A stretch of 64,000 nt of DNA, from positions 186,001 to 250,000 of the forward strand of contig JAGQSC010000019.1 in NCBI GenBank assembly GCA_020439745.1. Reading direction: 5' to 3'. This document shows, piece by piece, positions 1-64,000 of this stretch. Positions within the stretch are counted from its first letter, which is position 1, and every line of letters starts with the position of its first letter. The notes below the pieces were generated by a model that saw nothing but the letters and a program-made list of their open reading frames with translations, did not search any database and was not told the DNA's origin. This DNA is from Acidobacteriota bacterium (lineage in GTDB: Bacteria; Acidobacteriota; Holophagae; Acanthopleuribacterales; Acanthopleuribacteraceae). A program made the position numbers and the translations under genes.

Positions 1-1671
1 AATCGCGAAGTGGAGCTGATAGGCGAAATCCGCGAAGAACTGCTTCGGATTTCCCGCGAGGTAACGACATTGATCGTCGCTGAACCTTCATTTTCAACAT
101 TGCTGTCCTTTTTGGCGGACATGGATCGCATGCAGGCTTTGGCTCTGGTCACCAAGGAGACCCAAAGTCAGGTGGTCGTGCCAAATTCGTTGCGTACCCT
201 CGATCTAAAGAATGCAAGACATCCGTTTCTCGATGCAGCATATGCTTCATTGAGGCAAGAGGATGGACACGCCCCTGATGATCGGATCATGGTTCCGTTT
301 GATTTGCAGTTGGACGCAATTCAGAGGGGTCTTCTGATATCCGGTGCCAACACAGGTGGCAAAACTGTGACCCTCAAAACCACGGGTCTGATCAGCTTGA
401 TGGCCAATTCAGGCTTCCCCATTCCTGTCTCGGAGGGCAGTCAGGTTCCTTTTTACGACACCATCCTGGCAGATATCGGCGATCATCAGTCCATGGCCCA
501 GAGCCTCTCTACGTTTGCGTCTCATCTCAAAACACTGAACATGATGGCCAATCAACACCCGCAAAACGCCCTCCTTTTGATTGATGAATTGGGGTCTGGC
601 ACCGATCCCATGGAAGCCGACGCGCTGAGTCAGGCCCTGCTCGAGCGCTTCATGGCATCGCTTGCACATGTAATTTGCACCACCCATCACCAAGTGCTTT
701 GTGCTTTTGCATTGGAACATCCCAACCTCGTCAATGGCTCCATGGCCTTCAACCCGCAACTCATGGTGCCCACTTTTCGTTTTACCCAGGGGGTGCCAGA
801 GCGCTCTCATGCGTTGGAAATCGCTCAGCAGGCTGGGTTTCCCAAGGCCGTGATGGAACGCGCCAAATCGCTATTGGACAATAATATGGTCGACGTTCAA
901 TCCGCCATCACCCAGTTACAGAAACAGGCCCGTGAATTACACCGCGCCAAAGCCAAAGTCCGGCGAAAAGAAATCGCACTTCACAAAAGCCAGAAAGAAA
1001 ACGAGATGCGAGCAAACGAACTGGCATCCAAAGCAGCGCGGCTCGAAGATCAGGCACAGGAACGCCTTCAGAACAAGCTGAAACAGTTGGAAAGGCGTGT
1101 TCGCGGTTTGATGGCTGAGCTCTCGTCGAAGAAGGACCGGCGAGAAGCGGCCCAACAGTTTTCAATGATTGAGCAAGAAATTCAGCCCACCGTCGAAAAG
1201 ATAGAAATTCCTTCTTCAGGTCAACCCTCATCCGCTTGGCGACCAGGCGATGCAGTGTATGTACAGAGCTTTGCGCGACATGGTGTCCTTGTCGCGGTGG
1301 ATCGAAAGACAGCCCGCGTCAATCTAAACGGGATGATGCTCCAAGCATCGCTTGACGACGTCATTCATACGATTCAAACGGATCCCGCAACACCACCGCA
1401 GGTGAAGGAACTTTCTGAACTCAGCAACAACAACCCATCACTTGAATTGAAGTTGTTGGGGATGACCGTGGACGATGCCTTATTGGAGGTTGATCGGGCC
1501 ATAGACCTGGCCCTTCGTGTGGGCCAGCCGTACCTTATATTCATACATGGTCATGGTTCAGGACGATTGAAGGGTGCCGTTAGGCAATTCCTGCAGCAAC
1601 ACCAAGCCAGTGACCACTGGGACGTCGTGCTCAACGAAAATGATGGGCAAACAGAACTGCACTTTAACTGA
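1..1671 (+). CDS. mutS2: MutS2 family ATPase/Smr protein, 5' truncated by window edge
   Basis: The frame is open from base 1, so the N-terminal third lies outside the window. Seen: Walker A GANTGGKT at about residues 115-122 of the visible part, Walker B LLIDELGSGTDP, a long charged coiled coil, then a C-terminal Smr domain with HGHGSG. MutS2 proteins are usually near 780 residues; 556 are visible. Known role: a DNA-binding ATPase acting on branched recombination intermediates or on collided ribosomes, not in mismatch repair. Oddity: the usual LDLRG at the start of Smr reads LKLLG, losing the acidic and Arg positions linked to nuclease activity. The stop overlaps the convergent next gene by 8 bp. 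Confidence 0.93.
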   Translation, partial: NREVELIGEIREELLRISREVTTLIVAEPSFSTLLSFLADMDRMQALALVTKETQSQVVVPNSLRTLDLKNARHPFLDAAYASLRQEDGHAPDDRIMVPFDLQLDAIQRGLLISGANTGGKTVTLKTTGLISLMANSGFPIPVSEGSQVPFYDTILADIGDHQSMAQSLSTFASHLKTLNMMANQHPQNALLLIDELGSGTDPMEADALSQALLERFMASLAHVICTTHHQVLCAFALEHPNLVNGSMAFNPQLMVPTFRFTQGVPERSHALEIAQQAGFPKAVMERAKSLLDNNMVDVQSAITQLQKQARELHRAKAKVRRKEIALHKSQKENEMRANELASKAARLEDQAQERLQNKLKQLERRVRGLMAELSSKKDRREAAQQFSMIEQEIQPTVEKIEIPSSGQPSSAWRPGDAVYVQSFARHGVLVAVDRKTARVNLNGMMLQASLDDVIHTIQTDPATPPQVKELSELSNNNPSLELKLLGMTVDDALLEVDRAIDLALRVGQPYLIFIHGHGSGRLKGAVRQFLQQHQASDHWDVVLNENDGQTELHFN

Positions 1672-2056
1672 AGAGCTTCGAATCCAACGCTTCCCAGACA
1701 TCGCCGTTCATCGGCCGTTTATAGAATTGAGGCCTGCCGGGGGTTGCAACGGCACGAACGTCGATATACGCCTCCGTAACCAGCACATGGACACGAGCCA
1801 CATCAGTGAGGGGCCCCAGGTTATAACCCACGGCAGGACCAACCACAAAAATATGACTGAGCCCAGTCGCACGTTTCTGCATCGCACGCCCAATCCTTAA
1901 CATACGCGTTCGGTCAGCTAGGGTGGCATGGGCACCGACCAGATTCCCACCCGCCACACCGGTTAAGGCAATACATGTCTGAATGTTCGGAAAGATAAGC
2001 TCTGTATCCACAGGGATGTTACGCATGGATCCCGTGATCTCATATACATAGGCCAT
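1664..2056 (-). CDS. hypothetical protein in the argR operon
   Basis: A 130-residue protein I do not recognise. It has no clear signal peptide or membrane segment. The middle is Gly/Val-rich and looks like a small alpha/beta soluble fold (TGVAGGNLVGAHATL, then FVVGPAVGYNLGP). It is the second gene of an argR operon: the argR stop and this ATG share a base (TAATG), so translation is probably coupled. Its end runs 8 bp into the convergent mutS2. The coupling suggests a tie to ArgR or to amino-acid status, but nothing in the sequence gives a function. Confidence 0.7.
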   Translation of the reverse strand: MAYVYEITGSMRNIPVDTELIFPNIQTCIALTGVAGGNLVGAHATLADRTRMLRIGRAMQKRATGLSHIFVVGPAVGYNLGPLTDVARVHVLVTEAYIDVRAVATPGRPQFYKRPMNGDVWEALDSKLFS

Positions 2057-2463
2057 TAGGACGTCGCAATCATGGCCATGATTTCTCTTCGCACAGCGGA
2101 CAACGACTCGGGAGGACTGACCACAACGATCACCGTGTCATCGCCACCTACGGTCCCCACAACGCCTCTCATCGTGGACTCATCCAACCTGTAGGCAATT
2201 GGCTGCGCATGGCCGGGCGGTGTCTTAATGACCAACAGATTGGGTGGCGCCTCGTGAATGGCGATAACTGGCGAACGCAACATCGACTGATCGGTACGCA
2301 CGTAAACACCTGCCTCTTTTCGAATACCCAGCTTAGAGAGATGACGGGACAGCGTTGATTGGGTGATCCTTATGCCTCGAGACCGCAAAGCGCGAACCAA
2401 CTGCTGCTGATTCTCGCAATCCTGTCCATCGACAATCTCTAACAATACCCGGTCTACACTCAT
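2056..2463 (-). CDS. argR: Arginine repressor ArgR
   Basis: A 135-residue ArgR/AhrC family protein. The N-terminal winged helix holds the recognition helix TQSTLSRHLSKLGI at about residues 34-47. The C-terminal hexamerisation and arginine-binding domain carries GTVGGDDTVIVV, matching the family's GT-GDDT signature with the Asp pair that contacts L-arginine. Known role: in the presence of arginine the hexamer binds ARG boxes and represses arginine biosynthesis. It is divergent from argG with 97 bp between start codons, so it very likely represses argGH and itself from that region. Confidence 0.93.
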   Translation of the reverse strand: MSVDRVLLEIVDGQDCENQQQLVRALRSRGIRITQSTLSRHLSKLGIRKEAGVYVRTDQSMLRSPVIAIHEAPPNLLVIKTPPGHAQPIAYRLDESTMRGVVGTVGGDDTVIVVVSPPESLSAVRREIMAMIATS

Positions 2464-2486
2464 GCACTTATTCTCATTGATCTGCC

Positions 2487-2530
2487 ATATTATGCAAAAT
2501 AATGCTTGATATCCGCTTTTTATGCATATA
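2487..2530. promoter_or_regulatory. argR-argG intergenic control region, candidate ARG boxes
   Basis: Between the divergent argR and argG starts lies an AT-rich stretch. It contains an imperfect palindrome with arms ATTAT and ATAAT around GCAAA (2489-2503). ATGC-type half sites recur at 2492, 2502 and 2522, the last within the palindrome TATGCATA. Classical ARG boxes are AT-rich 18-bp palindromes of the TGAAT...ATTCA kind; these do not match closely. The assignment rests on position and symmetry, so it is an inference. Confidence 0.4.
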
Positions 2531-2560
2531 TATTGTCGGTTTATTGAATGGAGGTGCGCG

Positions 2561-3748
2561 ATGCACGTGGTATTGGCTTATTCAGGTGGACTCGATACAT
2601 CCACGGCGATTCCCTGGTTGAAAGAGGTGAAGCAAGCTGAAAAGGTGACGGCCGTTCTGGTGAACGTAGGTCAGAATGAGGACTTGGAGGCAGCGAGCAG
2701 TCGTGCCTATGCTTTGGGGGCCGACTCGGTTCACATCGTCGATAAAATTCAGGCCATGGTCCAAGACGGCATTGCGCCCATGCTCAAGGCTGGAGCGGTC
2801 TATGAGGGCTCGTATTTATTGGGAACTGCCATCGCCAGACCCTTCATCGCCGACGCTTTGGTTGAAATCGCACTTCAAGTAGGCGCACAAGCCATCTGTC
2901 ATGGGGCTACAGGAAAAGGCAACGACTACCTGCGGTTTGAACAGCGCATTCGTCATCAGGCACCAGGCCTGGCCATCATAGCGCCATGGCGTGAATGGGA
3001 CCTGAAAGATCGGGACAGTGCTCTGGCCATGTTGTCCAAGACGGGCGTGGATCTGCCCACCAAGTCGTTTGCCTATTCTGTGGACGCCAATTTGTGGCAT
3101 ACCTCTTATGAAGGGGGGCCCCTGGAAGATCTCACCCACCCGGTGCCTGACGAGATTGGGTCACGTATGTTGTCGCCGGGGATTGCGCACATTCACATCG
3201 GTTTCAAAGACGGACTGCCGTGTTCGTTGAACGGGCAGTCCATGGCGTTGTCAGAAATCATTCAGCAGCTCAATCAAGAGCTGGCCACCACGGGGTACGG
3301 CTGGGAAGATCTTGTCGAAACACGGACCAACGGCCTTAAATCCAGAGGCATTTATTACACCCCGGCAGGTACCTTACTCTATGCGGCTCGTACCGCACTG
3401 GCGCAGGTTTGGTTCCCCAAGCCCACCCTGGATTATCTGGACCAGCAATCGAACATTTATGGCAAGATGGTCTATGAAGGCGCATGGGACCATCCAATGC
3501 GCGCCGCAATGGATGCCGCTATAGATCAAATCTTTGCAGGTACAGAGGGTGAAATCCATATGGTGATTAAGGGTGCACAGATGTTGATTCAAAAAAGAAC
3601 CTGCAATCCCAGTTTGTTTGACACAGCCATGAGCGGCTTTGGGCACATGGATGTTTGGGACGACTCGTTCAGTGACGCATTGGTGTTTCTGCAGCGCATG
3701 AAATATCACAGCAAGCCCTATCCTGTCCTACTCGGCGTCCTTACATGA
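2561..3748 (+). CDS. argG: Argininosuccinate synthase
   Basis: A 395-residue ATP-dependent ligase joining citrulline and aspartate, the penultimate step of arginine synthesis, cytosolic. Seen: the N-terminal PP-loop LAYSGGLDTS, GKGNDYLRFE for substrate binding, and TSYEGGPLEDL. An in-frame ATG at 2522 would add 13 residues, but the start at 2561 has a GGAGG 6 nt upstream and begins exactly at the family N-terminus, so 2561 is chosen. It overlaps argH by 4 bp (ATGA). Probably repressed by ArgR from the intergenic region. Confidence 0.96.
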   Translation: MHVVLAYSGGLDTSTAIPWLKEVKQAEKVTAVLVNVGQNEDLEAASSRAYALGADSVHIVDKIQAMVQDGIAPMLKAGAVYEGSYLLGTAIARPFIADALVEIALQVGAQAICHGATGKGNDYLRFEQRIRHQAPGLAIIAPWREWDLKDRDSALAMLSKTGVDLPTKSFAYSVDANLWHTSYEGGPLEDLTHPVPDEIGSRMLSPGIAHIHIGFKDGLPCSLNGQSMALSEIIQQLNQELATTGYGWEDLVETRTNGLKSRGIYYTPAGTLLYAARTALAQVWFPKPTLDYLDQQSNIYGKMVYEGAWDHPMRAAMDAAIDQIFAGTEGEIHMVIKGAQMLIQKRTCNPSLFDTAMSGFGHMDVWDDSFSDALVFLQRMKYHSKPYPVLLGVLT

Positions 3749-5037
3749 GTCAACTATGGCGTAGTCAGATCAACCAGGGAATGGCACCCCAAGCATGGGC
3801 CCTGAACCGTAGCATCGATCGTGACTACGCCCTTTGGCCTCACGAGTTACTGGGGAGCAAAGCCCATGTGGATATGCTCGACAAAACCGAACTGCTCTCA
3901 CAGGAGCAGGCGCGTGCACTGCGGGAAGCCATCGACGAATTGGCTTGTGAATTTGCCAATCGCCAGATCGAAGTGCTTGAAAGCGACGAGGACATTCACG
4001 GACTGGTGGAACGTCTTCTAGTAGAGCGATTGGGCCCATGGGCATCCATGGTGCACATGGGCCGGTCGCGCAACGAACAGGTGCTCCTCGACGAGCGTTT
4101 GTACCTTCTTGAAAATGCCACAACCTTGCGGTCCAAACTGCAAGACGCCATTGCCGTGTTGGTTCAAATGGCAGACCGCGCCGATCACCAAATGGTGCCC
4201 TCATACACACACCTTCGCCGCGCCCAACCCATGTTTTTGCGGCAATACTGGATAGCGCATGCCACTTGGTGGTCACGGTGCATCGAAGATTTGGATCAAT
4301 ACGAACAGTCCCTGCTTCGCGAATGTCCCATGGGAAGTGGCGCCATTAATGGCACCACCCTGCCCACAAACCCTCATTACGAAGCACATCGACTTGGATT
4401 CGAGGGACCCCCGAGCAATGCATTGGCCACAGTTTCCAGTCGCGCCGATGTCATCCGGTTCGCGGCTATTTGGACCCACTGGATGTTAGAGGTCTCACGG
4501 TTGATGGAAGACCTAATTCTATGGACCAGCGACGAATTTGGGTTTGCTTCATTTTCTGGCGCTGTGACTTCTGGTTCCAGCATGATGCCTCAAAAAAGAA
4601 ACCCCGATATTTGCGAACTGATCCGTGGGAAATCAGCAGTGGTAATGGGTTACTACACCGGGTTAATGACGCTCACCAAAGGCTTGCCAATGGGCTATAT
4701 GAAGGACTTCCAGGAAGACAAAACGCTGTTACTCCCTTTGGTCGGTGACATGCACCTCGTTTTGGACGTCATGCCTGTACTACTTCAAGCTTTGCACGTG
4801 AATGCAGAAGCCATGAGCCATGCCACGGAGGATCCACTCTTGTTGGCGACTGATGTAATGGAGGTTTTGGTCCGCAGGGGCATGCCTTTGCGTGAAGCTC
4901 ACCGAGCCATCGGCGATTGCATTGCAGAAGCTATCCAAGAAAATGTATCCTTTGCCGAATTGGCCACCAATCGCTGGCAACTGTCGCCAGAGACATTCCA
5001 TCCACAAGCAAGTTGTCTCAAGCGAGACACAACTTAA
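3745..5037 (+). CDS. argH: Argininosuccinate lyase
   Basis: A 430-residue fumarase/aspartase superfamily enzyme that splits argininosuccinate into arginine and fumarate. The signature GSSMMPQKRNPD is present near residue 277, as are the catalytic Thr-His in SYTHLRRAQP and the substrate loop MGRSRNEQ. Two small changes from the common consensus, HTGRSRND and GYTHLQRAQP, are within family variation. The ATG overlaps the argG stop as ATGA, giving coupled translation of the last two arginine-pathway enzymes. No other arg genes are in the window. Confidence 0.95.
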   Translation: MSQLWRSQINQGMAPQAWALNRSIDRDYALWPHELLGSKAHVDMLDKTELLSQEQARALREAIDELACEFANRQIEVLESDEDIHGLVERLLVERLGPWASMVHMGRSRNEQVLLDERLYLLENATTLRSKLQDAIAVLVQMADRADHQMVPSYTHLRRAQPMFLRQYWIAHATWWSRCIEDLDQYEQSLLRECPMGSGAINGTTLPTNPHYEAHRLGFEGPPSNALATVSSRADVIRFAAIWTHWMLEVSRLMEDLILWTSDEFGFASFSGAVTSGSSMMPQKRNPDICELIRGKSAVVMGYYTGLMTLTKGLPMGYMKDFQEDKTLLLPLVGDMHLVLDVMPVLLQALHVNAEAMSHATEDPLLLATDVMEVLVRRGMPLREAHRAIGDCIAEAIQENVSFAELATNRWQLSPETFHPQASCLKRDTT

Positions 5038-5099
5038 GTCCCAGCAAGTAAGGCCTCGCGGTTCCCCCGCGCAGTTGCTAGACTTAGTGAACTTTGGTG

Positions 5100-8000
5100 A
5101 TGGGTGGCTGGTTTGTGATCATTGTGTGGTTTGCCCTCAACTTTTCCGGCATCCCGCTGGAACATATGCGTTTTTCAACACCACCTGCTGAAGTCAACGC
5201 GCGGTTATTGAACGTGAGTTGCGTCAAACAGGACCGAATTGGGTACCTGTGGTTTGGTTCACAGGATGGGCTTTGGCGCTATGACGGATACCAACTCATG
5301 GGTTTTCGCCATGACCGCCGTGACCCCAACAGCCTAGCCGACAACTGGGTCAAAGGCCTAGCCGAAGACCCGCAAGGAAACCTGTGGATTGCCTGCAGGG
5401 AGGGTATGCTTAGTCGCTTGGATCCCTATCGCACCGAATTCAAACATTACCCACTTCAACCTGAAGGCGTCCGAATAGAGACTATGATTCAAGACAAGAG
5501 CGGACAATTATGGCTCGGCTGTGAGCGAGGACTGTCACGTTTTGATCCCGATACGGAGACCTTTCATTGGTATGAACATGGCCATTCGCTTCCAAACGAT
5601 GCCCTTACTTTGAGTGTGCTGGAGGATAAACAGGGCCGAATTTGGGCGGGCTACGGCGGCGGGGGGGTTTGTCGGGTAGATCCTGACAAAGGTTGTGTGC
5701 AGCACATTGATTTCGAACTAGGCGATCCCCGGTTTGAGGAACGACAAGTTTGGTGTGGGTTACAAGTAGGGGAAGATATCTGGTTTGGAACAAGCCACGG
5801 CATCTACATCCTCAACCCCGAAACCGGAAAAACAAAATTCACGATCCCAGACAGGCTGCATGATGTGAATCGGCGTGTATTTATCACCCGATTAATGCGG
5901 GACCGCAACGGTCGGGTGTGGATTGGCACGCGCCATGACGGCGTCTGTGTGTATCAGGATGGAATCTACAGCTATTGCGCCGTTTCCCCCGGTGACAAGG
6001 GCGGGTTACCGCACCCTTATGTGCGTTCGATTATTGAGGATCGCTCCGGTATCGTGTGGATAGGAACCTTGAGCGGTGGCGTCAGCAAATATGATGTGAA
6101 TAGACCGCTTTTCCAAATCCTGGAACAAGCACCTGACGGTTCTGGGCTCTGCGGTAACTACTGCAAGTCGATCTCGGTTGATCATGCCGGAAAGGTGTGG
6201 TTTGGTTCCAACTCAGGCATTTCCGTTTGGGACCGATCCGAGAACCGCTTTCTCTGTTACGTTCACGACGAGCAAAACCCGAAAAGCCTGAGCTCCAACG
6301 CAGTACGGTTTATTGTGGAAGATGTGCAGCAACGCATGTGGATTGGCACTTTTGGCGGGGGATTGAACGTCTTGGACAATGGTGAAATCCACCGTTTATC
6401 AAGTGAGTGGCCCGAGCCTTTTCTTTGGCTGGATGCAGGCTACATCGATGAAGATGGCCATCTTTGGCTAGGCAGTGTCGGCGGTCTTATCGACTACGAT
6501 ACCAGCGACCATACCTATAAGACCCTAGAGTTCGGAGTGGCCGTCAACGGGCGATCACGCATTCGTAGCATTGCTCGCGGCGAAGGAGACACGCTTTATG
6601 TAGGCTGCCACGATGGATTTGCCGTCGTGAACCGCAAGGACGGAACACATACCTTGTTCCAGGCAGATAGAGACCTGCCCGACAGTCTGTCAAGCAATAC
6701 CGTTCGTGCCGTCTACGTGGATAGTAGGCGCCGAGTCTGGGTCGGTACATCTTCCGGAATCAACCTCTTTAACGATGGATCATTCCAGGTATTTGGAGAA
6801 AGCGAGGGTCTGGCCAACGAAGTGGTTTACGGGATTCTGGAAGAGCCAGATACCGGCAGATTGTGGATGAGCACCAATGCGGGACTGTCACGTTTTGACC
6901 CAAATACCGAGCAATTCATTAATTTTTATGCCGATGACGGACTTCAAGGCAGTGAATTCAACTCAGGCGCGTCACTCATGTCGTCCGACGGCACCATGTT
7001 CTTTGGCGGAACGAACGGGATTTCTTACTTCAACCCGCAACATTTCGAACAAAGTACCAACCATCCTCCGGTCGCAATTAATGTCGTTCGTATCATGGAT
7101 GAAGTGTACCCCATTCAAATTGGAACCGGTGAAGCACCTCATCTAGAACTATCCCCCAACGAGAATTACTTTGCCTTTGAGTTTGCAGCTCTGGATTTCT
7201 CCAACCCATTTCGAAACGTCTACCAATACCGCATGAAAGGGCTGGACAACGACTGGTCCATCCCCTCCGACCGTCATTACGTGAATTACCCCGACCTGAG
7301 CCCTGGCCGATATCAGTTTGAAGTCAAAGCAGCCAACTCTGAAGGGGTATGGAGCCAATCGACGGCAAGTATTCATCTGAATATTCGGCCTCACTTCTAC
7401 CAAACCGCCTGGTTTGCCCTACTGGTATTTCTGTTCAGTGCATCGCTCATTTACGGTCGAATGACTGCCCTTAGTAGGCAAAAACGGGCCCTGGAACTGG
7501 TAGTCGCACAACGTACTCAATCCTTGATGGATTCGAATGTCGCCTTGGAACGTTCCAACGCGGCCCTGAAAGAGGCCCAGGATCAACTGGTCCATCAAGC
7601 CCATGAAGCGGGCATGGCCGAAGTGGCCATTGAAGTCGTTCACAATATCGGCAACGTATTAAACGGCGTTGGTATCACGGCCGAAACCCTTCGCGCCAAT
7701 CTGGACAAATCGCACCTTCACGCCGTTCGAAAAGTCTGTGATCTGCTTCAAGATCACGAAAATGACCTTGTCGATTTTCTACAACACGACGAAAAGGGAA
7801 GCAAGATCCTCCCTTACCTTCACCGGCTCAACGAGAAACTGGGTGAGGAAAAGGCCTTCACCAAAGAGAACTTGGACCAAATGGTCAAGGCAATTGACAT
7901 GATGCGCGAAACCATCCAAATGCAGCAGGACTACGCCAATCGGAATTTGGCGTTTCGAGAGACGGTCCAAATTGCGGCCATCATTACCGATATGATCGCG

Positions 8001-8435
8001 CTTCAACGCAGCAAATTAGAGCAAAACAAAATCGTCGTGAGCACTCATTTCGCACCCATACCGCCACTTTGGCTACAACGATTCAAGTTGGCCCATGTGA
8101 TTGCCAACCTGCTGGTAAACGCCATCGATGCCACCCTCATGCGGGGACATGATGAAAAGCGCATTGATGTGGCGGTGCTAGAAGACTCAGGTACCGTGGT
8201 CATTCGTATCAAAGACAACGGTATTGGATTCGATCTACAACAAAAGGAACGTCTGTTTCAATATGGCTACACCACGAAACAAAGGGGCCGCGGTTTGGGT
8301 TTGCATTCCTGCGCCAACTCTATGACTGATATCGGCGGTACTATCAACGCATTCAGCGATGGTCCCAACCAGGGCGCGGTCTTTGAACTGCGCTTTGAGC
8401 TGGAGCAACACCTTCAAGGGGACGCCGACGCATAA
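5100..8435 (+). CDS. Beta-propeller sensor histidine kinase (Reg_prop / Y_Y_Y / HATPase)
   Basis: About 1111 residues. An N-terminal hydrophobic signal segment precedes some twelve propeller-type repeats (GYLWFGSQDGL, GNLWIACREGM, GRIWAGYGGGG and similar). A Y_Y_Y domain follows (about 690-762), then one membrane helix (about 768-787), a coiled coil and a cytoplasmic kinase. The H-box is HNIGNVLN near residue 846, the N-box ANLLVNAIDAT near 1000, then DNGIGFD and a Gly-rich GRGLGL lid. Known relatives sense extracellular ligands, often sugars. Unlike many, there is no receiver or DNA-binding domain here and no response regulator nearby. TTG (5094) and GTG (5097) also precede the ATG; none has a good ribosome site. 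Confidence 0.9.
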   Translation: MGGWFVIIVWFALNFSGIPLEHMRFSTPPAEVNARLLNVSCVKQDRIGYLWFGSQDGLWRYDGYQLMGFRHDRRDPNSLADNWVKGLAEDPQGNLWIACREGMLSRLDPYRTEFKHYPLQPEGVRIETMIQDKSGQLWLGCERGLSRFDPDTETFHWYEHGHSLPNDALTLSVLEDKQGRIWAGYGGGGVCRVDPDKGCVQHIDFELGDPRFEERQVWCGLQVGEDIWFGTSHGIYILNPETGKTKFTIPDRLHDVNRRVFITRLMRDRNGRVWIGTRHDGVCVYQDGIYSYCAVSPGDKGGLPHPYVRSIIEDRSGIVWIGTLSGGVSKYDVNRPLFQILEQAPDGSGLCGNYCKSISVDHAGKVWFGSNSGISVWDRSENRFLCYVHDEQNPKSLSSNAVRFIVEDVQQRMWIGTFGGGLNVLDNGEIHRLSSEWPEPFLWLDAGYIDEDGHLWLGSVGGLIDYDTSDHTYKTLEFGVAVNGRSRIRSIARGEGDTLYVGCHDGFAVVNRKDGTHTLFQADRDLPDSLSSNTVRAVYVDSRRRVWVGTSSGINLFNDGSFQVFGESEGLANEVVYGILEEPDTGRLWMSTNAGLSRFDPNTEQFINFYADDGLQGSEFNSGASLMSSDGTMFFGGTNGISYFNPQHFEQSTNHPPVAINVVRIMDEVYPIQIGTGEAPHLELSPNENYFAFEFAALDFSNPFRNVYQYRMKGLDNDWSIPSDRHYVNYPDLSPGRYQFEVKAANSEGVWSQSTASIHLNIRPHFYQTAWFALLVFLFSASLIYGRMTALSRQKRALELVVAQRTQSLMDSNVALERSNAALKEAQDQLVHQAHEAGMAEVAIEVVHNIGNVLNGVGITAETLRANLDKSHLHAVRKVCDLLQDHENDLVDFLQHDEKGSKILPYLHRLNEKLGEEKAFTKENLDQMVKAIDMMRETIQMQQDYANRNLAFRETVQIAAIITDMIALQRSKLEQNKIVVSTHFAPIPPLWLQRFKLAHVIANLLVNAIDATLMRGHDEKRIDVAVLEDSGTVVIRIKDNGIGFDLQQKERLFQYGYTTKQRGRGLGLHSCANSMTDIGGTINAFSDGPNQGAVFELRFELEQHLQGDADA

Positions 8436-8452
8436 CGCCGGCGTCCGTTTTC
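8420..8452 (+). terminator. Rho-independent terminator overlapping a stop codon
   Basis: Perfect 8-bp stem GGACGCCG (8420-8427) and CGGCGTCC (8439-8446), an 11-nt loop, then GTTTTC. The TAA stop of the histidine kinase (8433-8435) lies inside the loop, so the hairpin begins within the coding sequence. The opposite strand has no T-run, so it serves the plus strand only. Confidence 0.75.
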
Positions 8453-8459
8453 TCGAAAA

Positions 8460-8825
8460 TTAGGCAACCACCTGTGGTTGATAATAGAAACGCTCATCGG
8501 CAATCTTACCGTCGCGCCATTTGGCTACTGCCACCTGGGTAAACGCCATACGATCGCCGTATTGAGTGTTGTGAAAATCTAAATACCAGCGTGTCATGCT
8601 GGTGTCCCCATCAACCACCACGTCCAGTAGTTTACAGTCATACCAAGTGGTGTGATCCACGAACTGCTGTTCCCGTTCCAGATTTGCGGTCAAGCCAACC
8701 GTGGGTTCTGCATTGTTCTCACCCATCACCACATCATGATCATAAAACTCGTTCATGGCTTCCATGATCTTACCTTTCAGAATCATTTCGTTTAACGCAT
8801 GCACACGCTGTTTGGTCTGTGTCAT
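8460..8825 (-). CDS. SnoaL-like / NTF2-fold protein
   Basis: A 121-residue protein resembling the SnoaL-like branch of the NTF2 superfamily: an N-terminal helix pair (LNEMILKGKIMEAMNEFYD), then curved strands including MTRWYLDF and AVAKWRDGKIADERFYY. Such proteins bind small hydrophobic ligands or act as cyclases or isomerases, so the function cannot be set from sequence. It starts 2 bp after the DoxX gene stop and forms a two-gene operon with it, divergent from a LysR gene that is the natural candidate regulator. Confidence 0.75.
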   Translation of the reverse strand: MTQTKQRVHALNEMILKGKIMEAMNEFYDHDVVMGENNAEPTVGLTANLEREQQFVDHTTWYDCKLLDVVVDGDTSMTRWYLDFHNTQYGDRMAFTQVAVAKWRDGKIADERFYYQPQVVA

Positions 8826-8827
8826 AT

Positions 8828-9274
8828 TTAACTCCTTTCACTTAACCAAAGATCAAAACTAAAATTGCCTGCCCCACGAAGCGCAGCTGCAACAGCCAAC
8901 CCCGTAGCCAGCAGAAAGAATTCCACGCCTTCACCAGACTGTTGCCCGCTCCAATTCATAAAGAACCCGTGATCGAGGTGCATCATCCCCGCGGCTACCA
9001 ACAACGTCGCCCCGACCGAAATAGCCGCCAAGCGCGTACCGAACCCGGCAATCAAGGCGATTCCCCCTAGAAACTCAGCGAGTATGGCAAAAAGGGCAAA
9101 CACAGTGGGTATCCCTAAATGCTCGGTGAAGAACTGCATGGTTCCACCGAATCCGTATCCGCCGAACCATCCAAGGGCTTTCTGAGCCCCGTGAGGGAAG
9201 ATCATGACACCAAGCGCCAATCGTACTGCCAAAGCATCCCATCCACGATCCGTCTGAATCAATTTCTGCCACAT
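8828..9274 (-). CDS. DoxX family membrane protein
   Basis: A 148-residue integral membrane protein with four predicted helices. It has the DoxX pattern: RLALGVMIFPHGAQKALGWF in the first helix, then FALFAILAEFLGGIALIAGF. Family members are linked to quinone-type electron transfer or oxidative-stress defence; the exact reaction is mostly unknown. First gene of an operon with the SnoaL-like gene. GGAGG lies a few bases before the ATG. Divergent from a LysR regulator 107 bp away. Confidence 0.87.
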   Translation of the reverse strand: MWQKLIQTDRGWDALAVRLALGVMIFPHGAQKALGWFGGYGFGGTMQFFTEHLGIPTVFALFAILAEFLGGIALIAGFGTRLAAISVGATLLVAAGMMHLDHGFFMNWSGQQSGEGVEFFLLATGLAVAAALRGAGNFSFDLWLSERS

Positions 9275-9321
9275 GGCATCCTCCTTATTTCAACAATTCA
9301 TGTATACGGCCAATCTCGTTC

Positions 9322-9349
9322 TTCGAATGACAAATAGATTTGCTATACT
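9322..9349 (+). promoter_or_regulatory. Candidate lysR promoter
   Basis: A good -10 hexamer TATACT at 9344-9349 lies 32 bp before the chosen lysR ATG. A weak -35-like TTCGAA (9322-9327) is 16 bp upstream. This falls in the 107-bp gap between the divergent lysR and DoxX genes, where a LysR protein would be expected to bind. Confidence 0.4.
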
Positions 9350-9381
9350 TGTTCAATTTTTCAGATCAAGTTCGGAGTCTC

Positions 9382-10257
9382 ATGAATACCGATCAGTTAC
9401 GGGCCTTTGAAGCAGTGGTCAGGCTGGGCAGCTTTGCGGCCGCTGGAGCTGAACTACATAAGGTGACCTCTGCCATCAGCTACAACATAAAGACGCTGGA
9501 GGACGAGCTTGGTCTATCACTCTTCTCTCGCGATGGGTATCGTGCCGAGTTGACGCAAGAGGGCCGATTACTCTTGGGTAAATCACGGAGTCTATTGAAT
9601 GGGTTCCGCAGCCTCCATGACCTTGCACAGGAAATCGTATCCGGCGCAGAAGCTATGGTGCGGCTGGACATCACGCCCATCTGGAATGTGGCGGCAATTG
9701 CACATCCACTCCGTGAATTCCAATTGAGATTCCCCGCGACGCAATTGGTCTACGGCTCAGAGGTGTTCGGCGGCGAGGCTTTGGTACTCGAACAGGCTGC
9801 GGATATCGCCATCAGCGATGTGATCGACAGGGACAACCGCCTCGACCGTGTCTGGATAGGGACTGTTGACTTTATTCCGGTTGCGGCTCCGCACCATCCC
9901 CTTGCCACGCTCAATACTATTGATGAAACGGAATTATCGGCCTGCATTCAAATTGTGGTCAGCTCAAAAAGTGCACGCTGGAAAGATGTCTCCTTGGGTG
10001 TTGCGTTGGGCGCTAAGATTTGGCGAGTACCCGATTTGTTCACCAAGCGCCAGTTTCTCTGTGATGGTCTGGGCTGGGGGAATATGCCAGCACCCATGGT
10101 TGCCGATGATTTAGAACAAGGGCGATTGGTTCGTCTGACTATGGACGCCCTGGCTGAGTCAGCTCAAATGATGTTGGTACGCAGCCGGGACCGGTCACTT
10201 GGTCCTGCAGGTCGATTCCTGTGGCAATCCATCCTGCAAACGCTCAAGGCAGATTGA
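9382..10257 (+). CDS. LysR family transcriptional regulator
   Basis: A 291-residue LysR-type regulator. The N-terminal winged helix reads MNTDQLRAFEAVVRLGSF, followed by the recognition segment ISYNIKTLEDELGLSLFSRD. The C-terminal part is a periplasmic-binding-protein-like effector domain. A TTG at 9340 could extend the frame by 14 residues, but the ATG at 9382 with GGAG 4 nt before it matches the family N-terminus. Divergent from the DoxX/SnoaL-like operon, its likely target. The effector is unknown. Confidence 0.92.
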   Translation: MNTDQLRAFEAVVRLGSFAAAGAELHKVTSAISYNIKTLEDELGLSLFSRDGYRAELTQEGRLLLGKSRSLLNGFRSLHDLAQEIVSGAEAMVRLDITPIWNVAAIAHPLREFQLRFPATQLVYGSEVFGGEALVLEQAADIAISDVIDRDNRLDRVWIGTVDFIPVAAPHHPLATLNTIDETELSACIQIVVSSKSARWKDVSLGVALGAKIWRVPDLFTKRQFLCDGLGWGNMPAPMVADDLEQGRLVRLTMDALAESAQMMLVRSRDRSLGPAGRFLWQSILQTLKAD

Positions 10258-10507
10258 CGATCAGGTCCAAGACTGCCAACGGTCACTTCCCGTTTGGGCA
10301 ACCATGGAGCCGTTAACCCCACCGGTTACCACAATCCCGGCACTCCCGCCAATGCCGTTCAGCGTCTCACCTTGCGGCCGCGGATTATCTCAACGCCAGT
10401 TCTGAGCATCGCCCCAGAGACATAAGAAGAGCAGACTCATCAAGAAACGCATGGACCAACCTCGACTGAGCACTTGGGTTCAATCTAAATCGTGCACACC
10501 CACAAAT

Positions 10508-11605
10508 TCAATCAAACATGCCTTCGAATTTGATCTGCGCGCCCAAAACGCCTTCTTCAGCTTGGTAGGCAAGCCAAAGGCGATCATGCCAAACCACAAG
10601 ACGCGGGAAACCGCTGCTTCGGCCCTCAGGAACGGACGCTACCGCCCAAGCAGTTTGTTGCTGCGGTGAAACGCGAGCAACTCTTACTGTGCCACCTTCG
10701 GCCGCATCAATCCATGACACAAAGACATGATCGCCTAACACAGCCATACCCAACCGTCCCATGGGTTCACCCTTGAGTTTGATGATCTGATCACCTTTCG
10801 CCACGAATACCTGTGCTGCCCCATTCACTCCGGTAAACCAAGCACGTGCCGTCTGACTCCCATGTGGCGCATTCACGGGGCCATTCACGGGACAGCCCTC
10901 AATCACCCACTGATCATCTTGAATCGCGTGGCCTTCGGTCCAATTCCCATCAACCCATGTAGCGGCGTAGCTGTCCCGCACATGATCATCAGTCTTGTTG
11001 CGATAAACAACTTCAAGGCCTTGACCACGTGCTGCGAGCGACGTGGAGCAGCACTCACAGGTGTGATCATCCACTTGCTGCTCCGGACCAAGTTGTGTCG
11101 GGCTTACCCAACGGGCATGCAGTTCCATGGCGCCCCCTGTCACCATATGGGCACCATCGAGCCATACGGCCATTATCTTGTCATTCAGGGGAGCCATTGA
11201 GACAAATCCGTGTTCAGCGGGTGTTCTGCTCTCGTGTAGCCAAAACGGTTCACCAAACACGCCGTCCATCCTGCGACTGGCATACACACCATATTCATAG
11301 GTCCCTTCACCCATGCGTTCGGGCCAAGTTACAAGTGCCCAACCGTCAACTGCTGCGACCTTAGGTGTATCGGCCCAATTGATGAAAAGCGAACAACCTG
11401 ACCGCACGGATTGGGGTTCAGTCCAGGTTTCCCCATCCCAGGCAGCGTATTGCACATCGCCACAGTCTTTCGACTTAGGCTCGATCCAAACCAAATGAAT
11501 CGCATCAGTCGATATCGCCATATGGGCCGCCAAGCTTGGTGAGCCACACGGCAGGTGCCAAGACGACCATTCTCCAACCAACAACCCCAACCAAAATACA
11601 AACAT
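10508..11605 (-). CDS. Secreted sialidase-like beta-propeller protein with CxCC motif
   Basis: 365 residues. The start at 11605 follows GGGGGAG with 5-nt spacing and begins a signal peptide (MFVFWLGLLVGEWSSW); a longer frame from 11680 lacks this. The body has repeated strands such as IHLVWIEPK, ALVTWPE, MAVWLDG and VFVSWIDA, as in BNR/sialidase-type propellers. A conserved patch CECC at residues 183-186 is followed by a GCPVNGP motif. I recall this pairing from a family often labelled exo-alpha-sialidase, but I see no sialidase catalytic set, so enzyme activity is doubtful. The Cys cluster may bind metal. It lies downstream of tonB, separated by a strong terminator. Confidence 0.7.
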   Translation of the reverse strand: MFVFWLGLLVGEWSSWHLPCGSPSLAAHMAISTDAIHLVWIEPKSKDCGDVQYAAWDGETWTEPQSVRSGCSLFINWADTPKVAAVDGWALVTWPERMGEGTYEYGVYASRRMDGVFGEPFWLHESRTPAEHGFVSMAPLNDKIMAVWLDGAHMVTGGAMELHARWVSPTQLGPEQQVDDHTCECCSTSLAARGQGLEVVYRNKTDDHVRDSYAATWVDGNWTEGHAIQDDQWVIEGCPVNGPVNAPHGSQTARAWFTGVNGAAQVFVAKGDQIIKLKGEPMGRLGMAVLGDHVFVSWIDAAEGGTVRVARVSPQQQTAWAVASVPEGRSSGFPRLVVWHDRLWLAYQAEEGVLGAQIKFEGMFD

Positions 11606-11644
11606 TTCAACTCCCCCGCCCATCCATAGTCTGAAAGGTGGCGC

Positions 11645-11680
11645 AAAAGAACGTGGGAGACAGTGTAACCTGTCTCCCAC
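11645..11680 (-). terminator. Rho-independent terminator after tonB
   Basis: Perfect 11-bp stem with arms GTGGGAGACAG (11653-11663) and CTGTCTCCCAC (11670-11680) and a 6-nt loop. On the minus strand it is followed by GTTCTTTT. It lies 20 bp past the tonB stop and just before the sialidase-like gene start, so that gene needs its own promoter or read-through. Confidence 0.85.
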
Positions 11681-11699
11681 GGGGGGGTCGGGAGGAGTG

Positions 11700-12347
11700 T
11701 CAGTTCAATTCAAAATCTATCCGCAGAGTTAAACGAACATCTACTGGTTTGCCATGGATGGTGCCGGGCAAGAATGACCATTGTTTTAGTGCCATAATCG
11801 CATGTTCCTCAAAGCCAAACTTCCCTCGGTGAGCTTGTCGAAGCACCCGAATCTGGTCAATAGTGCCATCGGTTTTGAGAACCGCTTCTAGGATCACGTA
11901 TCCGGACAAGCCAATTTTGGCTGCCTGAGCCGGGAAAAGAGGTTGCACCCGTTTTGTAATAATTGGAGGTTCAAGTCCCTGGGTGTTGATGGAAACAGCA
12001 CCTGGGGAAGGCGGTGATATATCTGCAAGACTCCAGTCACCTGTATCCAACGGATCCACGTGTACTGGAATCTCTCTTTCCACTTCCAAGATCACTTCCG
12101 GAGCCTCTGGGTCCGAAGGCATGGGTCGCAATGCCAGCATCTCATGCACCTGGTTCTTAACGACATCCAGTGGCGGAGGTGCTGAAGGCCGCACCCTTAC
12201 AACTCTTGTTTCCGCTTTTGGTGCCACAATCACGTTTGGGGCATCAAAGCCAGGCATCCAAATCGCAGCAAGAATCGCGACGAGTGAAGTGAGGACAGCC
12301 TTTTTGTGAAGATTGTTTTCTTCAACGTCAAACCATTCCAGATACAT
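11700..12347 (-). CDS. TonB family energy-transducing protein
   Basis: A 215-residue inner-membrane protein. A short cytoplasmic start is followed by one membrane helix (about 17-32) and a Pro-rich periplasmic linker. The C-terminal TonB domain has VQPLFPAQAAKIGLSGYVIL, then IRVLRQAHRGKFGFEEHAIMAL and WSFLPGTIHGKPVDVRL. Known role: passes proton-motive-force energy to outer-membrane receptors. No ExbB/ExbD or receptor is nearby. GGGAGAGG lies 5 nt before the ATG. A strong hairpin terminator follows. Confidence 0.87.
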   Translation of the reverse strand: MYLEWFDVEENNLHKKAVLTSLVAILAAIWMPGFDAPNVIVAPKAETRVVRVRPSAPPPLDVVKNQVHEMLALRPMPSDPEAPEVILEVEREIPVHVDPLDTGDWSLADISPPSPGAVSINTQGLEPPIITKRVQPLFPAQAAKIGLSGYVILEAVLKTDGTIDQIRVLRQAHRGKFGFEEHAIMALKQWSFLPGTIHGKPVDVRLTLRIDFELN

Positions 12348-12516
12348 AATTACCTCTCCCGGCTTTTGTCTTGTGTTGATTCAAAGATAAAACCCCCACC
12401 AAGAAAAGTCCGTTCAATGTTCTGCAAAGGTTGAGTAGAGGCGCACGCCATCAATCTGTTACAAGAGCCATTTGACCGAATCGGGCGTCAGTGGTACAAC
12501 CCGCTCTGAGGCTGAT

Positions 12517-13080
12517 ATGACACAACAACCAGAGATCCACCCCCCACTCCGGCGCATTACTTATCTGGGCGCAGATCTGGCTCACTTTGCGCCGGCAGCC
12601 GACAGAGCCTATTACACGCTTGATCCTAATGTACGATACTTGTGGATCATCAGCCGCGGAATCAGCTGGACCATTCTCTTAGGAGGTATGGCTGTCTCGA
12701 TCGCAATCACCGGTATGGCTCGAGCTGCAATTACGCCTTGGTTGATCAAGGGTATGTTGGTATTACTGCCGCTAGCAGTTTTGAGTATCGTGTGGCCATT
12801 GATCGCCTACAAACATTGGGGATTGGCGATCCGCGAACATGACATGTTGGTGCGAAATGGCGTCCTATTCAAACATGTGGCCTCGGTTCCGTTTACGCGC
12901 ATCCAACACGTCGACACGCATTCCGGTCCCATCGAACGTTCTTTTGGCCTCGCCACCCTCATCGTTCACACTGCAGGTTCCCAATTGGGGTCACTCACTG
13001 TCCCGGGACTGCCCCAAGATGAAGCGCAACAGTTGCGGGACTATCTGTCCAAAGCGGGCCATACCCATGCAAACCTCTAG
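12517..13080 (+). CDS. Bacterial PH domain membrane protein, YdbS-like
   Basis: 187 residues. The in-frame start at 12472 is passed over for the ATG at 12517, which follows GAGG with suitable spacing. Two membrane helices (about 45-65 and 75-95) precede one bacterial PH (bPH2) domain with VPFTRIQHVDTHSGPIERSFGL, the usual core motif. Function in the family is poorly known; YdbS/YdbT pairs occur in many bacteria and are tied to envelope stress or export in a few. It overlaps the next gene by 14 bp, so the two are coupled. Confidence 0.85.
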   Translation: MTQQPEIHPPLRRITYLGADLAHFAPAADRAYYTLDPNVRYLWIISRGISWTILLGGMAVSIAITGMARAAITPWLIKGMLVLLPLAVLSIVWPLIAYKHWGLAIREHDMLVRNGVLFKHVASVPFTRIQHVDTHSGPIERSFGLATLIVHTAGSQLGSLTVPGLPQDEAQQLRDYLSKAGHTHANL

Positions 13081-14569
13081 TCAGCAATGGTCGATGCTCC
13101 ATCCGGCCATGTTGGTGCTTGAGCTCCTGCGTCAATTGAAGCAGACAGCTTTTGGATTGGTATTAGGCGGCTATTTCGCGATCAAAGGCAATATGTTCTT
13201 GTTGGTTTTCCTGATCGTGTTTTCAATTGTCGTTCCACTGCTTGTGATCACGCTGCGATTCATGTCTTATCGATATGCACTCACGCAGGGCCACCTGGTC
13301 ATCAAAGAGGGGATTCTTTCCCGCAAGGAACGATCCATTCCAGCAACGCGTATTCACAACATCAACACCACGCAATCCTTGATAGCACGTGCGTTTGGGG
13401 TAGTACGCGTTGATTTGGAGACCGCTGGCGGTGGTCAGGCTGAGGCCTCTCTACCAGCCATTTCCATCGGTGCGGCAGAGCATCTGGAAGCCTACATTGT
13501 GGCCAATAAGGGACATGTGGTGACGCAGCCCGACGGCTCCGAGACTGCACAGGTTCCACCCATCTACCAAATTTCGTTCAAAGACATCGTGGTCTTGGGT
13601 GCCACCACAAACAGGATGGGCGTCATCTTTGCGGGTCTATACGCATTGCTGGAGTTCTGGGAAGATGACATGGTGCGCGCCACGCAGAACTGGATATCCA
13701 CAGCAGCACAGATTACTACTCAATTCAGCGAACGATCTCATCTGGAGGTTGTGTTCGCCGTGGTTGTATCTTTTCTGGTCATCCTGACCCTTTCATGCGC
13801 CATAAGTATTGGACTTGCCTTGATCCAGTTTTATGGGTTTCAAGTGACGATGCCCGGTTCGGATATCAAGATTCGCACCGGCCTATTCACCGTGCGTTCC
13901 CTCACAATTCCCGCAGGCAGAATTCAAGCATTGCGCTTCGTGACATCGGCCATTCGGCGACCCTTCAATCTGTTGCAAGTGACGGTTTGCACCGCAGGAC
14001 ATATGGGCGTCCAGGAAAAACAACAACAAAATCAGCAACAAACCGATTTGCTCATTCCGTTGGCCCATCAACCTGAAGTCAACCAGTACGTACAAGCCAT
14101 TTGGCCCCAGGCACAATGGGCGAGCCTGAATTGGAGAAAGGTGGATGCATATACTCGAACGCGCCAGTTTCGCTGGTTGTGGTTTGGTTCAAGTTTGATC
14201 TTCGCAATCGCTTTCAGGCTCCAACAAATGAACCTAATTACGGCCCTGGTGCTCTGGGTCATTGCGGGCATCCTCTCGTGGACAATCGCTCATCTCACCT
14301 ACAAACAAACCGCCTTTGCCGTTGACGCCCGTTTCGTATACATCAAAACGGGATTTCTGGGTCTGCGTTCTTGGGTCATTCCTCTGAACAGGATTCAAAT
14401 GCTGGCAGTCATGCAGAGCCCGTTTCAGCGGCGCCGTGAACTGGCCAGTCTCGTTCTGGATGTTGCAGGTGCCAGCCGGCAAGGCACGCCTGTTATTCCC
14501 AATATTGAGGTTGCCAAGGCCTGGCATCTGTTCAACGTATTCTCAGGCCCAAAGCCGGTCACAACATGA
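13067..14569 (+). CDS. Bacterial PH domain membrane protein, YdbT-like (three domains)
   Basis: A 500-residue partner of the preceding gene. The frame is open further upstream, but ATG 13067 fits the overlap and the family start. It has three pairs of membrane helices, each followed by a bPH2 domain. The recurring core motif appears as IPATRIHNINTTQSLIARAF, IPAGRIQALRFVTSAIRRPF and IPLNRIQMLAVMQSPFQRRR. The stop overlaps rlmN as ATGA. Probably forms a membrane complex with the YdbS-like protein; the role is inferred from family only. Confidence 0.86.
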   Translation: MQTSSQQWSMLHPAMLVLELLRQLKQTAFGLVLGGYFAIKGNMFLLVFLIVFSIVVPLLVITLRFMSYRYALTQGHLVIKEGILSRKERSIPATRIHNINTTQSLIARAFGVVRVDLETAGGGQAEASLPAISIGAAEHLEAYIVANKGHVVTQPDGSETAQVPPIYQISFKDIVVLGATTNRMGVIFAGLYALLEFWEDDMVRATQNWISTAAQITTQFSERSHLEVVFAVVVSFLVILTLSCAISIGLALIQFYGFQVTMPGSDIKIRTGLFTVRSLTIPAGRIQALRFVTSAIRRPFNLLQVTVCTAGHMGVQEKQQQNQQQTDLLIPLAHQPEVNQYVQAIWPQAQWASLNWRKVDAYTRTRQFRWLWFGSSLIFAIAFRLQQMNLITALVLWVIAGILSWTIAHLTYKQTAFAVDARFVYIKTGFLGLRSWVIPLNRIQMLAVMQSPFQRRRELASLVLDVAGASRQGTPVIPNIEVAKAWHLFNVFSGPKPVTT

Positions 14570-15675
14570 ATCCATATCCGTGGGAAGACTTTCGACCTCA
14601 TCAGCAAACGCCGTATATATACGGGTACACCTGCGATGAATTGACCCAACAAATCCTCACCATGGGATACCGAGAGGTTCATGGACCGACCCTATTCGGA
14701 TTGCTACACCGATACGGCCCCAACCTGCCGTCGTGGTTCGACGGTCAAAGGCTGCCGCGGGGGCTTTGGCACAAAATTACTTCCAGTGACAAACTGGACC
14801 CGATCCATCGGGTAGAAGCCCATCAATCCGATGACGGATCGACCAAGTACCGATTTCACATATCGGGGGGTTCTGTTGAAGGGATTTACATGCCCTTTCC
14901 GGGCCGACACACCCTTTGCATTAGTTCGCAAATTGGCTGTGCCATGGGCTGCACTTTCTGTGCAACCGGCACGATGGGACTGCATCGGCACCTAAGCGCC
15001 GCCGAGATGGTGAGCCAGGTACTGAACATCAAGCAAAGACACCCTGACGAGACCGGCAAGACAAAACGCTTCAATGTCGTGTTTATGGGGATGGGCGAGC
15101 CATTACACAATCTCGATCAGGTCTTGAAGGCCGTGTCGGTCCTGACTGACCCAGCAGGTCTCAATCTGTCACCTAGAGATGTGGCTGTTTCCACATCAGG
15201 TTTGATCCCAAAAATAGAACAAATGGCGACGGTGAAGAAACGACCTCAGCTCATGGTGAGTATCGCAGCCACGACGGACGAGGCGCGTTCGGCAATCATG
15301 CCCGTCAATCGCGCATACCCACTGGAAGACCTGATGCGATGCTTGGAACGATATCCGTTGCGCAAAGGCGAGCGGGTCATGCTGAGTTATGTGTTGATAG
15401 AGAATGTCAATGACACAGAAGAAGATGCGCGCCGACTGGCGGCCATGAGTCAGCGGTTTCCTAGCCTGGTGAACGTCATCCCCATGAACGAGCACGAAGG
15501 AAGTCCGGGTTTCGTGGAGCCAGATGAATCAAGAACCAATGCATTCGCCAATATTCTTTTGGCACACGGTGTCTTTACGACCATTCGCCGCAGTCGTGGC
15601 CGCGATGTTGCGGGGGCATGTGGTCAACTGGTGCAGAAAATAGCAAGGAAAAAAAATGCGCGCACTTACGTTTGA
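14566..15675 (+). CDS. rlmN: 23S rRNA (adenine2503-C2)-methyltransferase RlmN
   Basis: A 369-residue radical-SAM enzyme that methylates A2503 of 23S rRNA and A37 of some tRNAs. Seen: the cluster motif CAMGCTFC at about residues 126-133, MGMGEPLHN, SMSTAG-equivalent VAVSTSGLIP, and the C-terminal Cys in RGRDVAGACGQL that forms the catalytic disulphide or thioradical. Overlaps both neighbours (4 bp upstream, 20 bp downstream), so it is translated as part of the operon. Family members are 350-400 residues, so the length is normal. Confidence 0.93.
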   Translation: MNPYPWEDFRPHQQTPYIYGYTCDELTQQILTMGYREVHGPTLFGLLHRYGPNLPSWFDGQRLPRGLWHKITSSDKLDPIHRVEAHQSDDGSTKYRFHISGGSVEGIYMPFPGRHTLCISSQIGCAMGCTFCATGTMGLHRHLSAAEMVSQVLNIKQRHPDETGKTKRFNVVFMGMGEPLHNLDQVLKAVSVLTDPAGLNLSPRDVAVSTSGLIPKIEQMATVKKRPQLMVSIAATTDEARSAIMPVNRAYPLEDLMRCLERYPLRKGERVMLSYVLIENVNDTEEDARRLAAMSQRFPSLVNVIPMNEHEGSPGFVEPDESRTNAFANILLAHGVFTTIRRSRGRDVAGACGQLVQKIARKKNARTYV

Positions 15676-16675
15676 CAGTCCGCAAAAGGTAAAGATACAG
15701 GAAGTAGCTGAACCGAAAATTCAACACCGTCGGGACGCAATCATTCGGGTTACGCATACGGCCATATGTGGGTCCGATCTGCACGTGTACCATGGACGCG
15801 AGTCGGGCTTGGACCCGGGTACAATCATGGGTCATGAGTTTGTAGGTGAGATCATCGAGTTAGGCCCAGAGGTGAGTACTCTCAAAACCGGGGACACCGT
15901 TTTTAGTCCATTCACAAGTTGCTGCGGCACATGCCGACCTTGTACCACCGGACTCCCTTGCCGCTGTGCCATGGGTCAGTTGTTCGGATGGGTGGAAGGC
16001 GGAACCGGTCTCCAAGGAGGACAGTGCGAATACGTTCGGGTCCCATTTGCAGACAGTACCCTGAAAACAACCGGTCCACTCTTGCCCGAGGTGGCTCTTT
16101 TGTTGGGTGACGTACTTTCAACGGGCGGCTATTGTGCGGAACAGGCCCATGTCGCGCCTGGGGGTACCTACGCTGTCATCGGAGGCGGACCGGTTGGTTT
16201 GATGGCTTTGACGACCTGTCAGTGGCGAGGTGCGCGAGACGTCGTACTTTTTGACCCTATCGCTGAAAGGCGAGAACAAGCGAAACGCTGGGGTGGTATT
16301 CCTGCAGACCCAAGCGAAGTAGATCGGTATGAAGGTGCTTTTGACGCGGTCCTGGAGGCGGTCGGCAGTCCCGCGGCCTCATTATTGGCTTATAAACTAG
16401 TCAGGCCAGGCGGCATCATTTCAATCGTAGGCGTTCACAACGAACCTCATTTTGCCTTCACGCCCAACCAGGCTTACGACAAGAATCTGACCGTCCACAT
16501 CGGTCGTTGTCCGGCTCGTCGCCTGATGGATGAACTGATGCCTCAAGCCATCGCTCACAGCGAAAGACTGACCGAGATCTTCACCCATAGAGTACCGCTT
16601 AGCGATGGACCTGACGCATACCGGATGTTCGCTGAACGCAAAGATGGCTGCCTGAAAGTGCTGTTGTCGCCCTAA
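15656..16675 (+). CDS. Zinc-dependent alcohol dehydrogenase (MDR family)
   Basis: A 339-residue medium-chain dehydrogenase. Catalytic zinc ligands appear as ICGSDLHVYHG (Cys38) and GHEFVGE. The structural zinc lobe is CCGTCRPCTTGLPCRC, and the nucleotide-binding turn is VIGGGPVGLMAL. Relatives include glutathione-independent formaldehyde and threonine dehydrogenases, so the substrate is uncertain. It overlaps the rlmN end by 20 bp and ends 4 bp inside the convergent Cys-rich gene. The start sits on a GGAAAAAAAATG run; a purine-rich AAGGAAA serves as ribosome site. Confidence 0.88.
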   Translation: MRALTFDSPQKVKIQEVAEPKIQHRRDAIIRVTHTAICGSDLHVYHGRESGLDPGTIMGHEFVGEIIELGPEVSTLKTGDTVFSPFTSCCGTCRPCTTGLPCRCAMGQLFGWVEGGTGLQGGQCEYVRVPFADSTLKTTGPLLPEVALLLGDVLSTGGYCAEQAHVAPGGTYAVIGGGPVGLMALTTCQWRGARDVVLFDPIAERREQAKRWGGIPADPSEVDRYEGAFDAVLEAVGSPAASLLAYKLVRPGGIISIVGVHNEPHFAFTPNQAYDKNLTVHIGRCPARRLMDELMPQAIAHSERLTEIFTHRVPLSDGPDAYRMFAERKDGCLKVLLSP

Positions 16676-17403
16676 GTCTCGTCCTCAGGCAAAGCATCGA
16701 GTTTGATCATCATGGGTTCCAACAGCGACTTGATCTGCCTTAACGAATCGTCGATCTCCATGGGCAAGAACATGGTGAAGGTGTCCAAAATGACGATGGC
16801 GTTCAGCGTGGAATCCTTACCACACACATTCTTAAGCCTGTCAGCCATATGCCGATTAATGGTGTGTAGGTCGTCGTAGATCCGCTTCAGTTTTTCGAAA
16901 TCAGCAGGCTTCTGGACCTCGTCCTTGCGACCGACCAAATGCAGCGACAACATGTAGAAGGAGATGACACGAGCCAGTGTTTCTTCTTGCGAGGCGTTGG
17001 GCACGTGAAACCGAGCCAAGGGTCTGAGGCACTCCGTATAGGGGCAGCCACTGGCAGGTATGATCAACCCCATGATCGAGCTCAATGCTCGTTGGGCCGT
17101 CGTTTCCATTTGATAGGTACGCTCGGCCGTAACCACTTCCACCGACATAGCATGGTAGGACGGCAGTTCAGCCGAAAAATCAACCAGGGCGGAAATACCT
17201 CGCGCCAGCGGGCAAACGGGAACGTCTTCAGCACGAAGTGGGCAGTGGACACATTGTTGGTAGTCCATGCGCGTCCATTCCGGCAAATCACCTTCGTCGT
17301 GCAAAAGCTCAAACCGCTCCGGCTCAAACTTCAATTCATAGGTACATGTGTCACCACTGGGCAGACTGAGCTTGTATGTGACGACGATGGGGTCCTGTTC
17401 CAT
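16672..17403 (-). CDS. Cys-rich conserved protein of unknown function
   Basis: 243 residues, no signal peptide or membrane helix. The N-terminal half is beta-rich (VVTYKLSLPSGDTCTYELKF) and resembles small conserved unknown-function domains of the DUF6901 kind. The middle has cysteine pairs CVHCPLRAEDVPVCPLA (about residues 51-67) and GCPYTECLRP (about 118-127), spaced as in metal or Fe-S sites. The rest is helical. The spacing and number of Cys suggest metal binding, but no enzyme family is recognised. It overlaps the convergent dehydrogenase by 4 bp. Confidence 0.72.
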   Translation of the reverse strand: MEQDPIVVTYKLSLPSGDTCTYELKFEPERFELLHDEGDLPEWTRMDYQQCVHCPLRAEDVPVCPLARGISALVDFSAELPSYHAMSVEVVTAERTYQMETTAQRALSSIMGLIIPASGCPYTECLRPLARFHVPNASQEETLARVISFYMLSLHLVGRKDEVQKPADFEKLKRIYDDLHTINRHMADRLKNVCGKDSTLNAIVILDTFTMFLPMEIDDSLRQIKSLLEPMMIKLDALPEDET

Positions 17404-17476
17404 GAGCCACTCCCTGCCTATTTATCGGCAGAAGTCCAAGCTAACAAAACCACAAATAGGTTTTCGGTGACCTAAG

Positions 17477-17875
17477 TCAAGTTTTGCCTTGACCCTCAAA
17501 AACCGGAGGTCTCATGCCACGTCCGCGTCGAGCCTTCACAGCCAAGCAGGGGCCCATGATCATCTGTGCATAAATCAACTGCTCAATCGGTGTCTTTCCT
17601 GGCAGGGTGAAGTCAACCTTCTTCTTGGGAGGTTTAGGTTTCTTCTGGTCCAGGATGGGAAGCGGAGTTGGCGGCAATTGAAGTGTCGGTTTTGGTTGTG
17701 GCGTTGGTTTCGATACCTTTTTCTTTTGAGCCTGCTTGGTCGGCGGGGGTTGAGAACCCCCAGCCTGAGCAAGCCAATCCTCAAGAGTCGCCTGGCGCTG
17801 CTGCTGTCGACGCGAGACATCTTCTTCAAAAATCGCCTCGAAGAGACGGACGATCAGGCGAAGAATGATGTCCAT
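17477..17875 (-). CDS. Lys/Pro-rich protein coupled to floA
   Basis: 132 residues. A short amphipathic N-terminus (MDIILRLIVRLFEAIFEED) and an Arg/Gln-rich helix are followed by a disordered Lys/Pro-rich stretch (about 45-85) and a short conserved-looking end with TPIEQLIYAQMIMGPCLAV. No family recognised. The ATG directly follows the floA stop (TAAATG), so translation should be coupled. The N-terminus could lie against the membrane. A link to flotillin domains is inferred from context alone. Confidence 0.65.
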   Translation of the reverse strand: MDIILRLIVRLFEAIFEEDVSRRQQQRQATLEDWLAQAGGSQPPPTKQAQKKKVSKPTPQPKPTLQLPPTPLPILDQKKPKPPKKKVDFTLPGKTPIEQLIYAQMIMGPCLAVKARRGRGMRPPVFEGQGKT

Positions 17876-18868
17876 TTACTTCGTCTTCTCAGGACTATCG
17901 TCGCCAGCCAATCCTTGTCTCATCTTGGTGTCGGCTTCAATGTTCTTCAAATAGTAGTAGTCCATGACGCCCAAGTTGCCGGATCTGAACGCTTCGGCAA
18001 TTGCGAGCGGGATCTGCGCTTCTGCCTCGACCACCTTGGCGCGATTCTCCATGACTCTTGCCTGCATTTCCTGCTCTGCAGCGACCGCCATAGCTCTCCG
18101 TTGCTCAGCGCGTGCTTGAGCCACCTGTTTATCAGCCTCTGCCTGGTCTGTTTGAAGTTTTGCGCCAATATTCTCGCCCACATCCACATCCGCAATATCA
18201 ATGGACAGAATCTCAAAGGCGGTACCTGCATCCAGCTGGCGATGCAGCACCGTTTTGGAAATGACATCTGGATTTTCGAGCACGTGCTTATGCGACTCCG
18301 CTGAACCTATGGCCGATACGATTCCCTCGCCAACACGGGCAATCACAGTGTCCTCCGTGGCGCCGCCGATCAATCGCGGCAAGTAGGTTCGCACCGTTAC
18401 ACGTGCTCTCACCCGCAACTGAATGCCGTCCTTGGCAACTGCGTCGATGGTGGATTTATTGGTGCTGACCGCAGGAACATCGATTACCTTTGGATTCACG
18501 GAAGTATTAATGGCGTCCAGAATATCGCGACCTGCCAAATCAATGGCTGTTGCCTTTTTGAAATCCAAATCAATATTGGCCTTGTTTGCTTCCACCAAGG
18601 CATGAACCACGCGGGTGACGTTGCCCTTTGCGAGGTAGTGCGTTTCCAGTTCCTCCACGGTGACGGGTACACCGGCCTTGCGCGCCACAATGTAGTTATT
18701 TACGATGAGGCTGGAGTTGATTTTGCGGATCGGCATCAAGATGATGCGAACCAGAGAAACCGTAGCATTAGACACAACTGACTGAATCCAGAGCTTCAAG
18801 GATCCCAGAATAAAGAATCCGACAATGAATAAGACAATGACGATTAATATGACGTACCATTCACGCAT
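17876..18868 (-). CDS. floA: Flotillin-like protein FloA
   Basis: 330 residues, the usual FloA length. The ATG at 18868 is preceded by GAGAGG with 8-nt spacing; the upstream extension to 18955 lacks family similarity. An N-terminal membrane-embedded stretch (about 5-25, then the segment near [16 protein letters not shown]) is followed by the SPFH-type domain and an Ala/Glu-rich coiled coil with repeated EAQ and AEQ residues. Known role: a scaffold for functional membrane microdomains. The next gene downstream begins directly at its stop. Confidence 0.92.
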
Positions 18869-18931
18869 GGAAAAACCTCTCAAAGTGCATCTACTGGCAG
18901 TGATTGTAGCAGGGTGCCGAGCTAGGGTGCG

Positions 18932-19435
18932 ATGAATCTGATTGGAATCCTCCAACTACTCGGATTCTTGGCGCAGCAGGAGCCTTCTGCCATCGATCGC
19001 GTGCGGCAAGGTGAGTTGGATATTCGCCCAGCGGAAGCAGTAGGCTCCGTTTTTGACAGCTATCCCCATTGGACCGCCACATCATGGCGTGAAGACCACA
19101 CGGACGTGGTCTTCCGCGGGGAATTCTCCCATAAAGCGGCGTTGACCGCACTCCAATCCCATCAATACGAATGGTCCCTGAGTTTCAAGATGTTACTTCT
19201 TTACAACACCTATGAAATTGCAGAAGGAGACGAAGACGAGCAGGCCATCGAGGTGAGGTTTAGGGTCGACGACTCGGGGTTCCGTGTGGTCTCGGGCCTC
19301 TTGAGTCGCAAACAAGCAGATGGTTCCTTCAAGTCATTTAGCTTCACAGACAAAGCCTTGATGATGATCATCAAAACCATGTACCGACCGACAGACCCTT
19401 ATGCCATGTTGATCAAAGGGCTACCGGTCAAGTGA
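18932..19435 (+). CDS. hypothetical protein
   Basis: 167 residues, unrecognised. The N-terminus is hydrophobic ([16 protein letters not shown]) and may be a weak signal peptide or membrane anchor. The rest is mixed alpha/beta with acidic patches ([22 protein letters not shown]). The ATG follows a weak GGGTG. Divergent from floA, and its last 15 bp overlap the convergent popT. It does not look like a shadow of either neighbour, as it occupies its own space. Confidence 0.65.
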
Positions 19436-20380
19436 AGCACTGCGTTCCAGCATAACCACGGCGACAATGCCCACACAAAACAGGAAACAAGACACCCAGA
19501 ACACCTGATCGTAATCCGCAGGCCATATGTTTTTTTCGCTCAAGATATAGGTTTTGCCGCGAATCATCGTGGACTCCAGGACTTGTTTCCAAGGCCATAT
19601 CTTACGGAGTGAGCCAGCCATGAGACCCGTCAGCACTGCCATCGTCACATGGTGATAGCGTTGTAGGAAATACGAGAGCACTCTGGAGAAGCCCGCCAAA
19701 CCGACAGCCGCGCCACTGGAAAAGACGGCAATCACTTGGATATTCGACCAACTGAAGGGGTTTTTCAAGACTGCCGTCAAATAAGCATATTTCCCGAGAA
19801 TCAACAGCAAAAAGGCACCACTAATTCCCGGCAGAATCATCGCGCAAATGGCGATCACGCCACACACAAATACAAACCACAGCTCGTCTGGTGTCTGGAC
19901 CGGGATCAAACCCACCAACCAATAGGCCCCCAAGGTACCGAACAAAAAGGCCAGCAGACGCGCTGCCGTCCAACGAGGAACCAATTTCGCCACAAAAAAG
20001 ATTGAAGCTGCGATCAGTCCTAAGAACAAAGCAGCGGTTTGAGTCTTGTGGTGATCTAAGAAATAGTGGATGACGCGGGCTAGCGAGAAGAGAGCACACA
20101 AGATTCCGGTACCCAATATGATCAAAAACTTCAAATGAGATTTGGCAATGGCCTCGGGCCAGCGAAGTCTGATCAAGTTCCCTAGAAACTGATCATCGAT
20201 CGACTTGATGGCTTTCAGGAGTGATTCGTAGATCCCCATAATCAACGCGATCGTGCCTCCTGACACACCGGGAATAATGTCGGCCGCACCCATACAAAAC
20301 CCCTTTAACCAGAGCAAAAACGCCGATCTCCGGTCATGGGGACCAGAAGACCGCATAAAGGCTTGCAGGATTGCGCGCAT
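19421..20380 (-). CDS. popT: DUF368 polytopic membrane protein, PopT-type polyprenyl-phosphate translocase
   Basis: 319 residues and about eight membrane helices. The family signature is seen near the start: KGFCMGAADIIPGVSGGT, with a second copy-like motif ILPGISGAFLLL in the middle. Known: DUF368 proteins (PopT) were shown to recycle undecaprenyl phosphate across the membrane for cell-wall polymer synthesis. The ATG lies 1 base after the upstream gene's stop, fixing the start at 20380 rather than 20428. Last gene of a kinase-Nudix-unknown-popT run. Confidence 0.88.
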   Translation of the reverse strand: MRAILQAFMRSSGPHDRRSAFLLWLKGFCMGAADIIPGVSGGTIALIMGIYESLLKAIKSIDDQFLGNLIRLRWPEAIAKSHLKFLIILGTGILCALFSLARVIHYFLDHHKTQTAALFLGLIAASIFFVAKLVPRWTAARLLAFLFGTLGAYWLVGLIPVQTPDELWFVFVCGVIAICAMILPGISGAFLLLILGKYAYLTAVLKNPFSWSNIQVIAVFSSGAAVGLAGFSRVLSYFLQRYHHVTMAVLTGLMAGSLRKIWPWKQVLESTMIRGKTYILSEKNIWPADYDQVFWVSCFLFCVGIVAVVMLERSASLDR

Positions 20381-20381
20381 C

Positions 20382-20903
20382 TCAACCAAAAAAGGAAGGC
20401 ACGATGACTTCAGGGCCCGTGGGATCAAGCTGATTGAGAAAACGTTGCCAGTGGTTGCGTGTCTCCTCGCTCAAAAGCTCTGACATCTGCTCAATCGCGA
20501 TGGAGCCCACAAAAAAGTAGTTTTCGTCCGATTGAAACTCGCCCGTGTGAACGGCATAAAGTTCAAAGGTCTCTTGCGAAGTAATGAGTTCGCCGGTGAT
20601 GATGCACGTTGGGTCCTGTTGATAGTAGGATTGTCGGGCCGCTTCATCGGTCATATACGCGTTGAATCGCTTGCCGCGATACAGCATCAAATTCTCTCTG
20701 GATTGGTCGGAAAGATAGGACTGCAAGGAATGCAGGCATACGTGACATTGAGCGGTCTCCAGCACGCAGCGACCCTTGTCGAAAGCTTTGGCCACCACAA
20801 AAAGATCGTGCGATGCCAGGGATCGGTTGCAGGAACCACATGAGGCAAGTGGTGTTCCATCGCGATTCTGCATACGCTGGTGGATCAATTCTTCAAACCA
20901 CAA
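20382..20903 (-). CDS. Cys-pair protein of unknown function
   Basis: About 173 residues. A TTG at 20903 has GGAGG 6 nt upstream and is preferred; an ATG at 20936 would give 184 residues but has no such site. Two CxxC-like pairs, SCGSCNRSL and CHVCLHSL, suggest a zinc-binding N-terminal domain. A mixed fold follows with ENYFFVGSIAIEQMSELL. No family recognised. It is followed one base later by popT, so it is translated with it. Confidence 0.68.
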   Translation of the reverse strand: MWFEELIHQRMQNRDGTPLASCGSCNRSLASHDLFVVAKAFDKGRCVLETAQCHVCLHSLQSYLSDQSRENLMLYRGKRFNAYMTDEAARQSYYQQDPTCIITGELITSQETFELYAVHTGEFQSDENYFFVGSIAIEQMSELLSEETRNHWQRFLNQLDPTGPEVIVPSFFG

Positions 20904-20951
20904 ACCGCACCTCCATGCGAAGGGAGCATTATACATTGAATCAGGCCCACA

Positions 20952-21527
20952 TCAGGCAAGCCGATACCCCAGGTCAGGCACGCTTTCGCCACGCAAAACT
21001 GATTGTAAGATCCGCGTCATCCATCCCGTAACACCCCACACCATGGCGTCCGTAAAGTCGAAATAGTGAACTTGAATGGTGGGATCACGCGGCCAGGGCT
21101 TCATGGAGTGACGCGCCTCATCCAGCAACTCTTCGAGTGGCACCGCAATCACAGAGTCTACCTCGTGAATATTCGGTTGCGGGGTCCAATCGTCGGACAC
21201 GGCACCTACATAGCACTGAATATGATAGCCAAGCGGTGAATACACATCATCAATTCGACCTAAAGGAACTACCTGACTTGCGGCCAAACCCACTTCCTCT
21301 TCGGCTTCGCGCAATGCGGCTTGCCACCCGGTTTCGCCCGCATCCAAACGCCCACCTGGGAAGCTGATCTGTCCTTGGTGGTGGTTTAAATGGGACGCCC
21401 GCTGCGTAAAGAAAATCGTTTCTGAGCGCTGAATAGGAATCAGCACAGCTGCTTTCCGAAGCCCCAGATCGGGACGTTCGCGGGCTTGATAGCGCGATAG
21501 GCGTTCATGAAAGATCGACACAACCAT
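20952..21527 (-). CDS. Nudix hydrolase, CoA-pyrophosphatase type
   Basis: 191 residues. The Nudix box is complete: GGRLDAGETGWQAALREAEE followed by EVGL, preceded by the CoA-pyrophosphatase (UPF0035) motif HLNHHQGQISFPGG. Family members hydrolyse CoA and its oxidised forms to 4'-phosphopantetheine and 3',5'-ADP. The Glu residues of the REAEEE core that bind Mg are intact. It starts 19 bp after the kinase stop in a minus-strand run. Confidence 0.88.
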   Translation of the reverse strand: MVVSIFHERLSRYQARERPDLGLRKAAVLIPIQRSETIFFTQRASHLNHHQGQISFPGGRLDAGETGWQAALREAEEEVGLAASQVVPLGRIDDVYSPLGYHIQCYVGAVSDDWTPQPNIHEVDSVIAVPLEELLDEARHSMKPWPRDPTIQVHYFDFTDAMVWGVTGWMTRILQSVLRGESVPDLGYRLA

Positions 21528-21546
21528 GAAACCTAACAGAAAAACA

Positions 21547-23991
21547 TCATTCCTGAATAGTTCCTGCTGCCTTGGACTTCACCTTTTCCATCCGTTCAAC
21601 ATCACCTGATTCCTCAAGAAACGCCAAAAAAGGTTTGCTATATATCTCCAGTGCCTTGGGCGGCAGACCCGCTGCTAATGCTTGATTCAAGGCTCGATCG
21701 TAGAACGCCAAAGCCGATTCTTGATGGCCATCGAGTTCGTCCACCATCGCCCGACTGAGCAGAATATCTGCATATCGGTAATGTTCTGGAGGGAACGTAG
21801 CCGCGAGATGAGGCTCTACGATATCTAGCGTATGACGAGCGTCATCGGTCGCTTTCATGGCAATTTGAATTTGAGCCAGTCCGATCTTGGTCGTAATACT
21901 GTTGGGATGATTGTTCCCCAACACCTGCTCGGCCTTGGTCACCAGCTCACGTTGTAGCTGAAGCGCTTCTTCATAACGTTCTTGACCTGAGAGTACTTTG
22001 ACATAGTTGTTCAACGTACCAAGCGTATTGGGATGTGCATCGCCTAGCGTTTGTCGTTGAATCTCGTAGGACTCCTTAAGCAGCGAACTCGCTTCGTCCA
22101 ACTTGTTAAGCTGACTCAGAACCGAACCCAAGTTATTCATTTGAGTGAGCGTATTGGGATGTTGTTTACCGAGTTGAACAAGATAAATATCCAATACCCG
22201 CCTTAATACGGGTTCGGCTGCTTCGTTGTCGCCCATCTGCATCAGCAGCACGCCCAGATTTGCATCGACAGTGACCACTTCATGATGTTGCTCATCATAG
22301 ATACGCAGAGCGTATTCGCGGGACTGGCGTAAATGATGTTCGGCTTCACGAAATTGGCCATGGGTCATGAAGTGAAAACTCATGTTGTTATGCGCGCGAC
22401 TCATGATGTCGTCAGCCCCTTGTGTCGGTTGGCTCTCAACGACTTCACGGAGCAGCGCCATACCTTCCTCAAAGCGGCCCAGCTCAAATAACGGACGGCT
22501 CAAGATCACTTTGACATTCAGACGCTCACGCCATTCTTCCTCGCGACTGAGAAATTTCAACGCGGACCTCAAGTGCGTGATGGCACGATCAAATTCACCC
22601 AACCCGACATAAGTACGCCCCATGGCCTCATGCAACGCGGCCCGTTCCTCGTCAGACCAATCGTCATCGTCAACTAAGCTTTTTTCTGCCGCTTCGACAA
22701 CTTGCATCACGCGAACATCGCGGGAACCCTCTTCTGGATTGGGCTCTCCGATCATATCGATTAAGAAGCCATTAACTGTATTTGCCCGTGCCTCCAACTT
22801 TTCAGCACGATCAAGCGCCTCCAACGCTCTGGCTTCGCTGGCCACTGCACGCAAGCGTTCGCGTTCGGTCTTGGAGTAGGCTGCCGCAATAGCGGCGGTT
22901 CCAACAACCACGGAAATCAGCGCTGCACCAATGGCGAAACTGACCAGCCGATGACGCATGATCCACTTACGCATTCGGTAACCCACCTTGGGTGGACGGG
23001 CAGCGACAGGATGGTGATTCATGGTATTGCGCAATTCAGCTTCAAGCTCAAGGACCGAACCATATCGTTGGTCGCGGTCGCGGTTGAGCGCTTTCATAAC
23101 GATCCAATCCAGATCGCCCTTCAAGGCCCGCACCAGACCACGCCGCTCCAATCCGCGCGCTTTGAGCACATCACTATCCAAATCCAAGGATTCCGCCAGG
23201 GTGCTGGGCAACTCAGGGATGGAATTGAGGATCTGGTGGGCCAGCAATAGACCACCCTTTTGCGATACCTGAAAGGGCAACCGACCCACAAGCAATTCGA
23301 ATAACAACACCCCAATGGCGTAAACATCCGTCCGAATGTCCACGTCTTCTGATCCTTCCATTTGTTCAGGACTCATGTAGTGAAGGGTGCCTACGACTCG
23401 CTCAGGCAGTGTATCCGCGTCCATCTCATCGCGTACCGAGCCGATCGCTTTCGCCACACCAAAATCGATGACTTTCGGGATGGCAAAACCTCCCTTGCCC
23501 TGAATCACGAGGATGTTTGAAGGCTTCAAATCCCGATGAATGATGCCCCGTTGGTGGGCGTGGTGAACCGCCTCACATACGCGGCGAATAAGCCACAGGC
23601 GGTCTTCCAGGGATAACTCGTGTTCGTCGCAGTATTGATTGATCGGCAAACCGTCCACGCATTCCATCACAAAATAAGGTCTTCCGTCATCGGTTGAACC
23701 TGCGTCGTAAACCTGAGCGATATAAGGGTGGTTCATCAACGCCAGTGCACGGCGCTCCGTCTCAAAACGCGTCATCACATCCTTGGTGCACCGTCCGTAG
23801 CGAATGATCTTCAGTGCCACTTTGCGCTGCAACGGCTCACCCTGTTGGGCCAGGTAGACATCGCCCATCCCGCCCGCACCCAAGACACCTAACAGTCGAT
23901 AGGGACCTATGGTCCTAGGGTATGAGAGATTTTCCGGCGCCGATGGATTCCGGTCACTGTGCGTCGTCGGTCCAAGATCTGTGTGAGTCAT
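21547..23991 (-). CDS. Membrane Ser/Thr protein kinase with C-terminal TPR repeats
   Basis: About 814 residues from ATG 23991, which has GGAG 10 nt upstream; ATG 24054 would add 21 residues but its GAGG is only 1 nt away. A Hanks-type kinase comes first: Gly loop LGAGGMGDVYLAQ, Lys in VALKII, catalytic HRDLKPSNIL, DFGVAK, and APE-equivalent MSPEQ. One membrane helix follows (SFAIGAALISVVVGTAAIAA), then a coiled coil and at least seven TPR-like units outside, including KQHPNTLTQMNNLGSVL. Kinases of this plan are common in Acidobacteriota and Planctomycetes. Targets unknown. It heads a run with Nudix, a Cys-pair protein and popT. Confidence 0.92.
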   Translation of the reverse strand: MTHTDLGPTTHSDRNPSAPENLSYPRTIGPYRLLGVLGAGGMGDVYLAQQGEPLQRKVALKIIRYGRCTKDVMTRFETERRALALMNHPYIAQVYDAGSTDDGRPYFVMECVDGLPINQYCDEHELSLEDRLWLIRRVCEAVHHAHQRGIIHRDLKPSNILVIQGKGGFAIPKVIDFGVAKAIGSVRDEMDADTLPERVVGTLHYMSPEQMEGSEDVDIRTDVYAIGVLLFELLVGRLPFQVSQKGGLLLAHQILNSIPELPSTLAESLDLDSDVLKARGLERRGLVRALKGDLDWIVMKALNRDRDQRYGSVLELEAELRNTMNHHPVAARPPKVGYRMRKWIMRHRLVSFAIGAALISVVVGTAAIAAAYSKTERERLRAVASEARALEALDRAEKLEARANTVNGFLIDMIGEPNPEEGSRDVRVMQVVEAAEKSLVDDDDWSDEERAALHEAMGRTYVGLGEFDRAITHLRSALKFLSREEEWRERLNVKVILSRPLFELGRFEEGMALLREVVESQPTQGADDIMSRAHNNMSFHFMTHGQFREAEHHLRQSREYALRIYDEQHHEVVTVDANLGVLLMQMGDNEAAEPVLRRVLDIYLVQLGKQHPNTLTQMNNLGSVLSQLNKLDEASSLLKESYEIQRQTLGDAHPNTLGTLNNYVKVLSGQERYEEALQLQRELVTKAEQVLGNNHPNSITTKIGLAQIQIAMKATDDARHTLDIVEPHLAATFPPEHYRYADILLSRAMVDELDGHQESALAFYDRALNQALAAGLPPKALEIYSKPFLAFLEESGDVERMEKVKSKAAGTIQE

Positions 23992-24077
23992 GTTGTGTCC
24001 GCTCCATTCATCGGCAGAACCAGGTAAATCCTTGAGCGGTCTCAGAACTTCCATACCTCAGGGTCGTAAGGACTTGC

Positions 24078-24343
24078 ATGATTCCTTCACGATTCGTGCT
24101 TTGCCTTTTGGCAGCGACCGTTTTCGCCCAGCGAATCACCTACTTGGGCAACGAGGGTTTTTAGGTGCCACACGGTCACCACTCAATCATCGTGGATGGT
24201 CTTCACAGCCAACAAGTAGGTGCCTTTCCAGCCGTGCCGGAACGATTACGCGCGTCGATTCTGTCCGGAAAAGGCGATCGTTGCATCGCTTTCAAAGTTT
24301 CATCGCGACATACGTTTGATGAACGAGGTCATCAGATCAGCCT
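24078..24343 (+). pseudogene. Decayed N-terminal fragment of a secreted metallo-beta-lactamase-fold hydrolase
   Basis: An ATG opens a signal peptide (MIPSRFVLCLLAATVFAQ) that leads straight into the MBL-fold first strand RITYLGNEGF. A TAG at 24162 follows in the place where the family has Leu. The same frame then continues with HHSIIVDGLH and VGAFPAVPERLRASIL, all typical of the family just before the metal-binding HxHxDH. That metal motif is missing or scrambled (VSSRHTFDERGH). From about 24340 the frame merely runs antisense through tetR. So the gene has an in-frame amber stop and has lost its catalytic body. A sequencing error could explain the stop but not the truncation. Confidence 0.62.
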
Positions 24344-24898
24344 TCATGAGCCAGTTGAGAGTACCATTGTGGCCACACTCTTGGCTGTTCGCGCAGCATC
24401 GGAACGACCCGAGACTTGCGCCGTGACAATGGCACCCTCGAGTAGGATAGCCAACCGGTCCGCTGTCGATTCAGGATCCACGAGACCCGCCTCTTGGCAC
24501 AGCTCAAGGATATACCCACGCATCATGGCTTTGAAGTCTCGACTCACCTGGCGAACCGGTGAGCCTTTGTTGGCATGCTCCCCAACGGCATTGATAAAAA
24601 TACAGCCATAAAATTGTTGATCACAGAACCATCGTTCAGCCACGTCAAAAATGCCCATTAACCGTTCGCGCGGGGTTGGGCCCGTTTTCTCCACCTCACG
24701 CATGAAGAAGTTCCGGAACACCCCGTCTTGGTGACGTAACGCGGCCAGTACCAACTCGTCCTTCGACCGAAAATAGCGGTACATAGTTTTCTTAGAAATT
24801 CCAGAGGCCTCAAGAATGGCATTCACACCTGTGGCATGGAAGCCGTGCTTCTGGAATAAATCAATCGCTGTTTTGATGAGATGCTCGCGTTTTGACAT
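24344..24898 (-). CDS. TetR family transcriptional regulator
   Basis: 184 residues from ATG 24898; the longer frame to 25072 covers the intergenic operator and is rejected. The N-terminal helix-turn-helix is GVNAILEASGISKKTMYRYF with the following RSKDELVLAAL helix. The ligand domain holds GCIFINAVGEHA, typical of a TetR branch whose ligands are often electrophiles or aromatics. Divergent from the YHS gene; a perfect 14-bp palindrome lies between them and is the likely operator for both. Confidence 0.92.
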   Translation of the reverse strand: MSKREHLIKTAIDLFQKHGFHATGVNAILEASGISKKTMYRYFRSKDELVLAALRHQDGVFRNFFMREVEKTGPTPRERLMGIFDVAERWFCDQQFYGCIFINAVGEHANKGSPVRQVSRDFKAMMRGYILELCQEAGLVDPESTADRLAILLEGAIVTAQVSGRSDAARTAKSVATMVLSTGS

Positions 24899-25003
24899 GC
24901 CACCGACCAGTCTACCTCTGTATTCCCTTCGCCACAAGATCATTTTCTTTTGGTGACCGGCATCACATAACGAAAGTCCATCCCACAAAAGAACCAAAAA
25001 AAC

Positions 25004-25030
25004 TTGCACAAGGATACCGATCGGTATACC
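25004..25030. promoter_or_regulatory. TetR operator palindrome over the YHS-gene promoter
   Basis: A perfect palindrome ATACCGATCGGTAT spans 25014-25027. ACCG...CGGT cores are typical of TetR operators, as in NemR-type boxes. It overlaps a candidate plus-strand promoter with -35 TTGCAC (25004-25009) and -10 TATACC (25025-25030), though the 15-bp spacer is short. Binding would block the YHS gene, and perhaps tetR itself. Confidence 0.72.
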
Positions 25031-25086
25031 TTTCAGCCCGAAAGGTTGGTTTACCAGCCACACATATCTCATGAATTGGAGCAGCC

Positions 25087-25524
25087 ATGCGCAATCTTAT
25101 TCTTGTTATTCTTCCGTTATTGACTCACCATCTAATCGCTCAGGACGGTGCTTGCACCGTGGCCGCCGGAGGATACGATGTTGTTTCCTTTTTTACGTCT
25201 CAGGAAGCCCAACGAGGGTCTGGACTTCATACTTCCGACTTCAAAGGGGCAACCTATCTTTTTTCATCTGAAGCCAACAAAAAGGCCTTCGATGCCTCAC
25301 CTGAGGCGTATGCGCCTCAGTTCGGCGGCTATTGCGCCTATGGCGTGGCCTTGGGCAAGAAATTCGTCGGAGACCCCAACTTCTGGGCCATCGTAGACGG
25401 CAAACTCTTTTTCAATCTGAATGGCGATATTCAGGCCACCTGGGCCAAGGACAGAAACGCCATGATCAAAACAGCCTTTGAAAAATGGTCGTCTATTGCG
25501 TCGGTTGCGCCAAGCAATCTCTGA
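25087..25524 (+). CDS. Secreted YHS domain protein
   Basis: 145 residues with a signal peptide (MRNLILVILPLLTHHLIAQ). The YHS domain begins AAGGYDVVSFF and includes YLFSSEANKKAFDASPEAY and FGGYCAYGVALG. YHS domains are small, Cys-containing and linked to metal or redox handling. The start has GGAG 6 nt upstream. It is controlled by the divergent TetR gene through the palindrome between them (inference) and ends at a strong bidirectional terminator. Confidence 0.88.
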   Translation: MRNLILVILPLLTHHLIAQDGACTVAAGGYDVVSFFTSQEAQRGSGLHTSDFKGATYLFSSEANKKAFDASPEAYAPQFGGYCAYGVALGKKFVGDPNFWAIVDGKLFFNLNGDIQATWAKDRNAMIKTAFEKWSSIASVAPSNL

Positions 25525-25530
25525 CACACA

Positions 25531-25556
25531 AAAAGGCCCCAGATCTGGGGCCTTTT
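25531..25556. terminator. Bidirectional hairpin terminator
   Basis: A perfect palindrome with arms AAAAGGCCCCAGA and TCTGGGGCCTTTT. Runs of A and T at its two ends make it a terminator for both the YHS gene (+) and the convergent ribbon-helix-helix gene (-), whose stop is 5 bp away. Confidence 0.92.
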
Positions 25557-25560
25557 CCAG

Positions 25561-25722
25561 CTACTTCTGGTCTCTATTCTCCCGCTTCTTTTCTTGAACC
25601 GCCTTATGGAGTAAGAACTCAATCTGGCCATTGAGTGAGCGAAACTCTTCGCTCGCCCAGCGATTGAGCGCCGACCAAAGTTCGGGGCTCATGCGCACAA
25701 GAACCGATTTACGGGAAGCCAA
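25561..25722 (-). CDS. Small Arc-like ribbon-helix-helix protein
   Basis: 53 residues from a TTG at 25722 (ATG 25692 would cut off the strand). The order is a short basic strand ASRKSVLVRM, then SPELWSALNRWASEEFRSLN, then GQIEFLLHKAVQEK. This is the Arc/CopG-type pattern of strand-helix-helix, with the NGQIEFLL turn often seen in small proteins next to SPFH genes. It begins 9 nt after the SPFH stop and ends at the terminator, forming an operon with it. Likely a DNA-binding regulator; a palindrome upstream of the SPFH gene is a plausible site. Too short for most ORF cut-offs. Confidence 0.75.
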   Translation of the reverse strand: MASRKSVLVRMSPELWSALNRWASEEFRSLNGQIEFLLHKAVQEKKRENRDQK

Positions 25723-25731
25723 GCAACCGCC

Positions 25732-26610
25732 CTATTGATAAAGCGAGCCGGTGTTGAGCACAGGCTGAGCCGCCTTGTCGCCACACAGGACCACGAGCAG
25801 ATTGCTGACCATGGTCGCCTGCTTGTCTTCGTCCAGTTGCACTACATCCCGCTCCTTGAGGCGGTCCAATGCCATCTCCACCATACTGACTGCGCCCTCC
25901 ACGATGGTCGAACGCGCATCAACCACGGCTTGCGCCTGTTGGCGCTGCAACATGGCCGAAGCAATTTCCGCAGCGTAGGCCAAGTGACTGAGGCGAGCCT
26001 CTTCGACACGTATCCCGGCGCGCTTCATGCGTTCCTGCAGCTCTTCCGACAGCGCTTGAGACACCTGCTCTGTACTGCCGCGCAATGACAGACGGTGATC
26101 GTCATCTCCTGGCGTGTCGTAGGGGTACTTGGTGGCCATGTGCCGTACCGCGGATTCACTTTGCGTGTGCACGTACTCCACAAAGTCATCCACATCGAAG
26201 ACCGCTTCCGCGGCGTTGGCCACGCGCCACACCACAACAGACCCGATTTCAATGGGGTTCCCATCGCGGTCATTGACCTTGAGTTTTTCGGTATTGAAGT
26301 TTCGTATTCTCATAGAGACTTTTTCCTTGCGCAAAAACGGATTGGCCCAATGGAATCCGGCTTGACTGACGGTGCCCCTGTACTCACCAAACAAGATCAA
26401 TACGGCATTCTTGTTGGGCTCCAGCGTAAAAAAACCCACCGACGTTAAGATCGCTATCAGCAGCACAGCAATGCCGACAATGGCCATCCAAGGCGCGTTC
26501 TGTATGGCACCCCCAATGATTGACAGTATCGCGGCGACATAGCTGGCAATATTCACCACCAGCATACCCCAGCCTGAGCTCACGTTGACGATTCTCTCCC
26601 TTGTTTCCAT
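25732..26610 (-). CDS. SPFH domain membrane protein
   Basis: 292 residues from ATG 26610, which has AGGAGG at 6-7 nt spacing; the extension to 26799 has neither. Two membrane segments lie near the N-terminus (about 11-35 and 38-60). The SPFH/band-7 domain follows: [27 protein letters not shown], and later [15 protein letters not shown] with a helical tail. Known SPFH proteins form large membrane assemblies. Co-transcribed with the small ribbon-helix-helix gene. Confidence 0.9.
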
Positions 26611-26630
26611 GTGTTCCCTCCTCATTGGTG

Positions 26631-26651
26631 ATGATATCAAAAAGATATCAT
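26631..26651. promoter_or_regulatory. Palindromic candidate operator upstream of the SPFH gene
   Basis: Perfect 8-bp inverted repeat: ATGATATC (26631-26638), spacer AAAAA, GATATCAT (26644-26651). It lies 20-41 bp before the SPFH ATG, where a repressor would act. Ribbon-helix-helix dimers bind such short symmetric AT-rich sites, and the operon encodes one, so autoregulation is likely but inferred. Confidence 0.65.
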
Positions 26652-26720
26652 AATGATGTACGAACGGACAGCCGAAAAGGTTGCATGCGGTTGCACGCCA
26701 CTTCACTCGATCGGGTCGAT

Positions 26721-27932
26721 TTAGGGGTTGATCAATTGAACCAAGCGCAACAGGGTAACTTGAGGCGTTGTGCAAGCCACATAGTTCGCGTTGCGCCAAC
26801 CGGGATACAAATCACTGATCAGCGTCGTGACAAAACGGTACACCCGTCTGGGCGATCCGCCTATGTCGGCCACATAAAGCTCACCACAAGCGTCTTGGCC
26901 GAAGGTGGTCACACCGAAACCCAATGCCGACAGGCCAAGGTCGTCTCTCGTCCAGACGCCAGGTGTCGTAGACCAGAGTTCGCCTGTGCAGTAATCAGAA
27001 AAAAGGTAGTCGCCCGTTAAGCTGGATACCAAGCTACCGCGGTAAACATAACCACCCGTAATCGAACAGCGACCTAAGGCATGCTGATAATCCAGGACAG
27101 GATCCACCAAGCTTGGATCACCACATATGCAGGGACCTGGACAGGTGCCACAGCCAAAACAACTGAAACCTTCCTTGATATTCCAGCCATAGTTTTCGCC
27201 ACCCATAGATGCCAACAGTTGTCTGTTCACCTCTTCACGGGCACCCTGTCCCACATCAGCTATGTACAGATCGCCCGTCGACCGATCAAACGAGAAACGC
27301 CATGGGTTGCGCAATCCCCAGGCCCAAATCTCATCTAAGGCACCGGCCATCCCCACAAAGGGATTCGTCGCCGGGATCGCATAGGGTACGGCTCCATCCA
27401 CATCGATGCGCAACATAGCTCCAAGCAAGGTTGACAAGTCCTGACCATTGCATTCGGGATCACCACCGCTACCACCATCGCCCATACCGATATAGAGGTA
27501 ACCGTCTGGACCAAAGACAATCTGACCACCATTGTGATTAGAAAACGGCTGATCAATGGTCATCAAGATCATTTCGGAAGCTGAATTCGCGATGTTTGGA
27601 TTGGCTGATACTTGGTAGCGGGCAATCACTGTGTCACCCGACGTGTTGGTGTAATTCACAAAGAAAAAGCCATTCATGGCATAGTCTGGATGAAAAGCAA
27701 GGCCCAACAGACCTCGCTCTGATCCCTGGGATACCAAAATCGTCAAAAAGGGGGTGGCCAATACCTGGGTACCATCAAAAATCATGATTCGTCCGTCCTG
27801 GTCGACCAAAAACAAGCGCTCATCGCCAGCATGCTCAATGCCCACGACGTCAAAATTCACGGACAACACTTCTTCCAAATCCACTTGAGCAAAAATCACG
27901 GACCCGATCCACAACATGAAAACTGCGCGCAT
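26721..27932 (-). CDS. Secreted PQQ-type sugar (glucose/sorbosone) dehydrogenase
   Basis: 403 residues with a signal peptide (MRAVFMLWIGSVIFAQ). Six-bladed propeller features: GLLGLAFHPDY, the catalytic-His region SNHNGGQIVFGPDGYLY, then the calcium-binding GMGDGGSGGDP, WAWGLRNPWRFSFD and YIADVGQG. A Cys-rich insert (CFGCGTCPGPCICGD) is unusual and may be a disulphide loop. Family members oxidise sugars with PQQ in the periplasm; no PQQ biosynthesis genes lie in the window. Upstream in the same direction as the SPFH gene with a 110-bp gap, so probably a separate unit. Confidence 0.87.
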   Translation of the reverse strand: MRAVFMLWIGSVIFAQVDLEEVLSVNFDVVGIEHAGDERLFLVDQDGRIMIFDGTQVLATPFLTILVSQGSERGLLGLAFHPDYAMNGFFFVNYTNTSGDTVIARYQVSANPNIANSASEMILMTIDQPFSNHNGGQIVFGPDGYLYIGMGDGGSGGDPECNGQDLSTLLGAMLRIDVDGAVPYAIPATNPFVGMAGALDEIWAWGLRNPWRFSFDRSTGDLYIADVGQGAREEVNRQLLASMGGENYGWNIKEGFSCFGCGTCPGPCICGDPSLVDPVLDYQHALGRCSITGGYVYRGSLVSSLTGDYLFSDYCTGELWSTTPGVWTRDDLGLSALGFGVTTFGQDACGELYVADIGGSPRRVYRFVTTLISDLYPGWRNANYVACTTPQVTLLRLVQLINP

Positions 27933-28063
27933 GAGCCGCCTCCCCTACAATTGTTAGCAGAACCCTAAGTATAGGAAGGAGCTCCATACCTCACAAGACC
28001 CATCCACCTTTAGTGTGTTCCCGATCACAAGGCTTGCTACACTAGGAGTCCTTTGGAGGACCC

Positions 28064-29467
28064 ATGCAGCTGGAACGCTTTAGTCTCACACCGGCCATCA
28101 TCAACCGAATCCTGACCGTAGCCATGAGTCGGGGTGCCAACTTTGCCGATTTGTACTGCGAATACAGCCGGTACGAAGGCTTGGGATTGGAGGAGGGCAT
28201 CCTCAAATCTGCCAGCGCCAGTATTGAATGCGGGGCCGGTGTACGCGTCGTCGAGGGCGAGAAGACTGGTTACGCCTACACCGAAGTGATGGAAGAGTCA
28301 CACTTTCAGCGGGCAGCACGGACAGCAGCTGCAATTGCCCATCAGGGTGGCGACCAAAAAGCAGTCCAGGTGGCTCCATTCGGAATCGGCGCGTTTTACC
28401 CGGTCCCCGACCCTGTGATTGACGAACCCATGCCGCGGAAGATTGACTTGATCTATTTAGCCGACAAAACGGCTCGAGCTCACCACAGTGACGTGAAACA
28501 AGTAAGCGTGTATTTGGGCACAGCGCACAAGTTGATCCTCATGGCCGACAGCCGAGGACGATTGGTCCAAGATATTCAGCCTATGATTCGTTTCACGGTG
28601 AGCGTTGTCGTGGAACGGGGCGGCGAACGCCAAACCGCAATGGCCGGCGATGGCGGACGATTGGGTGCGTCGTTTCTCACGCGAGATCGCGCCATCGAAC
28701 TCTCGAAAAAGGCTGTCGATGAGGCACTTTTACTGCTCGACGCTAGACCTGCGCCATCGGGCATGTGGCCTGTAATCCTCGCGCCCGGTGATTCGGGCAT
28801 CCTTTTACACGAGGCGATTGGGCACCCTCTGGAAGCCGACTTCAATCGAAAACAGTCGAGTGCCTACGCCAATCGTCTTGGGGAAAAGGTGGCCGACGCA
28901 CAATGTACCATTATTGACGACGGCACGATTGAAGGCGACCGCGGTGCGATTAATATCGACGACGAACTCAACCCCTCGCAGAAAACCACCCTGATCGAGC
29001 AAGGCCGCTTGGTTGGTTATATGTGCGATGAAACCTCTGCCCGCTTCTTCGGTGTGGAAAGCACCGGGAACGGTCGCAGGGAGTCATACCGCTACCAACC
29101 TATCCCTAGAATGCGCACCACCTATATGCTTCCCGGCGACTACGATCCCCAAGAAATCATTGCATCAACCGAAAAGGGTCTTTACTGCAAAACGTTTAAG
29201 GGCGGACAGGTCAACATCTCAAATGGCAACTTCACCTTTGTCCCCAGCGAGGCCTATTGGATAGAGGGTGGCCGCGTCTCTCATGCCGTCAAGAACTGCA
29301 CGTTGATAGGTAACGGACCAGATGCATTAAGCGAGGTGACGATGGTCGGTAACGATTTTGCCATCAGCTCCGGTATTTGGACTTGTGGCAAGGACGGGCA
29401 GTCAGCGCCCGTCGGGGTTGGCCTGCCAACGATCAAAATCCGCGAGATGACCGTGGGAGGCGCTTAA
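28064..29467 (+). CDS. tldD: Metalloprotease TldD
   Basis: 467 residues. The zinc site is HEAIGHPLEADF near residue 248, in the HExxxH form typical of TldD. TldD and TldE form a heterodimer that digests unfolded peptides and matures some ribosomal peptides. The ATG follows TTTGGAGG with good spacing. The stop shares a base with the tldE start (TAATG). A -10-like TACACT at 28038-28043 may drive the pair. Confidence 0.93.
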   Translation: MQLERFSLTPAIINRILTVAMSRGANFADLYCEYSRYEGLGLEEGILKSASASIECGAGVRVVEGEKTGYAYTEVMEESHFQRAARTAAAIAHQGGDQKAVQVAPFGIGAFYPVPDPVIDEPMPRKIDLIYLADKTARAHHSDVKQVSVYLGTAHKLILMADSRGRLVQDIQPMIRFTVSVVVERGGERQTAMAGDGGRLGASFLTRDRAIELSKKAVDEALLLLDARPAPSGMWPVILAPGDSGILLHEAIGHPLEADFNRKQSSAYANRLGEKVADAQCTIIDDGTIEGDRGAINIDDELNPSQKTTLIEQGRLVGYMCDETSARFFGVESTGNGRRESYRYQPIPRMRTTYMLPGDYDPQEIIASTEKGLYCKTFKGGQVNISNGNFTFVPSEAYWIEGGRVSHAVKNCTLIGNGPDALSEVTMVGNDFAISSGIWTCGKDGQSAPVGVGLPTIKIREMTVGGA

Positions 29468-30813
29468 TGGATCAAACTTCCGTCAAAGAACTTGCCGAAT
29501 GGTTGGTTGAACGTGCCAAGGCTATGGGCGCAGAAACAGCCGAGGCACATGTCAACCACAGCAGAGAGTTTGAATGTGAAGTACGTCGTGGCGAGTTGGA
29601 GAACCTGGTCGAAGCCGAATCGAACGGTGCCACACTCACCGTCTCGAAAAACAAAAGGCGCGCGTCCGTTCAGTCAAGCGATACCCAACGCGATCACCTC
29701 AACAGCTTGATTGACAAGGCGCTTTTCCTCTGCGCTTACACCGATGTTGATGAAGCCTACAGTCTTCCGCCTTATGATCGCCTGGCTTTTGATCCTCCGG
29801 AACTGGATCTTTTTGACGCCGAATTCAATCAGTGGGATGTCACCAAGAAGCAGGCTTTTGCGATTCGTTGTGAAGCAGCGATGGTGTCATTCGACCCACG
29901 TATTCAATCCAATGGCGCGTCTTTTTCAACCACTACCGGCTATTCGGCCATGGCCAACAGCCTCGGGTTTTCTGTGGCATTGGCCACGACCGCGGGAGGC
30001 GTCCATGCGAGTGGATTTGCCGCCGATCACGTCAAAGACGGTGATCTGAATACCGGTCGCAAACAAGCAGGCGGCTGGTCGCATCAGGTTCGATTTGCCG
30101 ACCAACTACCTGACCCAAAGGAACTCGGTAGAATGGCAGGAGCCGATATTGTCAGGCTTCTCGGTTCTCGCAAGCCGAAAACCGGTCGTTATCCCGTTTT
30201 CTTTGACGCGACCACGGCCAGGAGTTTGTGGAGACACCTTTTGACCGCAGTCAATGGGTCCAGTTTGTATCGACGCGAGTCGTTCTTACTGGATCATTTG
30301 AACAGCGACGTGGCCAGTTCTATCATCACGATTACCGACGACCCATTTATTCAACGTGGACTCGCTAGCCACCCTTATGACGATGAGGGTGTTGCCTGTC
30401 GCCGATCCGAGATCGTGTCCTCGGGTACGCTCAACACTTATCTGCTATCCACCTACTCCGCAAACAAACTCGGCATGACCACCACAGGCCACGCAGGCGG
30501 CACCGGCAACATCATCATTCAACCGGGCCACCAGTCCGAGGCAGAGATCCTCCGTCAAATCGACCACGGTGTTTACGTCACAAGCCTCTCCGGCCAGGGT
30601 GTCAACATCTCCACCGGCGATTATTCGCGGGGCGCTCAGGGACTCTGGATTGAGCGCGGCGAAGTGGCATATCCCATTATGGAATTCACACTCAACGGCA
30701 ACTTGCGCCACATGTTCAAAAGCATCCGAGCCCTGTCCCGAGAGGTGCAACCGGGGTGGACGATTCTGACTCCGGGCATACTGATCGACGAAATGGCCGT
30801 TAGCGGACTTTGA
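29467..30813 (+). CDS. tldE: TldE/PmbA subunit
   Basis: 448 residues, the non-catalytic partner of TldD. The start at 29467 (TAATG overlap with tldD) gives the usual N-terminus; the longer frame from 29377 is antifamily. Seen: GAETAEAHVNHSREFECEV, the central SLYRRESFLLDHLN region, and C-terminal SGQGVNISTGDYSRGAQGLW. The HExxxH of TldD is absent, as expected. No recognisable peptide substrate gene is nearby. Confidence 0.92.
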   Translation: MDQTSVKELAEWLVERAKAMGAETAEAHVNHSREFECEVRRGELENLVEAESNGATLTVSKNKRRASVQSSDTQRDHLNSLIDKALFLCAYTDVDEAYSLPPYDRLAFDPPELDLFDAEFNQWDVTKKQAFAIRCEAAMVSFDPRIQSNGASFSTTTGYSAMANSLGFSVALATTAGGVHASGFAADHVKDGDLNTGRKQAGGWSHQVRFADQLPDPKELGRMAGADIVRLLGSRKPKTGRYPVFFDATTARSLWRHLLTAVNGSSLYRRESFLLDHLNSDVASSIITITDDPFIQRGLASHPYDDEGVACRRSEIVSSGTLNTYLLSTYSANKLGMTTTGHAGGTGNIIIQPGHQSEAEILRQIDHGVYVTSLSGQGVNISTGDYSRGAQGLWIERGEVAYPIMEFTLNGNLRHMFKSIRALSREVQPGWTILTPGILIDEMAVSGL

Positions 30814-30931
30814 CCCGGTCAATCTGTCGTCCTTTTGGAAAAAAAGTTCCTCCAAACGTCGCATTTGGGGTGTTGCACGAAATTTGCTAACATATGCGGT
30901 TGTGCAAAAACCGATCGGAGGAACCCGTCAC

Positions 30932-31963
30932 ATGAAACACATCCTTTTCTTGGGCCTGGCCATGACTGCTTTGTCCCTATTTGCCGTCGCCCAGGACGAA
31001 AAACAACCCAAGATTGAATTCGAACGTATGGAGCACGATTTTGGGAAGATCGAAAAAGGGTCCAAGGTAGATACCGAATTCAAGTTTAAGAATACTGGTG
31101 ACGCGACACTTGAAATCAAAGACGTGTCTACATCATGTGGCTGTACGTCAGCCAAACCAGAAAAAACCACATATGCACCCGGTGAAGAGGGTGTCATTCC
31201 CGTTTCCTTTAACTCAGGTCGTTTCAGCGGCCCAATCCAAAAGAACGTCACCATCGTCACCAATGACACTACCAACCCCCGCACGATCGTGAAGATCAAG
31301 GCTGAAATTATTGTGGATATCATGGTGAAGCCGCCCTCCATCTTCGTCAACAACCTGAAGCGCGGAGAAACAGCCACTCAAGAACTATTGGTATCGACCG
31401 AGCGCATTGAGAAACTGGAGATTACCGATATCAAGGCTGATCAGCCTTTCATGATGACGTCCATGGAGCGCATCGACGACAAGAACGTGAAGATCAACAT
31501 CACCGTTGACGGCGCCAAGGTACCTTCAGGCGAGTCTCGGTTGCGCGGTTTCGTATCGTTCAATACCAACAGCGAGTCTCAACCCACTGTCAAAACCAAC
31601 GTCAACGTTCTCATTGAAAATCCTGTCTCCGCCCAGCCCAACTCCGTATACATGTTCGGCTCTAAGGAAGGCCAGCCTCGCGAAGCGATGATTCGCTTGC
31701 AGCCTACAGCGGAAAACAAACTGGTTGTGAACAAAGAAGATGTCTCTATCGACGTGTTCTTGACCCAGCCTGACAAGCCCACGGAAAAGACACCTGTTGA
31801 CATATTCACAGCAGAAGTGACCAACGAGGAAGGTGGGGCCACCCTCAAAATCACGTTGTCCGAAAAGGCACAAAAGGGTCGTTTTGAAGGCGCTATTATC
31901 GTCAAGACCAATGTGCAAGAACAGCCTGAAGTGCGCATCCCACTTCGCGGCAGCGTCATCTAA
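30932..31963 (+). CDS. Secreted DUF1573 protein
   Basis: 343 residues from ATG 30932 with GGAGG about 10 nt upstream. A signal peptide (MKHILFLGLAMTALSLFAVAQ) is followed by a DUF1573 Ig-like domain: FGKIEKGSKVDTEFKFKNTG, then the hallmark STSCGCTSAKPEKTTYAPGE. Two further beta domains follow. Such proteins are periplasmic or surface-exposed; function unknown. It is followed by a strong terminator. Confidence 0.88.
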   Translation: MKHILFLGLAMTALSLFAVAQDEKQPKIEFERMEHDFGKIEKGSKVDTEFKFKNTGDATLEIKDVSTSCGCTSAKPEKTTYAPGEEGVIPVSFNSGRFSGPIQKNVTIVTNDTTNPRTIVKIKAEIIVDIMVKPPSIFVNNLKRGETATQELLVSTERIEKLEITDIKADQPFMMTSMERIDDKNVKINITVDGAKVPSGESRLRGFVSFNTNSESQPTVKTNVNVLIENPVSAQPNSVYMFGSKEGQPREAMIRLQPTAENKLVVNKEDVSIDVFLTQPDKPTEKTPVDIFTAEVTNEEGGATLKITLSEKAQKGRFEGAIIVKTNVQEQPEVRIPLRGSVI

Positions 31964-31986
31964 GTTTTGCTGACATAATTTGGAAT

Positions 31987-32018
31987 GGGGCGCTCTTCAA
32001 AGGGCGCCTCCTTTTTTT
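31987..32018 (+). terminator. Terminator abutting the mutM start codon
   Basis: A 7-bp stem GGGGCGC (31987-31993) and GCGCCTC (32004-32010), with one G-U pair, is followed by C and seven T (32012-32018). The mutM ATG begins at 32019, directly after the T-run, so the terminator and the next gene share an edge. Confidence 0.72.
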
Positions 32019-32900
32019 ATGCCCGAGCTACCGGATATCCTGCTTTACCAAGGCGCGCTGAAAGACCGAGTGGTTGCACAACCATTGCGGGACATGAGGG
32101 TGCTGAACCCCTTCCTGCTCCGCACTGTCAAGCCCACAACCGATGTGATTAATCGGAGAATTGTTAGTGTGAAACGCATTGGGAAACGGATCGCCTTTGT
32201 ATTTGATCAGGGCGCCGTTATGGTCGTTCACTTAATGATCACAGGACGACTCCATTGGTTTGACCGCGAGCCCCGTGCCAACAAAACGACACTTGCCGTG
32301 TGGCAATTCCCGTCCGGCTGGCTGACCCTCACTGAACAGGGCAGCAAACGACGGGCATCGCTACACATCTTCGATAACTGGATACAAGCGCAAGCATTGA
32401 GCCGAGGTGGCTTGGACGTGCGCCAACTGACGCTTGACGCATTTGCAGAACGCCTCAAACAACAGAATCGATCGCTCAAACGGGCACTTACCGATCCCAG
32501 AATCTTCGATGGCATCGGTAACGCTTATTCAGATGAAATCCTGTTTGCAGCCAAGCTACCACCCCACAAGCGAACGCACAGCATGACCGATCAAGAAATA
32601 GAACGTTTGTTCCAAGCAGCCAATGCGACCTTATCCACATGGATCACAAGAATGCAATCCGAGACCGGCACCGATTTCCCAGAAAAGGTCACGGCCTTTC
32701 GCGCTGAAATGGCCGTTCATGGGAAATACGGACAGCCTTGCCGGGAATGTAACGCCCCAGTGCAACGCATTCGTTATGCAGAAAACGAATGTAACTACTG
32801 TCCAGACTGCCAGAACAAGGGTGTTTTATTAGCCGATCGGGGGCTGTCTCGTCTGCTCAAAGGAGATTGGCCAAAACGCTGGGAAGATTTGGATAACTGA
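32019..32900 (+). CDS. mutM: Formamidopyrimidine-DNA glycosylase
   Basis: 293 residues. The start must be ATG 32019, as the mature protein begins Pro2-Glu3 (MPELPD), the catalytic pair. An upstream start at 31980 would bury it. Other parts: HLMITGRLHW, DGIGNAYSDEILF and a C-terminal zinc finger CRECNAPV...CPDCQ. It excises oxidised purines such as 8-oxoguanine. No Shine-Dalgarno is present, since the seven T of a terminator come right before the ATG; translation may begin on a leaderless transcript or by coupling from upstream read-through. It ends 3 bp before a convergent gene. Confidence 0.92.
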   Translation: MPELPDILLYQGALKDRVVAQPLRDMRVLNPFLLRTVKPTTDVINRRIVSVKRIGKRIAFVFDQGAVMVVHLMITGRLHWFDREPRANKTTLAVWQFPSGWLTLTEQGSKRRASLHIFDNWIQAQALSRGGLDVRQLTLDAFAERLKQQNRSLKRALTDPRIFDGIGNAYSDEILFAAKLPPHKRTHSMTDQEIERLFQAANATLSTWITRMQSETGTDFPEKVTAFRAEMAVHGKYGQPCRECNAPVQRIRYAENECNYCPDCQNKGVLLADRGLSRLLKGDWPKRWEDLDN

Positions 32901-32903
32901 GCC

Positions 32904-33497
32904 TCATCTGATTCGGTCTACGATCATCTTGCCAAAAGACCGATGAAACAAGCCGAGAAATAGACCGAAGTATAGGCCCGTGAATACGAGCAGCACCGAG
33001 ATCACTGGTATCAGGGAATACGTGATCAACTGTTGGAAGCTGCGCGGCGAAACCCAAACCACAAACAACAAAACAAATGCGTTCATAAGTAAACAGGCAC
33101 CTACATCAATGGGCCATGAGAATCTGGACTCCGGTTCTTCGACCGGGCGCGACTCCGTCTCCGGGACCGGCATGGCTATTACAGGCGCGGCCTCTTTCCT
33201 TCGGACAGGAGGCGGCGTTGCTTCCGGTATGTCTATGGGCGGCGGTGGCTGACCCTCAAATGGGTCCCAGGTCATTTCGTCGGGTCGCAATCTCCCAAAC
33301 AAGAAACGGGGTTTGTCACGTGCCAAACCAATGTCAACCATCACTTGAATCGAAGTGTCACAGTCTGGACATCGCTCGGCGTGTCCCATTTCGGTCGACC
33401 CACACACCAGGCAACGCGTCGGCTGCCAAGTCACTGTGTCAGTGTGTGAAGAAGAAGAACCACTGGTCCTTGTCGATTGCGGTGATGCTTCCGTCAT
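32904..33497 (-). CDS. Zinc-ribbon membrane protein, partly RDD-like
   Basis: 197 residues. A Ser/Thr-rich start is followed by a zinc ribbon (CLVCG...CPDCDTS, about residues 29-46), a Pro/Glu-rich linker, and two membrane helices near the end (about 130-150 and 158-180). The C-terminus FHRSFGKMIVDRIR looks like a cut RDD-type end. The ATG at 33497 lies 59 bp inside the upstream TPR gene; a GTG at 33434 directly past that gene's stop is an alternative. Function unknown. Confidence 0.68.
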   Translation of the reverse strand: MTEASPQSTRTSGSSSSHTDTVTWQPTRCLVCGSTEMGHAERCPDCDTSIQVMVDIGLARDKPRFLFGRLRPDEMTWDPFEGQPPPPIDIPEATPPPVRRKEAAPVIAMPVPETESRPVEEPESRFSWPIDVGACLLMNAFVLLFVVWVSPRSFQQLITYSLIPVISVLLVFTGLYFGLFLGLFHRSFGKMIVDRIR

Positions 33498-35118
33498 AGT
33501 ACATGTTTATCACGCGGAGATGCTTGAACAGAGTCTTGTTGGCTTTGTTCAGCACAGCAGCGCGCCTGAAATAAATATGGGCCTCGTCCAATTCCCCTAA
33601 TTTCACTTTGGACAATGCATGTCGCTCATCGATATCCGCTAGCTTAATTCGAAGCGAATCATTGTTCAGATCGGCCGTTAATGCCGCTGACAAAACCTCT
33701 TCGGCTCTGACTACGTCGCCACTTTCCACGTATTTATCCACACTCTTCAATTGATCAGTGCTCACGTCTTTGGCAACGAACCGATCGGGCAATCGTTCCA
33801 ACTCGGACCCAGCCTGTTTCACGACGTTGTCCAGACGCGTAATTTGACCCTGTACCACTTCATCCTTTTGAGGCAAAGCCTGCAGATCTTTTAGTCGCGG
33901 CTCGGCTACATTCTTAGCTTGCTCAAACGCGTAATAGGCAAAGAGAAACTCACCTTCATCCAAGTAATCCATGCCGATATTCACGAGATCCTCACTGCGT
34001 CGTTCAGGATCGTCCCATGCCTCTTCCTGGAGCATGACTTGAAGTGGCACATCGGCTCGTTCTAGCACCAGCTGCCGTTGATACATTTGCCATCCCTGCC
34101 AGCCGGCTACACCCAATATGGGAATCAAGACGATGACCGCAATCAACCATTTGGAGACCTTACGTTCCTTCTTGGGCTTCACGATCTTGACAACCTTGCG
34201 CGACTCGGCTTTACGGCCTTCGGCAGCGTCCGGCGTGAAATAGCGCGTGATCTCATCATCAGTGGCAGACGAAATGTGCTGGGGTTGCGTTTCCTCAATT
34301 TCCAGCGAACGGATCTCCGTGATTTGGCGCTTGCGCTCCTCAATCGCTTCTTTGAGCTTCTGAGCACCTTCCAAGTGAGGTGCCTTGATCAAGAGATGCA
34401 ACACCTTGCGTTCTGCCTCTGCGTGATCACCCGTGCGGAAGTCTGATTCGGCTTCATTGAGCATGTCCACATATTCCTGCTCTTTTTCCAAAGCCGCCTT
34501 CGTTTTTCGGATACATTCCTGGGTCTCTTTGTGACCTGGGTGGTACTTGAGTATGTACTCCCATTTCTCCAGCGCCGCGGTGAAATCCTTATGTTTGTAA
34601 AGCTGAAGACCTTCGTTGTAAATAGTGAGGAGTTGGTTCTTATCGGGAACATCCTCATCGTTTTCAGCTGTGTGTTCGGCACCGATCATGGCACGTACAT
34701 TATTCAAATAGTCGATCGCCATGGTGTTTTCAGGATCGATACTCAAAGCCGTTTCCCAAGCCTTGACTGCGTTTCCGTAATCTTGCACTTCGTACAGTTT
34801 TACGCCTTGTTGCACATAATCACCCGCATCACCGGTGGGAGCAGGGGTCTCCTGACTCACCGATGATTCTGCTCGCTCGGTGTAATAAACGGTCGATTCG
34901 GTAGGTGGAGGTGTCGCAGGAGCGGCCGCTGCCGTTGCCTTGACGCGCGCTTCTATCTTGGCAAAAAGGCCCTCAAGATCGGCGTTCCCGGGGTGACGCG
35001 CCACAAGTTCGGTACAGAGTTCCAAGGCCCGAACATATTCTTTTTCACGATAGAGCTGTTTGAGTTCCTCGAGAATCTCCTTTGAGCTTCTCTTGACGGG
35101 TGGCTTTTGGTCGTTCAA
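33439..35118 (-). CDS. TPR-repeat membrane protein
   Basis: 559 residues from a TTG at 35118 preceded by GGAAGGAAA. The cytoplasmic half has a TPR-like start, a Pro-rich linker and two to three TPRs (YVQQGVKLYEVQDYGNAVKA, LLTIYNEGLQLYKHKDFTA). One membrane helix (SKWLIAVIVLIPILGVAGW, about 318-336) leads to a further helical domain. A scaffold role is likely, but partners are unknown. It overlaps the next gene (zinc ribbon) by 59 bp and so may work with it. Confidence 0.78.
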   Translation of the reverse strand: MNDQKPPVKRSSKEILEELKQLYREKEYVRALELCTELVARHPGNADLEGLFAKIEARVKATAAAAPATPPPTESTVYYTERAESSVSQETPAPTGDAGDYVQQGVKLYEVQDYGNAVKAWETALSIDPENTMAIDYLNNVRAMIGAEHTAENDEDVPDKNQLLTIYNEGLQLYKHKDFTAALEKWEYILKYHPGHKETQECIRKTKAALEKEQEYVDMLNEAESDFRTGDHAEAERKVLHLLIKAPHLEGAQKLKEAIEERKRQITEIRSLEIEETQPQHISSATDDEITRYFTPDAAEGRKAESRKVVKIVKPKKERKVSKWLIAVIVLIPILGVAGWQGWQMYQRQLVLERADVPLQVMLQEEAWDDPERRSEDLVNIGMDYLDEGEFLFAYYAFEQAKNVAEPRLKDLQALPQKDEVVQGQITRLDNVVKQAGSELERLPDRFVAKDVSTDQLKSVDKYVESGDVVRAEEVLSAALTADLNNDSLRIKLADIDERHALSKVKLGELDEAHIYFRRAAVLNKANKTLFKHLRVINMYYDGSITAIDKDQWFFFFTH

Positions 35119-35348
35119 GAAGCATTTCCTTCCTGCTCAAGAGCTAAGGGCCATTGCTGGATCACATATTCTTTTTCATTCAGAAAATGTGTCCAAATAA
35201 ATAGAATTTATGGATATACACGCAACATGGCCAGTTTATGAAGGAAAGCACGGGATGTCAAGGTAGGGATCACTCGCTTTTATAGTCGAAATCTCCAATC
35301 ACCGTGATAGTATTGTTATGGTTACGGATCCATACCGTGGCTAAATCG
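35119..35348. other. AT-rich intergenic region upstream of the TPR gene
   Basis: About 230 bp with no plausible gene. It is AT-rich near 35168-35220 and would hold the promoter of the TPR gene on the minus strand, but no convincing -35/-10 pair stands out. No RNA gene or known element was recognised. Its right border is the fold-back element. Confidence 0.5.
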
Positions 35349-35461
35349 GGGGGATGCAATCCCGCAACTCAATTTCCCACCAACTTAATGTCCTTCCAAA
35401 AATTGGCCCATCTATTCTAGGCCCACCTAAATTAGGCCCACCAATCTCAGTTGCATCCCCC
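35349..35461. repeat. Fold-back element of degenerate 15-bp units behind recG
   Basis: Bounded by a perfect 11-bp inverted repeat: GGGGGATGCAA (35349-35359) and TTGCATCCCCC (35451-35461). Inside, CCC-led units recur with a 15-bp step from 35361 (35361, 35376, 35391, 35407, 35422, 35437), one with an extra base. Two carry TAGGCCCACC exactly. The element starts right at the recG stop. On the minus strand one frame reads like decayed pentapeptides (GGPNL, GGPRI, DGPIF) but has no start codon. No target-site duplication was found. Confidence 0.62.
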
Positions 35462-37492
35462 TCATTGAGCAAAAGGAAACCCATCGACCCAGCGCTGGTA
35501 CTCAGGGACAGGTGCCAACCTATCTACGACGGCTTTGATCGTCAAGAAGAGCTGGCGATCGAGCCACGGATCAGCGACACGAAAAGACATAAACCCGCTT
35601 TGTGTGGTTCCCATAAGTGCGCCAAATCCGCGTTGAGCCAAATCGTATTCTGCGATGGCGAACCCATCCTGGATCCTTTCCATAACCCGTAAGCGTTCTA
35701 GCGTTTCTTGGGCCACAGGTACATCCACAATCAAGAAGCAGGTGCCTTGTCGGTCTCTGCGGCCCACGCGACCCCTTAACTGGTGAAGCTGTGACAAGCC
35801 AAAACGGTCTGCTCCATCAATCACCATCACCGTCGCATGACCCACATCCACACCCACTTCAATGACCGTTGTGGCTACGACCACATCCAGTTCTCCTGCT
35901 TGCAGTCTTTGCATCACATCTTCCACCAGCCCGCGTTCCATCTGGCCGTGGGCTAGTCCCACCCGACCCGATCCAAAGCTCTGAGCCAGTGTCTGGCTCA
36001 CGTCAACAGCAGATCGCGTGGCATTTTCTTCGTCGCCTTCAACCAGAGGCACCACCCAGAACACCGCCTCTCCATGTGCGATTCGCGTTTTTGCAAAGCG
36101 GACCACTTGATCGCGATTCGTCGACTTCTTCAAAATGGTTTTCACAGGCAAACGACCTTTGGGCATCTCCATAATCTGATGAACGTCATAATCCGCATAA
36201 AGGGTGAGCGCTAAGGAGCGAGGAATGGGGGTGGCAGAGAGTCCCAGATAGTGGGCGTTCTTGCCTTTTCGCAATAGTTTCGACCTTTGCTTGACGCCGA
36301 ACCGGTGCTGCTCGTCAACCACCACCAAGCGTAAGTCCCGATAAACCATGTCGTCTTGGAAGAGGCGGTGTGTTCCCACAATCACCTGAATGGCGCCTTT
36401 CGCAATGGCTTGCCGATTCGCTTCTTGTTCGTCTGAGGATAAGCGTGATGTCATCAAACAGCTTCGAACGTTGAAGCGGGCCAGCACCGAGCACGCATCC
36501 TTGGCATGCTGACTGGCCAATACCGAGGTAGGACAGAGAATTGCGGCTTGACCACCTGCCATGGCCACCAAATACGCAGCAAACCAAGCAATCAGGGTCT
36601 TGCCACATCCCACATCACCCTGGACCAAGGAAAAGACCCTACGCCCCTGTTCCATTTCCGTTGCGATCGAACGCATCACGTTGCATTGGTCTTCCGTAGG
36701 CGTAAACGGCAAGGTACCCAAAAACGCGTCCTTGGTCGCCTTAGCCACCGACAGCGCAGCCACGCGTTTCCTCCCTCGCGAACGACGCTTTAAACCCCAT
36801 GCGAAAAAGAACAGCTCCTCGGAAATGAGTCGTCTGATGGCAGGCGACTGGCGCGAAGCGATCTCCCGGACCTGATCCATGGATTCAGGCAGATGAAGCA
36901 GACGAAAGGCGTCTTTGCGACTAACTGGAAATGCGCTGCCGATCTCATGGGGCACCGGATCTTCATCAGGCATGCTGGTGATTAGTGACAGGATCCACTG
37001 CGCCAGACGATCTGTCTTCAGCCCGGCAATCTGTCGATAGACTGGCTGGACTCGAGGTGATTCAGTGAAAGGTACCGATTTCGGGTTTGAAAGGTACCGA
37101 CCCGTACGGTCAAAATCCACCTTGCCATAGAGCGCCACTTCCGCACCCTTCAGGAAGTTCCGCACAAGGTATGGCTGATTGAAGTAAATGCACCGAATCG
37201 TCCCCAATCCATCGTCAACTAGCATTTCAAAAAAGGGAATGCGGCGTTTGGAGGTTCGATGGACGGCCGTATGGATGACGCGGCCTCGGATCAGCGCCTT
37301 TTGACCAACCACCGCCTGAGGAATGGGGGTCGCTGCAGTCAAATCTAGATAGGTCCTTGGCAAATGCCATATGAGATCACGAACACGCTCAAGGCCCGCT
37401 GCACGCAGTTTTTCAGCACTTTTTCGGCCGAGCCCGGTTACCTTGGCATCCTCAAGCAGCGTATTCTCGAAGGCCCACAAAGCATCATTCAA
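35462..37492 (-). CDS. recG: ATP-dependent DNA helicase RecG
   Basis: 676 residues. An N-terminal wedge/OB domain (about 70-160) leads to helicase motifs: Walker A QGDVGCGKT, motif II as DEQHRFG, LGLSATPIPR, TTVIEVGVDV and QLHQLRGRVGRRDRQG. Known role: branch migration and remodelling of stalled forks and Holliday junctions. The ATG lies 8 bp inside the VWFA gene end, so it is last in the truA-to-recG run. The fold-back element directly follows its stop. Confidence 0.95.
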   Translation of the reverse strand: MNDALWAFENTLLEDAKVTGLGRKSAEKLRAAGLERVRDLIWHLPRTYLDLTAATPIPQAVVGQKALIRGRVIHTAVHRTSKRRIPFFEMLVDDGLGTIRCIYFNQPYLVRNFLKGAEVALYGKVDFDRTGRYLSNPKSVPFTESPRVQPVYRQIAGLKTDRLAQWILSLITSMPDEDPVPHEIGSAFPVSRKDAFRLLHLPESMDQVREIASRQSPAIRRLISEELFFFAWGLKRRSRGRKRVAALSVAKATKDAFLGTLPFTPTEDQCNVMRSIATEMEQGRRVFSLVQGDVGCGKTLIAWFAAYLVAMAGGQAAILCPTSVLASQHAKDACSVLARFNVRSCLMTSRLSSDEQEANRQAIAKGAIQVIVGTHRLFQDDMVYRDLRLVVVDEQHRFGVKQRSKLLRKGKNAHYLGLSATPIPRSLALTLYADYDVHQIMEMPKGRLPVKTILKKSTNRDQVVRFAKTRIAHGEAVFWVVPLVEGDEENATRSAVDVSQTLAQSFGSGRVGLAHGQMERGLVEDVMQRLQAGELDVVVATTVIEVGVDVGHATVMVIDGADRFGLSQLHQLRGRVGRRDRQGTCFLIVDVPVAQETLERLRVMERIQDGFAIAEYDLAQRGFGALMGTTQSGFMSFRVADPWLDRQLFLTIKAVVDRLAPVPEYQRWVDGFPFAQ

Positions 37493-38597
37493 GCGTATAG
37501 CCCTTACGCGCCAATACTCGTGCGCCGAATTTCTTGACCTTCACCTCCAGAGACTGAAATCCCTTAGACGTCGCCAAGGGTACGACTCCTAACATGTACT
37601 GTTGACGCAAATCCGTCAGCACGCGATTGAAAGGCTCCGTCAAGTCACCAAATCCATCCGCGTGATAGTAACGCCCACCCGTTTCATCGGCCATGGCCGA
37701 GAGGGCATCCTCATTGATGCGTTTACCCAAGCCAATCGTGAAAATCGCCACTTCGGCATTTTGAGCATGGGTAATAGTCTGTCGAAACAGCCTCGCTTTG
37801 TCTTGTGGTTCCTCGTAGATGGAGTCTCGACCGTCCGTGAACAACACGATGGCACGCCTACCTCTTTGCCGCTTTGCCACGCGATCCAGCGCCAACAAGA
37901 GCGTATCGAACAAAGCTGTTTCGCCGTAGGCCTCAAATCCCTCAATGTGGCGGCGCATGATCTTGGCGTCATTCGTAAAGTCCATCACGATTTCAGATGC
38001 ATTGCCAAAGCTGAACAGAGCCACACGATCTGTCTTATTCAATTGATCCAGAAAATGCACAGCCTCCTTCTTCAAGGTATCCATGGCGCCGCGCAACGAT
38101 GACGAAGTATCCAAAACAAGCACGAGATCAAGCGGTACTTGTTCCCGACTGAAAGTCTCAAGTTTTACAGGCGTGCCGTTTTCAAACACGCGGAAATCTT
38201 CACGTTCCAACCGTTCCACAGAACGACCAAATCGGCTCTGTACTATGGCCGAGATCAAGACAAGTCGTGTTGATTCTTCATAAAAGACACGCAATTCATC
38301 TGTGCGTATAGGTGGCGATAGGACCACGCTTCCATCGGCAAGCGCCACTGATGCCTGAATGACACGCCGATCAAATGACTCCCCAAAAAAGACATCCAGC
38401 GACGAATGCCAACCCGATTCGTCGAACACCACCTTCCCATCTATTTCGAGTTTCGTGCGGACAACCTCGTTAGGCGCGTCACATTGCAGCACTACTTCAT
38501 AAGAACCGGACACATACGCGCCATTGGTGGGGTCCAAAATTGTTAGTTCCTGGGCCATCAGTCCGCCAGCAATGGCTAGTACGAGAATTGACTTCAT
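37485..38597 (-). CDS. Secreted VWFA-domain protein, acidobacterial type
   Basis: 370 residues from ATG 38597 with GGGAGG upstream. A signal peptide (MKSILVLAIAGGLMAQ) is followed by an Ig-like region, then the short strand block REDFRVFENGTPVKLETFSR that precedes the VWFA domain in the family known as acidobacterial VWFA-related. The MIDAS motif is DTSSSLRG, with later FTDGRDS. Probably binds a partner outside the cell in a metal-dependent way. Position between priA and recG suggests co-expression only, not shared function. Confidence 0.87.
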   Translation of the reverse strand: MKSILVLAIAGGLMAQELTILDPTNGAYVSGSYEVVLQCDAPNEVVRTKLEIDGKVVFDESGWHSSLDVFFGESFDRRVIQASVALADGSVVLSPPIRTDELRVFYEESTRLVLISAIVQSRFGRSVERLEREDFRVFENGTPVKLETFSREQVPLDLVLVLDTSSSLRGAMDTLKKEAVHFLDQLNKTDRVALFSFGNASEIVMDFTNDAKIMRRHIEGFEAYGETALFDTLLLALDRVAKRQRGRRAIVLFTDGRDSIYEEPQDKARLFRQTITHAQNAEVAIFTIGLGKRINEDALSAMADETGGRYYHADGFGDLTEPFNRVLTDLRQQYMLGVVPLATSKGFQSLEVKVKKFGARVLARKGYTLE

Positions 38598-38617
38598 GAT
38601 GCCTCCCGTTGTGGAAC

Positions 38618-41044
38618 TCAAGAGAATTGTACCGGATCGACATCCACGACCACGTCACCCAACTGAAGCACTCGGCTCTCGATCCCAGAAGCCACAACTC
38701 GGTGGACCAGTTCGTGCATCCATGCACGTTGATCCGATTTGATGAGGATCTGAAAACGAAAGATGTTTTTGACCTTGGCAAGCGGTGCTGGGCTTGGTCC
38801 CAAGACGACTAACTTGGTGCCCTGTTTTGACATGCTCAATTCTCGGGCCAACCATTTGATTTCTTGCAAGGCCTTGTCACGGTCGCGGTTCTTGACGATC
38901 ACATGGACTAAATGCGCGTAAGGCGGATAGAACAAACGTTCCCGATAATGCATTTCTCGCTTGGCAAAACCCAAGTAATCGTGGATCGAAGCCAATTGGA
39001 TACTGTAGTGCTCCGGCATGTAGGTTTGAACGACGACATGGCCAGGAAGTTCCCCGCGGCCACTACGTCCCGCAACTTGGGTAATCAGTTGAAAGGTAGA
39101 TTCTGCACATCTGAGGTCCGGAACCCTCAGGCTCATGTCCGCGTTCAAGATACCTACCACCGTCACATTGGGGAAGTCATGTCCTTTGGCAATCATCTGA
39201 GTGCCCACAAGGATGCGCGTACGACCTGCGCGGAAGCGCTCTAGAATGGAGTGGTGCGTGTGTTTCGCCGAAAGGCGGTCGCGGTCTAGCCGATCCACGA
39301 CTTCGCAGCCATAGCGCGTTTGTAATGCCGCCTCTACTTGCTGTGTCCCTTCACCAAAGAACTGCAGCACCGATGCACTCTCACTGCACGCAGGACATGA
39401 ACTCGGTACCGCCTTCTGCGCGTCGCAGTAGTGACAGCGCAGCCGGTGTTGGTCCTTGTGGTAGGTGAGGGTGACTTCGCACTGGTTACACATCAACACG
39501 TCGCCGCATTTTCGACACATCATGAAACTGTGATAGCCACGTCGATTCAAAAGAACCATCACTTGATTGCCGTTTTCCACCGCCTTGTCCATGTGGTCGA
39601 TCAGAGCCTTGGAGAATAGCGCACGTTTCCGCTGTCTCTTGAATTCCTCACGCATATCGATGATCTGAACCTCGGGTAAAGGTTTCTGATTGGCGCGTTC
39701 GGCCAAGGTCAACAGCTGAATCTTACCCGTCTGGGCCAAGTACCACGACTCAAGACTGGGTGTGGCGCTGCCCAGCACGATAGGAATGCCCGCGCGATGA
39801 GCCCGAACCATCGCCAAACTGCGCGCATGATAGCGCACCCCATCGCCCTGCTTGTAACTCCCATCGTGTTCCTCATCAACGATGATCAGTCCCAATTGTG
39901 GAAGTGGCGCAAACACAGCGGATCGAGCACCAAGCACGACATCAACCGTGCCATCCATGACTCGCGCCCATTCTCGAACGCGCTTGTTCTTCCCAAAGGC
40001 TGAATGCAGAATTGCTAGTCGTTGACCGAACCGAGCTTGAATTCGCCGATTCATCATTGGGGTCAGCGAAATCTCGGGCACCAAGAACAGGGCCTGTTTA
40101 CCCTGATCTAAGCACCGCTCGATGGCATTCAGATAAACTTCCGTCTTGCCGGACCCCGTCACGCCATACAACAAGCAGGGCGTGAATCCTCCCGCTTGCA
40201 ACTTGGATGCAAGAAACGCAAACGCCGCTTGCTGCTCCGCTGTCATAACGAGTGTCGACTGGTTTCGTTGCGCGCTAGCCACGTCGAATTCACTTTCGTC
40301 CAGTTGAAAGCGATGGATCCAGCCCTTCTCTATCAGCGCAGAAAAGGTGGCCGAACCGCCTTCAATGTGAGCATTGACTTCGCGAACGGTTTTCGGGCCT
40401 CCACTCTGAAGGAATTCCATGACCTGTCTCTGCTTGAGGGCACGGGCAGGTACGTCTGCAGATCGCCCGGCATCTGTCATTTCAACCACGTCCACCTTGG
40501 GTATTGCATGACGGCGGTCTGGACGATCCAGTACGATCCAGCCGGCATCCTCCCAAGCGCGCAGTTGGGTGTATGTCAAATCTGACTGCGCCGCTAATTC
40601 CCAAGCGTTTCGGGACATTGGCCTCACCAGAGACCTCAACAATCGAGACTCCAAGCGGTTGGGATGCAATTGCGACCAATTCGATCCAGCCGGAGTCAGT
40701 GAATAACAGCTTGGATTGGCCGAAAGCGAACCCGGCGGCAGTGCCAGTTTCACCACCTCACCCAAGGGTGCCTGATAGTAATGTGCCGCAAACGAAACCA
40801 ATTCCACGATATCGGGTTGAAGGAGTCGCCGCTGCGAATCGACGTAAATCAGATCGCGCACACCTGCACGGGAGCCTATGTAGGCATCGCTCATGACGAT
40901 ACCCCACAATGTCTTGCCGCGAAATGGAACCTGAACGCGGTACCCAGCAGCAACCGTGTCGCACAAGGGTTCCGGCACGCGATAGCTCAGAGCACCGGGC
41001 AAAGGCACGGGCACCGCTACATCCACCAGCCACGACTGATTCAC
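38618..41044 (-). CDS. priA: Primosomal protein N' (replication restart helicase)
   Basis: 808 residues from a GTG that overlaps the biotin-carrier stop as GTGA. An N-terminal DNA-binding domain (VPLPGALSYRVPEPL) precedes the helicase: GVTGSGKTEVYL, DEEHDGSYKQ, LGSATPSLESW. Eight Cys bind zinc: CRKCGDVLMCNQCEV and CHYCDAQKAVPSSCPAC. PriA reloads the replisome at repaired forks. Together with recG in the same operon this makes a fork-repair pair. Confidence 0.95.
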   Translation of the reverse strand: MNQSWLVDVAVPVPLPGALSYRVPEPLCDTVAAGYRVQVPFRGKTLWGIVMSDAYIGSRAGVRDLIYVDSQRRLLQPDIVELVSFAAHYYQAPLGEVVKLALPPGSLSANPSCYSLTPAGSNWSQLHPNRLESRLLRSLVRPMSRNAWELAAQSDLTYTQLRAWEDAGWIVLDRPDRRHAIPKVDVVEMTDAGRSADVPARALKQRQVMEFLQSGGPKTVREVNAHIEGGSATFSALIEKGWIHRFQLDESEFDVASAQRNQSTLVMTAEQQAAFAFLASKLQAGGFTPCLLYGVTGSGKTEVYLNAIERCLDQGKQALFLVPEISLTPMMNRRIQARFGQRLAILHSAFGKNKRVREWARVMDGTVDVVLGARSAVFAPLPQLGLIIVDEEHDGSYKQGDGVRYHARSLAMVRAHRAGIPIVLGSATPSLESWYLAQTGKIQLLTLAERANQKPLPEVQIIDMREEFKRQRKRALFSKALIDHMDKAVENGNQVMVLLNRRGYHSFMMCRKCGDVLMCNQCEVTLTYHKDQHRLRCHYCDAQKAVPSSCPACSESASVLQFFGEGTQQVEAALQTRYGCEVVDRLDRDRLSAKHTHHSILERFRAGRTRILVGTQMIAKGHDFPNVTVVGILNADMSLRVPDLRCAESTFQLITQVAGRSGRGELPGHVVVQTYMPEHYSIQLASIHDYLGFAKREMHYRERLFYPPYAHLVHVIVKNRDRDKALQEIKWLARELSMSKQGTKLVVLGPSPAPLAKVKNIFRFQILIKSDQRAWMHELVHRVVASGIESRVLQLGDVVVDVDPVQFS

Positions 41045-41547
41045 GCGATGGTGATCAGTAACGCACCAGTTTCGACACTGTCATTGACGCCGACATGAAT
41101 CGATTTGACGGTGCCGCTCTTAGGCGCCTCAATCTCGTTTTCCATCTTCATGGCGACCAAGACCAAGATGGGCTGACCCTCCTCAACCCGGTCACCTTCA
41201 GCAACGGCAATACGAAGAACTTTTCCCGGCATTACCGCCTCAACAGAGGCTTCACCACTTGCATTCTTTCGCCCAGAAGCCTCGAGAATCGCTTTCATAG
41301 GATCCGTAATCTCTAGCAAATACCCTTCTTCGTAAAGCTGTGTTTCTATGCGACCACGGGCGTCAGAATCACCGACACGCACCTCGTAGGAATCCTCGCC
41401 AATGAGCAACGAATAGAGATTTGCGACACGTTCCCTGCAATCGACAAGGTGCATTCGCCCATCAATGGTTATTTCGAAATGGTCGTTCTCCAGTGCTTTC
41501 AAGGTAACGAGCCGTTCGCGTCCATCTACTCGGGCAATCAATTCCAC
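41041..41547 (-). CDS. Biotin carboxyl carrier protein
   Basis: 168 residues from a GTG at 41547, preceded by GGAGG at 6 nt; the extension to 41586 lacks this and lies in accC. The C-terminal biotinyl domain has the biotin-Lys motif VAMKMENE followed by EAPKSGTVKSIHV. The N-terminal part resembles the linker region of acyl-CoA carboxylase alpha subunits, so accC and this gene look like a split alpha chain. No carboxyltransferase gene is in the window. It overlaps accC by 10 bp and priA by 4 bp. Confidence 0.87.
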   Translation of the reverse strand: MELIARVDGRERLVTLKALENDHFEITIDGRMHLVDCRERVANLYSLLIGEDSYEVRVGDSDARGRIETQLYEEGYLLEITDPMKAILEASGRKNASGEASVEAVMPGKVLRIAVAEGDRVEEGQPILVLVAMKMENEIEAPKSGTVKSIHVGVNDSVETGALLITIA

Positions 41548-43049
41548 GAACGACCTCCTTGACCTAGGCGCCCACTTTGCTTCCATGCGCTCGTGTCTGC
41601 TTGACTCGTCTGGGTAGCCAAAGATTGGCGCATCCTCTCTCGAAAGTGTTTGATGCTGGCAGCAATCACGGCCACGTGTTCAAGTCCATTCGTGGCTGCC
41701 GCGGCTGTCAATTCCGGATACCGGTCAATAAACGACGTGTCCAAATCGGCAGACACAAACGCCGGATGGTGCATCAGATGGCGATGAAAATCAATATTAT
41801 GTGCAATGCCGCCAATCTTGTACTCGCCCAAAGCACGAATCATCCTCCCAATCGCTTGATTCCGGTCGGCCCCCCAGGTCGATAGCTTCGAAATCATTGG
41901 ATCGTAGTAAATGGGTACCTCATAACCTTGATAAACCCCTGAATCATCGCGCACACCGGGACCGGTTGGCGTTCCGAGATAAGTAATCAATCCCGGCGAT
42001 GGACGAAACTTGTGATAGGGGTCTTCCGCGTAAATGCGGCATTCAATGGCGTGGCCGCGAATCACCACGTCTTTCTGGTCCAGCCGAAGTGGATCGCCAG
42101 CCGCTATTTCAAGCTGCATGCGCACTAGATCGAGACCCGTAATCCACTCGGTCACGGGATGTTCAACCTGCAAACGGGTATTCATTTCCAGAAAGTAACA
42201 GGCGCCCGTTTGATCCATCAAAAACTCGACCGTTCCAACCGAATCGTAGTTCACCGCTCGCGCAGCCATCAGGGCAATTGCTCCCAGCTCCGCCCGCTTG
42301 TCATCGCTCACTGCGGGCGATGGTGCCTCTTCCACCACTTTTTGGTGACGTCTCTGAATGGAGCACTCTCGTTCACCCAGGTGAATATGATTGCCATGTT
42401 TGTCGCTGACGATTTGGACTTCGATGTGCCTTGGCCGCATCAGGTATTTCTCGATATAGACGCGGTCATCGCCAAAAGCGCCTGCTGCTTCGGACCGTGC
42501 CTGCTGAAAGGCCGACTCAAATTGCTCCGCCCGTTCAACCATTCGCATGCCCTTGCCGCCACCACCAGCCGCAGCCTTCAGCATGACTGGGTAGCCCATC
42601 TGGGCGGACGCGTCTTTGGCTTCCGCTAACGTCGCGTCCATAGACTGGAAACCCGGCACTACGGGTACGCCTGCCTTTTTCATCACATCGCGGGCCGTTG
42701 TCTTGTCGCCCATCTGCTCAATGGCCTCGGGGTTGGGACCAATGAAAGCGATGCCCTCTTCGCGGCAGCGCCTTGCAAAACCGGCCTGCTCACTGAGAAA
42801 TCCGTATCCTGGATGGATGGCTTCAGCGCCACAGCGTTTGGCTGCCTCCAAGATCTTTTCCGATTGCAAATAGGTTTCAACTGCCGTGTTGCCTGGCAAT
42901 CGAACCGCTTGATTGGCCCAACGTACATGAAGCGCGTCGCGGTCGGCATCTGAATAAACGGCTACTGATTCGATTTCCAATTCGCGCAAGCAGCGAATGA
43001 CACGAATCGCTATCTCGCCTCGGTTGGCAATCAACACCTTTTTGAACAT
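41538..43049 (-). CDS. accC: Biotin carboxylase of an acyl-CoA carboxylase
   Basis: 503 residues from ATG 43049 with GGAG 5 nt upstream; the longer frame to 43106 covers the purH end. ATP-grasp features: VLIANRGEIAIRVIR, AIHPGYGFLSE, the Gly-rich loop KAAAGGGGKGMR, and FLEMNTRLQVEHPVTE. It carboxylates biotin on the adjacent carrier protein using ATP and bicarbonate. It could serve acetyl- or propionyl-CoA; sequence alone does not decide. Starts 10 bp past purH. Confidence 0.93.
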   Translation of the reverse strand: MFKKVLIANRGEIAIRVIRCLRELEIESVAVYSDADRDALHVRWANQAVRLPGNTAVETYLQSEKILEAAKRCGAEAIHPGYGFLSEQAGFARRCREEGIAFIGPNPEAIEQMGDKTTARDVMKKAGVPVVPGFQSMDATLAEAKDASAQMGYPVMLKAAAGGGGKGMRMVERAEQFESAFQQARSEAAGAFGDDRVYIEKYLMRPRHIEVQIVSDKHGNHIHLGERECSIQRRHQKVVEEAPSPAVSDDKRAELGAIALMAARAVNYDSVGTVEFLMDQTGACYFLEMNTRLQVEHPVTEWITGLDLVRMQLEIAAGDPLRLDQKDVVIRGHAIECRIYAEDPYHKFRPSPGLITYLGTPTGPGVRDDSGVYQGYEVPIYYDPMISKLSTWGADRNQAIGRMIRALGEYKIGGIAHNIDFHRHLMHHPAFVSADLDTSFIDRYPELTAAAATNGLEHVAVIAASIKHFRERMRQSLATQTSQADTSAWKQSGRLGQGGRSWN

Positions 43050-43059
43050 GGCTTCTCCG

Positions 43060-44583
43060 TCAGTGTTTGAAATGACGTGTATCTGTGAAGAACAACACCA
43101 TACCATGCTCGTCTGCAGCTCGGATCACTTCTTCATCGCGAATGGAACCACCCGGTTCAACCACGGCTCGGACACCGGCAGCAGCTGCCGCATCGATGGA
43201 GTCCCGAAAAGGGAAAAATGCATCTGAAGCCATGGCTGATCCCGTGAGATTGAATCCTGCCTCAGAGGCCTTCTGAACCGCAATCCGCGCTGAATCGACC
43301 CGACTCATTTGGCCCGCTCCAATCCCAAGCGCACCGTCCTCGGATGCATAAACAATCGCATTCGACTTCACGTGAATCACAATCTGCCAGGCAATTTGTA
43401 GGGCATTCAACTGGGCATCTTTGGGTTGAGCTTTCGATACAAGGCGCCAATCGCTTAATGGGACACGTTTATCATCAAGATTTTGGACCAACAATCCCGA
43501 TTCCAAACGTTTCAGTTCCCATGCGGGCGTACGGCGTCCATCGTCTGACATTGAAATGACGCGCAAGTTCTTCTTTTTGCGAAAGAGTGAGAGCGCAGCT
43601 TCGGTGAAGCTTCTCGCAACGACAATCTCAGCAAAATTCTCGTTGATAGCTTCAGCAGTGGCTTCGTCACATGTTGAGTTGAGGGCAATGACGCCACCAA
43701 ATGCCGAGACGGGATCCACTTTGCGTGCTCTGATGAATGCCTCCACCAGGCTCTTGTTTTGACCCACACCACATGGATTGGTGTGTTTCACAATTACCGC
43801 GGTCGTAGCTTCAAACTCGCGGGCACATCGCCAAGCGGCATCCATATCTACAAGGTTGTTGTAGCTAAGTGCCTTGCCTTGATGAAGCTCAAATCCCGGA
43901 CGCGAATCGCCCCAGGTATACAGAGCGGCTTCCTGATGAGGGTTCTCCCCGTATCGGAGGACAGATTGTCGTTCAGCACGAACCCGCAGTACTGGCGGAA
44001 ACCTGTCATTTTCGGCATCCAAATAATCTGCAATACACGCATCGTATGCAGCTGTATGATCGAACGCTTTTCGCGCCAACTGCAAACGAAAGATGTCCTT
44101 ATCCTCATCGCGCAGATTCAGAAACCCCTCATAGTCGACGGGATCCGTAATCACAAACACGTGTTTGAAATTCTTTGCAGCAGCTCGGATCATGGCCGGA
44201 CCGCCAATATCGATCTGCTCAACAGCCTCGGCCAGGGTTACGTCCGCCTTGGCAACAGTGGCCTGAAACGGGTAGAGATTGACGACCACCAGGTGAATGG
44301 GGTCGATTCCATGCTTGGACAACTGATCGCGATGGTCACTGAGCTCGTATCGAGCCAGCAACGCCGCGTGTATACGTGGATTCAAGGTTTTGACACGCCC
44401 ATCAAGGATTTCTGGGAACCCTGTGATGTCAGATACTTTGGTGGCTGCGATGCCATGCTCGCTAAGGTGACGATGCGTTCCACCCGAACTGATGATTTCG
44501 AAACCCCTTGCCACCAATTGCTCAGCAAACGCTGCGATTCCCTTCTTGTCAGATACACTGATCAAGGCGCGTAATCCGGCCAC
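43060..44583 (-). CDS. purH: Bifunctional AICAR transformylase / IMP cyclohydrolase
   Basis: 507 residues from a GTG at 44583 with GGGGAGGG upstream. The N-terminal MGS-like IMP cyclohydrolase domain has [20 protein letters not shown] and [17 protein letters not shown]. The C-terminal transformylase has [10 protein letters not shown] and [15 protein letters not shown]. It carries out the last two steps of IMP synthesis. First of a tight run with accC; upstream neighbours truA and a secreted protein are 33-34 bp apart. Confidence 0.95.
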
Positions 44584-44616
44584 ATGACCCTCCCCATGAA
44601 CTTTTGTGTCACCAAC

Positions 44617-45327
44617 TTATGGCGCGTTTTGAATGGATTCCAATTGGCTTGCGTCCACAATCACAAAAGGCGTCTTGGTGGCGTCACCGCGCGCATTATG
44701 CCATGCATGTCGCCATAATTGGGCCGAGCAACGCGCGACATTCGAAAAATAGATGGCGCACACGCCAAATACTGCGGATCGCTCGTCGAACACGTAACGC
44801 CAATTACCGCCGATTCGATGGTAGTTGAGGTCTAGCAGGCGCCCGTAATTGTCCAAGGGACCGGCCACCGAACTCAGGTAATCGGAAGGAGTGGCATGTT
44901 GGCGCAACTCATCATAACCATCAAACACAAATAGGAACCGCTGCAATTTGGCGTTGGTGTAGTAGTCAAAGCCCCTTTGGGCAGTCTCGCTGCGAGACTT
45001 CGATGGGTTCAACCATTGACCCAACAGACCGGAAACATAGCCCATTTGAAAAACCACTCGTGAAAAAGGGGCACGCCCATCAATCAGCTCCGTGATGCGC
45101 AAGGTTTCACGGTCGATGACCGACCCATTCACCTGGGTATAGGGAACTTGCATACCGGCATCAATGCCTTCAAACAGCTCGTTGCCGTGCTTCTTGACCA
45201 CCCACCTCAAACTCTCCGGCAGAATGGAATGGGCCCTGATAGCCGCCAATTTCTGGGCGCGATTGGCCATCTCACCTGCAAATGTGGGCGAGACGCAAGC
45301 CAGAACAATCAGCCATCGCGCAATCAT
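44617..45327 (-). CDS. Secreted protein of unknown function, possibly zinc phospholipase C/P1 nuclease-like
   Basis: 236 residues from ATG 45327, giving a signal peptide (MIARWLIVLACVSPTFAG). The body is helical, with HSILPESLRWVVKKHGNELF near the start, a pattern seen in proteins related to zinc-dependent phospholipase C/P1 nuclease. A His-rich segment LWRHAWHNARGDAT is near the C-terminus. The set of zinc ligands is not complete enough to call an enzyme. Start site lacks a strong Shine-Dalgarno. Sits between truA and purH. Confidence 0.62.
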   Translation of the reverse strand: MIARWLIVLACVSPTFAGEMANRAQKLAAIRAHSILPESLRWVVKKHGNELFEGIDAGMQVPYTQVNGSVIDRETLRITELIDGRAPFSRVVFQMGYVSGLLGQWLNPSKSRSETAQRGFDYYTNAKLQRFLFVFDGYDELRQHATPSDYLSSVAGPLDNYGRLLDLNYHRIGGNWRYVFDERSAVFGVCAIYFSNVARCSAQLWRHAWHNARGDATKTPFVIVDASQLESIQNAP

Positions 45328-45359
45328 AGCTCTATTGTAAGTGTCGCCGAGGATTTCGG

Positions 45360-46244
45360 TCAACGAATCTTGCCGGCTGCTGCGAGCCAGTGCACCAGTT
45401 GTTCGCCTTCACAATCCCAACTTTCAGAAAGGTCGCCGTAGTTTACGTTCACTAGGTGAAGCCCGTGAGCCGGCGCGGTCACACCCATGCCCTTGCGATC
45501 GCCACCGAGCAGTCGTTTTCCAAACTCATCCACGCGCCATTCCTCTAGACCCACCTTCAGCAGGCTTCCAGCGAGATTGCGTACCATATGATAAAGAAAG
45601 TTTCGACCCACCACCTCAAAAGAAAGAACGGTACCACTTCGCCAGACTCGAGTGCGGTACATTGTCGTCACCGTGTCTTGGCGCACATCACGTGACGCTT
45701 GCAGCGACCTAAAACAACGAGTGCCCACAATCAACTGCGCTGCTTCATGCATGGCCTCATGGCACAAGGGTCGCTTGATGAACCATCCCAAATCAGCGAT
45801 GAGTGGATCCACCTCAGCCGCGTTAATGATCACATAAGCATAGTGTTTTGAACGCGCATGGTACCGCGCTGAAAAGTCATCGGCCACAGCCCGACACCGA
45901 CGCACCCGAATATCCAATGGGAGATGATGATTCATGGCCCGAAGGAGCGCATCTAAGGGAATGGGATTCGCGGTGGCAAAGGACACGTGCTGGCCGCGGG
46001 CGTGCACGCCCGCATCGGTTCGGCTAGCGGCTACCACCCGAACGGCATGGCCGAGAATACGTTTCAAGACCAACTCCAGCTTACTCTGCACGCTCACACA
46101 GTGCGATTGCACCTGCCACCCTGAATAAGCCGTGCCCCGATAACTCAAACATAGAGAAATCGTTCTTTGGCAGGGCTCTACCGAACTTGACAGCGTTCGG
46201 AGCGCAGTGCTATTTATTGGCTGTATTTCCTCAGGTGACACCAT
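45360..46244 (-). CDS. truA: tRNA pseudouridine synthase A
   Basis: About 294 residues. The catalytic Asp is in RTDAGVHARGQHVSF; also seen are LSYRGTAYSGWQ and GRNFLYHMVRNLAG. It makes pseudouridine at tRNA positions 38-40. The start is uncertain: ATG 46244 gives about 20 extra N-terminal residues before the family core, but no later ATG, GTG or TTG is available before it. That ATG shares its bases with the start of the divergent gene. First gene of the run ending with recG. Confidence 0.85.
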   Translation of the reverse strand: MVSPEEIQPINSTALRTLSSSVEPCQRTISLCLSYRGTAYSGWQVQSHCVSVQSKLELVLKRILGHAVRVVAASRTDAGVHARGQHVSFATANPIPLDALLRAMNHHLPLDIRVRRCRAVADDFSARYHARSKHYAYVIINAAEVDPLIADLGWFIKRPLCHEAMHEAAQLIVGTRCFRSLQASRDVRQDTVTTMYRTRVWRSGTVLSFEVVGRNFLYHMVRNLAGSLLKVGLEEWRVDEFGKRLLGGDRKGMGVTAPAHGLHLVNVNYGDLSESWDCEGEQLVHWLAAAGKIR

Positions 46245-46863
46245 GATTACGGGCTTCAATACCGACGTCAAACACAAAGCCAAAGTCTATCACGTTCAGA
46301 CGGAAGACAAAGGGCGCAAGAACCCAAAAATTGAAACATTGGTCTATATGGGCGGCGAGATTCTCGATTCGTTTCGCACCACCTACGACAATGACCGTGA
46401 AACCATGGCCGAGGAAGAGATCGTGGTGCTCATGGAGACGCAACACAAGAAGGTGATCAAAAGCATCAAAATTGGTAAGTATGATACCGACGACGACGAT
46501 GCTGTTGATTTCTTGACTGAACGGGATTTTGATCAGGTGATTACCGATTATTTGGCAGCGGAAACTTCAGATCAATCGCTGATCCTGGAAGTTGACAATA
46601 CACCACCCATCTCGCGCGGTCGGACGAACGAAATTAGGCTTCGAACGCGCACCACCGAAAACGAAGCCATTCAGGGTGCCAGCATCCGTGTCAAATTGGT
46701 TTCATCGGCTCACCGCCCAAAAGTCTTGTGCCAAGGCGAAACCGATCGCGAAGGCACCTATAAGGCGACCTTCGACATCCCTGCTTTGCAAGGTGATGAT
46801 TTTGCAGTGTTGGTACAAGCTTCCAGCGACTTTGGAACCGCTGAATTCCGCCACCTGGTCTAA
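46243..46863 (+). CDS. Conserved protein of unknown function (GFNTDV..HVQTED type)
   Basis: 206 residues from ATG 46243 with AGGTGA upstream. The start MITGFNTDVKHKAKVYHVQT, followed by EDKGRKNPKIETLVYMGG, matches a small conserved family I recall from Myxococcota and Acidobacteriota, of unknown function. A middle acidic stretch (DTDDDDAVDF) and a C-terminal Ig-like or carboxypeptidase-regulatory-like beta domain follow. No signal peptide, so cytosolic. It overlaps the convergent HU gene by 4 bp and its start codon overlaps truA's. Confidence 0.72.
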   Translation: MITGFNTDVKHKAKVYHVQTEDKGRKNPKIETLVYMGGEILDSFRTTYDNDRETMAEEEIVVLMETQHKKVIKSIKIGKYDTDDDDAVDFLTERDFDQVITDYLAAETSDQSLILEVDNTPPISRGRTNEIRLRTRTTENEAIQGASIRVKLVSSAHRPKVLCQGETDREGTYKATFDIPALQGDDFAVLVQASSDFGTAEFRHLV

Positions 46864-47138
46864 CCCTTGTTGATCATTTCCTTGAGTTGTTTGCCAACTT
46901 TGAAATAGGGCACCTGCTTCGCCATGACGTCCACACTCTCACCGGTTCTCGGGTTGCGGCCCACCCGTTTCCCACGTGACCGAATGCGGAAGCTGCCGAA
47001 TCCTCGCAGTTCTACGCCTTCACCGCGATTGAGCGACTCAATGATGCTCTCAAGAAACGTGTTCACAATTTCTTCGGCGTCTTTTTTGCTCAGTTCCGTC
47101 GCTCTTGCCACAGCTTCAATCAAATCAGCTTTGGTCAT
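46860..47138 (-). CDS. HU/IHF family DNA-bending protein
   Basis: 92 residues. MTKADLIEAVARATELSKKD forms the N-terminal helices, then GVELRGFGSFRIRSRGKRVG, and the arm with RNPRTGESVDV, where Pro intercalates to bend DNA. The C-terminal YFKVGKQLKEMINKG is typical. It may be HU or an IHF-beta-like protein; the sequence alone does not settle it. The upstream gap contains TACAAT, a possible -10. The stop overlaps the unknown gene by 4 bp. Confidence 0.93.
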   Translation of the reverse strand: MTKADLIEAVARATELSKKDAEEIVNTFLESIIESLNRGEGVELRGFGSFRIRSRGKRVGRNPRTGESVDVMAKQVPYFKVGKQLKEMINKG

Positions 47139-47247
47139 TGCGTCACCCTCGATCGCACGAGCGGTTACTAGCCCGCTTCTGGCTCTAAGTGATTGTAAAA
47201 CTTAGATATACTACCAAAATAATCAGCGCTGGCTGAAAAGTCAATAG

Positions 47248-47550
47248 TTAAGTCGAACCCCGGCGTCTCAACGGCGGGCCTGTGAATTCCAATCTGGACA
47301 TAAACGGCAGCAGTTTTTGCAAGTGGTTCGCGATTTCGGCTCGGCGCTCAGAAAGCGCTTTCACCCAGTAACCATCGTCCATCTCGATCTGTACGAGTTG
47401 ACTTTGGACATGCACCGCTCGAACATGTCGGGCCGCAGCCTCTCCCAGCACCACCGGCAACCTTCCACGCAACACCATTTCTCGCCAACGACCCTTCCCC
47501 TCAATGGAAGTCACAATCTCTCCCAACAGCCTTGTCTTCCGTGATCTCAT
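47248..47550 (-). CDS. DUF721 / DciA-like protein
   Basis: About 100 residues from ATG 47550, preceded by TGGAGA at 7 nt. A longer frame to 47673 has no ribosome site. The core VQIEMDDGYWVKALSERRAE with a following helix matches the DUF721 fold, which includes DciA, a loader of the replicative helicase DnaB. The protein is short, so it may be a variant. Upstream of HU but with a 109-bp gap, so probably a separate transcript. Confidence 0.68.
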   Translation of the reverse strand: MRSRKTRLLGEIVTSIEGKGRWREMVLRGRLPVVLGEAAARHVRAVHVQSQLVQIEMDDGYWVKALSERRAEIANHLQKLLPFMSRLEFTGPPLRRRGST

Positions 47551-47706
47551 GCTTGTCTCCATTGAGGAAAACAAGAGCAGGCGTGACCTCCAGCTTCCCC
47601 TTGTTTCATCACGCAATTCAACACAAACGCCTCTTAGTAAACCCCTTAACCGAATGGCACAGGGTTTGCTCAACTGTACCTGTCTACTTGGAATCGGGAG
47701 CTAGAT

Positions 47707-50268
47707 ATGAAAGCAAAGTCCATTATCGCCTGCTTTGCCTGTATGGCGGTAATCCAAACTGAAGCCTCAGTGGACGTGAGGACCAACATCGCATCTGTAT
47801 ACCACGAGGGCTCTAACGAGTTGATCGGGAGTTTTACACTGGCATTCGATGGCAATGACTTTTCGTCGGCATCGGTGGCAAACCCCATCTACATTCGCTT
47901 TCGTATCGTCCGAGGCCATGGTTGGGCCAAGACACGTGTGGATTTGAGACCGGGATCCACCAAGAATGTGCCCATTAATTTGGCGCTCAGCGTTGATGGA
48001 AACGCAATGCTAAACCCAGCTCTTCCGGCTGACGCCGTTCAATTGGTGCGTCTGATCAAGGGTGAGCGCGATGGATGGATCCGCGTAAATTTCCCCACCT
48101 CGTCTTGGCTATCGGTGGGCGGTAGTCCCGCCTCTCCGGATGCCAACAACGTGGTGTCTCTTTCAGTAGGACTCGACGACTACGCTTCCATTCGTCCCAA
48201 CGCATCGACACCGACAAACGGCAACGAATTTGACGACGGAAGCGGATTAGCCAGCACCGAACTCTGTGTGAATTACGCCAATACACCTAATTTCAACCCA
48301 GGCGACATCGACGTTCTCGACTTCATCTCGTATGACTCAAGTACGTTTGGTGTTGAGGATGGTAACAATGTGGTTCCTGGCAACAACACAGGCGTTTCGT
48401 TTTCAAATGACAATCAAATAGCCCGAGGCGAACTCTACGTGGCTCGATTCGAATACCATGTGACGCCGGGTGAGTTTAACGGTCCCGCCCATTCATTGCC
48501 CATGACCCGACTCAATTCCGTTGATGTCTGGCACTGGTGTGCACCGCTGGACACGGTGTATTACACCAATACCAGCGATTTTGAGTGGGAACCGGGAACA
48601 TCGCTTTATCTGTGCCTGGTCCCTTACAACCCCATTTTCCTCGCATTGGGTGAACCCTCAGATTTCAACATCGACGAACCAGCCTATCTCGCCGATGTGG
48701 ATATCGAAGCTTCCACGCTGGAAGGCACCACCTGGCAAATCGAAAAGATCTACACCAAGGGCATATTTGTCGGTTACGGGCTCCATCTTCAAGGGGGGAC
48801 CATACCACCCATGGCCCGGATCGACGTGACGGGCCTTCAGGCTTGCATGCTCAACGATCTAGAAGACGTGGATCTGCGCTTAGCCGCTTACGCCTATGTG
48901 TTCAATGATTTTGTGACTGAGGGCGAACAGATACCTCTGGGCCCCAGAATTCGCAATACCGCCGACATGTTCGTTGGCGCGGAAAACTACTACCGTCAAG
49001 TCATGCCCTACACCGCATACGACCGCGACAATTGGCAACATACGACGCGCGTGGTGAACCAGTCTGATCAAAGCTCCATCGTGACCGCCATTCTCTTCAA
49101 CCGACATGGCATCACGTTGCGCGTGCACGGCGTTCAACCGCTAGCACCCCACGCCAGCATGGATCTCTCCGTCGCTGATCTTTTTGGCGCCGAAGCTGAG
49201 GGTGTCTTGGCCTGGATGGAGCTGCTCAGTGATCGACCCTTTTCTGCCTCAGGCATCATCGAAGATCCGTTCGCAGACACCTTTGATGTCTTCAGCGCCG
49301 TTCCCGACCTGAACCAGACCCTCTACTTGCCTCATATACCGAGTCTTCCCAATATTTGGGAAACCAAGACCTACGTACTTTCCGCCGATTTGGAACAAGA
49401 TAATTTGTTCTATCTGCAATTACCCAATCAATCGCCCAGTCAGATACGAGCCATCTTGGTGCCCGGTGCAACCGCAGTCTTGGATGAAGACGACTATATG
49501 AGTGAAGGCTCGCGCGCAACCTGGCTGCAGTTGAACGCTACAGCTGCCGCTGGGGCTGGACTCGCCGTATTGAATAAACTGGGCGATTCAGGTCAGGTAG
49601 CCACCATGCCGCTCAACCAACAACCCGACACACAATGGGACTTTGATCATGTTGGCATGAGGGAGAATGGGTGGTGGAACGGACTCATTCTGTGTAACCC
49701 CAACCTCTCAGACACCACCGTCACCATTACGGGATACGATGCCGAATACAACGCCATTGCGCAAGGCGTGTTGGTACTGGATGCGCAAACTCGCCAGGCC
49801 GATTTCGTACAGACGTTTCTGCACAATGAAACAGCACCCGTTTCTCGATTGGCCGTGAATTCAGATTCACCAATTATCGCTTTTCTGCTCACCGGCATTG
49901 ACGATAACGACCAGCTTACCGCCATTACCGGCAATCTCGCGGAAAGCAAAGAACTGACCCTGCCTTACCTGCCATCTTCCATGGATAGCTGGGTAGGTTT
50001 GTCGTTTGTCAACGATAAGGGGCAGCGGGCAGCCATTTCTCTGCGTGCCTACAACCAGGCGGGCCAAGTATCTCGCGACGTTTTCCTGGATGTTGCCGCC
50101 TATGGGAAGCGGGTAGTCCTTTTGTCGGATATTCTTGAGCTAGCCTCTCAATATACGCATTTAACCGTCACCAGCAATGTCGCCATCCGAGGATTTGCTC
50201 TTGTAGGCGATACCGCTCACACTCGGTTGGCGACGGTTAACTTTGTACCTGAGCTAAAGCGGAATTAA
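47707..50268 (+). CDS. Large secreted protein with four tandem ~107-residue modules
   Basis: 853 residues. Signal peptide MKAKSIIACFACMAVIQTEA, then a beta-rich N-terminal half that I do not recognise. In the C-terminal half four modules recur at near-constant spacing, each starting at a Trp: DNWQHTTRVVNQ (about 439), NIWETKTYVLS (about 546), NGWWNGLILCNP (about 654), DSWVGLSFVND (about 759). The third is the clearest example of the W-x-G-LxLxNP pattern seen in secreted proteins of related bacteria. GGGAG lies before the ATG. The last 32 bp overlap the convergent glutamate-cysteine ligase-like gene. Confidence 0.78.
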   Translation: MKAKSIIACFACMAVIQTEASVDVRTNIASVYHEGSNELIGSFTLAFDGNDFSSASVANPIYIRFRIVRGHGWAKTRVDLRPGSTKNVPINLALSVDGNAMLNPALPADAVQLVRLIKGERDGWIRVNFPTSSWLSVGGSPASPDANNVVSLSVGLDDYASIRPNASTPTNGNEFDDGSGLASTELCVNYANTPNFNPGDIDVLDFISYDSSTFGVEDGNNVVPGNNTGVSFSNDNQIARGELYVARFEYHVTPGEFNGPAHSLPMTRLNSVDVWHWCAPLDTVYYTNTSDFEWEPGTSLYLCLVPYNPIFLALGEPSDFNIDEPAYLADVDIEASTLEGTTWQIEKIYTKGIFVGYGLHLQGGTIPPMARIDVTGLQACMLNDLEDVDLRLAAYAYVFNDFVTEGEQIPLGPRIRNTADMFVGAENYYRQVMPYTAYDRDNWQHTTRVVNQSDQSSIVTAILFNRHGITLRVHGVQPLAPHASMDLSVADLFGAEAEGVLAWMELLSDRPFSASGIIEDPFADTFDVFSAVPDLNQTLYLPHIPSLPNIWETKTYVLSADLEQDNLFYLQLPNQSPSQIRAILVPGATAVLDEDDYMSEGSRATWLQLNATAAAGAGLAVLNKLGDSGQVATMPLNQQPDTQWDFDHVGMRENGWWNGLILCNPNLSDTTVTITGYDAEYNAIAQGVLVLDAQTRQADFVQTFLHNETAPVSRLAVNSDSPIIAFLLTGIDDNDQLTAITGNLAESKELTLPYLPSSMDSWVGLSFVNDKGQRAAISLRAYNQAGQVSRDVFLDVAAYGKRVVLLSDILELASQYTHLTVTSNVAIRGFALVGDTAHTRLATVNFVPELKRN

Positions 50269-51634
50269 TCGCTTCGGCTGTGCGCTTCTCGTAGTCTCGA
50301 TACTGTTGCGGCGTAAAGACTGCCCCGTCGTTCAGAGCCAATAGCTCGTCGGCGGGGCATTTGCGTTGCGATGTAAAGTGCCGGATGTAGTGATCCAGGA
50401 GTCCGGCTAAGCGCTCATCTCCGTCACGTTCGGTGCTACTGAGCGCAAGGCCGAAAATCTGATTGGCCAGCGACGCCAAGTCAGGTTCCTCCAGACCTAA
50501 CGTGGCTGCTTCACGCAACATGCCCGTTAAGGTGGTACGGTAAGGCAAAAGCAGCTCGATCACTTTCTCGCGTACCGACTCATCATAAAGCGCATGCGTC
50601 AGCACGATGCCCGGTATCATCCAATACGATGCACTCAATGCATCCAGGTATCGAATTTCGTAGAATCCCCTGGGACGCACTTCAGGAAACAGTGTGCTTA
50701 AGTGGGTCAACCAGTCGTCGAGAGTTGGATACTGTCCGTGGAAACCACACTCCATCCAATGCCGAAAGGTACGGAAATTGCCATCAAACACCATGTGCCC
50801 CGAATCGTCTGGCAGGAACATACAGTAGGCATCCAAAGCGAACTCAAGGTATTGCTCTACAGGGCAGGGACAATATTCTGCAGCTTCGAGCCCGCGTTGA
50901 AAGCCAGTTCGTGTGGGATCGAGGCTTTGCCATATTACGGAGCGGAAACTCTTGGCACCTGTAACTTTTTGCTCGCAAAACGGCGAGTTTGCAAACGCGG
51001 CAGTCATGATGGGAGCCATCAAGTTTGCTGCGAGCCATCGACGAGGCGCAACATCTGCTGTTCCCACGTCCAGGTTCACTTGCAAGGACGTGGACAGCCG
51101 CATCATTTTCTGGCCATAGGGACCGCGAGCTGCAAAGTAGTTGTTCATGTTGATGTAGCGGTCTTTCTGCATTTGAAGACCTACTTCGTCCACGCGATAC
51201 CAGGGATTCAGTCCACTGTGGTACAGCCAAATGCCTTCTTGAGAAAGGCTGTGATTCAAGTCGCCGAGGAATCCGTTCATCGCCCGAATCACACGCTCCA
51301 GATTGGCATGGGGCGCCGAGCTATATTCAATTTGTGCGCCGGGCTCAAACGTGATCTGGGCACCGTCCTGGTGAACAAAACGCGCACTGCCCTCCGCATT
51401 GGGCGCATAACTCCACTGCGGATGACGCGCGGCAAAATGGTGGATAGATTCCACAACACCGCCGTCCCCATACAAGGGCACCAAACCATGCGCTCTGTCT
51501 GGTGATTCACGAAAAGGGAAAATCTCCAACTCCAGCCCTACGCTGCGTTTGTCATTCTCCATGTCGTTAAAGAAGGAATGCAGTAAATGACTTCTCAACT
51601 GACCACAATTCAAGACTCGTTCTCGTGAGGGCAT
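50237..51634 (-). CDS. Glutamate-cysteine ligase-like protein (GCS2 / EgtA type)
   Basis: 465 residues. GLELEIFPFRESP is the ATP-grasp-like N-terminal motif of GCS2 enzymes; also GAQIEYSSAPHANLERV, RYINMNNYFAARGPYG, MMRLSTSLQVNLD and GFYEIRYLDALSASYWM. Family members join glutamate and cysteine for glutathione or ergothioneine; the true product is uncertain because no gshB or egt partner is near. Sits 20 bp after cca in the same direction. The stop overlaps the convergent secreted-protein gene by 32 bp, an unusually long tail overlap. Confidence 0.86.
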   Translation of the reverse strand: MPSRERVLNCGQLRSHLLHSFFNDMENDKRSVGLELEIFPFRESPDRAHGLVPLYGDGGVVESIHHFAARHPQWSYAPNAEGSARFVHQDGAQITFEPGAQIEYSSAPHANLERVIRAMNGFLGDLNHSLSQEGIWLYHSGLNPWYRVDEVGLQMQKDRYINMNNYFAARGPYGQKMMRLSTSLQVNLDVGTADVAPRRWLAANLMAPIMTAAFANSPFCEQKVTGAKSFRSVIWQSLDPTRTGFQRGLEAAEYCPCPVEQYLEFALDAYCMFLPDDSGHMVFDGNFRTFRHWMECGFHGQYPTLDDWLTHLSTLFPEVRPRGFYEIRYLDALSASYWMIPGIVLTHALYDESVREKVIELLLPYRTTLTGMLREAATLGLEEPDLASLANQIFGLALSSTERDGDERLAGLLDHYIRHFTSQRKCPADELLALNDGAVFTPQQYRDYEKRTAEAINSALAQVQS

Positions 51635-51653
51635 GAATCATCCTTTCGCGCCA

Positions 51654-52901
51654 CTAGAGCTCACATATTGTATTCACTATACGTTTTGCATCGCGATCCG
51701 CCCACGCCAAATCCAAAAAAAATGTCTCCTGCCTTAACCGATCACGCATAAGCGCCTTAAATTCAGATAGATCCGACCAAGCGCGGGAGATCCAAGTCAT
51801 ATGGGCTAATTGGAATATGAACTGCCTCTTGGCTGGCTCAAACAAGGGATAAATGGCGCGAAGCGGTGGCATACCCTCGCGTGGCTCCAAGAACGGGCTA
51901 ACCTTCCCTCGCACGTCCATGTCCGGTAACACCACGGAAGCGGGTTTCCGTAGATCACGTTGCGACAACTTCAAAGCGATCCCGCAGCGGGTCCAGATAT
52001 CTGCCTTCAAATCGCTCAGTTTGGACCATCGCTTCACGGCAAGTCTCTGACGACGCGAAAGCGGCAATTGGTCTAAGCGGGGTTCCAGGTCGTGCCAGTT
52101 TGACCAATTCATCGATTCGCCAAAGAAGGCAAACCATTTGAGATCGGACCAATCGTTCTCGCATGGGACCAGTTCACTTAGAATGGAGGCCAAGCGCGTA
52201 CCATCACCCAGCCACCAACCCAGTGCATGAGTCATGATGTCAGTTCTGATGAGATCCACCACAATCGCAGGGTATGGCGCAGAGAGAATTCTGTCCCATT
52301 CGGCCAATACGCGTTCCTTGGACAGCTTGCACAATAACTTGCGCTCCCCATGAACCGCCTCGATCGCGTCTGGACGCGCGGCCCATCCCAACTGCGCCAA
52401 AAGGCGAAAATATCGCAAAGCGCGCAAGGCATCTTCTCGCAAGCGTTTGCGCGGATCTCCCACGAAACGGAGCACAGACGACCGCGCGTCGGCGACACCG
52501 CCCACGTAATCGACCAACTCACCCTGTGAGGTCTCGAATAACGCATTTATGGTGAAGTCCCGTCGATGAGCATCGGTATTGAAATCACTCCAGGCAACCT
52601 CGGCGTGTCTCCCATCGCACCATAAATCAGCGCGGGCAGTGGTCACCTCCACGTTCTGAAGCGAGGTTACAACCGTTACGGTGCCATGTTGGAGACCGGT
52701 CGGAATGACTTGATATTGGGCAGATAGAATGTCCGTAACGGTCTCCGGTGTCGCCAAAGTGACCAGGTCGTAATCCTTGGGAACGCGACCCAATAACCTG
52801 TCGCGAACGCATCCACCAGCCAACATGGATTCATGTCCCTTGGCAATCAACACATTGCAAATATGGCGAGCTTCCTGGAGCCGAGCATCTGTCCGATTCA
52901 T
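51654..52901 (-). CDS. cca: CCA tRNA nucleotidyltransferase / poly(A) polymerase family
   Basis: 415 residues. The nucleotidyltransferase motif GGCVRDRLLG with DYDLVT, then RRDFTINALF and the RFVGDPRKRLREDALRALRY helix, are clear. It adds CCA to tRNA 3' ends, though a poly(A) polymerase of the same family cannot be excluded. The HD domain of some relatives is missing, so it is the short type. Divergent from metX with 54 bp between starts. Confidence 0.9.
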   Translation of the reverse strand: MNRTDARLQEARHICNVLIAKGHESMLAGGCVRDRLLGRVPKDYDLVTLATPETVTDILSAQYQVIPTGLQHGTVTVVTSLQNVEVTTARADLWCDGRHAEVAWSDFNTDAHRRDFTINALFETSQGELVDYVGGVADARSSVLRFVGDPRKRLREDALRALRYFRLLAQLGWAARPDAIEAVHGERKLLCKLSKERVLAEWDRILSAPYPAIVVDLIRTDIMTHALGWWLGDGTRLASILSELVPCENDWSDLKWFAFFGESMNWSNWHDLEPRLDQLPLSRRQRLAVKRWSKLSDLKADIWTRCGIALKLSQRDLRKPASVVLPDMDVRGKVSPFLEPREGMPPLRAIYPLFEPAKRQFIFQLAHMTWISRAWSDLSEFKALMRDRLRQETFFLDLAWADRDAKRIVNTICEL

Positions 52902-52940
52902 GCGTATCCTGTGGACTACCCCTAATTCTGTGGGCTCTAC

Positions 52941-52946
52941 TATAAT
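52941..52946 (+). promoter_or_regulatory. metX -10 element, leaderless start
   Basis: A consensus TATAAT lies 9 bp before the metX ATG (52956). The predicted transcription start would fall at about 52952-52954, leaving 2-4 nt of leader. No -35 of quality is visible 17 bp upstream and no Shine-Dalgarno exists. Confidence 0.55.
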
Positions 52947-52955
52947 AAACGCCTT

Positions 52956-54053
52956 ATGGACGCAGAGCGCCAGGTAGCGAACACCTTAGTTTTCAATGAT
53001 CCCAACCCGCTTCCCCTTGTCATGGGCGATCAGCTCAGTGAATTTACCCTGGCCTATGAGACTTGGGGTGAATTGAACAAGGACCGCAGTAACGCTGTAT
53101 TACTGTTCACAGGTCTTTCAGCTTCCTCACACGCCAGATCCCATCCCGGTAACACTGCACCGGGTTGGTGGGAAGGCATGATTGGGTCGGGTAGTGGATT
53201 AGATACCGATAGGTGGTTCGTCATTTGCGTCAATCATTTGGGCGGCTGCTTTGGCTCCACAGGTCCATCCTCATTGCGTCCCAATTCCAACCGAAGGTAT
53301 GGGCCCGACTTCCCTCCTCTTACCATCCGAGACCTTGCCCACGCCGCCAACCGCATGATTCGGTCCCTTGGCATCGACCGTTTGCACGGGGTACTCGGAG
53401 CCTCCCAAGGAGGCATGCTCAGTTTGGAGTATGCGGCATGTTTCCCCGATCAAGTAGACCGCCTGATTTCCATCTCCGCCACCGGAAGAACTGGTCCGCA
53501 ATCCATTGCTTACCGCTACGTGCAACGACAGGTGATTCTCAATGACCCTGCCTATCAGGGAGGATGGTATTACGACACGGACCAAAAACCGGTAGGCAGT
53601 ATGGCCGTCGCCCGTCAAATAGGAAATATCACCTATCGTTCCAGACAGGAATGGGAAGATCGGTTCGGCAGGGGGCGAACGGGTTCGGGTTACAGTTATG
53701 GCCCCGATTTTCAGGTGGAATCCTATCTCCATCACATGGGCCACAAACTAGCCCATCAATTTGACGCCAATAGTTTCCTTTTGTTGACCAAAGCGATGGA
53801 TCTGTTTTCCTTGGGTTACGGTTTCAATTCCTATCGCGAAGGCGTGGCTCGCATCAAATCACCAAGCCTGATCATGGGCGTGGGCACCGACATGCTATTT
53901 CCCGTGGACGAGCAGGAAGCTGTGTACCTCGCTCTCAAGAACGAAGGTAACGACACCCAGTTCCGCCAACTAAACGCCAATTCGGGTCACGATTCTTTCC
54001 TGGTCGAGGTGGAATACTTCGGCACCGCCATCCAGGACTTCTTGAGAAGGTAA
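52956..54053 (+). CDS. metX: Homoserine O-acetyltransferase family (MetX)
   Basis: 365 residues, alpha/beta hydrolase. The acyl-enzyme Ser is in GASQGGM (usual GGSMGGM or GASMGGM), Asp in VGTDMLFP and His in SGHDSFL. The N-terminal LAYETWGELN and GGCFGSTGPSS are typical. It activates homoserine for methionine synthesis. Acetyl versus succinyl specificity, or serine as substrate, cannot be told here. The ATG lies 9 bp after a TATAAT, pointing to leaderless initiation. A 3-nt gap leads to the next gene. Confidence 0.9.
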   Translation: MDAERQVANTLVFNDPNPLPLVMGDQLSEFTLAYETWGELNKDRSNAVLLFTGLSASSHARSHPGNTAPGWWEGMIGSGSGLDTDRWFVICVNHLGGCFGSTGPSSLRPNSNRRYGPDFPPLTIRDLAHAANRMIRSLGIDRLHGVLGASQGGMLSLEYAACFPDQVDRLISISATGRTGPQSIAYRYVQRQVILNDPAYQGGWYYDTDQKPVGSMAVARQIGNITYRSRQEWEDRFGRGRTGSGYSYGPDFQVESYLHHMGHKLAHQFDANSFLLLTKAMDLFSLGYGFNSYREGVARIKSPSLIMGVGTDMLFPVDEQEAVYLALKNEGNDTQFRQLNANSGHDSFLVEVEYFGTAIQDFLRR

Positions 54054-54056
54054 CTC

Positions 54057-54458
54057 ATGTCGTACCTCAAACGCATGTTTGATGCACCCCAACGTATTGT
54101 CTTGTTCAATCATCTTGAGGACACATCTCTGGGACCCGCTCAATTGAGATTTGACATTCAGGGCCTTGAGATTACCCGAGGAACAGCCACAGAAACTTTT
54201 TCGTACCTGGACATGGTGGACCTTGGCATAGCCCGCTACGAGGTACCTGCCCTCACCACCTGGCAGCGACTGAAACGCATACCCGCCCCCGTAGGCACGC
54301 AAACCGAATCAGACAGCAACCAACTGACACTCACGTTTTGGAGTGACCCCGAGTTGATCTTCAAATTGGACCGCGAGATTGATGAGCACGAAACGCAGTG
54401 GCGTCAACTGCTTGGGCTGATCCGCGCGGCTGGATTTACCGTCCGAAAAGAAACCTGA
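54057..54458 (+). CDS. hypothetical protein downstream of metX
   Basis: 133 residues, no signal peptide or membrane helix. Mostly beta with a final amphipathic helix (HETQWRQLLGLIRAAGF). The plan could be a small PH-like barrel, but no family is recognised. It starts 3 nt after metX and precedes a metallopeptidase, so the three form an operon. The function is not inferable. Confidence 0.66.
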   Translation: MSYLKRMFDAPQRIVLFNHLEDTSLGPAQLRFDIQGLEITRGTATETFSYLDMVDLGIARYEVPALTTWQRLKRIPAPVGTQTESDSNQLTLTFWSDPELIFKLDREIDEHETQWRQLLGLIRAAGFTVRKET

Positions 54459-54520
54459 ACCTCTAAAGGGTTCATGACCCGTCGCCGAAACGACAAAGAG
54501 ACCCGCAGCAAGGAGTCAAC

Positions 54521-55369
54521 ATGCGCTGGCAACAGGGAAGACGAAGCAAAAACGTGGAAGATAGGAGGAGAAACAGGGCCGCGCCTAAGATTGGGCTCGC
54601 TGCCGTCGTCATCGCATTGATCGCAGTGTTTATGGGTGCAGACCCCGACCAAGTGCTTGGCTTGCTAAGCGATCAGCAGGTCGCGTCTCAATCATCCGAG
54701 TCACCCTATTCAGAAACGGCAGCAGAAACCGAACGGGCGGATTTCGTGTCCGCTGTCTTGGCTGACACGGAAGATACCTGGCATCAGCTATTCGACGCCA
54801 TGAATCGTCGTTACGAAGAGCCCACGTTGGTCTTGTTCCGCGATGCGGTCCGTTCAGGCTGCGGAGCTGCTCAGTCGTCGACAGGGCCCTTCTACTGCCC
54901 CGCCGACCACAAGATGTATCTCGACCTTGATTTCTTCGATGATCTGTCTGCCAAGTTGGGTGCGCCTGGCGATTTTGCCCAAGCATACGTGATTGCCCAT
55001 GAGGTAGGACATCACGTTCAAAATCTGCTCGGAACCAGCAGTCAAGTACACCAGATGCGGACACAATTAAGTGAAACCGAATACAACCAGTTGTCGGTAA
55101 AGTTAGAGTTGCAAGCCGACTTCTATGCCGGCGTTTGGGCCCACTACGCTCAAAGAGCGCGCCAACTGCTTGAGCGGGGTGATTTGGAAGAAGCCATCAA
55201 CGCAGCCAGCGCCATCGGCGATGATCGGCTCCAACGACAAGCTCAAGGTTACGTGGTGCCCGATGCATTTACACACGGCACTTCAGAACAGCGCATGCGC
55301 TGGTTCAAACGAGGCTTTGAAACAGGCGACATGGCCCAAGGCGATACGTTTACAGCTCGAAACTTATGA
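54521..55369 (+). CDS. ypfJ: YpfJ-type neutral zinc metallopeptidase
   Basis: 282 residues. The N-terminus is basic, then one membrane helix (about 25-41), then a linker. The zinc site is AHEVGHHVQNLLG and a third ligand is the Glu in LELQADFYAGVWAHYA. The family's Cys-containing GCGAAQSSTGPFYCPAD motif is present. It is anchored with its catalytic domain outside the cytoplasm; substrates are unknown. AAGGAG lies 5 nt before the ATG. The end overlaps the convergent Rrf2 gene by 6 bp. Confidence 0.92.
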   Translation: MRWQQGRRSKNVEDRRRNRAAPKIGLAAVVIALIAVFMGADPDQVLGLLSDQQVASQSSESPYSETAAETERADFVSAVLADTEDTWHQLFDAMNRRYEEPTLVLFRDAVRSGCGAAQSSTGPFYCPADHKMYLDLDFFDDLSAKLGAPGDFAQAYVIAHEVGHHVQNLLGTSSQVHQMRTQLSETEYNQLSVKLELQADFYAGVWAHYAQRARQLLERGDLEEAINAASAIGDDRLQRQAQGYVVPDAFTHGTSEQRMRWFKRGFETGDMAQGDTFTARNL

Positions 55370-55810
55370 AAGGCGCATGTTTGAGATGTGCGCGCGTTTT
55401 TCGTCCATCTTCTCAGATAATTGCTGCAGCGTGATCTCGCGGAACTGGCGGTCAAGTGTATCTCTGAACCGGCTCCACTCATTGTGAAGGGGACATGGAT
55501 GTTCGTCCATGCACACATCCAGCCCCAAAACGCACTGCGTATGGGCCCGCTGTGGATTCTCAAAGACGCTCGCGATATCAATCAACTTAATTTGGTCCGG
55601 CGTGCGGGCCAGTAGGTAACCACCACCAGGTCCCTTCATGGACTTCAATAACCGATGATTCTTTAGTTGCAAGAGAATTTTTGCCAAAAACTGAGTCGGT
55701 ACATCGGACTTCTCTGCAATCACGGCAACAGACACGGGTGCCCCATCGTCTCGGCCAGCGAGAAAGATCAAGGCGCGAATGGCATGTTCACAAGGTGGAG
55801 AAAAAAGCAT
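55364..55810 (-). CDS. Rrf2 family iron-sulphur regulator
   Basis: 148 residues. The N-terminal winged helix includes VAVIAEKSDVPTQFLAKIL, then the GPGGGYLLAR wing. Three Cys at about residues 93, 100 and 106 (C-x6-C-x5-C) match the Fe-S cluster ligands in IscR and NsrR. It probably senses NO, iron or redox state. A TATAAT on the minus strand lies 12 bp before the ATG, suggesting a short or missing leader. No isc or nitrosative-stress genes are near, so its targets are elsewhere. Confidence 0.9.
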   Translation of the reverse strand: MLFSPPCEHAIRALIFLAGRDDGAPVSVAVIAEKSDVPTQFLAKILLQLKNHRLLKSMKGPGGGYLLARTPDQIKLIDIASVFENPQRAHTQCVLGLDVCMDEHPCPLHNEWSRFRDTLDRQFREITLQQLSEKMDEKRAHISNMRLS

Positions 55811-55822
55811 ATTAAACCGCTT

Positions 55823-55828
55823 ATTATA
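55823..55828 (-). promoter_or_regulatory. rrf2 -10 element
   Basis: On the minus strand, TATAAT at 55828-55823 lies 12 nt before the rrf2 ATG (55810), giving a leader of about 5 nt. The adjoining AT-rich DNA to 55920 has no clear -35. Confidence 0.5.
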
Positions 55829-56038
55829 GGACCCGTTATTCCGATATAGTAGGTCTCAATTCATACAAAGTCAACACAGAACAAATAAACTATTTTTTTC
55901 AAAGGTAATTATCTGCCTTGGACACAAAGAATCACCCACACCCCTTTGTCGACAGAAGGTTAATTTGAATCAAGCTTGGCCTTCATCAGTTAGACTCGAT
56001 TACCTGAATCCGGGTCGCGAAAGAAAGGAGAACCAGCT

Positions 56039-56758
56039 GTGCCAGCCCTCAACTTCAGTCACTATTTCATGATGGGTAACGAAGGCGCCCCATTTGATGT
56101 CGGCAACTGTGTCCAACTTGATCCATACGAAGGGTTTTATGACCAGTCGCTTGAACATCTGAACACTGGCGATTCGCTAATCATTTTGGTCACTGACGAT
56201 TTGTTGAACCCGAACGCGGAGTGCCATCACTTACGCTACAGGCTATTAGATACGCCCATCGTCAGCGGATCAATTCAATGCCTTGAGGTGCGCGACAACT
56301 ATCTTTTTCATATCGCTGACCGAAAAACCTTTGAGGAATGGCTCAAAGAAAAGCCCACGCCCACGGAAAACGAGATCATCAATGAAGTCCTCTCTTTGGT
56401 AGAGATATGGGACCGAGTGCGTCACCAAAACGAAAGGTTTGCTCACTACCGATTCACGATCGTGGTTGGACTTCCCACGATCTCAAGCCTGCATGAGTCA
56501 CGGGAAAAAGGGGTGACCTGTGTGTCGCAATTTGATTTTGGCATGAAGCATCCGAGACAAAAGGGCTTCCCATTACTCCTTGAGCCATCATCCGACGGCC
56601 GTTACATTCGCATCACCGTCATCGGAAGCAACACCGTTGACTCATGTCGCGTGTTTGACGTGACAGATATTGACGAATACCGAAACATGCTCATCGGCTT
56701 AAGGGACCGTGCGTTAACTCCAGAAGAGAGGAACTGCTGGGAACATCTTCTTATGTAA
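56039..56758 (+). CDS. hypothetical protein
   Basis: 239 residues from a GTG at 56039 with AAAGGAG 8 nt upstream. No signal peptide or membrane helix. The sequence mixes strands and helices and has no family I recognise. Two parts stand out: DSLIILVTDDLLNPNAECHH and a strongly charged helix FEEWLKEKPTPTENEIINEV. Isolated between the Rrf2 gene and a 0.4-kb gap. Divergent from rrf2 with 228 bp between starts, which might make it an Rrf2 target. Confidence 0.62.
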   Translation: MPALNFSHYFMMGNEGAPFDVGNCVQLDPYEGFYDQSLEHLNTGDSLIILVTDDLLNPNAECHHLRYRLLDTPIVSGSIQCLEVRDNYLFHIADRKTFEEWLKEKPTPTENEIINEVLSLVEIWDRVRHQNERFAHYRFTIVVGLPTISSLHESREKGVTCVSQFDFGMKHPRQKGFPLLLEPSSDGRYIRITVIGSNTVDSCRVFDVTDIDEYRNMLIGLRDRALTPEERNCWEHLLM

Positions 56759-57183
56759 TCGATTGCGCTTGACGGTCTTGTCAAATTCAGATCACAAATT
56801 AGTAAGTGGCCTCCATTTAGGGGTTCGGCCCGACGCGATTTAGCTTGTCTGCCAAAGACAAAAGAGACAGTGCCCAACTGGTCTACATCGTAGATTCAAT
56901 CCGCGCGCACCTCAATTTCTTGGCCGAAGCTAACCCCTTCAAAAAGGATGATTGACATCGTTGCAGTCATGGTTTTCGAAAGACTCACGACCGTGACCCA
57001 CATGATTTCCGTTGCCATATGCATAGCTCCCCGTATTCCTTTTGGTCCGCCAATTCACGCTTTATCGACATTCCAATTCAGCTTCTAGTCGACGAAAAAT
57101 CGGCTGCTAACATTGGGGGTTTCCATAACGGCACTCGTCATGGGTCCAAACGTTGCGTAGAATAGGGGCGTTGTGAGGTATTG
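56759..57183. other. Intergenic gap of about 420 bp
   Basis: No gene of normal size fits. One minus-strand small ORF (56896-57018) is listed separately. No hairpin terminator, tRNA, riboswitch or repeat was recognised. The plus strand near 57175 carries the ribosome site (GAGGT) of the CMD-family gene. Confidence 0.5.
56896..57018 (-). CDS. Candidate small protein (40 residues)
   Basis: A minus-strand ORF from ATG 57018 (or 57024) to TGA, with GGGGAG 8 nt before the second ATG. It reads MATEIMWVTVVSLSKTMTAT and so on: a moderately hydrophobic middle with an acidic end (QEIEVRAD). No family. The only support is a good ribosome site in an otherwise empty gap, so it may be chance. Confidence 0.28.
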   Translation of the reverse strand: MATEIMWVTVVSLSKTMTATMSIILFEGVSFGQEIEVRAD

Positions 57184-57498
57184 ATGAGTGAAAACACACC
57201 TTCTTCGTACCAGTTATTTTCAGAGCGTTATCCCGATGTTCTGGCTGGCTACGAACACGTCAATCGCGCTCTGCGGGCCGCACCGGGCCTGGACGACAAA
57301 GAGATCGCATTGACCAAACTCGCTATCAGTGTAGGTGCGGGACTGGAGGGCGCCATAGCCAGTCATACCCGTAAAGCGCTGGAACTGGGTATTGAGCCGT
57401 CTAAACTTGAGCATGTGGCGCTCATGGCATTACCCACTCGAGGACTCCCCCACATGATGATGTGCTGGAAAGCCGTTCGAAAGCAGATTGAACCATGA
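57184..57498 (+). CDS. Carboxymuconolactone decarboxylase family protein lacking CxxC
   Basis: 104 residues from ATG 57184 with GAGG 5 nt upstream (a TTG at 57181 also fits). The CMD/AhpD helix bundle is clear: LDDKEIALTKLAISVGAGLE followed by GAIASHTRKALELG. In AhpD-like proteins this place has CxxC; here both Cys are replaced (LEGA), so thiol peroxidase activity is not expected. First of a five-gene run with mobA, kbl, HNH and prs-like genes; overlaps mobA by 4 bp. Confidence 0.85.
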   Translation: MSENTPSSYQLFSERYPDVLAGYEHVNRALRAAPGLDDKEIALTKLAISVGAGLEGAIASHTRKALELGIEPSKLEHVALMALPTRGLPHMMMCWKAVRKQIEP

Positions 57499-58082
57499 TG
57501 AGGGGCGCACTGCTGGTAGGCGGTATGTCCACACGCATGGGTGTTCGAAAACACACCCTGAAGCTGCAAAATGGGACCACGCTGGGGGAGCATCTGTACG
57601 ACCTGCTCACGCAGGCATTCGGCACACAGCCGTTGCTCTTGGGAGACTTGGCTGATGACTGTGACTGGGTTGAGGGACCTATTGTCCATGACGATCACCG
57701 CGCGTCCGGTCCCATTGCAGGCATCAATGCTGCGCTGTCGCTGGGCTATGGGCCCCTGTTGGTCCTGGCAGTTGATATGCCCTACATGACACTGGAAACC
57801 TTGCTGTGGATCAAAGAGCAAAACAAGACGCTCAGTAAGCCTGTGCTTTGGCCGCGCTTGCCGGGCCGAGCGTTCGGTGAACCGCTTGCAGGTATCTACA
57901 CGCTTTCGGCGCAGACCATCATGGATCTTGCCATACGCAACGACATTTTTGCCCTGCATCAAGCGGTCCCCGTGGAGTCGCGCAGTGAGCCAGACGTACC
58001 AGCCTCATTGATTCCTCAGTTTCAGAATGTCAACACACGAGACGAGTGGTTCAATTTCACCGAAGTCGCTTGTCGCAACTAG
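57495..58082 (+). CDS. mobA: Molybdenum cofactor guanylyltransferase
   Basis: 195 residues. The nucleotide-binding N-terminus [14 protein letters not shown] is the MobA signature, here with Val for the usual Ala. Then VLAVDMPYM holds the metal Asp, and [10 protein letters not shown] the later loop. It links GMP to molybdopterin. No other cofactor genes lie nearby. The start overlaps the CMD stop as ATGA. A cytosolic enzyme. Confidence 0.88.
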
Positions 58083-58096
58083 ACCGGAAGGATTGC

Positions 58097-59263
58097 ATGA
58101 ACAACGACCCCCATTTCCAAACGCTGCTGGATGAAATCGAACAGTCTGGATTAACCAAGCACGAGCGGATTATTCAATCCGCTCAGAGCCGCAGTATCCG
58201 GACCACTCAAGGTCAGTTCATCAATTTCTGTGCTAACAATTATCTCGGTCTGGCCGACAATCCCAGACTAATCGAAGCGGCCAAGCAGGGATTGGACAGT
58301 CATGGATTTGGTCTGTCATCGGTTCGCTTCATCTGTGGCACGCAAGATATCCACAAGGAACTAGAGGCCCGTATCGCGACGTTCCTGGGCCTGGAAGATG
58401 CCATTCTGTACTCCTCGTGTTTCGATGCCAATGGCGGCTTATTCGAAACGCTGCTCACCGAAGACGATGCGGTGATTTCAGACCAGCTCAACCATGCCTC
58501 CATCATCGATGGGGTTCGATTGTGCAAAGCCAAGCGTTTTCGCTATGCCAACAGCAATATGGCCGAATTGGAACAATGTCTGAAAGATGCCTCATCGGCG
58601 CGTATCAAACTGATCACCACGGATGGTGTTTTTTCCATGGATGGCTATATTGCCAATCTTGCGGCGGTATGTGATCTGGCTGAACGTTATGGTGCTTTGG
58701 TCCATGTAGACGATTCGCACGCCACTGGATTTGTGGGTGCGACGGGCCGAGGGACCCCGGAACACTGCGGTGTGATGGGTCGGGTAGACATCATCACCTC
58801 CACCTTCGGTAAAGCACTTGGAGGTGCTTCAGGCGGCTTCACGGCCTCTAGTCAAGCTGTCGTCAACTTGCTCCGACAGCGATCGCGCCCCTACCTATTT
58901 TCCAACACGCTGGCGCCCAGTCTTGTTCAGGCCTCGATCTGCGCGATTGATATGTTGAGTAGCAGCACCCAGTGGCGCGACCGACTGGCAGAAAACACGC
59001 AATTTTTTAGGCAGGGCATGAAACAGGCCGGTCTGAAGATTCTTGAGGGTACACATCCCATTGTCCCTGTCATGATCGGTGATGCACGCAAGGCCTCGCA
59101 CATGGCTGAAGCACTGCTGGATGAGGGTATCTATGTAATCGCATTTTCGTATCCAGTGGTACCCATGGGTACGGCCCGAATCCGCGTCCAGGTTTCCGCT
59201 GCACATACGCAGGCCGATCTGGAGAAAGCCATTGCTGCTTTCGCCCGGGTGGCACACGCTTAG
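58097..59263 (+). CDS. kbl: Glycine C-acetyltransferase (2-amino-3-ketobutyrate CoA ligase)
   Basis: 388 residues from ATG 58097 preceded by GGAAGG; the longer frame from 58046 lies in mobA. A PLP enzyme of the alpha-oxoamine synthase group: [15 protein letters not shown] at the start, [10 protein letters not shown] for the PLP Asp, and the Schiff-base Lys in [14 protein letters not shown]. It makes glycine and acetyl-CoA from 2-amino-3-ketobutyrate. No threonine dehydrogenase partner is adjacent, so the partner enzyme may be elsewhere. Confidence 0.92.
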
Positions 59264-59264
59264 T

Positions 59265-59582
59265 ATGTCGTTTGAAACCGTATCCGAGGAGGTCATCCGT
59301 CAGGAACGAGCTCGCGCTCGAGAGATTCGACAATCGGCCTGGTGGCGTAACCAAATAGGGAAAGGACAGTGCTACTACTGTCATGAACGCGTTCACCCCA
59401 ACGACTTAACCATGGACCACAAAACACCGATCGCACGTGGCGGCAGATCCACAAGGCACAATATCGTGCCTTGCTGCAAAGTTTGTAATACGGACAAAAA
59501 GTACCTAACCCTGTCGGAGTGGATCGCCCAGCGCGAAGACGAAGGACGGTCTCTCGCGTGCGCGGCCCATTTACTTAATTGA
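59265..59582 (+). CDS. HNH endonuclease
   Basis: 105 residues. The HNH core is complete: CYYCHERV, DHKTPIARGG, NIVPCCKVCNTDK, with zinc-binding Cys pairs. ATG 59265 lies 1 nt after the kbl stop. Single-domain HNH proteins can be homing enzymes, but an operon site between housekeeping genes suggests a settled host gene. Function unknown. Confidence 0.88.
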   Translation: MSFETVSEEVIRQERARAREIRQSAWWRNQIGKGQCYYCHERVHPNDLTMDHKTPIARGGRSTRHNIVPCCKVCNTDKKYLTLSEWIAQREDEGRSLACAAHLLN

Positions 59583-59583
59583 T

Positions 59584-60474
59584 ATGAATAAGCCCCTACT
59601 TTTCAACCTCGAAGATCATTTCAAGGCGCCCCTGGCAGCACTTGACGATGTGGAAATGGGTGCCCTCTTCCAAAGAACGTTCCCCGATGGCGAAAGCTAT
59701 GTGCGTCTTGATACAAATGTTGCTGGAAGGGATGTGTTCTTCATTGGGTCTTTGAATCAACCCAATGCGAAAACGCTCCCCCTCTTGTTCGCGGCCCAAG
59801 CGGCGCGTGCGCAAAGAGCTCGTTCCGTGCAGTTGGTGGCACCCTACTTGGCTTACCTTCGTCAAGACGAGGCTTTCCAGTCAGGAGAGGCTGTGACCGC
59901 ACACAGTTTTGCGTCATTACTCTCCGGTTTTTTTGACCACCTCATCACGTTGGACCCCCATCTCCACCGCATAGGTGCATTAGAAAGGGTCTATCAGATA
60001 CCCACGACAACGCTCCATGCAGCGCATCCGATTGCTGAATGGATTAAAGGGAACGTTGAGAACCCATTGCTGATTGGACCCGACGCAGAGAGTGAGCAGT
60101 GGGTACGCGATGTGGCACGTAGGCTCGCATGTCCCTTCGTCATTTGTCGAAAGACCCGCAGTGGTGATCGCCAGGTTAAGATTGATTTGCCACCCCTTCC
60201 AGAGAATGCCGGATTGACACCCGTCTTGTTGGACGACATTGTCTCTACGGGACAAACCATGATTCAAACGCTGAAGTTAGTCACGCAGCACACACAAACG
60301 CCACCTGTCTGCATTGCCATTCACGCAGTTTTCTCGGATGAGTCGCTGCTCAAGCAATTGGGTCATGCACGTTTGCTGACCTGCAATACGATTGCACATC
60401 ACACCAACCTAATCGATGTGTCGTCGTTGATTGTAACGGCCATCAAGAGCGCATCCAGCAGGTGGAACTCTTAG
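59584..60474 (+). CDS. Ribose-phosphate pyrophosphokinase-like protein
   Basis: 296 residues. PRPP-synthetase features: GALFQRTFPDGESYVRLD, PYLAYLRQDEAFQSGEAV, TLDPHLHR and the PRPP-loop LLDDIVSTGQT. It is of a branch often found with nucleoside phosphorylases, but none is here. Likely makes PRPP or a related sugar pyrophosphate. It starts 1 nt after HNH and ends 3 bp before the convergent pentapeptide gene. Confidence 0.83.
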   Translation: MNKPLLFNLEDHFKAPLAALDDVEMGALFQRTFPDGESYVRLDTNVAGRDVFFIGSLNQPNAKTLPLLFAAQAARAQRARSVQLVAPYLAYLRQDEAFQSGEAVTAHSFASLLSGFFDHLITLDPHLHRIGALERVYQIPTTTLHAAHPIAEWIKGNVENPLLIGPDAESEQWVRDVARRLACPFVICRKTRSGDRQVKIDLPPLPENAGLTPVLLDDIVSTGQTMIQTLKLVTQHTQTPPVCIAIHAVFSDESLLKQLGHARLLTCNTIAHHTNLIDVSSLIVTAIKSASSRWNS

Positions 60475-60477
60475 TGC

Positions 60478-61107
60478 TTACTTGCGGGTTATTTTGAACC
60501 CCAATAAGCCGACCATGCGTTCAAACCCGGTCTGGGTCAACAAGTAGGCCCACTGTGAATAATGTTTGTACTGTTGCACCAATCGTACTTCCTTGAACGT
60601 ATCGCGATCACCAAACACCACGCCACCTAATTTGCGTTTGATCAGTTGCCAGGACGATCGATTCTTGTTCAGCGTGTCGCCACCTTCCAACTTATAGGCT
60701 TGACCCCAGTGCGCTAGTGGCAAGTAGCCATCGTTTTTTGCTTGCGAAAACGCCTCTGTCTCTTCCAGCATGATACTGCGTTGCACAGTCACGATGTCGG
60801 CTGGCAACGGTTCGTCGCGCATGCTTTCTCTGAAGTCGGTACCGAGAATGATGGCACCTTCCATATTGGATGCGCGCAAATCACTGTATCGCAGATCAGC
60901 GCCAGTCAGATCTGCCGCACCCAAATTGGCATTGCGCAAATTGGCATTGCGCAAATCGCAACCACGCAAATTCGCGTTGCCCAAATGAGCATAGGAAAGA
61001 TCAATACCGCGCATGTTCTTGCTGGAAAGGTCAGCACCACCCAGTGAATATCCGGACAGGTTCAGTCCCGCTAAGTTATGTCGTTCGAGGATTTCGTCGC
61101 GGCGCAT
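60478..61107 (-). CDS. Pentapeptide-repeat protein
   Basis: 209 residues. The N-terminal half holds about ten pentapeptides of the A-[DN]-L-x-x type (LSGYSLGGADLSSKNMRGID, then NLRNANLRNANLGAADLTGAD), giving a right-handed square helix. The C-terminal half is helical, with no recognised domain. Two of the units are identical at the DNA level. Some relatives mimic DNA and guard gyrase; here there is no direct evidence. Confidence 0.87.
   Translation of the reverse strand: MRRDEILERHNLAGLNLSGYSLGGADLSSKNMRGIDLSYAHLGNANLRGCDLRNANLRNANLGAADLTGADLRYSDLRASNMEGAIILGTDFRESMRDEPLPADIVTVQRSIMLEETEAFSQAKNDGYLPLAHWGQAYKLEGGDTLNKNRSSWQLIKRKLGGVVFGDRDTFKEVRLVQQYKHYSQWAYLLTQTGFERMVGLLGFKITRK
60922..60996. 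repeat. 15-bp tandem units inside the pentapeptide gene
   Basis: Five consecutive 15-bp units from 60922 encode pentapeptides. The first two, CAAATTGGCATTGCG at 60922 and 60937, are identical, while units three to five have diverged. This points to recent duplication of one unit. Confidence 0.82.
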
Positions 61108-61248
61108 GGATCTGGCCTCCCACCATCAAATATATACCACGAGCGAGACCAGTGCGTGATGCAGATCACACAAGCGTGCGTCGACCTCACTTCTTTACAG
61201 GAAAGCAAAGATCAACTAAGTTGTTGGGTCTAGCTTGAGGAGCCAGCC

Positions 61249-64000
61249 ATGTCCAGATTCAAAGAAGTTCCAGCCAAAACCGATTTCCCAAGCCTCGAAG
61301 AAGAGGTCTTGTCGTTTTGGGACCAACACCGTGTTTTCGAAAAGTCGCTCGAGCAGCGTGAAGGCGCTGAGCGCTACGTCTTTTATGATGGCCCCCCCTT
61401 TGCGACAGGTTTGCCGCATTATGGGCATTTGCTGGCTGGCACCATCAAAGACATCGTACCTCGATACTGGACAATGCAAGGCAAGTACGTGGAACGACGC
61501 TTTGGCTGGGATTGTCACGGATTACCGGTGGAAAACGAAGCGGCCAAAGACCTCAAGGAGAAGGAAGGTCTGGATCTCTCCGGTAAGTATGAGATTGAAG
61601 CCTATGGCGTGGATCGGTTTAACGAGTATTGCCGCTCCATCGTGCAGAAATACACAGCAGAATGGGAAGTAGTCGTCCGACGCATGGGGCGTTGGGTCGA
61701 TTTTCGTAATCATTACCGCACCATGGACCGCGATTTCATGGAATCCATTTGGTGGGTCTTCAAACAGCTTTGGGAAAAGGACTTGGTGTACGAGGGCTAT
61801 CGGGTGATGCCTTTTTCATGGAAACTTTCGACGCCCCTTTCCAACTTTGAAGCCAACATGAACTACCAAATGGTCCAGGACCCAGCCATTACCGTTCGTT
61901 TTCAGTTGGAAGACTCACCAAATACCTGGATACTCGCGTGGACGACTACGCCCTGGACCCTTCCTTCCAATTTGGGGCTGGCCGTTGGACCCGACATGGA
62001 TTACGTCACAGTGGAAGACGGCGAGGATCGATACATCCTGGCCGAAGCCCGCCTGGAACATTACCGTTCCCACCTCAAGAAAGAATTGCGCGTTGTGGCT
62101 ACGTGTAAAGGAAGTGATTTACTTGGACGCGCTTACTGCCCTCTGTTTCCCTATTTCAAAACGCTGGTCGATCAGGGTGCATTCAGAGTGCTCAGCTCGT
62201 CGGATGTCTCCACCGAAGATGGCACAGGGATCGTGCACATGGCTCCAGCCTATGGTGAAGTGGATTTTCAGGTATGTCAGGACCACCAGATTCCTCTAGT
62301 CGATCCCGTAGATATGGAGGGCAGGTTCACCGACGAAGTCGTTGATTTTGCGGGTCAACACGTAAAAGACGCTGACCGTCACATCATTCGAACGCTCAAA
62401 GAAAGTGGTTCACTGCTGCACCACGGAACGATTGAGCACTCCTACCCCTTTTGCTGGCGTTCCAACACCCCGCTGATCTATAAGGCCATCAGCACCTGGT
62501 TCGTGAAAGTGGAACAACTCAAAGACCGCCTGATGGCAAACAACGACCAGATTCACTGGGTCCCAGAATCCATTGGCAGCAATCGATTCGGTAATTGGTT
62601 GGCAAATGCACGTGATTGGAACATTTCGCGCAATCGATATTGGGGCACGCCGATCCCTCTGTGGCGCAGCGATGACGGAGACTTGATTGCACTCGGCTCT
62701 GTAGCCGAATTGGAAGAAGCAACTGGTGAAGCAGTCCCAGATCTACACTCACATTTCATCGACGGGTTCGAAATCGTACGCAACGGCAAAAAGTACCGGC
62801 GCATCCCGGAGGTTTTCGATTGTTGGTTTGAGTCAGGTTCTATGCCCTATGCTCAGAATCATTATCCATTTGAAAACAAGGAAGTGTTTGAGGCTAACTT
62901 TCCTGCCGACTTCATTGCTGAAGGACTGGATCAAACGCGCGGTTGGTTTTATACGCTCACGGTGCTATCCACCGCACTCTTTGACAAACCCGCTTTTAAG
63001 AACGTGATCGTCAACGGCCTAATCCTCGCGGAGGACGGCCAAAAGATGTCGAAGCAAAAGAAGAACTATCCGGATCCCATGGAAGTCATCCACCAGTACG
63101 GTGCGGACTGTCTGCGTTCGTACTTGATCGACTCGCCGGTCGTGCGTGCAGAGCCACTGAGGTTCCAAGAAAAGGGTATCGTTCAAATCTTCCGGAAGGT
63201 GGTGTCTCCCTTTTGGAATGCCTACAGTTTCTTTGTGACCTACGCCAATTTGGATGACTATCAGCCTCAACCATCGCTTACGGATTCACGCAATGATCTG
63301 GACCGTTGGATCATTTCGAAATTTCAGACGCTCGTTTCCAATGTGACCCAACACATGGAAGGCTCTTATCTGTACAACGTGATTCCGGAACTGGAAGAGT
63401 TTGTCGACTTGATGACCAATTGGTACATTCGCCGTTCCCGTCGCAGGTTCTGGCGCGCTGACAACGATCGCGACAAGCAGGACGCGTACAACACCCTTTA
63501 TTACGTCTTGACCGAGTTTTCCAAAGTCATGGCACCTTGTCTGCCGTTTACCTGCGAAGCCATCTACCAGAACTTGGTGCGGCGTGTGGATAAAGAAGCG
63601 CCCTTGAGCGTTCACCTTTGCGATTACCCACGCGTTCAGGCGTCTCTAGTTCGATCGAATCTTGAGTCCGACATGCAGTTGGCACGTACGATCGTCAATA
63701 TTGGCCGCTCCTTGCGCGCTAAGCACGACCTCAAAGTAAGGCAGCCACTGCGTGCCATGTCAGTGGTGGTGCCCTCCGACCAACGCGAGGCGGTTAAGAG
63801 ATTGGCTGAGGTGGTTGAGGAAGAACTGAACATCAAAGGGGTTGAGGTGTTGGAGGATGAAACGGAACTGGTCACCTACAGTGCTCGTCCCAACCTCAAA
63901 GTGTTAGGTCCACGCCTGGGCAAAGCACTGAGAGATGTCGGTGCGGGCGTGCGCGCGTTGAGCCACAAACAGCTCGCAGCGTTCCTGCGCGATAACCGCA
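61249..64000 (+). CDS. ileS: Isoleucyl-tRNA synthetase, eukaryotic-like type, 3' truncated by window edge
   Basis: 917 codons are visible and the frame stays open to the last base; the family is about 1030 residues. ATG 61249 has GAGGAG before it. HIGH appears as PHYGH at about residues 56-60, followed by FGWDCHGLPVE. KMSKS appears as KMSKQ near 600, within GQKMSKQKKNYPDP. Editing-domain motif TTTPWTLPSN is present. The KMSKQ/KNYPDP form and PHYGH place it in the eukaryotic-like (type 2) group, which includes mupirocin-insensitive enzymes. No T-box or leader structure was seen in the 140 bp upstream. Confidence 0.95.
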   Translation, partial: MSRFKEVPAKTDFPSLEEEVLSFWDQHRVFEKSLEQREGAERYVFYDGPPFATGLPHYGHLLAGTIKDIVPRYWTMQGKYVERRFGWDCHGLPVENEAAKDLKEKEGLDLSGKYEIEAYGVDRFNEYCRSIVQKYTAEWEVVVRRMGRWVDFRNHYRTMDRDFMESIWWVFKQLWEKDLVYEGYRVMPFSWKLSTPLSNFEANMNYQMVQDPAITVRFQLEDSPNTWILAWTTTPWTLPSNLGLAVGPDMDYVTVEDGEDRYILAEARLEHYRSHLKKELRVVATCKGSDLLGRAYCPLFPYFKTLVDQGAFRVLSSSDVSTEDGTGIVHMAPAYGEVDFQVCQDHQIPLVDPVDMEGRFTDEVVDFAGQHVKDADRHIIRTLKESGSLLHHGTIEHSYPFCWRSNTPLIYKAISTWFVKVEQLKDRLMANNDQIHWVPESIGSNRFGNWLANARDWNISRNRYWGTPIPLWRSDDGDLIALGSVAELEEATGEAVPDLHSHFIDGFEIVRNGKKYRRIPEVFDCWFESGSMPYAQNHYPFENKEVFEANFPADFIAEGLDQTRGWFYTLTVLSTALFDKPAFKNVIVNGLILAEDGQKMSKQKKNYPDPMEVIHQYGADCLRSYLIDSPVVRAEPLRFQEKGIVQIFRKVVSPFWNAYSFFVTYANLDDYQPQPSLTDSRNDLDRWIISKFQTLVSNVTQHMEGSYLYNVIPELEEFVDLMTNWYIRRSRRRFWRADNDRDKQDAYNTLYYVLTEFSKVMAPCLPFTCEAIYQNLVRRVDKEAPLSVHLCDYPRVQASLVRSNLESDMQLARTIVNIGRSLRAKHDLKVRQPLRAMSVVVPSDQREAVKRLAEVVEEELNIKGVEVLEDETELVTYSARPNLKVLGPRLGKALRDVGAGVRALSHKQLAAFLRDNR

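Follow-up and report, generated by a model that had tools for sequence, protein, structure and literature searches.

The fold-back sequence that lies directly behind recG in the stretch of DNA analysed here (64,000 nucleotides, hereafter the window) almost certainly belongs to a real, conserved family of non-coding RNAs. A small RNA gene would occupy approximately positions 35319-35464 of the + strand of the window. The reading of its function that we favor, to which we give a probability of roughly one half, is that the RNA serves as a decoy (sponge) for a C-binding protein; we infer its transcription, its binding and its role from sequence features and by analogy with known decoy RNAs. From left to right, the features of the locus are:

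33439-35118, - strand: gene for a TPR-repeat protein, the conserved divergent neighbor of the RNA (Pfam TPR_2, E 3.9e-13; elsewhere in the family, homologues begin next to the RNA)
35233-35261, - strand: promoter TTGACA-17-TAAACT of the divergent TPR gene (promoter scan; a like box is present in G001 and G003)
35305-35313, + strand: extended -10-like box TGATAGTAT, a candidate promoter for the RNA (upstream sequence read by eye)
35319-35343, + strand: 5' hairpin (stem of 9 bp) where the RNA is predicted to begin (from folds)
35349-35359, + strand: 5' arm of the closing stem, GGGGGATGCAA (inverted repeat and stem covariation)
35360-35368, + strand: first C-rich site, degenerate, TCCCGCA / CCGCAAC (position-equivalent sites in relatives)
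35375-35381, + strand: C-rich site TCCCACC
35391-35397, + strand: C-rich site TCCTTCC
35406-35412, + strand: C-rich site GCCCATC
35421-35427, + strand: C-rich site GCCCACC
35436-35442, + strand: C-rich site GCCCACC
35451-35461, + strand: 3' arm of the closing stem, TTGCATCCCCC (inverted repeat and stem covariation)
35462-37492, - strand: recG, convergent neighbor of the RNA but not a constant partner (RecG_wedge, E 4.1e-14)

The initial annotation had described perfect 11-bp terminal inverted repeats around six units with a 15-bp step, placed without a gap behind the recG stop. Both arms (35349-35359 and 35451-35461) are indeed perfect, and in a scan of the 64-kb window they form the sole perfect 11-bp inverted repeat with a gap of 60-130 nt; when imperfections are allowed, they extend to 20 nt with 85% complementarity. 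Next to the right arm, with zero gap, comes the stop codon of recG (35462-35464, minus strand). The step between units is real as well, at 15-16 nt on the + strand of the window copy, although five units are clear and the first one is degenerate. The interval originally given, 35349-35461, holds the palindrome but falls short of the conserved object, which adds the 5' hairpin at 35319-35343 and the -10-like box, and which reads on the + strand, opposite to recG; the putative start of the RNA is near 35319-35320, downstream of the box. Folding of both strands, as had been suggested, gave structures better than 200 dinucleotide shuffles in each case, with z -2.87 for the + strand and z -3.50 for the - strand. 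The G-rich strand was nevertheless rejected as the RNA: its fold z is slightly better, yet RNAalifold on four copies showed no gain from covariation for it (+0.12 versus -1.12 for the C-rich strand, on which the promoters and terminators sit). No tRNA or tmRNA was found in the window. Upstream of recG, the reading frame at 37485-38621 (- strand) codes for a von Willebrand A-domain protein (Pfam VWA, E 1.8e-19) and overlaps the recG start, with priA upstream.

A search with the 113-bp sequence, also proposed in the initial annotation, found a single copy in its own genome, all other matches there being 14-24 nt long with E of at least 3, but conservation in relatives. In the nearest relative, the element is kept behind recG at 72% identity, while the RecG protein is only 57% identical. 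The palindrome pattern matched in 4 of 93 genomes of the class, all in the family of the window, and a covariance model built from these four copies (R1) found one strong copy per genome in 7/7 genomes of that family (f1), with E values of 3.6e-8 to 7.9e-26. The family with the RNA includes Acanthopleuribacter pedis KCTC 12899 and Sulfidibacter corallicola M133 (pattern scan, five records).

The terminal inverted repeats and 15-nt units had initially suggested a repetitive extragenic element or a decayed pentapeptide-repeat gene. A mobile or repetitive element, or such a gene remnant, is hardly credible, however, with one copy per genome, a constant gene neighbor in 7/7 family genomes and no frame kept. 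Spacing between units ranges from 12 to 17 nt in relatives, the differences in loop length are not multiples of three, conservation sits in the stem and the C motifs, and stop codons on the + strand fall into different frames from copy to copy, all of which speaks against a pentapeptide origin. A REP- or MITE-like repeat was likewise rejected, there being one strong copy per genome in the seven family genomes and a second, weak one (L082, see below) only in G001.

Relatives of the RNA are also found in family f3. R1 matched there in G010 (E 4.6e-5) and G018 (E 1.1e-3), and a covariance model from nine sequences (R2) added copies in G024 (E 2.8e-12) and G012 (E 3.0e-11), together with weak matches in G016 (0.146), G008 (0.317) and G014 (1.28) that are alike in sequence to one another. 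A model including the last three (R3) then found a copy in G020, a genome absent from every model, at E 2.8e-9. In total, eight of the nine f3 genomes carry relatives of the RNA; the ninth, G022 (83% complete), gave no convincing match. R3 also has a weak match in the window itself, at 29078-29151 (+ strand; 16.2 bits, E 0.11), which is probably due to chance. Among 34 f2 genomes searched with R3, there were weak matches only, including those in G088 (0.198), G023 (0.342), G074 (0.376) and G085 (1.25). These four genomes share a variant form, recognized by eye and without a model of its own, in which a common block CCCGCCAC-N6-7-TCCCACC occurs with further C-rich sites and an intrinsic terminator, and in which a hairpin replaces the third site. 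At the f2 loci (L097:1262-1460, L166:1450-1645, L167:1450-1645 and L169:1440-1650), where this inner hairpin stands instead of one site, the intrinsic terminator is strong, and a 5' GCCC-TTCG-GGGC hairpin is present in three of the four copies. Across 396 genomes of the phylum, R2 matched in five, all of them in f1 and f3, under stricter filters (E up to 0.05) that distant relatives could escape, and the RNA seems confined to the Holophagae.

The gene neighborhood separates the RNA from recG. The TPR gene is its divergent neighbor in 7/7 family genomes, the flank in G004 being too short for a full reading of that gene. In contrast, recG adjoins the RNA in G000, G001 and G004 but not in G002, G003, G005 and G006; in G003, the element lies upstream of the TPR-gene homologue, away from recG. 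A search for copies behind different genes, as initially advised, thus turned up the RNA with a varying second neighbor: by ORF reading, the gene on the other side is of the universal-stress type in G003, CBS-like and COX15-like in G005 and G006, and metallophosphatase-like in G002. The f3 loci differ again, with a thioesterase-like gene beside the RNA in g8, and dxs-like and HD-like genes in g7. The TPR gene of the window (33439-35118, - strand) is devoid of an N-terminal stretch that is present in G002, G003, G005 and G006. The suggestion that the element is the structured 3' end of the operon transcript was right as to a structured RNA but not as to the recG operon: because the constant neighbor is the TPR gene, recG being absent from the vicinity in 4/7 family genomes, and because the strand signals point in the opposite direction, the RNA is not part of the recG mRNA.

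The closing stem is maintained by compensatory changes. In 14 sequences, 98.5% of its 133 cells are paired, and eight of ten pairs have changed on both sides. Its covariation score of 0.611, which was reached by 0/500 shuffles and compares with 0.08-0.16 for slid partners, was obtained on an alignment fitted to the model structure and is thereby biased in favor of the stem. Replacement of the whole stem is plain in the raw sequences, nevertheless, where GGGATGCAA/TTGCATCCC gives way to AGGGAGTGGG/CCCACTCCCT and to ACGGGGGAA/TTTCCCCCGT. A further candidate hairpin, the short GCCA/TGGC that follows the 5' arm, was poorly paired (67.6% of cells in nine sequences) and was therefore left out of R2 and R3. 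The loop enclosed by the stem measures 77-91 nt (14 loops; 75-96 nt as cut for composition), and 15 loops pooled contain 33% C and 7.7% G. The loops are mostly unpaired, with a mean unpaired probability of 0.58-0.86 in 15 loops and with 64-93% of the cytosines unpaired.

Within the loop, five clear C-rich motifs and a weaker one follow each other at steps of 12-17 nt, with the consensus KCYYWYC, and this array extends from the 5' arm to approximately nine nt short of the 3' arm. Over 14 loops, the periodicity of C at 15 nt adds up to 106, versus a mean of 17 (sd 4.3, maximum 36) in 2000 dinucleotide shuffles. A peak at 14.5-15.25 nt is found in 11 of these loops, including that of G024, for which the shuffle fraction is 0.07; the three g7 loops have no 15-nt peak, their steps being 12-14 nt (shuffle fractions 0.39, 0.49 and 0.75). 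The best six-site chains total 838 for 15 loops versus a maximum of 675 for mononucleotide shuffles, in a test whose motif score was written post hoc and whose number of six sites we fixed ourselves; the weakest loop is that of G008, with a shuffle fraction of 0.032. Six of the seven f1 copies, and also those of f3, have a degenerate first site; G002 and the paralogue L082 have a full one. Its equivalents are TCCTACC in G002 and GACCGCC in G003-G006. Because most copies have only a weak version of this site, the number of sites may be five plus one rather than six.

The paralogue is a second copy in G001 (L082:1501-1618; G001:C8:37093-37210, + strand), with a weak match at E 0.25, which lies between a holB-like gene and uvrA and in which a 14-bp stem of unrelated sequence encloses a 90-nt loop with six sites. 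Since this stem is unrelated in sequence, L082 independently supports the notion that stem and array form a unit. Among the other loci examined after a search of 20 genomes with motif-array patterns, none but the main RNA had a convincing stem. Stem scoring took in L082 and eight other matches but not L120, L148 and L144, and the rest, such as L114, L115, L137, L138, L143 and L145, were judged by their matched letters. Another locus, L096:1501-1603 (G016:C121:22776-22878, + strand), was matched by R2 at E 0.0027; it has a 13-bp stem, a few C-rich stretches and no strict KCYYWYC, and might represent a further paralogue or a chance match.

Transcription signals are found in register with the RNA. 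In the other six family genomes, -10-like boxes are present upstream of it (TAGACT, TATAAT, TACAAT, TAGAAT, TAGAAT and TATAAT); the putative promoter of the window shows no -35 match, and the automated promoter scan did not report the box at 35305-35313. A 5' hairpin of different sequence occupies the same place in G001, G003 and G004, and G005 and G006 lack it, their closing stem coming directly after the -10 box. After the 3' arm, a hairpin and a U run follow on the C-rich strand in G003-G006, as read from folds and not listed by the automated terminator scan, and TTTTT follows directly in G001; no clear terminator follows the window copy. In f3, a TGGCAYR-N4-TTGCW box, which we take to be a -24/-12 promoter of sigma-54, lies 38-40 nt upstream of the stem in 7/7 copies first found. 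This pattern occurs seven times on both strands of 1.05 Mb of fetched sequence, exactly at those seven copies, with the provisos that overlapping loci were counted repeatedly and that the pattern was written after the first copies had been seen. The eighth f3 copy, found later, also has it, making 8/8 f3 copies as opposed to 0/7 f1 copies and 0/1 paralogue. Together, these signals (promoter, terminator and sigma-54) assign the RNA to the + strand of the window, and the sigma-54-type promoter suggests that it is produced conditionally in f3.

The same signals bear on two other explanations. As a single copy with palindromic ends and regular spacing, the element could have been a site that acts as DNA, such as an array for protein binding or a fold-back element, but this is highly improbable given that sigma-54 boxes, -10 boxes and terminators are in register on one strand, and that in every copy, the loop of the C-rich strand is G-poor and for the most part unpaired. 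A plain Rho-dependent terminator or insulator, stopping antisense transcription into the neighboring gene, would account for the C-rich, G-poor loop and for the convergent neighbor present in G000, G001 and G004 (recG) and in G003. Such a role is nonetheless quite unlikely: compensatory changes keep the closing stem, which is needless for a rut site, intrinsic terminators are already present in G003-G006, and the copies have promoter-like boxes of their own.

The element was compared with known classes of RNA. No family of Rfam 15 reached its gathering score in four element loci, and with E values of up to 10 admitted, the window copy matched just SCARNA21 (16 bits, cut-off 60) and TMV_UPD-PK1 (14.8, cut-off 33), both at chance level. 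Other structured non-coding RNAs have been described in the same phylum, such as Acido-1 (PMC2864571); neither it nor any other Rfam RNA of the Acidobacteria matched in those loci. A type III toxin-antitoxin system was sought, and no toxin gene was found downstream, where unrelated genes end convergently in G000, G001 and G003-G006. CsrB and RsmZ are multi-site decoys for CsrA, and CrcZ is a decoy for Hfq. The logic of a multi-site protein decoy is shared with CsrB/RsmZ, but the 16 loops contain no GGA motif, and a single open loop carries all the sites, in place of many hairpin loops. Similarly, CrcZ and CrcY of Pseudomonas have several copies of a short motif per RNA and a sigma-54 promoter, for which f3 has a candidate box here, and the proposed titration of a hexameric RNA-binding protein would be a further likeness; in contrast, the motif here is C-rich and not an A-rich CA motif (AAYAAYAA, 0 in 16 loops), the RNA is much shorter, its sites are evenly spaced in a single stem-closed loop, and the f1 promoters are of the -10 type. 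The RNA also resembles rut sites, which are likewise C-rich, G-poor and unpaired over approximately 60-100 nt, with YC-rich motifs at intervals (PMC6582626, PMC12350095, PMC9160355). The loops are indeed C-rich, G-poor, unstructured stretches of 60-100 nt, and the published descriptor, (YC)N9-13 chained six times, is found in 9/16 loops and not in seven, including all four g7 loops and L082. What distinguishes the RNA from rut sites is its conserved closing stem, its own short predicted transcript and promoter, and its greater regularity.

These features can be assembled into a tentative mechanism. The ends of the RNA would pair into the closing stem, here after a 5' hairpin, and hold the G-poor, mostly unpaired loop as a ring; the loop would thereby offer about six C-rich sites (KCYYWYC), one per 13-15 nt, simultaneously to a protein that binds C-rich single strands; and the RNA may draw that protein off its other targets, as CsrB/RsmZ do with CsrA and CrcZ with Hfq. 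Many weak, interchangeable sites in one ring, a short transcript and, in one family, a conditional promoter argue for the design of a protein decoy, though neither for CsrA (no GGA) nor for Hfq by way of CA motifs. None of the decoy RNAs known to us has such an anatomy, with some six similar sites at even intervals in a ring that a stem closes, and this arrangement points to a multivalent, perhaps hexameric, partner.

The C-rich repeats might instead be interchangeable seeds of a base-pairing sRNA for the G-rich translation start regions of many mRNAs, as in sRNAs with C-rich loops from other bacteria. They are unpaired and repeated many times, and an sRNA with C-rich motifs, sX13, has been reported (PMC3771888). 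We consider base pairing unlikely, since seeds need neither even spacing nor a stem-closed ring, the 16 loops have only five occurrences of the anti-Shine-Dalgarno core CCUCC, and the motifs vary (CCCACC, CUUACC, CACAUC) in a manner that better fits the loose rule of a protein.

If the RNA is a protein decoy, its partner might be Rho, which is the first candidate that we name as a bold guess, and a doubtful one; it suggests itself as a reader of C-rich, G-poor RNA with even spacing. Rho is described as six protomers, with about ten nt of rut RNA bound by each (PMC11018607) and with PBS clefts that take YC motifs (PMC12350095), while rut sites are described as C-rich, G-poor and single-stranded stretches of 60-80 nt (PMC6582626) with the descriptor (YC)N9-13 (PMC9160355). 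With comparable reserve, the RNA might be a class-wide antagonist of Rho, its ring of six YC sites providing one for each primary binding cleft. It would then be made on demand, from a sigma-54 promoter in one family, and would damp Rho-dependent termination genome-wide. Of 17 genomes tested, 15 have Rho itself (PF07497); the two exceptions, G018 and G024, are fragmented. The Rho of the window genome can be aligned from end to end with Rho proteins of solved structure. To our knowledge, Rho is present in nearly all bacteria, and its presence therefore does not discriminate; the RNA itself is not universal. Several observations count against a decoy with Rho as its partner, namely that the six-fold (YC)N9-13 chain is found in 9/16 loops only, that the three g7 loops tested lack the 15-nt peak, and that f2 has a hairpin at the third site. 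We also know of no requirement of rut sites for a stem-closed ring.

A decoy or scaffold for another single-strand binder of C or pyrimidines, be it a cold-shock, KH, S1-domain or lineage-specific protein, is possible, if still rather improbable. The anatomy of the RNA fits such a partner equally, and its restriction to the Holophagae (5/396 genomes of the phylum, f1 and f3) suits a lineage-specific partner better than the universal Rho, whereas about six sites over 77-91 nt suit a ring hexamer.

Rof/YaeO is a protein inhibitor of Rho, to which the RNA, if Rho is its partner, would be a counterpart. It would then also be a naturally occurring RNA that soaks up a general termination factor, a kind of which the literature searched yielded no example, and it would allow a direct test of how RNA is read by the six clefts. 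Irrespective of the partner, the family is a well-supported small RNA family that is new to this class of Acidobacteria and matched by no family in Rfam, and its cultured members, Acanthopleuribacter pedis and Sulfidibacter corallicola, make the RNA testable.
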